Shown here one piece after another: positions 1 to 28,628 of a DNA stretch of 28,628 bases; within the stretch, counting starts at the first letter, position 1; the number at the start of each line of letters is the position of its first letter. Made by a program: the position numbers and the translations under genes. The notes under the pieces are model-generated. The model was given only the letters and a program-made list of their open reading frames with translations, made no database searches and had not been told where the DNA came from. Source of the stretch: a virus; IMG/VR virus record IMGVR_UViG_3300021083_000423, positions 1 through 28,628 of that record; one strand, written 5' to 3'.

Positions 1-691
1 GAGCGCCGCAGCTAACGCCGGGGGCCGTGGCCGCGCATCCCGATCCGGCGCTCGTCACTTTATTTGCCGTGATGCCGCCTTGCGTATCTGCGGCGATCGA
101 GGCTTGCCCATTGGCGAATTTCACATGGAATTGACCGCCGGAGCATGACGCGCCGTTTCCCGGCGCCCAGAAGTCCGCACTGCCATAGGACGCATAGAGC
201 GCCGCATAGATCGTTTGCGAAACACAGGCGCCGTTCTCAATCAGATAGCCGGCAGGAGCTTTTGCCGCGGGACCGGCGAAGACGATCTCATTACCAACAG
301 GATCGGTCCCCGTCGCCGGATTCTGCTGTACGAATTCCGTGCCGTCATAGGCGAGATCGGCCATCGTATTGAGCGTGAGATCGCCGCCGGCAATGGCGAC
401 CAGGGTTCCCCCCGAAGAGCGCAGCACATTGATTCCGCTGGCGATCGTGGTGTTGCCGCCATTCGTTTCGATCGTCGCCGTTACGCCACCTGCGATATTG
501 GTGGCCGGCGGCAGGAACCGCAGCGACACGAACAGTAAATCCGACATCGCGCGGATGTTTTCCACGTCAATGGTCAACGTCGTGCAGGGCGAATTGCACG
601 TCACCGAATAGACCGCGCCGGCGCGCGCGGGTGCCGACACCACGATCATGCACAGCGCCGCGACAGCGGCGCCGATCAACGATTTGCGCAT
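1..691 (-). CDS. Exported tail-collar-like fibre protein, 3' end outside window
   Basis: Reading leftward from ATG at 689-691, the frame stays open to the window edge (230 residues, no stop), so the gene is cut by the edge. The start is supported by a strong Shine-Dalgarno AAAGGGA about 8 nt upstream, which overlaps the stop of the preceding gene. Residues 1-24 form a classical signal peptide: MRK, a hydrophobic run, then a cleavage site after PARA. Residues about 145-190 (APAGYLIENGACVSQTIYAA...) resemble the phage tail collar domain (PGWLxCDGxxxSxxxYxxL), which ends short tail fibres. The middle part is beta-rich and Thr/Gly-rich. It is the last member of the tail operon seen here. A Sec signal on a virion-type protein is odd: it could be a periplasmic or surface protein, or a fibre borrowed from a host gene. 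The collar call is by eye. Confidence 0.75.
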   Translation of the reverse strand, partial: MRKSLIGAAVAALCMIVVSAPARAGAVYSVTCNSPCTTLTIDVENIRAMSDLLFVSLRFLPPATNIAGGVTATIETNGGNTTIASGINVLRSSGGTLVAIAGGDLTLNTMADLAYDGTEFVQQNPATGTDPVGNEIVFAGPAAKAPAGYLIENGACVSQTIYAALYASYGSADFWAPGNGASCSGGQFHVKFANGQASIAADTQGGITANKVTSAGSGCAATAPGVSCGA

Positions 692-704
692 GCGCTATTT
701 CCCT

Positions 705-1388
705 TTAGCTTGACGACGGATAGGCCGGATTCATCGACCAGATACCGGCATTGGTTCCAGTCGAGACGAACTCGAATCCCCAGGTCCAGCCGTTTTGCGT
801 CAGCTTCGCGTTACCCGGCAGGCCGGCGATGCTCTGTCCGGAATTCGGAATCATCGTCACCGGATAGGATTGGAAATTGCCGACCGCGTCAGCGATTTTG
901 ATGGTCTGGCCATTGGCCGGCGTGACCGGAAACGTAATATTCATTGCCGCCAAGCCGGTCGTGCGATTGAGCATCACCATGCCGTCGTTATTGCTCAATG
1001 TGAACGAGGCCGATGAAGTGACGATGCGCGCCGGATTGGCTTGCTGATTCTGCGTGAACGTCGCCTGTGTCCCCGCGGTCGGCTGCATGTAGAAATAATC
1101 CCCTGCCAGCCAATTCAGCGCCGTGGTGTTTTCCTGCGCCCGCACCATGGCCGTGACCTGGTCGCCGGTCATTTCCGTGACCAACACGACTTCGCTCAAC
1201 AATCCGGTACCGGCATCGATCAACGTTGCGACATAGCCATAACCCGAGGTCGGAGCGGGAAATTCCGCACCGGTTCCGGATGCGAGTTGCGCCGTCACCG
1301 CGGTATTGCTGATCGGTCCGGCGAGCGTCGCTTTTGCCAGATTGGCGAATTGCAGAATGACGTCATAACCGGAGATATTCGCGGCCAT
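705..1388 (-). CDS. Putative tail fibre / baseplate-distal structural protein
   Basis: This 227-aa protein starts with AAGGA about 9 nt before ATG, and that Shine-Dalgarno overlaps the end of the upstream small gene. The first 15 residues (MAANISGYDVILQFA...) look like an adaptor segment. The rest is rich in Thr, Asn, Gly and Ala without charged clusters, as in phage fibre shafts and tips. It lies directly after the DUF2612 baseplate gene and a 65-aa gene, and before the collar-type protein. That is where contractile-tail phages of this type keep fibre and receptor-binding genes. No enzymatic motif or membrane segment is visible. Function is inferred from position and composition. Confidence 0.7.
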   Translation of the reverse strand: MAANISGYDVILQFANLAKATLAGPISNTAVTAQLASGTGAEFPAPTSGYGYVATLIDAGTGLLSEVVLVTEMTGDQVTAMVRAQENTTALNWLAGDYFYMQPTAGTQATFTQNQQANPARIVTSSASFTLSNNDGMVMLNRTTGLAAMNITFPVTPANGQTIKIADAVGNFQSYPVTMIPNSGQSIAGLPGNAKLTQNGWTWGFEFVSTGTNAGIWSMNPAYPSSS

Positions 1389-1394
1389 CGCCGG

Positions 1395-1592
1395 TTATCC
1401 TTCGCTCTTGAAACAGCGTTTCATGGTCTCGGCATCGCCCCGCCGGACCGCGTCGAGATAGGTTCCCGCGGAATCGATGCCGCTGAACGTCCCCTTGTTT
1501 TTTCCGGCGTACAGAATTTGCGTTCCGCGCTGTGTGCCATATTCCTTTTCGAGGGCAGTCCTGATTTCTTCGCCTTTGGCTGTCAACGGCAT
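1395..1592 (-). CDS. Small conserved phage protein (MPLTxKGEEI type)
   Basis: This 65-aa basic protein begins MPLTAKGEEIRTALEKEYG and contains ILYAGKNKGTFSGID. From memory this pattern matches a widespread family of 60-80 aa phage proteins (MPLTKKGxEIxxxMxxEYGxxKGxxVFYASxNKG) of unknown function, often found among structural genes. It is mostly helical and charged at the N-terminus and has no signal or membrane segment. The 5-G tract upstream (spacing about 10 nt) overlaps the end of the DUF2612 gene and may act as ribosome binding site. The TAA stop overlaps the ribosome binding site of the next gene. Confidence 0.75.
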   Translation of the reverse strand: MPLTAKGEEIRTALEKEYGTQRGTQILYAGKNKGTFSGIDSAGTYLDAVRRGDAETMKRCFKSEG

Positions 1593-1598
1593 TGTTCG

Positions 1599-2672
1599 TT
1601 AACCCCCGCCTGAGATGCTGAAACTGTAGAGGAACGGCAATTGCAGCACGCCGGCCTGAAATGCTTCGACGAAAATCTCGGCATTCGGCAGCGGCGGATA
1701 ATCGAATTCCGGGGTGGCGATCCACGAATTGTAGACGGCGCCGTTATAGGCGAACCCGTTGTAGAGCGCCCCCGTGACATTCACGGTTTGCGTCAACAAC
1801 CGGATTGCTATTTGATTGCCGACGCCGAACGTGACGCTGATCTGATCGGTATTATCGATATTCGGCGATGTGCCGTTTTCGCCCGTGAGCCACCGCATGA
1901 TGCGCCGCTTGAGCCACAGCACATTGAACTGCCGGCCGTCACCCTGGTACAGATTCCAGGTCATGCACCGCTTGAATATATCATCGGAGGTCGCGACGAC
2001 GTTGCTCGGACCAACAACAAGACGTTCATTGTACGGTATTTGATTGTACAGGAACGAATTATAGGTTCCGAGATAGGCGTTCTGCCCCGACGACAGCGCC
2101 GGCCTGGTCTGGCCGTATAGCCCCTGAGCGATCCAATCCAGCAAATCTCCCGATATCGTATCCGAAGTGTAGATCGGCAGATTGATCGTATTGAACCAAT
2201 CGAGATAACCTTGCGCGATCGAATTGTAGGAACCGACGAACGCCTGCAAATCGTCGTCATCGTTGTACTCGACATAGAGATAGGACAGCGCATAGCCGAG
2301 AACCGAAAGGGGACCAATCGGCGGAAACGCCGATGGCTGAGGCGGCACCGGCGGATAAGGCGTCGCCGGCTGAACGACAATGACCGAAAACGAATGCCCC
2401 GCGGTCGCGGCGTTGACGCTGATATTATCAGTCAGATTCGACGGAACAAAGAAACTCTCGCCCGGCTGCAAAGGAAACGTCGTCGCGCTTTCGCTCAATC
2501 CCGCCGGATTGACGAGGTCGATGAACAGCGGCTCGACTATGGCGATGCCCTGGTCTATGGCGAGATAGGGATTGGTGATCCTACCCCCGAGAGCGCCCGC
2601 ATAGACCGCGACAACCGGCTGCCCGGCAAACGTGACGGACGATGCGACGCCGGGATAGATACTGACGGCCAT
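1599..2672 (-). CDS. DUF2612-type baseplate protein
   Basis: The protein has 357 residues. Residues about 130-350 carry the DUF2612 signature by eye: YLDWFNTINLPIYTSDTISGDLLDWIAQGLYG, then NVVATSDDIFKRCMTWNLYQGDG and FNVLWLKRRIMRWL (fragments of the full run). DUF2612 proteins follow baseplate J in many myovirus-like operons and are thought to be baseplate wedge/tail-fibre-attachment components. The first ~115 residues are an extra beta-rich domain ending in a proline-rich linker (residues about 104-118), unlike the ~200-aa core form. The gene starts with AGGG 5 nt before ATG and is separated from the baseplate J stop by one base (TGA-C-ATG), so translation is coupled. Confidence 0.85.
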   Translation of the reverse strand: MAVSIYPGVASSVTFAGQPVVAVYAGALGGRITNPYLAIDQGIAIVEPLFIDLVNPAGLSESATTFPLQPGESFFVPSNLTDNISVNAATAGHSFSVIVVQPATPYPPVPPQPSAFPPIGPLSVLGYALSYLYVEYNDDDDLQAFVGSYNSIAQGYLDWFNTINLPIYTSDTISGDLLDWIAQGLYGQTRPALSSGQNAYLGTYNSFLYNQIPYNERLVVGPSNVVATSDDIFKRCMTWNLYQGDGRQFNVLWLKRRIMRWLTGENGTSPNIDNTDQISVTFGVGNQIAIRLLTQTVNVTGALYNGFAYNGAVYNSWIATPEFDYPPLPNAEIFVEAFQAGVLQLPFLYSFSISGGG

Positions 2673-2673
2673 G

Positions 2674-4113
2674 TCAGCCCTGCGTCACGGTTATTAGACC
2701 GGAATCGGTCGTGAAGTAGCTTTCCTGCACGGTGCTATTCGGTTCGCCATAGATCAGCGTTCCCGACGCCTCGACGCCGACGCCGTTGATCGAGACCGCG
2801 AACGTCAATTCGGAAATCAGTTGCGTCGACAGAATTCCCGCGACCGCGGTTGCAAATACCGTCTGCATGTCGATGATGTTGAGCGGCTGACCGACGGTCA
2901 GGCCATTGACGTAATCAGCCAAAGCCGCCGAGGCCAATTGCGCAACGGACGCCGGGGACACGACGTTGGTCGAGATCGTGTTCCAGGTGACCGTCATGGC
3001 GACGGTCAAGGCCGGTGGATTGACGAAGATCACGTTGTAGGTATTGGGGAAGTTGTTGATCGATACCGTGATATTACGAAGGTCGGGAATGACGATGCCG
3101 CTGCCGGAATACGTGGCGCCGCCACTCGGGGTGAACGCCACTGTGAATGTCGTCGGCGACACGATGGTCGCCGCATATTCGACGTTGTTGAGATTGGTGA
3201 GATTTCCCGTTCCCTGGATACTCTGCATGACCACGACTTGGCCGGTAACGTAGCCGTGTAATTTGTCGGTTGTGATCAGCGCCGGATAAGCCGAACCGAT
3301 GGAAACGATATTCAGCATCGAACCCTTCAACAGCGAGACATCGCCAACGCCCCTCATGATCGCATAGCCGACCTGATAAGGATCCCCGCCCCCGACGATG
3401 ACTTCCCAGCCGCCGCCGGTTTGCTGCGCCATCGAAACGAGGCGCTGCTGCACGTTCGGCACTTGCGCCAGTTGCGTCTTGGTCAGCGACGGCAAGCCCT
3501 GGCATACGGCCATCAAGGCCTGCAGCACAGATTGCCGATAACCTTCTTCCGTCTGCGCCGCCCCGCCCGGCGTTCCCGCGGTCGGATTATCGACCGACAA
3601 TGTGATGGACGAGGGATAGGACGATATGATCTGCGTGACCGTCCTGGACGGAACACCCCAACTCCCTGTCTGCGTCGCAACCGCATAGAGCGGCAATGAT
3701 TGTCCGCCGGCCCCGATGACGCCGCCATTCTGGACGATGTACTGATAGACGCCGTCGGAAACGACCAAGTTCTGATTGATGACGAATCCGACCGTTCCGG
3801 AAAACACCACATAGACGCTGGTGTTGGTGGCCCCGGCCTGCGGAACGCCGGTCATCGCGCCGTACTGCGTCAATATCCATTCATTGGCGGAATACGGCGA
3901 GATCGAATCAAGCGTTTCGATTCTCGCCTGATCGATCAGCGACAGGCCGCCGAGCTGCGTATCGAGCAAATCCTCGATCAAAGAGGCCGGGAGATTCGCC
4001 GTATAGTTCGGATTGGTCGGGGTGACGCCGTTGATCAGCGTCGCCCGCAACGTTGAAACCGGCGTCGGTTGCGGCCCGGCCGCCGTCACGACAACCGGGA
4101 TATCCGTCGCCAT
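2674..4113 (-). CDS. Baseplate J-like protein with inserted beta-rich module
   Basis: This 479-aa protein is a baseplate wedge component like P2 gpJ and T4 gp6. Evidence is the N-terminal LPASLIEDLLDTQ region, the core ending TPGGAAQTEEGYRQSVLQAL (residues 181-200), and the C-terminal VSINNFPNTYNVIFVNPPA segment after residue 350. Residues about 271-343 (ALITTDKLHGYVTGQ...SPTTFTVAFTPSGGATYSG) interrupt the core and resemble the HG...N...TTF module also found in the sheath, in the 161-aa tail protein and after the amber codon in the decoration protein. A GAGG sequence 6 nt before ATG supports the start. The gp25-like gene lies 8 nt upstream and DUF2612 directly downstream, the usual order for this module. 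Confidence 0.92.
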   Translation of the reverse strand: MATDIPVVVTAAGPQPTPVSTLRATLINGVTPTNPNYTANLPASLIEDLLDTQLGGLSLIDQARIETLDSISPYSANEWILTQYGAMTGVPQAGATNTSVYVVFSGTVGFVINQNLVVSDGVYQYIVQNGGVIGAGGQSLPLYAVATQTGSWGVPSRTVTQIISSYPSSITLSVDNPTAGTPGGAAQTEEGYRQSVLQALMAVCQGLPSLTKTQLAQVPNVQQRLVSMAQQTGGGWEVIVGGGDPYQVGYAIMRGVGDVSLLKGSMLNIVSIGSAYPALITTDKLHGYVTGQVVVMQSIQGTGNLTNLNNVEYAATIVSPTTFTVAFTPSGGATYSGSGIVIPDLRNITVSINNFPNTYNVIFVNPPALTVAMTVTWNTISTNVVSPASVAQLASAALADYVNGLTVGQPLNIIDMQTVFATAVAGILSTQLISELTFAVSINGVGVEASGTLIYGEPNSTVQESYFTTDSGLITVTQG

Positions 4114-4121
4114 TTACGGCC

Positions 4122-4496
4122 TCACTGCGGTATTTGATTTGGTGGCGAAGCCGTCAACGGCAGATCGAAATTCAGTTGCGCCCCGGCCAACGTCGTTACC
4201 GCGATATTGTAGGTCGGCGGATTGCTCCCGGCCTTTGCGATCAGCAACGACGCAAAGTACGGCGCGAACTGCTGTTGCGTGCGCGAGATATAATAATCCG
4301 GCGCAACTTGCTGCATTACCGATTGCTGGCTCGGCAACCCGAAATTACCAAACCACGGACTTTCGTTGAGATTGAGCAACAGGACCTGGCAAAGGGTGAC
4401 CAGATAGACGAGCGAATTATCGCCATTGGCCGCCGTCTCGATCGTCACCCATGTTTTCGTTCCATCGGCGTTGCGCGCGCGCGCGTAGGTGCGCAT
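4122..4496 (-). CDS. Baseplate wedge protein, gp25/GPW-like
   Basis: This 124-aa protein precedes baseplate J, where gp25/gpW-like wedge proteins usually lie. The sequence starts MRTYARARNADGTKTWVTIE and contains LLLNLNESPWFGNFGLPSQQ, a pattern (LNxxPWFGxxGLP) found in small baseplate proteins of Bcep781-like phages. Such wedge proteins link the central hub to the sheath. ATG follows the spike gene stop by one base (TGA-A-ATG), indicating coupling. No other motif is visible. The identification rests on position plus the LNESPW signature. Confidence 0.72.
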   Translation of the reverse strand: MRTYARARNADGTKTWVTIETAANGDNSLVYLVTLCQVLLLNLNESPWFGNFGLPSQQSVMQQVAPDYYISRTQQQFAPYFASLLIAKAGSNPPTYNIAVTTLAGAQLNFDLPLTASPPNQIPQ

Positions 4497-4497
4497 T

Positions 4498-5112
4498 TCA
4501 TTCGCCCATCAGAACTGTCGTGAGCTGCGCGCTGCCCATGGTCTGCGACGGCGGAGCGCCATTGCTGGGATGCGTGTGGGTGTTCATGAATTCGACAAAA
4601 GCCGCTGTGACCAATGCCAACGCGCTTCCGCTACCGACCACCGAGACGGTCGTTTCATTGAGCGTGAACGTGACGGCCTTGTCCGCGGTGCGCAGAATGA
4701 CGCCGGTCGGTCCACTGATTTGCGCCTTGCCCGGATCGTCCGGCGTCCATGATGCATTACCGACCGGCACGAACACCAAGGCGGACAAATTGCCGATCGG
4801 CGATTGAAGCATCGGCGTTCCGGCGCCGAGCCCACTGATCCCACCCAACGCTACATCGGCCGGCACCACAATTCCAGTGTCTCCGATCTGCACCGGCTCC
4901 CTGATCCAGCGCGAGTTCGCCACCGGACATGTCACATTCGGCAATGACGATTGTCCCTGCACCTGAAACGATACGGTAACGATCCAACCATCGACTGCCA
5001 CGACGGAAACCGGCAGCGTCTTGCCGAGTTGTGCGATCGCATCCAACGCCTGCTGCTGCGCTGCGGCATTGAACGAGACGGCGAACGGAGTTTTTTGCGC
5101 CTGGTTCGCCAT
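4498..5112 (-). CDS. Baseplate spike, Gp138-type with HTHP metal motif
   Basis: This 204-aa protein is a short membrane-piercing spike that caps the tail tube. Residues about 30-120 look like an OB-fold domain (Gp138 N-terminal type: VAVDGWIVTVSF, VQIGDTGIVVPADVALGG). Then comes a repetitive beta-helical stretch (SGPTGVILRTADKAVTFTLN), and near the end HTHPSNGAPPS. An HxH pair close to the tip is the iron-binding motif seen in phage spike tips such as phi92 gp138 and P2 gpV. The gene follows the hub gene (stop, one base, ATG) and precedes the gp25-like wedge gene, as expected for a hub-spike-wedge cassette. Confidence 0.88.
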   Translation of the reverse strand: MANQAQKTPFAVSFNAAAQQQALDAIAQLGKTLPVSVVAVDGWIVTVSFQVQGQSSLPNVTCPVANSRWIREPVQIGDTGIVVPADVALGGISGLGAGTPMLQSPIGNLSALVFVPVGNASWTPDDPGKAQISGPTGVILRTADKAVTFTLNETTVSVVGSGSALALVTAAFVEFMNTHTHPSNGAPPSQTMGSAQLTTVLMGE

Positions 5113-5113
5113 C

Positions 5114-6157
5114 TCAGCTTTGCGCCGCTTGGTTCAACTGCACCGCGTCGACCACCGTCACCCACGCATCGGCGCTGGCCTCGCGATATTTTCCGACCGA
5201 GCGGATTCGAGTGATCTGATAGGTGCCCTGAAACGCCAAGCCGGTTTTCGACAGGATCGATGATCCCGGCGTGTTGATCGGATTGAGCCCCTGCGGCAGA
5301 ATAATCGATTGCCCGATTTTCAGATCGGCGCGCATCGGCGTCTTGAAGTTGATTCCCGTTCCTAACCAGGTCGGCTGACCGATGAAATCTTGAAACTGCA
5401 ACTGCTTCGGCTTGGCCGCGGTCGCCACCGTTCCGTCGGTGACATAAATCGTGCTGGTCGAAGGGTCATAGGACATGCTGATGCCGGAATAGTTCGGCAG
5501 ATTGAGAACGGTCCTGCTCCGCTGATTGACGTAGTTCGCGAGTTGATCGAGCGAATCGACCGAATGCGGATCCTGATTTTGGTTCGTCAGCACCAAATTC
5601 GGGCTGATATTGATCTTTACGGTAACGCCGGGAAACGCGTTGGACAGCGAGGCTTGGATCGCCTGCGCCATCGTCGTGCCCTTGAGCCAGTTCCAGGAAA
5701 TATTCGCCGGCTGGGCGTTCGACCCGAAGAGAGGTTTTCCGTTGTTAGCGTGACCCGGCAAAATGGTCATGCTCAGATATTGCTCGGTCCCGATCCAGTT
5801 GCCCCACGCCGGAAAGATGTTGCCCTTCGCCAGCAGCCCCGCATACGGCGCTTGTGCTGTCGCCAAGGGCAGCCCGTTCGCCATGCCGCCATAGATATCG
5901 ATGTTGAAGCCGTTAAGATTGGACGATTGCTGAATCTCTTGCAGCGACACGCCCCAGATCGTCAACGACCCGTTGCCGACCGCTGCACCAAAATTATAGG
6001 AAAAGATATCGAGCTCGATATCCAGGGCGCCGGGAAGCGTCTGCCCGTTGACGATCGAAGTGTAGGACGCACCGCCAAGATCGACTCCCTGCATGCTGGG
6101 AGGGACCCAGACTTTGCCGGTTGTCGGATTGGTGATGACGATTCGGTACATCCTCAT
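5114..6157 (-). CDS. Baseplate hub protein
   Basis: This 347-aa protein sits immediately before the spike gene, the place of the gp27/gpD-like hub that carries the spike. It is rich in beta strands: IVITNPTTGKVWVPPSMQG at the start, a central SWNWLKGTTMAQAIQASLSNAFPG segment and a C-terminal ITRIRSVGKYREASADAWVT stretch. Hub proteins of other phages have similar 'DLKIGQSIILPQG' segments near the C-terminus. The start has two nearby ATGs (6157 and 6151). The first lies 2 nt after the upstream TAG and is used here, but the second is possible. No enzymatic motif is visible. Confidence 0.75.
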   Translation of the reverse strand: MRMYRIVITNPTTGKVWVPPSMQGVDLGGASYTSIVNGQTLPGALDIELDIFSYNFGAAVGNGSLTIWGVSLQEIQQSSNLNGFNIDIYGGMANGLPLATAQAPYAGLLAKGNIFPAWGNWIGTEQYLSMTILPGHANNGKPLFGSNAQPANISWNWLKGTTMAQAIQASLSNAFPGVTVKINISPNLVLTNQNQDPHSVDSLDQLANYVNQRSRTVLNLPNYSGISMSYDPSTSTIYVTDGTVATAAKPKQLQFQDFIGQPTWLGTGINFKTPMRADLKIGQSIILPQGLNPINTPGSSILSKTGLAFQGTYQITRIRSVGKYREASADAWVTVVDAVQLNQAAQS

Positions 6158-6159
6158 GA

Positions 6160-6645
6160 CTACGGATTGACCTCAAACTGTCCATTCCGAAACGCCAGCG
6201 TCGAGGTCGTGAAATACCCCGCGACAAGATTAACGATCCAATCGACGATCCCGACCGTCGTCACCGCAGCCGGCGGCTGGATCAACGGATAGGTCAGCGT
6301 CATCTCATCAACGACCAACGCCAGCACATTGCCGTTATAGGCCGTGGGATTACATCCGCTGATCAGAACAGCAACCGTGAGCCATTGCTGATAGTCGTGC
6401 GGGGTTGCCGTCGTTAGCGTCACCGTGCCGTTGGCCCACGAAACTGATGCGATCGGAATGCTCGGCGGCGACGACACCAGAGGGATTGTCACGACCGGCG
6501 TGCCGTCAAGCGCCGTAATGACCGCATAGTTGCGCTGGCCGTACAAGTTCCACGGCACCGTCACCAGATAGATATTACCGTCGAACGTCGGCTGAAACGA
6601 GAATGGCGCCGACGGCGAGGGAACGTAGGGATAATAGGTCGTCAC
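6160..6645 (-). CDS. Small baseplate/tail protein with inserted module
   Basis: This 161-aa protein starts with GTG that overlaps the upstream stop as GTGA, a coupling arrangement. Residues 13-60 (APFSFQPTFDGNIYLVTVPWN, NLYGQRNYAVITALDG...TIPLVSSPP) and the last 30 residues look like a ~100-aa tail protein of Bcep781-type phages (WNxxGQRxY signature). Residues about 65-131 (IASVSWANGTVTLTTATPHD ... NPTAYNGN) separate the two halves and match the W-S/A...HG/HD...YNG module found twice in the sheath. The protein is probably a hub-associated baseplate component. Function is inferred from its place between the tape measure and hub genes. Confidence 0.7.
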   Translation of the reverse strand: MTTYYPYVPSPSAPFSFQPTFDGNIYLVTVPWNLYGQRNYAVITALDGTPVVTIPLVSSPPSIPIASVSWANGTVTLTTATPHDYQQWLTVAVLISGCNPTAYNGNVLALVVDEMTLTYPLIQPPAAVTTVGIVDWIVNLVAGYFTTSTLAFRNGQFEVNP

Positions 6646-7388
6646 AGCGGTGAGCCGCTAAAGCCCGACGGGGATGCCGAATTCGCCGCGGATGTCGAGG
6701 CAGCTGCCGGCGATATCGAACCGGCAGCAAGACTTGAAGGCGTCGCCGTTGTGCTCTGTGTGTTCCAGTCAGATGGACTCTGCCCTTGCAGCATCGCGCC
6801 GCCGGAGATTTTCGCCAGCAACGAATTCTGCGCGGCTTGCGCATCGGCCTGTGTCAGCAGCGGAAAATAGAAATCCCATTGCCAGCCGATCATGGCCTGC
6901 TTCGAGACCGCGGGCGAGATATCCCGCAATTCCAGCAGCAGTCCGCCGGTATAATATTGCACCGGCGTCGCGACGATATAGGTTCCACCCGACGCGTTAT
7001 GTTGTTTGAGTGTGGCCGCCAGCGCGCTCATGATGCTGAGCTTTGTTTGATATCCACCCGCCGCCGAGGCCGGCGCCAGCATCAGGATAGAGACATTGAG
7101 CGGATCGGCGATCGTCGCATTGGCCGCCACCGCCTGATTGGCGAAGGGATATGTGCCCACCTTTTGTCTGATCAGCGTCGATCCGGACAGCGGTTGAAAG
7201 TTCGCGAAATAGTCGTCGAGCCCGATATTCGACCCGCCCAACAGACCGAACGTGAAATCCTGCGCCTGGATGATCGAGATGACCGGCAGCATGCCGCCGG
7301 GGATATTCGAGGCGATGCCGTTCGCGAGAACGATCGGGGATTTCTGGAACGCCAGGGCATAGTTGGCGAGACCGGTGGAGATCGCCAT
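6642..7388 (-). CDS. Tail/baseplate protein following the tape measure
   Basis: This 248-aa protein lies directly after the tape measure gene and before the hub cassette. Its first ~185 residues (MAISTGLANYALAFQKSPIV, AQDFTFGLLGGSNIGLDDYF, GWQWDFYFPLLTQADAQAAQ) resemble the conserved protein at this place in DUF3383-sheath phages, likely a distal tail or baseplate-tube junction protein. The last ~50 residues are a Ser/Ala/Pro-rich, probably disordered tail. AAGGGA about 10 nt upstream of ATG supports the start. No catalytic motif is seen. Confidence 0.7.
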   Translation of the reverse strand: MAISTGLANYALAFQKSPIVLANGIASNIPGGMLPVISIIQAQDFTFGLLGGSNIGLDDYFANFQPLSGSTLIRQKVGTYPFANQAVAANATIADPLNVSILMLAPASAAGGYQTKLSIMSALAATLKQHNASGGTYIVATPVQYYTGGLLLELRDISPAVSKQAMIGWQWDFYFPLLTQADAQAAQNSLLAKISGGAMLQGQSPSDWNTQSTTATPSSLAAGSISPAAASTSAANSASPSGFSGSPL

Positions 7389-7402
7389 GACTCAGTTTTC
7401 CC

Positions 7403-9163
7403 TTACGGCAACGGCCAAGACACCCCTGTGCCGTACGTGGCAAGTTGCTGCATCGATACGTTCACGTCGGCGCCGGTCGCCTTGGTGATTTCGACCTTTG
7501 GAGTCCGCTCGCGTTCATAACCCTTGCTCAATTCGAAGTGCCCGAAGTCGGGTTTGCCACGGAAGTCGCCGCCGGATTTGATCCCATACTGCGCTTCGAT
7601 CTTGCGCAGCAGATCCGCATGCGTCTGCGCCCACGCCCGGAATTCCTTGGTCACCACATCACGCGCCGATTGATCCACATCGATCGCGCGGCCGAAGGCG
7701 TGCTGGCTCCACACCGGCGTTCCCGAAATCTTGCGGGGATTATATCCCCCCAGCGACGTGATCGGCGCGCCGGCGGCTTCCATTGCATCAAGGAAGCCCT
7801 TGAACCTATCGGCACCGGAGGCACTGACGGTGACCTTGTGCCCGCCCACCGTGGTAATGGTGGTGAGCGGGCTGCCTGTGATATCAGACCCGGGCTTATT
7901 GGAGAGGATGTCCGTCAATTGGCTCCATGCCGATTTACCTTGAGCGCGTTCCGCGCGCAATTCGGCGGCGGTCTTGACGCCCATATCGTGCAGATTGTTG
8001 GTGCGCTCCGCTTCGCGCCTCGAACCGAAGGAGTCGGCGAACCATGACAACACGTTGCCGAGCGCCCGCACCAATTGATCCATATCGTCGACGAACGTCT
8101 TGACGTTCTGATCGAATTCCGGCGTCGCCACATAGGACGCGAAGCGCTCCAGCGCTCCGGATATCTGTTCGATCCAGTGTTTGTCGTTTCCGGCCTGAAG
8201 AAACGCCGCGACGACATGCGAGACGGAATCGGACAAGTGAGCGAGCGGGCCAGTCAATGGTTCCAAGCCCTGCACGAATACCTTAAAGATCGAATTTCCC
8301 GCCCGATCGAGTTGCGTTGTGAATTCCTGGTAGGCCCGTGTTGTGCCTGGATCGAGCTCGAACCGCCCCACGTCGGATCGATATGCCCCTTCCTGCCGCT
8401 TACGTTCCTCCGGCGAGGCCGAAAGGTAGCGCCTGATATCCTCCACCGAGAGGATATTCGTGAGCCCATAGGCCTCGGCGACCGTGCCGAGATTCTGCTG
8501 CTTCGCCCCACCCGGAAATAGCCGCGGCAACGCTTGTAAGAGCTGGGATGACACATCCGCCGCATTCCGCCCCTGGACGTTGCCCAGAAGCGCAGCGATA
8601 GGCCTATAAGCCGGAGAGGTCGGATCACTCAGGGCCGCGGCAACCGCGCTCAGCGTGCCCTGTGGGCTCGCCAGGAACCGACCGAAGTCAACCCCGAACG
8701 CCGTCCCCTGCCCTGGCGTAATCCCGAATCCCGCCGCCGACTGCCGCATGGCGGCGACCGACCCGGCGAGATGCGTGAAGCCCCAGAGACTCCCACCCCC
8801 CAAGAGGCCGGTGAACAGTGTCGTCAGCCCGGTCCACTTGACGAACGACCGCGTCATCGACGCGACGTTGCCGGCGACCTCCTTGCTGTCGCGCGCGATC
8901 GAGTGCCATGACCTGGCCTGACGGTCGGTCTCGGTCGCGCCGCGATGCCCTTCGCTCGCCGTCTTGCGCGCGATATCGTTGTGCGCCAGCATCGCTGCGG
9001 TGACATTGGCGAAGCCGCGCATCAAGCCTTGCTGCTCTGCGCTCGCCGCCTTCCATGCCTCCGGCATCTTTTCCAGTTGCGCCTGGTACTTGTCGAACAG
9101 ATCCTTGAACGCTTTGAATTTAGCGTCATCGACATCGACGGACCAAATCGATTTGGCGACCAT
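7403..9163 (-). CDS. Tail tape measure protein with C-terminal M15-type peptidase
   Basis: This 586-aa protein is the longest tail gene. Residues 10-105 are helical and charged; residues about 112-145 are Gly/Leu/Ala-rich and hydrophobic (LTTLFTGLLGGGSLWGF), the membrane-active kind of segment seen in tape measure proteins; helices continue to about 420. Residues 470-545 form a zinc D,D-peptidase-like domain: GGYNPRKI, then SQHAFGRAIDVD (H488, D495; the SxHxxGxAxD motif) and DFGHFE (H542). These fit the metal and catalytic residues of M15/VanY-like enzymes. The protein would set tail length and cut peptidoglycan during DNA entry. GAGGA about 9 nt before ATG supports the start. It follows the frameshifted chaperone pair, the standard order. 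Confidence 0.9.
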   Translation of the reverse strand: MVAKSIWSVDVDDAKFKAFKDLFDKYQAQLEKMPEAWKAASAEQQGLMRGFANVTAAMLAHNDIARKTASEGHRGATETDRQARSWHSIARDSKEVAGNVASMTRSFVKWTGLTTLFTGLLGGGSLWGFTHLAGSVAAMRQSAAGFGITPGQGTAFGVDFGRFLASPQGTLSAVAAALSDPTSPAYRPIAALLGNVQGRNAADVSSQLLQALPRLFPGGAKQQNLGTVAEAYGLTNILSVEDIRRYLSASPEERKRQEGAYRSDVGRFELDPGTTRAYQEFTTQLDRAGNSIFKVFVQGLEPLTGPLAHLSDSVSHVVAAFLQAGNDKHWIEQISGALERFASYVATPEFDQNVKTFVDDMDQLVRALGNVLSWFADSFGSRREAERTNNLHDMGVKTAAELRAERAQGKSAWSQLTDILSNKPGSDITGSPLTTITTVGGHKVTVSASGADRFKGFLDAMEAAGAPITSLGGYNPRKISGTPVWSQHAFGRAIDVDQSARDVVTKEFRAWAQTHADLLRKIEAQYGIKSGGDFRGKPDFGHFELSKGYERERTPKVEITKATGADVNVSMQQLATYGTGVSWPLP

Positions 9164-9175
9164 CGATCCACATCC

Positions 9176-9530
9176 TCACTTGAAGCTCACCCCGAGCGCC
9201 GCGGCGATGCGCGTCAACAGCATGATCTGATCGCGCTGGCGATATTGATGCGCCGATCCCCAGGCGAATTCCGGATCGAACGTCGTCATCAGTTCGGCAA
9301 AGCCTTGCTCCGCCGCCCAGCTCAATACGGTATGGGTGACGGTTTCACTTCCGAGGCAGCCGGAATCGCATTCGCGCCAGTATTGTCGGTCGCGGTCAAT
9401 GTCGGCAAGGAATTCTGATATTCCGTAACGTTCAATGAGGTAAGTTGCGCACTCCACACTGTGGAGGCGGCATTCAGGACGCCCTCGCGTTCCTTCCGAA
9501 ACGGCATGACCGAGGCCAAGGTAAAAAAAA
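9176..9530 (-). CDS. Tail assembly chaperone, -1 frameshift extension
   Basis: This is the T-part of a G/GT-like chaperone pair. The frame is open in the -1 phase relative to the upstream chaperone from before the T-run at 9523-9530 down to the stop at 9176-9178. I checked every codon through 9538-9419 and found no stop. The first internal start-like codon is a GTG at 9457 without a convincing ribosome binding site, so independent initiation is unlikely. Slippage on T-TTT-TTT would add 115 residues (YLGLGHAVSEGTRG... to AAALGVSFK) to the first 130 residues of the upstream protein, giving about 245 aa. In lambda and P2 this longer form recruits the tape measure protein, whose gene follows here. 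Confidence 0.8.
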
Positions 9531-9912
9531 CAATGGAGTTTTCGACCTCCGACAGATCGTCGTCGGCAAGGATCTGCTTGCGCTTGACCTCTTCGAACGG
9601 AACGGTGGTCCAGCCCTGCGGACCCGGCATGACGACGTTGGTCAGCCTATGAATCTCCGCCATCAGCCCTTGCTCGACGCCGTCCTCGCCGTCCCAGACA
9701 TTGAGATATTTCGCGGCATCGCGGAGCAGTAGGGACGCGACGCGCGGACCAGATAACGCGCTGGTCAATACGAACATCTGCGAATAGGCGCGTGAGATCG
9801 GCAGATAATATTTCTCGAACACGGCGCGGCCGATCGGCGTCGAATGGACGTAAAGCGGACCAGACGGCGTTTCGACCGGGACGACCAGGTTAAGCGCGCG
9901 GTTGATCTGCAT
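9322..9912 (-). CDS. Tail assembly chaperone (G-like)
   Basis: This protein has 196 aa from the ATG at 9912 (MQINRALNLVVPVE...). An additional ATG directly before it (9915) was created at the element junction, so a 197-aa form is possible. It lies between tail tube and tape measure genes, overlaps the next open frame by 136 bp, and contains the slippery T-run around residues 129-130. These are hallmarks of tail assembly chaperones, which coat the tape measure during tail assembly and are absent from the virion. It is helical in the middle (AVFEKYYLPISRAYSQMF, LLLRDAAKYLNVW). Before insertion of the 296-bp element, its ATG overlapped the tube gene stop as TGATG. Confidence 0.85.
   Translation of the reverse strand: MQINRALNLVVPVETPSGPLYVHSTPIGRAVFEKYYLPISRAYSQMFVLTSALSGPRVASLLLRDAAKYLNVWDGEDGVEQGLMAEIHRLTNVVMPGPQGWTTVPFEEVKRKQILADDDLSEVENSIVFFTLASVMPFRKEREGVLNAASTVWSAQLTSLNVTEYQNSLPTLTATDNTGANAIPAASEVKPSPIPY
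9523..9530 (-). other. Slippery site for programmed -1 frameshift
   Basis: On the minus strand there are eight consecutive Ts between G and ACC. In the chaperone frame the codons are GTT TTT TTT ACC, so T-TTT-TTT (9529-9523) is a canonical X-XXY-YYZ heptamer. After a -1 slip the next codon is TAC and the downstream frame is open for 115 codons. A possible stem (CCTCG at 9515-9511 with CGAGG at 9487-9483) lies a few bases downstream. It could stimulate pausing but was not folded computationally. Confidence 0.82.
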
Positions 9913-9914
9913 CA
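9903..9914. repeat. Left copy of 12-bp target duplication
   Basis: TGATCTGCATCA, identical to 10211-10222. On the minus strand it reads TGATGCAGATCA and contains the chaperone start codon. The two copies abut the two ends of the inverted repeats exactly, as a target-site duplication would. Confidence 0.85.
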
Positions 9915-9940
9915 TGCTTATCCGGTTGTCACCCAACGAG
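9915..9940. repeat. Left terminal inverted repeat of the element
   Basis: 26 bp, perfect inverse of 10185-10210. On the minus strand it contains the TGA stop of the 81-aa gene (9931-9929) and ends GGATAAGCA directly before the duplicated ATG codons of the chaperone gene. Confidence 0.85.
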
Positions 9941-10174
9941 CCGAGGATCGCTCAGCGGTCTTGAGTTTTTTAGAACATCCGCGCGAGCGTTTTGAAGCGC
10001 AACGATCAGCAAGAGGACTTCATTGGGCGAAAGCACATAGGTTCCCTTGAAAGGCCCAACGAAATCAATGTGACCACACAGCGTGCCGGACGCCGCAAAC
10101 TCCCCTGTCTCAGTCTTTGCCGAGAATGCTTTGGCCTCGTAACGAGCGGATTGCAGTGAAACGACGTTACTCAT
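9929..10174 (-). CDS. 81-aa passenger protein of the small mobile element
   Basis: The protein starts MSNVVSLQSARYEAKAF and has a C-terminal half with a strongly hydrophobic helix (YVLSPNEVLLLIVALQNARA) followed by NSRPLSDPRLVG. No transposase, nuclease or toxin motif is recognised. GAGGG 8 nt before ATG straddles the inner edge of the right terminal repeat. The gene fills the element: its stop codon lies inside the left terminal repeat. Upstream, the duplicated tube/chaperone junction leaves an ATG at 10220 that opens a 17-codon leader (stop TAA at 10169-10167) overlapping this start, so ribosomes leaving the tube gene could terminate and restart here. Its function is unknown; it may be a membrane or helix-dimer protein. 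Confidence 0.75.
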   Translation of the reverse strand: MSNVVSLQSARYEAKAFSAKTETGEFAASGTLCGHIDFVGPFKGTYVLSPNEVLLLIVALQNARADVLKNSRPLSDPRLVG

Positions 10175-10184
10175 TGGCTAAGCC

Positions 10185-10210
10185 CTCGTTGGGTGACAAC
10201 CGGATAAGCA
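10185..10210. repeat. Right terminal inverted repeat of the element
   Basis: 26 bp, reverse complement of 9915-9940 without mismatch. On the minus strand its inner end ...CGAG plus the next bases GG make the Shine-Dalgarno sequence of the 81-aa gene. Confidence 0.85.
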
Positions 10211-10222
10211 TGATCTGCATCA
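10211..10222. repeat. Right copy of 12-bp target duplication
   Basis: TGATCTGCATCA, identical to 9903-9914. On the minus strand its first three bases are the TGA stop codon of the tail tube gene. Confidence 0.85.
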
Positions 10223-10660
10223 CGAATTCCAGAGCAGGCTATTGATCGGTAATTGCCCCTCGCACGTCACCATGTAATCCGGCGAGTCGCCGGCGAAGCT
10301 GAGCTCATCGACCGTGATGATCGACGTGGTGTTGATGATGAACTGCCGCAGCGTCGATGTATCGGTGCGCACCGTCACCTGACCGATCTGCGCCATGCTC
10401 TGATATTGCTGTTCCCAGTCATCCGCGAGACTTTGGGATTTCAGAAGGTTGATGTGCAGCTCGATCATCACATAGGGTTCGGGCGACGGCACGATCGAGG
10501 TAAGCGATTGCAGATTCTCGACCGCGCGGCCGTTACGCGTGAGCCGCACGCTGCGCTTGCCGAGAAACGGCGGCGTCACGTTGAGCAGCGGATACGCCGG
10601 GATCGTCACCGACGTGCGAAGCCGATTGAGCACGCCCTGCGGAATATATTGCTGAGCCAT
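10220..10660 (-). CDS. Tail tube protein
   Basis: This 146-aa protein directly follows the sheath gene, the usual sheath-tube order. It begins MAQQYIPQGVLNRLRTSVTI and contains NVTPPFLGKRSVRLTRNGRA, VPSPEPYVMIELHINLLKSQ and ADDWEQQYQSMAQIGQVTVR. This pattern resembles the tube proteins accompanying DUF3383 sheaths. Many copies would stack into the inner channel through which DNA passes. A strong ribosome binding site (AGAGGAG, 8 nt before ATG) fits a highly expressed structural gene. The stop TGA lies in the 12-bp duplication; in the pre-insertion arrangement it overlapped the chaperone start as TGATG. Confidence 0.85.
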   Translation of the reverse strand: MAQQYIPQGVLNRLRTSVTIPAYPLLNVTPPFLGKRSVRLTRNGRAVENLQSLTSIVPSPEPYVMIELHINLLKSQSLADDWEQQYQSMAQIGQVTVRTDTSTLRQFIINTTSIITVDELSFAGDSPDYMVTCEGQLPINSLLWNS

Positions 10661-10674
10661 CTGTCGCGCTCCTC

Positions 10675-12309
10675 TTATGCGCCGATCGGAATTTGCACCG
10701 CCATGATATTGACGATGATCTGCTGAAATCCGGTTTGCGGGATGATCGCGACCTGAAACCCTCCGTAGATTCCTAGCTTATAATTTCCTGGATTGGCGCC
10801 GTAATATGTCGCCCACGGCACGGCATTAACGACAGCCTGCCCCGGATATGCGCCATTTTCGATGTTTTGGAGGAACGCCTGCTGTGACAATTCCGTGAGT
10901 GTCAGCGAGCCGAGGATCAGATTGGCACCTATCCCGGTCGACACTGTCTGCGCCAGCACGCCTTGCAGGGCCGTGACGCCGTTCTGATTATTCCACAGCG
11001 TTCCGTTTTGCGATCCGACAATGACCGCATTGGTCACATCGAGATCGCCGTTGATCTGCATCCAATCATAGGCGTACCAGAAATTGAACTGGTTGCCGTC
11101 AAGCGTACGGCCGTTGCGGAGAATCGCCGTGCTGATACCGCCTTCCGATCCAAGTCCGACATAGTTAATGTTCGATGTCAGCAGCGTTGTGAGAAGCGAT
11201 GAATTTCCCTGCAGTGGAAACGGTGTTGCTGCATTCAGATTCGCAAAAGACAGCGACGTAACCGGATTGCTACTGGCTGGATTCCATCCGAGGATGGTCC
11301 ACACTACGCCTGCAAGATCGAATTCCGTAACACCGACACCGCTCGACGCAGCGACCGACGCGACCAGGGTGCCGAGCCCGGTTTCAGATCCCGGATTGGC
11401 GGCGAGAAATGCCACCAGCGTTTCCGCTGTAGTGCCTTCAGCCGCGAGATACCAGCCGTTATATCCCGTCGGCGTACAGCCGGAAATCTGGAACCATTGC
11501 CCCGGCGAAACACCATGCGCCGTCGTCGTGGTCGCCGTCATGAAATTCGCCGACCATGAAATCGCCGTCAAGGCATTGGCGGGCCACACCGCGCTTGCGG
11601 GTGCTTCGATCAACGCCAAAACCGATTTCGGACCAGCCGTCACCCATGCGGGATAGTTCTGCAGGTTGGCCGTCACGCCGAAATAGGTCTTGCCGGTCAC
11701 GCTGGTGAACGTATCGGCAAACGTGATGAATGTGGAATCCCCCGCCCACGTCCGCGGCACCAGATAGATGTAAAAAAACTGCGGCGTGGTGTTGTTGATG
11801 AAGTTCGAAAGCGCCGTGACACCCGCCGACGTACTGCCCGCGCCCAATTCCAGCACATAAACCGCGACCTGTGAACCCATGCCGAAAAACGTGGTGATCT
11901 GCGCCACCAGTTCGCCAACGTCCTCTTCGGTATAGGTGCCGGGCGTGGTTTCCGATCCGGGGTTGCTGGCGAGCGGATAGGTGAAAGTTGACGCTCCTGT
12001 CACCGTGCACGGGAACGACCCGTTGTAAGCCGCCGGTGAAGCGCCGACGATGGTGAGCCACACCGTGCCCGTGAGGCCATGCGGCGAGGTCGCGGTCGCT
12101 GTCACAGTTCCGCCGGACCACGTCAACGACGTAAGCGCTTCCGCGCCTTGTAATACCGATGTCAGATCGGAATACTGCGTGATCAGCTTGTAGGTCTGCG
12201 GCGCAAGCGTCGTCGCACCTTGCGACACGGCAGCTCCGGTCCGCTGCAATGTCGGCGGGGCCGGCGCCGTGAGCACCGACCCATTGACCACAGTGATTGG
12301 ATTGACCAT
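10675..12309 (-). CDS. Contractile tail sheath protein (DUF3383 type) with two inserted modules
   Basis: This 544-aa protein is the sheath that contracts to drive the tube through the envelope. The DUF3383-type core is visible at VVNGSVLTAPAPPTLQRTGA (N-terminus), VAVYVLELGAG, LLTTLLTSNINYVGLGSEGG, NFWYAYDWMQINGDLDV and the C-terminal YGGFQVAIIPQ. Residues about 58-128 and 246-316 are two copies of the same ~70-aa beta-rich module: W-S near the start (TWSGGTVTATATSPHG, SWSANFMTATTTTAHG), YNG in the middle and NPGSET...GT at the end. They probably project from the sheath surface. GGAG about 10 nt upstream supports the start. The tube gene follows after 14 bp. Confidence 0.9.
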   Translation of the reverse strand: MVNPITVVNGSVLTAPAPPTLQRTGAAVSQGATTLAPQTYKLITQYSDLTSVLQGAEALTSLTWSGGTVTATATSPHGLTGTVWLTIVGASPAAYNGSFPCTVTGASTFTYPLASNPGSETTPGTYTEEDVGELVAQITTFFGMGSQVAVYVLELGAGSTSAGVTALSNFINNTTPQFFYIYLVPRTWAGDSTFITFADTFTSVTGKTYFGVTANLQNYPAWVTAGPKSVLALIEAPASAVWPANALTAISWSANFMTATTTTAHGVSPGQWFQISGCTPTGYNGWYLAAEGTTAETLVAFLAANPGSETGLGTLVASVAASSGVGVTEFDLAGVVWTILGWNPASSNPVTSLSFANLNAATPFPLQGNSSLLTTLLTSNINYVGLGSEGGISTAILRNGRTLDGNQFNFWYAYDWMQINGDLDVTNAVIVGSQNGTLWNNQNGVTALQGVLAQTVSTGIGANLILGSLTLTELSQQAFLQNIENGAYPGQAVVNAVPWATYYGANPGNYKLGIYGGFQVAIIPQTGFQQIIVNIMAVQIPIGA

Positions 12310-12341
12310 CGGTTGCGATCTCCGCAGCGTTCAAAAACGGA

Positions 12342-12737
12342 TCAGGCGCTTTTCAGATATTGCCAGCCGTGCGACGCCAGATAATCAGCCGTGAATGCCA
12401 TGCGCTTGCCGTCGCGTGTCAACGGCGCCCACGCCTTTTCAGCGGCGATCCAGGTAAACAACAGCGGTTGCGCGCCGCGCGGCGGCCGTAAATAGTGCCG
12501 AGAATCCGCCGGCGTATTCGCCGGCGGAGCGCACGTTGTACCAACTACATCGCCTTCGATCAGCATCCACGATTTGGGACGCGGAACGGTGGACGATACC
12601 GGCGCATTGGCTTGCGCGCTGAACCGGAAATATCCGACACCAGGAACGAATACGTGCGTCGCCAGACTTTTCTTGGCTTGCGCATGCGACGATTGGCGCT
12701 GCGTCCAGGTCGATACCGGTTTGTTGCGAACCGGCAT
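12342..12737 (-). CDS. Hypothetical structural-operon protein, 131 aa
   Basis: The start is taken at ATG 12737, one base after the fibre gene stop (TGA-T-ATG), not at a GTG/CTG-type codon further upstream that would overlap that gene. The protein begins MPVRNKPVSTWTQRQSSHAQ and contains VFVPGVGYFRFSAQANAPVS, a Trp-rich LLFTWIAAEKAWAPLTRDGKR segment (shown in part) and AFTADYLASHGWQYL at the end. I do not recognise a family. It has no signal peptide or membrane segment. Between a fibre-like gene and the sheath gene, it may be a minor virion or fibre-attachment protein. Confidence 0.62.
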   Translation of the reverse strand: MPVRNKPVSTWTQRQSSHAQAKKSLATHVFVPGVGYFRFSAQANAPVSSTVPRPKSWMLIEGDVVGTTCAPPANTPADSRHYLRPPRGAQPLLFTWIAAEKAWAPLTRDGKRMAFTADYLASHGWQYLKSA

Positions 12738-12738
12738 A

Positions 12739-13389
12739 TCAGACGGCGCCGGTGATCGCGTATTCGCCGAGCGACTGCGCCGCAAAGGCGGTCAGTGACG
12801 TGAACGTAACGAGCAATTTTCGATAGGTCTGGAACGCGACCGTCATCGTTCCATTCAGCGTCCAACCGGATGCCGTGGTAATCGTGCCGACCTCCGTCGA
12901 GGCGCTGTTGTTCATGACGTTGAGGACGTATGTTCCGCCGGCGATAGGATTGAGCCCGGCACTCTGCATCGCCGTGACCAGGGCGGCCACGGTCGGCAGA
13001 TCGATCGCGAAGGCGGCCGCTTGCGTGCCGGTGCAATTGACCCATACCTCTTCTGAGCCGCCCGTGCATTGAGCGGCAGTCAAGGTGACCGTGCCGGACG
13101 CATTGGTGTTGGTATTGTAGGCCTGCTGCGGGACTGACGAACCGATACCGGCTAACGTTGCCAAACCCGTTGCGGACAACGTCGTTGCGTGCACCGCAGC
13201 CGGCGTCGTGTCGCCGAGTGCCGTTCCATCGATCACGCCGCCGGTGATAGCGACAGCCGCGGGATTATAGTTCGCCTCCGGCGCCGAAACGGTGACGATG
13301 CCGGTCCCGGATGTTGGACTGAGTGTGATGCCGGAACCAGCCTTCAATCGGGTAACGAACAGCGTCGATGGAATCGGATTTTGCGGCAT
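12739..13389 (-). CDS. Fibre-like structural protein
   Basis: Start ATG at 13389 is preferred over one 8 codons upstream because AAGGA lies 8 nt before it and the longer form overlaps the preceding gene. The 216-aa product is Thr/Ala/Gly-rich with the repeat-like ITGGVIDGTALGDTTPAAVH motif common in phage fibre and head-fibre shafts, then a beta-rich C-terminal domain (VAFQTYRKLLVTFTSLTAFA). It sits among head-completion genes ahead of the sheath. It may therefore be a head or neck fibre (whisker), not a tail fibre. The role is inferred. Confidence 0.72.
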   Translation of the reverse strand: MPQNPIPSTLFVTRLKAGSGITLSPTSGTGIVTVSAPEANYNPAAVAITGGVIDGTALGDTTPAAVHATTLSATGLATLAGIGSSVPQQAYNTNTNASGTVTLTAAQCTGGSEEVWVNCTGTQAAAFAIDLPTVAALVTAMQSAGLNPIAGGTYVLNVMNNSASTEVGTITTASGWTLNGTMTVAFQTYRKLLVTFTSLTAFAAQSLGEYAITGAV

Positions 13390-13409
13390 GACGTCGGTCC
13401 TTATGCGTT

Positions 13410-14441
13410 TCAAGCAGCCTGCACGATGTAGGTCGGTATCGCCTGTTCGATCAGCTGCCGCGCGACGGTGCGAGCGGTGTGTTGGTAATACGACACGTCG
13501 AACTCTACGGTTTTTGCCATCGCCAGAATCGAAAACTCGACCTGCGGCTTTTTCAGATCACGAACGATCGGACCATTCATCAGGCCGAGACAATCGCCAT
13601 TTTCCATATAGCCAAGAACACAATCGAGAAAATCCAGCACGGCTGCGTTGCGTAGGCCGTAGAGCGTGAGTTTTACGCGATCTTGCGCCAATTGATAATG
13701 AGACAGCGTCGCAGCCAGATACGGTATCGGCTGCAACGCATTCGTTTGGTCTGGATCGATATGGATCACGCCGTAGGGCGCATCGAGGTTATCCGGAATG
13801 GCGTAGGACGGATAGAGTTGCACCGGAATATCCGGGCCGCTTATGGCTTGATAGGTGTTGAGCGCGAGCCACAGCGGCAAAGAATTCGAGACGACCGGCT
13901 GTGCGGCGTTGAACAGCGCTACATCGTCGATGATCTGTGAGGCAAGCGAAGGATAGAGTGCGGTGCCGGTATAGTGCCACAGACCCGCCTGGCGATAGAA
14001 CGAACGCCGTTGCGAAAACGCGTAACGGACGTTCTGTTCGCCGACCTCCGCGATGTAGAGCGTATTGGGACCAACCGCATTGAGATCGGTGATTTCCTGT
14101 TCCGATGTGAACACGACCTGATTAACGGACAGAATTTCGGTTTCATCCTGGCGCTTGGTGTTGCTCCAGTGCAGCGAGCCCTTCGCCGTCAGGGTCGGCG
14201 CAGCCGATAGAATCGCCGGTCCGGCGTTGTAAACAACCTGGTTGTAGAGCGACGCGTTATAGACCGCCGACGGCGCGAGGTGATCGGATCGTACCCAAAA
14301 TACAAAGCCATCGAGCGGAAGGATGACCTTCGAATATTGCGTAAAGGTGACTTCCTGCAACCGAGACAGCGTATCGACGCCGGCGTGAAGATCGCCGGCC
14401 AGTTCGGGAGGCGACGCAGCCGCTTCGGTGACGCTCGTCAT
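13410..14441 (-). CDS. Conserved head-tail connection protein, 343 aa
   Basis: ATG overlaps the stop of the upstream neck gene as ATGA, indicating coupled translation. The protein has 343 aa and is acidic to neutral, with recognisable segments LQEVTFTQYSKVILPLDGFV, FWVRSD, SLHWSNTKRQDETEILSVNQ, IADVALFNA-like VALFNAAQ and YGLRNAAVLDFLDCVLGYM. This type of protein precedes the sheath in DUF3383-sheath phages. It is probably a neck/tail-terminator-associated component, but I know of no proven function. No enzyme motif, signal peptide or membrane helix is visible. Confidence 0.75.
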   Translation of the reverse strand: MTSVTEAAASPPELAGDLHAGVDTLSRLQEVTFTQYSKVILPLDGFVFWVRSDHLAPSAVYNASLYNQVVYNAGPAILSAAPTLTAKGSLHWSNTKRQDETEILSVNQVVFTSEQEITDLNAVGPNTLYIAEVGEQNVRYAFSQRRSFYRQAGLWHYTGTALYPSLASQIIDDVALFNAAQPVVSNSLPLWLALNTYQAISGPDIPVQLYPSYAIPDNLDAPYGVIHIDPDQTNALQPIPYLAATLSHYQLAQDRVKLTLYGLRNAAVLDFLDCVLGYMENGDCLGLMNGPIVRDLKKPQVEFSILAMAKTVEFDVSYYQHTARTVARQLIEQAIPTYIVQAA

Positions 14442-14884
14442 GCATCGAGCCAGATCTTGAACGCGCCCTCATAGGCGCCGGTATCGATGAAGCTCGGTCG
14501 CCGCGGTCCGCGCTTTTTCTTGAAACGATGACTGATGCCCAGCAAAGCAGATTGTGTCGGAATGCCGGGATAGCCCAGCGTTTCGAGCTCGCGGCTTTCC
14601 AGGAACCGACGGAATATTTCCTCGATCTTCGCCGCACCCGACGCAAACAAGTCCGTCGCCGGAGATCCTCCCAACAGCAACGTTTCGAGTGCACCGGCTA
14701 GGCCGTCTTCCAACGCTGCCGCAATATCATCCCCATGAAGCTCGAAGAAATGCTCCATGATGTGATATTTACCTTCAAGGATTTCCGCTACGTCTCCGGT
14801 CGTTTCGACGACGATCTTGCCGCTTTTCTTCTCGCCGGATTGACTCACATAGGGGAAGTCGATGACCCCCAGATGCAGTTTCAT
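14438..14884 (-). CDS. Neck / tail-completion protein candidate
   Basis: Start at ATG 14884 overlaps the upstream stop as ATGA, so the 24-residue upstream extension of the frame is rejected. The 148-aa product begins MKLHLGVIDFPYVSQSGEKK and continues with a helical KYHIMEHFFELHGDDIAAAL segment, a Leu-rich helix, ELETLGYPGIPTQSALLGIS and RGPRRPSFIDTGAYEGAFKI. The RRPSFIDTGxYxxxFxxW ending is a recurring pattern in phage neck/tail-completion proteins, by my memory of such operons. It sits between head and tail genes, which fits. The exact role is uncertain. Confidence 0.72.
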   Translation of the reverse strand: MKLHLGVIDFPYVSQSGEKKSGKIVVETTGDVAEILEGKYHIMEHFFELHGDDIAAALEDGLAGALETLLLGGSPATDLFASGAAKIEEIFRRFLESRELETLGYPGIPTQSALLGISHRFKKKRGPRRPSFIDTGAYEGAFKIWLDA

Positions 14885-15267
14885 CGCGGCGGACAAACCG
14901 AAAGCTGGGTGGCCCGCAACGTGGCGTTTCCGGTCGCGGTAATCGCCGCCAGCCAATTATTCGGGCCGGGATTGATGCATACGCCGTTTGCGGGAAGCGC
15001 GGGACTTCCCGGCGTGCTGGGCAGGCTCGGCACGATCGCCGTCACCGCGCTCGTCGTCCCGAGCTGATAGAAAATCTCTTCCGAACTCGCGCCCACGGCA
15101 TATTCCAGCAGCAACGCTGGATATCCGGCGGAGCCATTGGTCGGCTGCGGCAACTCGATATTGGCGCTGGTCGATCCGGCGGCGATCGAGGCATTGCCGC
15201 CGATTGTCTGTGCGTGAGCGCTGCCGCACGCGAGCGCGGCGCACACGATCGCCATAAGCCTGATCAT
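14881..15267 (-). CDS. Small exported protein in the head-tail operon
   Basis: ATG 15267 overlaps the preceding stop as ATGA, which fixes the start and rejects a 24-residue longer frame. The 128-aa product begins with a clear signal peptide (MIRLMAIVCAALACGSAHA, cleavage before QT). The mature part is beta-rich and Ala/Ser/Thr/Gly-rich, with two Cys near the C-terminus (GVCINPGPNN and SVCPPR) that could form a disulfide in the periplasm. No domain is recognised. An exported protein inside a virion operon is unusual. It could be a periplasmic or surface factor, for example acting on superinfecting phage, or a decoration protein with a host-derived N-terminus. Confidence 0.72.
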   Translation of the reverse strand: MIRLMAIVCAALACGSAHAQTIGGNASIAAGSTSANIELPQPTNGSAGYPALLLEYAVGASSEEIFYQLGTTSAVTAIVPSLPSTPGSPALPANGVCINPGPNNWLAAITATGNATLRATQLSVCPPR

Positions 15268-15479
15268 TTGCCGCTTTCCGGAATTTGGCGTTCCAGCAGA
15301 AGGTGCGTCGCCGTCGGCCACGTCAGCACGACCTTCCATCCTTCCGCGGCGAGAACATTGAGATCGTCCATGAAATGCTGTTGACGCGACTCACCACCAT
15401 CACCGGCGATTTCGCGGGTATTGATCGGCGCATCGACGTGCGGCGAATTCAGCTTGAACAGTCGATATTCGATTTTCAT
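15264..15479 (-). CDS. DUF4177-like small protein, 71 aa
   Basis: Start ATG at 15479 shares one base with the preceding stop (TGATG). The product begins MKIEYRLFKLNSPH and contains LNVLAAEGWKVVLTWPTATH followed by LLLERQIPESGK. The pattern 'LNxLAxEGWKVV...LLERxx' is that of DUF4177-like proteins, small one-domain proteins of unknown biochemical function often found in phages. Both ends overlap neighbours by a few bases, so it is translated as part of the head-completion gene string. Confidence 0.72.
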   Translation of the reverse strand: MKIEYRLFKLNSPHVDAPINTREIAGDGGESRQQHFMDDLNVLAAEGWKVVLTWPTATHLLLERQIPESGK

Positions 15480-16237
15480 CAACTCAGCCCCCACAGCGTA
15501 CCGTAACTCTGCGCATAGCCAATATAAGTGCGTCCGTACGGCGTTTTCAGATTGTTGAGATTGGCTATGGTGAACATTTTGATTTGCTCAGGCACAACCA
15601 TGCTTTCGTTTGTGCTTTCATCGCCTGAACTTTGTATCACACCGCCAACAAATCCGAGGCAATTGAACTGCTTGCGCAAGTCGACAAAGAATGTCTGCCC
15701 TGGCTGATCCGGCGCGATATTGATCAACGTATCGCCGCCAAGATTATAGACCATCTGCGCATAGACTTGCGGCATTTTCCTGAATTGCCGATTGACGATG
15801 TCGATCGCTATTCCGAACGCGATGCCGAGAAACGGCGAATCCGCCGGTAGGTATTGCGTCTGAATTTCCATCACATTCTGAACGAACCAAACAAATCCGG
15901 CAAACAACGCTTCTCCCGGCGCGCACGGCACGGGAGGCGTCGGCGGAATCGGCGGATTCCATGCGACGATCTGATCGGCGAAATCGCTGTCGTCGCCGCC
16001 GGTCGCGGTGACATGAAACGACAATTCGCCGGCGGTATTGGTATCCGTCGCGGTGAGCATCACCGCGTACCAACCATTACCGACTTCACTGACGGTTCCG
16101 GTTACCGCTCCGAATGCACCGCCGTTCTTTGAAATCAGAACGGTCGGCGAGGCCCCGAGCAGCGGACTGATATGGTTGGACGATTCGACCAGAATAAACG
16201 TGCGCGTATAGGCCGTGCCTTGTTTGATGATGCTCAT
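15479..16237 (-). CDS. Head-completion/structural protein with N-terminal Ig-like domain
   Basis: ATG overlaps the stop of the 63-aa gene as ATGA. In this 252-aa protein, residues about 1-95 look like a beta-sandwich (GTAYTRTFILVESSN, GNGWYAVMLTATDTNTAGEL) of the kind used as phage decoration or fibre-attachment domain. A proline-rich linker follows (PPIPPTPPVPCAPGEAL). Residues 110-252 form a second domain (QVYAQMVYNLGGDTLINIAP, FFVDLRKQFN, TPYGRTYIGYAQSYGTLWGL) that recurs downstream of capsid genes in Bcep781-like phages. It is probably a head or head-completion protein. No motif points to an enzyme. Confidence 0.72.
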   Translation of the reverse strand: MSIIKQGTAYTRTFILVESSNHISPLLGASPTVLISKNGGAFGAVTGTVSEVGNGWYAVMLTATDTNTAGELSFHVTATGGDDSDFADQIVAWNPPIPPTPPVPCAPGEALFAGFVWFVQNVMEIQTQYLPADSPFLGIAFGIAIDIVNRQFRKMPQVYAQMVYNLGGDTLINIAPDQPGQTFFVDLRKQFNCLGFVGGVIQSSGDESTNESMVVPEQIKMFTIANLNNLKTPYGRTYIGYAQSYGTLWGLS

Positions 16238-16425
16238 GGTTGGGCGGCGGGCCGGCGCTCCGGTTGCGGAACCGCAGGAATGATCGGCATTTTCGTTACA
16301 CCGCCCAAATCAACGATCTGCCGCGTGCCAACCGCCGTTCCGAAGCTCGCCAGCGTCTTGCGAAACGCCACCGGGCTCGTTGGCTGCGGCTGAAGGTTTT
16401 GCTGAAACAGCAGCAGAAGCGACAT
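16234..16425 (-). CDS. Small hypothetical protein, 63 aa
   Basis: The product begins MSLLLLFQQNLQPQPTSPVA, a short hydrophobic start followed by a Pro/Gln-rich linker, and ends in QPERRPAAQP. Such short 'M(S/A)LLLLF' proteins occur among phage structural genes and have no known role. GGAG with a short spacer, or GGG further upstream, may serve as ribosome binding site. The stop overlaps the next ATG (ATGA), which supports real translation. The N-terminal hydrophobic stretch is too short for a confident membrane anchor. Confidence 0.6.
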   Translation of the reverse strand: MSLLLLFQQNLQPQPTSPVAFRKTLASFGTAVGTRQIVDLGGVTKMPIIPAVPQPERRPAAQP

Positions 16426-16443
16426 TTGGCTCCGTCCCTTACT

Positions 16444-16998
16444 TCACTGCATCACGCCTGCGGACTTTGGCGGACGGCCGCGGCGGCGCGGTGCTGATTG
16501 CGGCGGCGGCATCTGCCCGCTGAGATCGACTGAGATCCGCTCGCCCACCGGTTTGATATCCGGGTGATAACCGGTGCGCGGCTCTTCCTCGACCACGCTG
16601 AGGTCGAAGCCCCTGATTCGGGCCTCACTGTTATTCTGGGCCAGGCTGCTGCCGAGATTGTCGTTGATCGCGATCGCCAGACGCTTGCGCGTTTCACGAC
16701 CCTGGACGACGAGAACCCCGTCATTGCGTGCCGCCGCCATGGCAATGACTTCCGGCTTGATCGGCCGGTCGATCGAATAAAAATACGCGACGTAGCTCCG
16801 CGCGCCCATTACCTCCGACAACGGCAACATGTTGTAGCGCCGGTGCTGATAGATAACGCGGTCGATCTGCTCCTGCTTCAAGCCGCTGAACACCGTCTGC
16901 CCACCCGATCCGATCGTGCGGCTGACGCGGCCTTTGTCGGCCAAACGGAATTCGAACTGCAGGATTTGTTTGGTCGCGTTGGCGATGTAGAGGTCCAT
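16444..16998 (-). CDS. Conserved protein downstream of capsid gene, with basic RRRGRPPK tail
   Basis: This 184-aa protein starts after AAAGGA (about 10 nt spacing). Residues 1-150 (MDLYIANATKQILQFEFRLA, GGQTVFSGLKQEQIDRVIYQ, QHRRYNMLPLSEV) form a compact domain seen directly after DUF2184-type capsid genes. The C-terminus (PRRRGRPPKSAGVMQ) contains RGRPPK, the core of an AT-hook, so the tail may touch packaged DNA. Its role is unknown; a head-interior or head-vertex protein would fit. It sits 37 bp downstream of the capsid gene. Confidence 0.72.
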   Translation of the reverse strand: MDLYIANATKQILQFEFRLADKGRVSRTIGSGGQTVFSGLKQEQIDRVIYQHRRYNMLPLSEVMGARSYVAYFYSIDRPIKPEVIAMAAARNDGVLVVQGRETRKRLAIAINDNLGSSLAQNNSEARIRGFDLSVVEEEPRTGYHPDIKPVGERISVDLSGQMPPPQSAPRRRGRPPKSAGVMQ

Positions 16999-17035
16999 GT
17001 TCGCGCCGTCCTTTGTTGTTGGTGACAGTCCCCTT

Positions 17036-18058
17036 TTATAGGTACTGCATCGATATGATGCGGATGGCTTCCGGGCGCCAGCCTATGCCCGACGTGATGC
17101 GGATTTCCGAGGTCACGTCGATCGCCCCTTCAGGGAGCGGCACGGGAATTTCCCGCGGCGCCGCCATGTCGCTGTACTGCATGATGCAGCCTTCCAGGCC
17201 CGGCTCGAGCGTAGCGAAGATATTGGTGTTGATCGGCGACCCGGCCGGCTTTTTGACTTCCGGCATGGCGATGATCACGGCGTCGGTGCCGCCGGTGCCG
17301 GCGCCGATCAGCGTATCGTCATAGCCGACCACGAAGGCATCCTGGTTCATTTCCAGGATGTCCTTGACGACGCCCAGGGTGGATTGCGAACCGGCGCCAG
17401 TGCGCTGGAACTGCACGAGCTGGACAATGTCCTGATAGGAGAAGGTGCCGAGCACCCGCTGTGGCCCAACCACGACAATACGCTGCGGAATCCCGAGCTG
17501 ATTAGTCGCCGTTTTGAGCGCCTGAATCTGCCCGGCGAGGAAAAACGACATCTGGCCGGCGTCATAGGTTTCGACCGTGTCGTTGCCGTTCGAATCCGGC
17601 GGCAGTGATACCAGCGTGGCGCCGTTGGTATTGAGAAGCCCCTCGCCATAGGAGGGATTGATGCCCGACAACAGCGCCACGCGGGCAAATTGCGCGTGCG
17701 CCTGGCGCATCGCCAAGCGCTGCGCTTCAACAATCGATACGCCATAACGCGCCGCGGCGGCGGTATCGTGATGGTCGTATTCCGCGCGATTGCGAATGAG
17801 GTATGTCGGCGTCTGCAACTGCGACATGATGATGTCGCACGATGGTAGTTCGTTGAACGGCGCCTGGCCGCCGGAAACCTTGGTCCGCACATCGATGCGA
17901 TTGATGTAGACGTAAAGGTCGCCCTCCGAAAGGCGCACCATGAGGTCGCCGCCGGCGAGCAATTCGAAGGCGCCAGAGGCCTGCGAATAGGGCAGCAACA
18001 GACGCGGTTCGACATAGGACGGGTGGACCCGCGTCACTGCCGGGGCGATCGTGGCCAT
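17036..18058 (-). CDS. Major capsid protein, DUF2184 type
   Basis: This 340-aa protein occupies the capsid place, after protease/scaffold and decoration genes. Visible segments are YVEPRLLLPYSQASGAFELL at residues 15-34, LYVYINRIDVRTKVSGGQAP, a long helix SIVEAQRLAMRQAHAQFARV (spine-helix-like), AGQIQALKTATNQLGIPQRI and the C-terminal IGWRPEAIRIISMQYL. These match the DUF2184 family, whose members adopt the HK97 capsid fold (family knowledge, not computed here). CGGAG about 9 nt before ATG supports the start. The C-terminal IRITSGIGWRP segment is the usual P-domain ending. Hundreds of copies would form the shell. Confidence 0.88.
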   Translation of the reverse strand: MATIAPAVTRVHPSYVEPRLLLPYSQASGAFELLAGGDLMVRLSEGDLYVYINRIDVRTKVSGGQAPFNELPSCDIIMSQLQTPTYLIRNRAEYDHHDTAAAARYGVSIVEAQRLAMRQAHAQFARVALLSGINPSYGEGLLNTNGATLVSLPPDSNGNDTVETYDAGQMSFFLAGQIQALKTATNQLGIPQRIVVVGPQRVLGTFSYQDIVQLVQFQRTGAGSQSTLGVVKDILEMNQDAFVVGYDDTLIGAGTGGTDAVIIAMPEVKKPAGSPINTNIFATLEPGLEGCIMQYSDMAAPREIPVPLPEGAIDVTSEIRITSGIGWRPEAIRIISMQYL

Positions 18059-18098
18059 GGTTCAAGACTCCGTTGAAAGATTTGATTTTCGGGTATGA

Positions 18099-18494
18099 TC
18101 AGATTTGCGCGACGGCGACCGAGCCGGACCGGTTCCAGGTATAAAATCCGGTTGTCGCGCTGTAGGACACGGTCATGGAATTCCCGACCTGGACTTCCAG
18201 GATGCTGATCGGGAGGATGCCGCCGCCGGTCACGCCGCGACCGATCGCGCCGCCGCCGGGATTGAGCAGGCCACCGGAGGAATAGGTACCGGGATTGTTG
18301 GCGGAGCCGGCGGCACCCTGATAGGTCAAGGTCGTGCTCGTGGTCCCAGCAGCCGCCGTGAACGAACCGTTGTAGCCGTTCGGCACATTGGCGCCGGCAC
18401 CGGTCGACACGATCCCCGACACGGTGAAATCATCCCCCACCGCGAGTTCGCCGCCGGTCGTGAGGGTCAGTGTTACAAGGCCCGTGGTCGAGTT
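18099..18494 (-). CDS. Decoration-protein continuation after in-frame amber codon
   Basis: The frame continues from the upstream decoration gene after the TAG at 18495-18497 with no shift. It encodes 131 codons (NSTTGLVTLTL ... SVAVAQI) up to TGA at 18099-18101. The only independent start candidate is GTG at 18440, which lacks a Shine-Dalgarno sequence and would cut the domain. Residues just after TAG form the beta-rich module seen in the sheath, with GYNGSFTAAAG and NNPGTYSSGG. The end (GNSMTVSYSATTGFYTWNRS) looks like an intact C-terminal domain. Other module copies have Trp at the TAG position, so TGG to TAG is the likely change. The product exists only with amber suppression or readthrough, otherwise this is a broken 3' half. 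Confidence 0.65.
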   Translation of the reverse strand, partial: NSTTGLVTLTLTTGGELAVGDDFTVSGIVSTGAGANVPNGYNGSFTAAAGTTSTTLTYQGAAGSANNPGTYSSGGLLNPGGGAIGRGVTGGGILPISILEVQVGNSMTVSYSATTGFYTWNRSGSVAVAQI

Positions 18495-18497
18495 CTA
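18495..18497 (-). other. In-frame TAG at conserved Trp position
   Basis: The minus strand reads GCC AGC TAG AAC TCG. In the sheath copies of the module the aligned residues are LTW-S and ISW-S, and in the 161-aa tail protein VSW-A, so TAG stands where TGG is expected (one G to A change). Confidence 0.7.
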
Positions 18498-19046
18498 GCT
18501 GGCCCCCGTGATGACATCCTGGCTGTACGCCGCGACGTAGGGAATGAGCCGCTGGTTGACGAAATCCCACGTCACCAGAGAGCCGGTGAAATACCCTTCA
18601 AGATCCACCAGTGCGGGGTCGATCGCCAAGGGAATGCGCGCCTTGGACCCGAGCGGGTAATAGTTGACCTGCATTCCTGATGCCGCAAGCGGCACTGGCG
18701 ATTGCGGCGACATGATCATCGCCATGTTTTGATCGAACACGGAGAAACCCGAGAGCAGACCAGCCGCTTGCTGCCCAGAGGTCGCCGGCCCAACCTTGGT
18801 CGCGAGCGACACCACAGGTCCCAACACCGCATTCGGCTGACCCGTGCCGCCGGGCACCACGTCGGAAATTCCGCAGCCGCCATACATCGGCAAAGTCGCC
18901 GCGGTGGACAGCGTCCCGCCGCGCATCCGAAACCGCGCTACCGGATCATCGATGGCGCAGCCCTGAATAAAGCCGGCGCTGGTGATGTTGAACGAGCCCG
19001 GCGCATTGACCGTCGGCAATGGATTGAAGGGAGCAAGAGCGGCCAT
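18495..19046 (-). CDS. Head decoration/structural protein, truncated by amber stop
   Basis: From ATG at 19046 (AAGGAA, 8 nt spacing) to TAG at 18495-18497 the product is 183 aa: MAALAPFNPLPTVNAPGSFN, MRGGTLSTAATLPMYGGCGI, SGFSVFDQNMAMIMSPQSPV and VTWDFVNQRLIPYVAAYSQD. This type of protein lies between scaffold and capsid genes in DUF2184-capsid phages and is likely a capsid-associated decoration or cement protein. It ends abruptly at ITGAS just where a conserved Trp and a beta-rich module would follow, and the same frame continues for 131 codons. Full length would be 315 aa. The truncated form may still work if the module is only a surface decoration. Confidence 0.8.
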   Translation of the reverse strand: MAALAPFNPLPTVNAPGSFNITSAGFIQGCAIDDPVARFRMRGGTLSTAATLPMYGGCGISDVVPGGTGQPNAVLGPVVSLATKVGPATSGQQAAGLLSGFSVFDQNMAMIMSPQSPVPLAASGMQVNYYPLGSKARIPLAIDPALVDLEGYFTGSLVTWDFVNQRLIPYVAAYSQDVITGAS

Positions 19047-19084
19047 AATGGCGGTTCCTTGTTTGAGTCAGGGTGTTGTGGGGT

Positions 19085-20017
19085 TTACCGGGCGCCGCGC
19101 GGCGCCGCGTTGAGCTGCCGAACCTGCGTCGGTGGCTTCATCGCGCCAATGAAGGTGCCGCCGCCCGATACGAACTCATAGAACGGCAGGCCGGTGACAG
19201 GATTAGTACGCTTGACGGTTCGGAGTTCTCCGGCACCCAGATCGCTCGGGCGCGCCGCGGCCGCGATGGCGTCGGCATAGATCATGTCCTTGATCTGACC
19301 GAACGCCGTCGGCTCCGCCGAAAGCTTGACCAGATCGATGTTCTTGCAGCGCTCGGAAAAGCCCTGAAAGTCCCGCAGAATCCGGCGCGCATAGGCCATC
19401 GGCGATTCCGACTGCAGCGGCCCCGGCGCCCGCTTGCCATGGGCCTGATAGACCGCATCGGCGCGCTGCTGTTCGTTCGCCATCACTTCGTAATCGGCGT
19501 CCGACATGAGCTTGGGGATGGCGGACTCGACCCGCGACAAACGCTCGAGCATTGCAGGATCGCTGTCGGCGCGAGCATCGGCCTTGGTGTTGGTCGCCGC
19601 AACCGGAGCCGAGACCTGAGCCGCGAGCGAAGCCGCGTCCTTGCGGGCCTTGTCCGCCTTGCGCTCTTCCTCGTCCTTGTCTTCGGCGTCCTTGCGGGCC
19701 TTCTTGGCCTTGTCGGCCGCCAGTTCTTTCGCCTCGCCGGCTTCCTCCCAGTCGCACTTGAGCTTGTCTTCTTCGGCGTCGTGACGCTTCTTGTAGGACT
19801 CTTCGTCCTCGGCGTCGCCGCGCTTGGAGAAGGCGTGGCTGTCAGCGCGCTTCTTCGCATCGGCCTTTTTCATTTCGCCTTCGGCGTCGGCGCGGCGCTT
19901 CTTGTCCGCCTTCATTTCCTCTTCCATCGCATCGAGACGCGCATCGAAGCGCTTGCCCATCCTGTCGAGCGCCGCCAAAATCTTGTCCGGCACCACGCCT
20001 TCGCTACCTTCGGCCAT
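19085..20017 (-). CDS. Internal in-frame start: free scaffold protein
   Basis: Inside the polyprotein, ATG at 20017 (Met486) is preceded by AGAGGAG with 8-nt spacing. That is one of the best ribosome binding sites in the window, and it lies exactly between the DUF2213 domain and the coiled-coil region. Translation from here gives a 310-aa protein (MAEGSEGVVPDKILAALDRM ...) made only of the scaffold part. Lambda uses the same design: protease C and scaffold Nu3 share a reading frame, with Nu3 starting internally and made in excess. The ribosome binding site is seen directly; that it is used is inference. Confidence 0.6.
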   Translation of the reverse strand: MAEGSEGVVPDKILAALDRMGKRFDARLDAMEEEMKADKKRRADAEGEMKKADAKKRADSHAFSKRGDAEDEESYKKRHDAEEDKLKCDWEEAGEAKELAADKAKKARKDAEDKDEEERKADKARKDAASLAAQVSAPVAATNTKADARADSDPAMLERLSRVESAIPKLMSDADYEVMANEQQRADAVYQAHGKRAPGPLQSESPMAYARRILRDFQGFSERCKNIDLVKLSAEPTAFGQIKDMIYADAIAAAARPSDLGAGELRTVKRTNPVTGLPFYEFVSGGGTFIGAMKPPTQVRQLNAAPRGAR

Positions 20018-21472
20018 CACAGAATCTCCTCTCGTTTCGGCGCGCACGCCGGATGGTTCTTGACCTTTGTCCCATACACCGGCCGCGCAGACGGCCAAAT
20101 GATCGACAAGTTTTGGTTCGTCTTCGACCAACAGACTTGACGTTTTACCGTCGATTTCGATTGCGCCTGTAAGCGATGCGCTCGCTTTGACGCCTGGCGA
20201 TGTTGATAGTTGCGTCTTCGCCATTTGGACGGCGGCCGGCTGATCTAAAATCTTGGCGATGCCCCAGACTTCATCGCCTTTGATATACGGTAGAAAAATC
20301 GAGCCGATATTCCGCTCGGCGTATTCCTTGCTGTCGAGCATAGTCGACGGCGGATGTTCCCAGATCACCGGAAGTCCATTGCAGCGGGCAACGAATTCTT
20401 CGGTCAGGAACGCCTCCGGCTTGCGGATGACGTATTCGTTATGTTTCGACCGGAACGCCGCGCCGGTTCCGGTAATACGCAAATCGAACAGCCAGAGATT
20501 TTCGTACTGCTGCGGCGAGGTGAGATCGCCCGCCATCATCATCCGCGCGATTGCCAGTTCGTCGGCACCGAACCGGCTCAGAGCGACCCGACAACCGGGA
20601 TGCAACGGTTCGGGGGGAGAATTGATCGGCGCCCACGCAAACGCGCAGTGCTCGTCATTGAGCTTGGGAATGAACTGCTCGACACCCCGGAACACGAACG
20701 TCGTGAAATCGCACTGTTCGGGCGGCGGCGCCGGCACCAATATCGCCGCATCTAGCCTCGTTCTTTTTTTAAAGTTAGCCGCCGTGTCATCCGCCCGTTC
20801 GGCCGATTCGGCCTGGGGCGATTTGCTATGGCGCACCATTTCCGGTTCACCATTGCGTTCGCTCCCCGTCAGTACATACCCTAATTTCTTGTAGTAATTT
20901 ACCAGCCCCGGATTATTGATGACATCGGCCTCTAAACGCAGATCAACCCCAAGATCATCTGCGATCTTATTGAGACGATTAAGAACGCTATATCCAGCGC
21001 CTTTCTCTCCGTTATTCTCGATCCATGAAATATGGACCTCCGCATCACCCTCCTTATTTACGCGCGCTTCGACGCCGAAATCGACCTTAAGATTTTTTGC
21101 CTCTTCTTTTAGAGGATTTAGTTGTTGCCTTACCTCATGTACCGACGTCTCCCTTGGAGGAGATGCGCCCGTTTTCTCGCTCTTTGTGAATTTACCGTCG
21201 TTGTCGCGCGGGTGATCGCTCTCAAATGCCGCGTCGTCCGCTCGACCGATAGGATCGGCGGCAATACGCCTGGTCCAAAGAGTTAGTTCATTGTCGAGGT
21301 TCCAACCAGTCTCCTCTTGGAATTCGCGTTTGGCTGCATCGATGGCCGATTCGCCGTCTTCGATCTTACCGCCGGGAAAACACCACTCCCCGACATGATC
21401 GCCCGCCGGGCCCCGTTTGAGAAACAGCGCCTTATTCCCGGCAATATAGACGACGCCAGCCGCGCGGATCAT
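19085..21472 (-). CDS. Nudix-DUF2213-scaffold polyprotein with inserted GNAT-like domain
   Basis: This 795-aa head-assembly protein is longer than usual for its family. Residues 1-70 are the first half of a Nudix domain with a perfect Nudix box (GKIEDGE...REFQEETGW, residues 35-57). Residues about 72-253 are an insertion: a linker with SDHPRDNDGKFT, then a GNAT-like core (GEKGAGYSVLNRL, LRLEADVINNPGLVNYYKKL, GYVLTG). The Nudix domain resumes at CDFTTFVFRGVEQF and LNDEHCAFAW, and runs into the DUF2213 segment (residues about 325-475, LFDLRITGTGAAF, NGLPVIWEHP, DHLAVCAAGVWD), thought to be the capsid protease. Residues 500-640 are a Lys/Glu/Asp/Ala coiled coil typical of scaffolds, and 650-795 a C-terminal domain. 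GGAG 10 nt upstream supports ATG 21472. Confidence 0.88.
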   Translation of the reverse strand: MIRAAGVVYIAGNKALFLKRGPAGDHVGEWCFPGGKIEDGESAIDAAKREFQEETGWNLDNELTLWTRRIAADPIGRADDAAFESDHPRDNDGKFTKSEKTGASPPRETSVHEVRQQLNPLKEEAKNLKVDFGVEARVNKEGDAEVHISWIENNGEKGAGYSVLNRLNKIADDLGVDLRLEADVINNPGLVNYYKKLGYVLTGSERNGEPEMVRHSKSPQAESAERADDTAANFKKRTRLDAAILVPAPPPEQCDFTTFVFRGVEQFIPKLNDEHCAFAWAPINSPPEPLHPGCRVALSRFGADELAIARMMMAGDLTSPQQYENLWLFDLRITGTGAAFRSKHNEYVIRKPEAFLTEEFVARCNGLPVIWEHPPSTMLDSKEYAERNIGSIFLPYIKGDEVWGIAKILDQPAAVQMAKTQLSTSPGVKASASLTGAIEIDGKTSSLLVEDEPKLVDHLAVCAAGVWDKGQEPSGVRAETRGDSVMAEGSEGVVPDKILAALDRMGKRFDARLDAMEEEMKADKKRRADAEGEMKKADAKKRADSHAFSKRGDAEDEESYKKRHDAEEDKLKCDWEEAGEAKELAADKAKKARKDAEDKDEEERKADKARKDAASLAAQVSAPVAATNTKADARADSDPAMLERLSRVESAIPKLMSDADYEVMANEQQRADAVYQAHGKRAPGPLQSESPMAYARRILRDFQGFSERCKNIDLVKLSAEPTAFGQIKDMIYADAIAAAARPSDLGAGELRTVKRTNPVTGLPFYEFVSGGGTFIGAMKPPTQVRQLNAAPRGAR
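20781..20797. repeat. Imperfect direct repeat at left edge of inserted domain
   Basis: On the minus strand CGGGCGGATGACACGGC (codes ERADDTA in part), matching 21228-21244 (CGAGCGGACGACGCGGC) at 14 of 17 bases. The pair brackets the low-G+C GNAT-like insertion. Confidence 0.45.
21228..21244. repeat. Imperfect direct repeat at right edge of inserted domain
   Basis: On the minus strand CGAGCGGACGACGCGGC (codes RADDAA), the partner of 20781-20797. It lies a few codons after the Nudix box half ends. Confidence 0.45.
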
Positions 21473-21477
21473 TGATC

Positions 21478-21506
21478 TTGGACTCCGCGCTTAATTGTGC
21501 CATAAT
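21478..21506 (+). promoter_or_regulatory. Promoter of the plus-strand DNA-binding gene
   Basis: TTGGAC (21478-21483), a 17-bp spacer, then CATAAT (21501-21506). The start codon ATG is at 21513, so the transcript would begin at or very near the ATG and be leaderless, consistent with no Shine-Dalgarno sequence before this gene. The -35 match is partial. Confidence 0.5.
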
Positions 21507-21601
21507 AGTGCCATGGCAATTCGGCTGCGAGACCTATTCAAACGTAAAGGTGCCGCGGATAAATCCGGTAAATCATTAATTGTGCCACCCATTAAGCGCG
21601 G
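21485..21601. promoter_or_regulatory. Inverted/direct repeat pair around the plus-strand gene start (operator candidate)
   Basis: CCGCGCTTAAT at 21485-21495 is the exact inverse of ATTAAGCGCGG at 21591-21601. In addition TTAATTGTGCCA occurs at 21491-21502 and again at 21576-21587 in the same orientation. GTGCCAT is repeated at 21498-21504 and 21508-21514, and the palindrome TGCCATGGCA covers the start codon (21509-21518). The first repeat copy overlaps the promoter spacer and -10 box, so a protein bound there would block transcription. Confidence 0.5.
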
Positions 21602-21716
21602 ACGGCCCTACGTAAATCAGGCCGATCAGACTTTTGAGGCGCTTAAGCCGTGGGAAGCTGAGGGAATTTCGCGGCGAACGTGGTATAGAAGGCGCAGACC
21701 TGACGGCACACACTAA
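21513..21716 (+). CDS. Counter-oriented 67-aa DNA-binding protein (AT-hook/HTH-like)
   Basis: This is the only supported plus-strand gene in the window. ATG 21513 is chosen over an upstream TTG because it coincides with the predicted transcript start. The 67-aa basic protein has MAIRLRDLFKRKG at the N-terminus, KRGRPYVNQ (AT-hook-like RGRP core, residues about 28-36) and PWEAEGISRRTWYRRRRP (residues 46-63), which resembles the recognition half of a helix-turn-helix (GISRRTWYRR). It lies between the head-morphogenesis and protease genes; its TAA overlaps the head gene TAG in a tail-to-tail arrangement. Own promoter, opposite strand and repeats over the promoter suggest an autoregulated moron-like gene, perhaps expressed during lysogeny. 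Target unknown. Confidence 0.65.
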   Translation: MAIRLRDLFKRKGAADKSGKSLIVPPIKRGRPYVNQADQTFEALKPWEAEGISRRTWYRRRRPDGTH

Positions 21717-22561
21717 ACGACATTATCGGCTCGCGCCTCATCATCTTTCCTAATCCGCACCGCTTCCAGCGCTTCCTTGCCCTTTTTGGTCAGCATGTCC
21801 TCCGGCAAGTCGCGCAGATTGAACACGAAGCGATAGGCGCACCGGCAAAACACCCGCTCGCCCGGCCGCTCGATTTCGTCGATGTATTGCCGACCGGCCG
21901 GTTTCATCAGCCCGCGTTCCATCGCCCAATTGCCGCGGACGATGAAGTATAGGCCGTCGCGTTCCTTATGGTCCTCGCGGTAATCATAGCCGGCTTGCCG
22001 CCAGCGCGATTGCCAGATACCCGCTATCGCCCCGCCGCCAACCGCGACCGTCTCGTTGATCGAGGCGGTAAACTTCTGCCCCTGGTCGATCAGCACCCGT
22101 CTCTCTTCGAACGGCAACTGCGCCAGCGCCTTGCGGACCTTGGCCTTGGTTTCCGGCTTGTCGGCTGATCTAGATCCGCCGACCGGAATGGACGTTGCCC
22201 AACCGGAAAACCGTTGAATGGTTTCCTCGACCGCCTTCGTCCGATTGAGCTTGATCAAATCGGCCGATGCGACGATGCGGCGATCCAGTTCCGCCCTAAG
22301 TTGCGGCGCAATTCGTTGCAGCGTGAACCGGCTAACCTCGCGGTGGATTTTGAGCGCCCCGCCATTCTCAATTTCGCGGCGGTAAAGCGCCCCGAGCGTG
22401 TCGCGGAGCTTCTGTTCCATAACGTGCGGCGGCATTAAACTTGCTAATGCCGCCTGACGAAGTTGATTGATCCAATAATTGACCCGCGTCGCACTGTCGA
22501 AGCCAAAGGCTGCGATATCCTCAATCGCGTCGGTGAGAACTTGGGTAAATGTATCGGCCAT
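21713..22561 (-). CDS. Head morphogenesis protein, phage Mu gpF-like
   Basis: Start is taken at ATG 22561 (MADTFTQVLTDAIEDIAAFG); the frame extends 39 codons further upstream but that part overlaps the preceding gene and looks non-coding. The 282-aa product is helical over residues 1-190 and carries a Mu gpF-like C-terminal motif: NWAMERGLMKPAGRQYIDEI, then ERPGERVFCRCAYRFVFNL with the CRC core. Such minor head proteins attach near the portal and help assemble or eject. It follows the portal module and converges with the plus-strand small gene, sharing three bases. The ribosome binding site is weak (GGA 5 nt upstream); coupling to the upstream small gene, which overlaps by 41 bp, may help. 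Confidence 0.85.
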   Translation of the reverse strand: MADTFTQVLTDAIEDIAAFGFDSATRVNYWINQLRQAALASLMPPHVMEQKLRDTLGALYRREIENGGALKIHREVSRFTLQRIAPQLRAELDRRIVASADLIKLNRTKAVEETIQRFSGWATSIPVGGSRSADKPETKAKVRKALAQLPFEERRVLIDQGQKFTASINETVAVGGGAIAGIWQSRWRQAGYDYREDHKERDGLYFIVRGNWAMERGLMKPAGRQYIDEIERPGERVFCRCAYRFVFNLRDLPEDMLTKKGKEALEAVRIRKDDEARADNVV

Positions 22562-22838
22562 TGCATCCGTATGATACGTTGTTGGCCGGGCGTACGCTTC
22601 CAGGCTCGATATCCCTGAGCTCATAATCTGGAGAGAAGAGGCCGCTCGACAACTTACTAACGATCGCCCGCAGCACACGTTGATCGACGGTATATTCCGT
22701 CGTTAGCGGCATTGAAATCGTCAGGACTTCCGGACGCCGGATAAACGATATGCCCGATACGTCCTCGCAGAATTTCACTACCGTTTCGTCCGCTCGGTGA
22801 ACGACCGATTGGACGACAAAGTCGCCTCGGATTGCCAT
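22521..22838 (-). CDS. Small unknown protein between portal and gpF-like genes
   Basis: A 105-aa frame starts at ATG 22838: MAIRGDFVVQSVVHRADETV, VKFCEDVSGISFIRRPEVLT, ISMPLTTEYTVDQRVLRAIV, SKLSSGLFSPDYEL. The composition (beta/alpha-like, many Val/Ile, normal charge) looks protein-like, and the third codon positions favour G and C in the first 80 codons. No Shine-Dalgarno sequence is visible before this ATG. The same frame stays open for 27 more codons upstream without a start codon, up to a TGA just after the portal stop. The true start could therefore lie elsewhere, or a sequence error could be present. It overlaps the next gene by 41 bp. I do not recognise a family. Confidence 0.55.
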   Translation of the reverse strand: MAIRGDFVVQSVVHRADETVVKFCEDVSGISFIRRPEVLTISMPLTTEYTVDQRVLRAIVSKLSSGLFSPDYELRDIEPGSVRPANNVSYGCNGRYIYPSSHRRD

Positions 22839-22921
22839 GTCGGCACATTGTTCGACTTTCCGGGCAAAAACAAGGCACCACGTCCGCCCAAACTGCCCGA
22901 ACGGTCATTTTCCGCGCCGAT

Positions 22922-24436
22922 TTACTTCGCAGCCAGCCGCGTATGCATTCGCCAGCGCGTTCGCCATTCGGCATCGCTGTCGCTGCGGGCATCCGCCACG
23001 AACCGCTCGGCCGGCTTTGGCTCACCCTCTTCGCCGCCGATACCCTCCATTCCCATGATCGGGGTATCACGGACCTCGTCAAGATCGACCTGCAGCGGCG
23101 ACGGGAACATGATCTTGTTGGTATTGAGGTTGTCGGCCACCCAATCAACCAGATAGGCGAGATTGATCGGCCTGTTCTGGAACAGCGGCGCCAGCGCCTC
23201 GACGGTCGAAATCAGCGTCTCATGACGGACTTTTTCGGCCTCTGCTTTCTTCGATTCCGGCTCGGTCAAGAGGTTCGGCCATTGCGCCGCAAAGGCGTTT
23301 TTGGCCTCGTAAAAGAACTGCGTGTAGCTTTTGGAGCCGAACTCCCCCGGATATTTTCGTTTTAGGATCTCGTAATAGTCCGGGTTCCAGGCGCGATGGA
23401 TAATGATCTCATCCATGAACCGGTAGTCCTGATCGATTTCCTCGCGAGTCCGATCGATATAGCGCGCGATGTGTTTGGCATCCTCGGTGCCTTCGCCAAA
23501 GCCCTCGGCGAACGTTTCCTGCAACAACAGCTTCGCCGGCATATCCGCCGCGGTCGCGATGTTTTCGATGATGTGCTTGCGCGCGGAATCGTGGGCATTA
23601 TCGATATTCGTGAGGTCGAGTGATGTGATCTCGTCCTTGTCGCCGACCTGAATCACATTGCCGACCGTCGCTACCTTGATAAACATCCGTTTAATGGCGG
23701 CAATCGACTCCATCACATTGTCGATGACCGATCCCGGCTGCTGCACTTTGGCGACGATCACGCCGGCTTTGAGCGTCACCAGATCGTCGGTCAGCATCGA
23801 CTGCACGAACGATTTCAGCGGGAACAACGCGCGCTGATAAACCGAGCGGCCGACATACCCGAACGAGGCTTCCGTATAGCCGAGATAGATCGGCTGCTCG
23901 TTCATCGCGACGCAGGTGCGGGACTTGTGATATTGCTGCCCAGATACCCGGACGCCAGCTGGCACTTTAAGAAAGTCGATGGCGTTTGGATTGAGATTGA
24001 GGACCAGACTGCCCGACGTATTGAGTGGATCGAACACCGAGAACGCGATTTTCTTTTTGTACAGGTCCGCGTATTCGACTTTGTCGGTCGCCTTCTCGCC
24101 GTCGGTCACCAAGCCGATCGTCGCAAGACCGTAAATCCGCGCCAGCGTCCAATGCTGGAAAATAACCCGGCTGGCGTTGTCGGCACGCCATTGCTTGACA
24201 AAGGCGTCGCGCAGATCGTCTTCCGGACCGGCATTCGGTACGCTGATCTGCCGTTGCTGGCTCTGCGCCATCCGCAACGGAGATTCCGCCATTTTCAGGC
24301 CGAGGGGATGGTAAAGATAAAGGCCTTTGCACAGCTGATAGGACGGCGTCGAGCCCGGCTCGATGGTGTCCACCATCAGCAATTGCTGGAGCATGGACCC
24401 AAAATTCGATGACCCGTCCGGCGTCAGATAGGCCAT
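22922..24436 (-). CDS. Portal protein, DUF1073 type
   Basis: This 504-aa protein is the dodecameric ring through which DNA is packaged. Segments typical of the DUF1073 portal family are visible: LCKGLYLYHPLGLKMAESPL, VKQWRADNASRVIFQHWTLA, RIYGLATIGLVTDG, FSVFDPLNTSGSLVLNLNPN, VGRSVYQRALFPLKSFVQSM, a long helix around DSARKHIIENIATAADMPAK with the conserved LLLQETFAEGFGEGTEDAKH, and a C-terminal PEFGSKSYTQFF-like stretch. Several databases label this family 'anti-CBASS Acb1-like N-terminal/DUF1073'; nothing here suggests anti-defence activity. AAGGG 10 nt upstream and only 14 bp from the terminase stop support the start. Between TerL and head genes, it is in the expected place. Confidence 0.92.
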   Translation of the reverse strand: MAYLTPDGSSNFGSMLQQLLMVDTIEPGSTPSYQLCKGLYLYHPLGLKMAESPLRMAQSQQRQISVPNAGPEDDLRDAFVKQWRADNASRVIFQHWTLARIYGLATIGLVTDGEKATDKVEYADLYKKKIAFSVFDPLNTSGSLVLNLNPNAIDFLKVPAGVRVSGQQYHKSRTCVAMNEQPIYLGYTEASFGYVGRSVYQRALFPLKSFVQSMLTDDLVTLKAGVIVAKVQQPGSVIDNVMESIAAIKRMFIKVATVGNVIQVGDKDEITSLDLTNIDNAHDSARKHIIENIATAADMPAKLLLQETFAEGFGEGTEDAKHIARYIDRTREEIDQDYRFMDEIIIHRAWNPDYYEILKRKYPGEFGSKSYTQFFYEAKNAFAAQWPNLLTEPESKKAEAEKVRHETLISTVEALAPLFQNRPINLAYLVDWVADNLNTNKIMFPSPLQVDLDEVRDTPIMGMEGIGGEEGEPKPAERFVADARSDSDAEWRTRWRMHTRLAAK

Positions 24437-24450
24437 ACCGCGATCGCCCT

Positions 24451-25782
24451 TTATTTTTTCATGGCCGCCGCATCGTCGAACGCCAGCGCAACGCCATACG
24501 TGAACCCGTCGAGCAGATCATCGTCGGTTTGTTCTTTATTGCCCGGCCGAAACCCCAGCACTTGCCCGGTCAGGTGATTGCGCGTCACGCCCTTGTAATT
24601 GACGACTTTGTCATGGGCGTACGTGGATAGCTTGACCTTGCCCTGGAACACATAGCCGGACACGTCGATAGCCCGTTCCGACTTCCCCATTGCCGTCAGC
24701 TTGGAATCGATCGGGCGGGCCTTCCAGCCGCGGCGATGTGCCTGCTGCAGCAGGATCATGCCGCTCGCCTTGTCCTCGATCCAGACTCCGATCGACCCGC
24801 GGCGCGCGCGGCATTCACCGGCCAATTCCTCCAATCGCCGAAATACCTGCGGCAACCATGCTTCCAGCAGCGAGCCCTCGATCTGCGTCAGATCGTAATC
24901 CAAGACGACCAAAGGATAAGGCGACAAAGCGTTGCGGGTCTTGGCGAAATAAACAACCGCGGTGCCGTCGTTTTCCTTGCCGGTTTTGGTGGCTGAATCG
25001 ATGATGGCGTAGACGCTGTCGCAATTTACCGGATAAGCGATCGGGCCGCCATTCACCAGCATCCTGTCCAGATCAAAAAACGCATCGCCCGACCAGTCGA
25101 CGAATTCGGCCTGATATTCTTGCTGATAGACCCGAGGCGGCGTTTCCGCCTTTAGCTTCGCGAATTCCTGCTCACGCCTGATGAGATAAGCTTCATCCGT
25201 TTCATCAGGCAGCCGCATCGGAATAAGCGGATTGGCCGTCGTCGGCGCGTGATATTCAGTAAACCCGTGTTCGTGTTGATTGCAGATTTGCCAAAAGAAG
25301 TTTTGCGGATCATCGCCGTTGGTATTGGACAATACGAGGGCTGATCCGTGGTAATCGAGCAGCGTCGGCTTGATCGACTTTTCCCACGTATCCATCATCG
25401 ACTTGTTGTCGGTGAATGCACCTTCGTCGATGATGATTTGGTGATAGAACCGTCCCCGGCCGGCGTTCGCGTCATCCAGGGTCCAGAAATCGATGCCGCC
25501 GCCGGTGATGGTCCGGATTTCCTTCGATTGCAGCGACGCCCCGACTATTACCGGCGTGAGGATATGCCGAAGCTCGCCGAACGGTTCCGACATGCGCTTG
25601 TAGTCGGGAACGAACCAGCCGATCTTTTGTTTTTTTATGGCCCCGTCCGATGCGACCGTCGTGCCGAGTTTGGTCTTGCCGAACCGCCGTCCGCATCGCA
25701 CCGCGAAAAACCGCGTTCGCTTTTCAAGCGCCGCGATCTGGCCCGCATGCAGCGTCGGCAGCGTAACCGTGATTTCCGGCAC
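24451..25782 (-). CDS. Terminase large subunit
   Basis: This 443-aa packaging motor has an ATPase and a nuclease domain. Walker A is CGRRFGKT (residues 30-37), Walker B is IIIDE (116-120), and a coupling-type LSNTNGD follows at 151-157. The nuclease domain shows YAIIDSATKTGKENDGTAVV (D262 as first metal ligand) and VWIEDKASG (E336, D337). The start is GTG at 25782, two codons after the TerS stop and in the same frame. The ATG at 25786 is in another frame. Spacing to a GAG-type ribosome binding site is about 9 nt. The cut site of the terminase cannot be seen from this window. Confidence 0.95.
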   Translation of the reverse strand: MPEITVTLPTLHAGQIAALEKRTRFFAVRCGRRFGKTKLGTTVASDGAIKKQKIGWFVPDYKRMSEPFGELRHILTPVIVGASLQSKEIRTITGGGIDFWTLDDANAGRGRFYHQIIIDEGAFTDNKSMMDTWEKSIKPTLLDYHGSALVLSNTNGDDPQNFFWQICNQHEHGFTEYHAPTTANPLIPMRLPDETDEAYLIRREQEFAKLKAETPPRVYQQEYQAEFVDWSGDAFFDLDRMLVNGGPIAYPVNCDSVYAIIDSATKTGKENDGTAVVYFAKTRNALSPYPLVVLDYDLTQIEGSLLEAWLPQVFRRLEELAGECRARRGSIGVWIEDKASGMILLQQAHRRGWKARPIDSKLTAMGKSERAIDVSGYVFQGKVKLSTYAHDKVVNYKGVTRNHLTGQVLGFRPGNKEQTDDDLLDGFTYGVALAFDDAAAMKK

Positions 25783-25785
25783 GCA

Positions 25786-26214
25786 TTATATCTCGGCTTG
25801 TTCCGGAAGGCCGCCCTTCACCACAACGATCAAGGTTCCGTCGCTCTTTTCGGCCGCTTTCCAGCCTTCGATTTCCGCCAGCGCCTTCAACGCCGCAATC
25901 TGATCGGATACCTTGATTTTACGCTCCCCGAGATCGGGGTTGGCGATGGATGCAAGCCGCGCGATCGCCCATTCCTTTGTCGCGGCGATCCGCTCAGCGT
26001 CACGTTCACTCTGCGGTGCCCCAAGTTCCGCAAGGCGAGCCTTCACATCAGATCGATTGGCACGTTTGCGCGCATTGGGTGCACGTGAGACGCCGGTATA
26101 TCCGGCGACCTCAGCGGCGGCATCGGCTGCCTCGCTCCGCTTCATGCCGCCGGCGAAGTTCGAATAAAGCGCCTGCGCAAACTTCTCTAACTTCGGATCA
26201 CGCAGCGCGCCCAT
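25786..26214 (-). CDS. Terminase small subunit
   Basis: This 142-aa protein lies directly before TerL. It begins MGALRDPKLEKFAQALYSNF, followed by GGMKRSEAADAAAEVAGYTG (helix-turn-helix-like) and ARKRANRSDVKARLAELGAP, the usual N-terminal DNA-binding layout of TerS. A helical oligomerisation segment (KEWAIARLASIANPDLGERK, VSDQIAALKALAEIEGWKAA) and a short C-terminal strand (GTLIVVVKGGLPEQAEI) complete it. TerS recognises the phage packaging site and loads DNA onto TerL. The ribosome binding site is modest (GGGA, about 10 nt). Confidence 0.88.
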   Translation of the reverse strand: MGALRDPKLEKFAQALYSNFAGGMKRSEAADAAAEVAGYTGVSRAPNARKRANRSDVKARLAELGAPQSERDAERIAATKEWAIARLASIANPDLGERKIKVSDQIAALKALAEIEGWKAAEKSDGTLIVVVKGGLPEQAEI

Positions 26215-26683
26215 GAGTCTTGATTCCCGACACCCGATTCCAGTTGTGTATCTGTCGACTCATAACAGCCTCAATCCCCCAAGCACGCGATGCTTGTCGA
26301 ACACGAATTTAGCGTGAGTTCGCGAATCCTTTCATAATACCGCTGCAAATCGCGCTTTTCTTCAAGCGTCTCTGCCACAGGCGGCCTTACGAAACGTATC
26401 GGCAATTGTTTCTCTTGCGCAACTGGCTGGCCCGCGCGGCTATGGAAGGGGCTTGAAAAGCTTGCGCACCCGGTAAGAATCGGGCGGCTGTAGCGGGATC
26501 ATGTCCGCCGTCGGGCGCTTTGAGCCAAGGTCGCTTTCTGCCGTTTACGCCGCAGCGCGAGGATGGCCTACATCGCCTCGATCTGGTGCGGGAGCGCCTT
26601 TGACTGGCGTCATCCGCCCCAACAGGTCCCCGTGTTTTAATTCTGATTCGCTTTTTTGACAAGTTCAAGTTCGCTCACGGCCC
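26215..26683. other. 469-bp gap between NusG-like gene and terminase: no confident gene
   Basis: All six frames hold only short pieces. A 93-codon minus frame (26387-26668) is Arg/Ser-rich and lacks a ribosome binding site, so it was not called. Short protein-like stretches in three minus frames meet at ATGA-type overlaps (for example a TGA/ATG at about 26500), so a decayed small gene is possible. A weak promoter-like pair TTGTCA ... TTAAAA lies on the minus strand at about 26632-26661, where a late promoter for the packaging genes could be. Confidence 0.5.
26271..26378 (-). CDS. Possible 35-aa micro-protein before TerS
   Basis: GTG at 26378 with AAGG 6 nt upstream opens a 35-codon frame: MAETLEEKRDLQRYYERIRE LTLNS... 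(given in part), ending ACLGD before TGA. The first 22 residues are a charged amphipathic helix. The frame is open further upstream without a start codon. It could be the end of a decayed gene or a real small protein. Confidence is low because it is short and unique. Confidence 0.3.
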   Translation of the reverse strand: MAETLEEKRDLQRYYERIRELTLNSCSTSIACLGD

Positions 26684-27301
26684 CTAAATCCTCTCGACTT
26701 GGTGAGGCATCCCTTTCACAGGCACGACACGGCCAAACAATAGGACGCCTACGCTAAGCCGCCCGTCGCTACAGAATTCGATGATCTTACCAACCCATGC
26801 CGGGGCGTTCTTAAACCTGACTTTATCGCCCATTTTAAAGTTATGCACATGGTCGCGCGCGGGCGGTAGATTGTGATCGCCTTCGATCTTGCGGATTTGC
26901 TGGATATCGGCCTCGCGCAATTGCGCCACTTCGCCCGAGCCGTTCCGCATATAGCCCAACAGGCCGGGCGTCTCGTCGACGATGGTATGCAGGTCGAATT
27001 CCGGCTCTGCGCCGATGCCGACGGCGACAAAGATAAAACCGGGAATGATGGACCTCAGCCGCGCGCCGCGAAGCCGATGACCGTTCCCTTGGTGGCGGCC
27101 AGTCGCTTCCGTAACGCAGTAATTCGGCCAATAGGCTCGGATACGGCATTCCCGCAGTCGATCCGCCGCCTTCTGTTCACAAGACGCCCGCGCGATGAAG
27201 GCGAGCCATAAGCGAGGCGTGCGAAAATCAAGGCCCACGACCTCATTCGAAGCCTCGACGAGATGCCTCAGGTTCCCCGTCGTTTCCGCTACCATCAGCA
27301 T
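26684..27301 (-). CDS. NusG/RfaH-like transcription elongation factor
   Basis: Start ATG at 27301 is chosen because AGGG lies 8 nt upstream and the frame before it overlaps the replication gene. The 205-aa product has an N-terminal NGN-like domain (residues about 29-130: RLWLAFIARASCEQKAADRL, AYWPNYCVTEATG, IIPGFIFVAVG) and a C-terminal KOW domain (about 155-205: FKMGDKVRFKNAPAWVGKII, SVGVLLFGRVVPVKGMPHQV). NusG paralogs bind RNA polymerase and reduce pausing or termination; specialised ones such as RfaH act on chosen operons. Lying just upstream of a ~26-kb late operon, this one probably promotes read-through of the morphogenesis genes. It is separated from the replication gene by 5 bp. Confidence 0.85.
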   Translation of the reverse strand: MLMVAETTGNLRHLVEASNEVVGLDFRTPRLWLAFIARASCEQKAADRLRECRIRAYWPNYCVTEATGRHQGNGHRLRGARLRSIIPGFIFVAVGIGAEPEFDLHTIVDETPGLLGYMRNGSGEVAQLREADIQQIRKIEGDHNLPPARDHVHNFKMGDKVRFKNAPAWVGKIIEFCSDGRLSVGVLLFGRVVPVKGMPHQVERI

Positions 27302-27306
27302 ATCTC

Positions 27307-28524
27307 TCACCCTGTCTTGGCCTGTGCGTGTTGGTCCTGTTCGGTTGTGGTGTCGGGAGGGCCGGTGGATGAGAGGGTGCCGTCTTTGCGGGGAGGCCAG
27401 CCATTGGTACCGCGTGGTACGATGAGCCCGCTTTCCTTGACCGGCCAATCATCAACGAAACGCTGTGGCGTGATCTCCTGGCGCTTGTAGCCGACGACGA
27501 TCGGGCGCGGTTCGATATTGAGAAATTGCTTCCAGGCACCGCACTGCTGCGTGCCCGCCTTGATCACCAGATAGGTTTTCGGATCGTCATCAGAGAACTG
27601 CGCGAGCGCCAACGCCGCAGCTGTGAGCGGCTGGGGGAATCTCATCCCCCGGCCTTCCGCGAGGCCCATGGCTTGCGGCGGCCGTAAGCCGCAAATCGTC
27701 GCGATCACGCACCTTGCCTGCCATGACGGCAAGCCCTCGGCTTCGAAGACGGCGGTGGTGATCGGCACCACATCCGCCGGTGCGAGCGCAGCAAAGCGGT
27801 CCCATGCATCACGTTCCTTCAGAAATGTCTGCGCGTTGATGACGTTGGGCGGCTTTTTCTGGGCTTTGCGGTGTGCGACGTAGCCCCGCGCGGCTTTGCG
27901 GGCCAACGAGCGTTCGGCTTCCGTGAGCACGTCCCAGACTTGGCGAGCGAGCGATTGGCGTAGGATCGGTTCCTGCCAGTCCAGCTCGAATTCTTCCCAG
28001 CCGTCAGACAGACCGACACCCCCACCCGAAGGGGGGGTAGGGGGGGATTCTTTCTCTTGGTTAAGATGATGGTTATTGTCGCTGCAGTGAGACGACCCCT
28101 GTCGCTCCGGTGAGACTACCCCGTCGCTACCGTGCGACACCCCTGTCTCAGCCTGAGACTGGGGTGGTGATACGTCCTGGTCGATTTCATCGTCTAGGGG
28201 GATGTCTATGCGTTTGATGAATACCTCGAATTGAAGCCTGATTTCAGGTGATGTGCGGCGACGGCCGGAGGCCGCAGCGTTCCATATCTTGCCGTTGTCA
28301 TCGATCCAGCGCGGAAACATCACCAACAGCCCGGATGCTTGCAGCGCATCGAGCCGCCGATAGACAGTCGCTCGTGATTGTTGGCTCTTAGCCGCCATCC
28401 AATCGGCGCCTGGCCACGCCACCCCCTCTTCATTGGCGCTGTCGGCGATGACGTAAAGCAGGCACTGCGCACGGGGATCTCCCGTCGCCTGCTCCATCGC
28501 CCAATTCATGGCTTTAATGCTCAA
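27307..28524 (-). CDS. Winged-helix replication initiator, lambda O-like
   Basis: The start is TTG at 28524, giving MSIKAMNWAMEQATGDPRAQ, with AGGTG 5 nt upstream; the N-terminus matches the usual 'MSxKxMNWxWE' start of such proteins. Residues 5-75 form a winged helix (LLYVIADSANEEGVAWPGAD, RATVYRRLDALQASGLL). Residues about 110-165 are a hydrophilic, Ser/Pro/Gly-rich linker. The C-terminal half (SLARQVWDVLTEAERSLARK ... PQAMGLAEGRGMRFPQPLTA) is helical. Four iterons lie in the linker-coding DNA (28078-28159), as in lambda O, where the protein binds iterons in its own gene. A gene regulator is the alternative. The linker DNA also holds two 7-G tracts. Confidence 0.78.
   Translation of the reverse strand: MSIKAMNWAMEQATGDPRAQCLLYVIADSANEEGVAWPGADWMAAKSQQSRATVYRRLDALQASGLLVMFPRWIDDNGKIWNAAASGRRRTSPEIRLQFEVFIKRIDIPLDDEIDQDVSPPQSQAETGVSHGSDGVVSPERQGSSHCSDNNHHLNQEKESPPTPPSGGGVGLSDGWEEFELDWQEPILRQSLARQVWDVLTEAERSLARKAARGYVAHRKAQKKPPNVINAQTFLKERDAWDRFAALAPADVVPITTAVFEAEGLPSWQARCVIATICGLRPPQAMGLAEGRGMRFPQPLTAAALALAQFSDDDPKTYLVIKAGTQQCGAWKQFLNIEPRPIVVGYKRQEITPQRFVDDWPVKESGLIVPRGTNGWPPRKDGTLSSTGPPDTTTEQDQHAQAKTG
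28031..28046. repeat. Two 7-G homopolymer tracts
   Basis: Seven Gs at 28031-28037 and seven at 28040-28046 separated by TA, inside the linker of the initiator gene (codes SPPTPPSG on the minus strand). Slippage here would shift the frame and remove the C-terminal half. Confidence 0.6.
28047..28159. other. Candidate replication origin with four iterons and AT-rich region
   Basis: Iterons on the plus strand: GTCGCTGCAGTGAGAC (28078-28093), GTCGCTCCGGTGAGAC (28101-28116), GTCGCTACCGTGCGAC (28123-28138) and GTCTCAGCCTGAGAC (28145-28159), with starts 23, 22 and 22 bp apart. The first three are followed by an ACCCC-type tail. Each is itself quasi-palindromic (the last has perfect 7-bp arms). The 31 bp at 28047-28077 next to them are AT-rich (ATTCTTTCTCTTGG...). 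Number, spacing, symmetry, position inside the initiator linker and the AT-rich flank downstream in gene direction all match the lambda origin. Function is inferred. Confidence 0.65.
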
Positions 28525-28598
28525 TTGCTCACCTGCGTATGAAGGGCACTAGATACGCCTAGATTTACGACGTGTTGTTGTTAGACCGGCTACCTAGG

Positions 28599-28623
28599 CC
28601 CTCACGTCGTCGGTGAGGGTTTT
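28599..28623 (+). terminator. Hairpin with T-run near right edge
   Basis: CCCTCAC (28599-28605), 7-nt loop, GTGAGGG (28613-28619), then TTTT. It has the form of a short Rho-independent terminator for rightward transcription. No rightward gene ends near it within the window, so it may serve something at or beyond the edge, or be chance. Confidence 0.3.
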
Positions 28624-28628
28624 ACTGC

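Follow-up and report, generated by a model that had tools for sequence, protein, structure and literature searches.

The window (the whole stretch of DNA analysed here, 28,628 nucleotides) is a 28.6-kb virus record and represents a fragment; a tandem repeat with a period of 23 and 3.2 copies (28077-28147) is found near the end of this contig. On the minus strand, between two intact neighbours, lies a frame that starts with an ATG (19046-19044), encodes most of the core of a predicted cement protein together with the first strand of an inserted module, and then runs into an amber codon (Table 1). An amber-split frame had been described at this place in an earlier note on this DNA, and the description is accurate: the TAG at codon 184 is followed by 131 open codons up to a TGA.

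Table 1. Features of the interrupted cement-protein gene and its immediate neighbours
Feature	Position	Strand	Remarks
Major capsid protein gene, intact, directly downstream	17036..18058	-	PF09950, PHROG 6671
TGA, family-typical gene end	18099..18101	-	By comparison with relatives
C-terminal core, residues 277-315	18102..18218	-	Two long beta strands (predicted); kept with or without the module
Continuation, residues 185-315	18102..18494	-	Rest of the module and family-conserved C-terminus
Inserted module, residues ~171-266	18249..18536	-	From the predicted fold
In-frame TAG (amber), codon 184	18495..18497	-	W, Y, S or other residues in the column of the relatives
Upstream part of the cement-protein gene	18498..19046	-	Residues 1-183; PHROG 6268 match, E 4.6e-38
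Shine-Dalgarno-like AAGGA	19056..19060	-	5' of the ATG; putative, read from the sequence
NUDIX-headed gene, probable protease/scaffold, intact, directly upstream	19085..21472	-	PHROG 6216

The two parts of the frame belong together. Residues 6-314 of the read-through protein match PHROG 6268 (E 1e-42, profile positions 5-210 of 211), a single family that spans both sides of the stop. Each part alone matches it too, the continuation with an E value of 2.3e-7 over its residues 89-130. Pfam has no model for this cement protein. The best explanation is that the frame is one gene for a predicted capsid cement (decoration) protein of roughly 315 residues; the PHROG 6268 match, the predicted fold of the core and the adjacent major capsid gene all support the decoration role assigned in the earlier note, and the reach of the family across both parts supports its reading of a single gene interrupted by one amber codon.

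Pantoea phage PdC23 is annotated with the same gene order, which recurs in phages of Yersinia, Klebsiella, Escherichia and Shewanella, and a NUDIX-headed gene occupies the same position in L003 and L006. In Pantoea PdC23, Yersinia 29.18 and Klebsiella RothD a single CDS lies just before the capsid gene. The PHROG 6268 relatives from PdC23, Yersinia 29.18, Klebsiella RothC and RothD, and Chronis resemble the window protein in full-length homology, gene order, possession of the inserted module and length (286-290 amino acids); they differ from it in that each is encoded by one unbroken frame, the internal stop being confined to the window. The public labels on these relatives are either 'endosialidase' or 'hypothetical'. 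The former, carried by the public records of PdC23 and Yersinia 06.16-1 and bearing on L003 (3001-3873) and other PHROG 6268 members, probably stems from the inserted module and its resemblance to the stalk domain of the phi92 and K1F endosialidases.

An AlphaFold model of the full read-through protein (alignment of 41 sequences) has a mean pLDDT of 82. When the core of this model is compared with the capsid chains of FCWL1, T1 and Pam3 by VIA-align, Z scores of 12-13 are obtained over model residues 13-22 to 315; Foldseek alone gave no match with an E value below 0.001. The match to the cement proteins of T1 (gp49), FCWL1 and cyanophage Pam3 covers the solved chains over nearly their full extent, but at an identity of only 12-14%. 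T1 gp49 has a beta-tulip fold and forms heterotrimers that include the longer gp48 (PMC11945409). The core of the window protein is likewise predicted to be beta-tulip-like, and it would sit on the capsid. Whereas the extra part of T1 gp48 is a C-terminal extension, the extra module of the window protein is predicted to lie inside the core.

The best matches of this module (residues ~171-266), with Z scores of ~8-10, are what we take to be the FCCH domain of the ubiquitin E1 enzyme and the stalk of the endosialidases of phages phi92 and K1F, although the protein context in the window gene is different. A search of solved structures by sequence returned weak matches to the module only (phi92 endosialidase, 4hiz, E 0.5). 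L006 and L007, two shorter relatives, lack the module. Since the module-less relatives Rac-SA53 and vB_Sb_QDWS still keep the C-terminal segment, that segment belongs to the core. FCCH-like modules are also present elsewhere in the window: a tail-region protein (10675-12309) has two further copies, which start near residues 64 and 252, a 161-amino-acid protein (6160-6645) has one near its residue 70, and a baseplate-like protein (2674-4113) may have a weak one near residue 275. In another tail-region protein (7403-9163) the C-terminal segment resembles endolysins (PHROG 1768, E 1.2e-7), which suggests a tail-borne peptidase.

In the model of the full-length protein, the first strand of the module spans residues 177-184 and the stop falls at its end, while two long, confidently predicted core strands (281-295 and 302-314) are encoded 3' of it. 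The model of the 183-residue product has a mean pLDDT of 70 vs 82, no residue at or above 90 vs 125, and lacks the strands 111-121, 137-142 and 172-183, a weak test since the alignment depths differ and AlphaFold is not a stability assay. Without the remainder of the module and the final two strands of the core, the 183-residue product is, as modelled, not a complete cement protein, in contrast to the Q-beta coat protein and T1 gp49.

These features bear on one of the proposals of the earlier note, namely that read-through is deliberate and gives a minor extended decoration protein, as in Q-beta A1; the capsid would then take up this form together with a major one of 183 residues. A short frame followed by an in-phase Ig-like extension in a capsid protein does resemble, superficially, the layout of extended coat proteins. 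T3 and A2 are among the phages in which frameshifting produces Ig-like extensions of coat proteins, as C-terminal additions (PMC5009743), and T1 mixes short gp49 with long gp48 cement subunits (PMC11945409). In Q-beta, as in the window, one capsid frame carries a stop and an in-phase continuation. However, the leaky UGA of Q-beta follows a complete coat protein (PMC8067240), whereas the UAG of the window interrupts a domain and is not conserved: it recurs in no other member of a set of 137 distinct full-length sequences. Moreover, the module is in the relatives an obligatory in-line insertion rather than an optional tail, the stop comes at the end of its first strand with the last two core strands still to follow, and the short product is modelled at reduced confidence with several core strands gone. 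In pseudoknot-free folding, the RNA after the stop does no better than shuffled sequences (z = 0.8). With no relative sharing the stop, a domain interrupted and a short product that is incomplete, the proposal finds no support and programmed read-through appears most improbable.

The comparison with relatives draws on 259 loci of the family from viral-contig scans, genome scans and a phage collection, with a full-span set of 137 distinct sequences (120 at 95% identity). Only in the window does a stop fall within the aligned protein, the other 136 distinct full-span sequences being uninterrupted; the only other sequence flagged, L198, has a stop at the very first aligned residue. The nearest relative, L001, has an intact frame and shares 90% identity in the capsid protein and 65-67% in the cement protein. 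Near-identical contigs were sought by a protein scan, which gave only L001 (65%) as a close relative, and by an exact DNA pattern with the stop codon left open, which had no match. A first genome scan found no relative. A second returned 13 distant copies in bacterial genomes, none of them interrupted. No locus of the family matches in more than one frame, as a frameshift would have it.

A two-gene arrangement, with relatives in which the two parts stand as separate genes, had been named as the finding that would count against a split gene. It was looked for and is rejected, being shown by no relative examined. Restart 3' of the TAG is a related matter. The statement that the continuation has no usable start of its own is a fair one: in-frame GTG and TTG codons are present but lack a convincing ribosome site, and the relatives show no split at this point. 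All other stops in the window that have a gene-like extension are TAA or TGA, and in most of these cases the gene that follows has a start of its own; a second TAG with such an extension is not found in the window. A small gene-like frame (1392-1595; MPLTAKGEEIRTALEKEYGTQRG...) follows, in the same phase, the TAA of 1599-2672. It has its own ATG and is by appearance an ordinary separate gene.

An open frame of 131 codons is expected by chance from base composition alone in ~1% of cases, so that its openness by itself is suggestive only. Read in this frame, the continuation fits the codon usage of the remaining window genes, whereas in either alternative frame it does not (log-odds of 0.47-0.49 bits per codon vs -0.43 and -0.53). 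It is also homologous to the ends of dozens of relatives down to the last residue. Together, the in-frame codon usage and this homology mark it as real coding sequence. Leave-one-out profile scoring places the C-terminal segment close to the median (27th of 61). Low ranks are shared by the module and the N-terminal part (7th and 9th from the bottom), a pattern as might be expected of a somewhat divergent lineage. Relative to L001, dN/dS reaches ~0.55 in the module, compared with ~0.21 before the stop and ~0.28 in the segment after the module; in the other pairs tested, too, dN is highest in the module. In all three segments the distance to outgroups is about equal for the window and the intact L001. 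The claim that a clean frame has been kept after the TAG is thus borne out by gene-like codon usage, a conserved C-terminus and the absence of any sign of decay.

It follows from the undecayed state of the continuation that the stop is recent, suppressed or not real. The lack of decay is the sole basis for a recent origin, and it is equally expected under routine amber suppression. Such suppression supposes that the amber is real and that the natural host, or a tRNA encoded in the missing part of the phage genome, routinely suppresses it so that the full-length protein is made. The contigs of several relatives measure 61-75 kb vs 28.6 kb for the window, and a phage tRNA gene could lie outside the latter. 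However, the suppressor tRNA-CUA suggested earlier is not encoded in the 28.6-kb fragment, which contains no tRNA gene at all, no second gene of the window has an in-frame TAG and none of the relatives shows such a habit. We consider routine suppression unlikely. A more specific version, in which a DNA phage keeps an amber codon in its cement gene and the amount of full-length protein is set, via suppression, by the translation state of the host, is more doubtful still.

An in-frame TAG within a conserved structural gene could also be a sign of a recoded genetic code in which TAG means Gln (table 15). In-frame TAG codons are found in ~40 ORFs of a genuine TAG-recoded phage, which also encodes several suppressor tRNAs (PMC10607447), whereas only one such codon occurs in the ~30 genes of the window. 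Here TAG also terminates at least 3 other predicted genes without a gene-like extension, and Gln is not found at the stop column in the relatives. The probability of recoding is therefore negligible.

As to the residue replaced, the earlier note spoke of a conserved Trp changed by TGG to TAG. W does stand at the corresponding position in three other module copies of the window, against I in a probable fourth, but conservation was overstated. The column in 119 direct relatives contains W in 41, Y in 39, S in 23, A in 6, F in 5, V in 2 and P, G or R in 1 each; L001 has Arg. The codon is one base away from TAG in 49 of 63 relatives (TGG in 23, TAC or TAT in 17, TCG in 9). Of the likely routes to TAG, only the one from TGG is a transition, so that Trp can reasonably be guessed as the ancestral residue; the origin from TGG is nevertheless not uniquely supported, the Tyr and Ser codons being also within one base. 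The sequence just 3' of the stop, NSTTGLVTL, is closest to that of Tyr-type relatives (NNTTGLVTL). In view of this context and of the Arg of L001, Trp is one candidate among several for the ancestral residue.

The gene is unbroken in every relative examined, which makes an ordinary nonsense mutation or an error the most likely source of the stop. Taken as one joint option, as in the earlier note, these are by far the best supported. We thus hold it very probable that the TAG is an isolated nonsense change that serves no programmed purpose. It would either be genuine and of recent date in this phage lineage, or stem from the metagenome consensus, as a base error or a minority variant. According to this proposal, an FCCH/Ig-like module would have been inserted in a loop of a beta-tulip-like core, and a single-base change would have put TAG at codon 184. 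If the mutation is real and unsuppressed, ribosomes would stop after 183 residues, the fragment would probably be unstable or non-functional, and heads would presumably be built with little or no cement protein. Since cement proteins can be dispensable in some phages, such a mutant, if real and unsuppressed, might survive for a while.

As it stands, the window carries a copy of a widespread cement-protein gene that is either broken or mis-read, and it cautions against taking single in-frame stops in metagenome contigs as recoding. Should the amber be both real and suppressed, the phage would offer a natural example of a virion protein whose expression depends on the host. A useful by-product of the analysis is an identity for PHROG 6268, listed there as of unknown function: its members would be T1/Pam3-like cement proteins with an FCCH-like module in the core.
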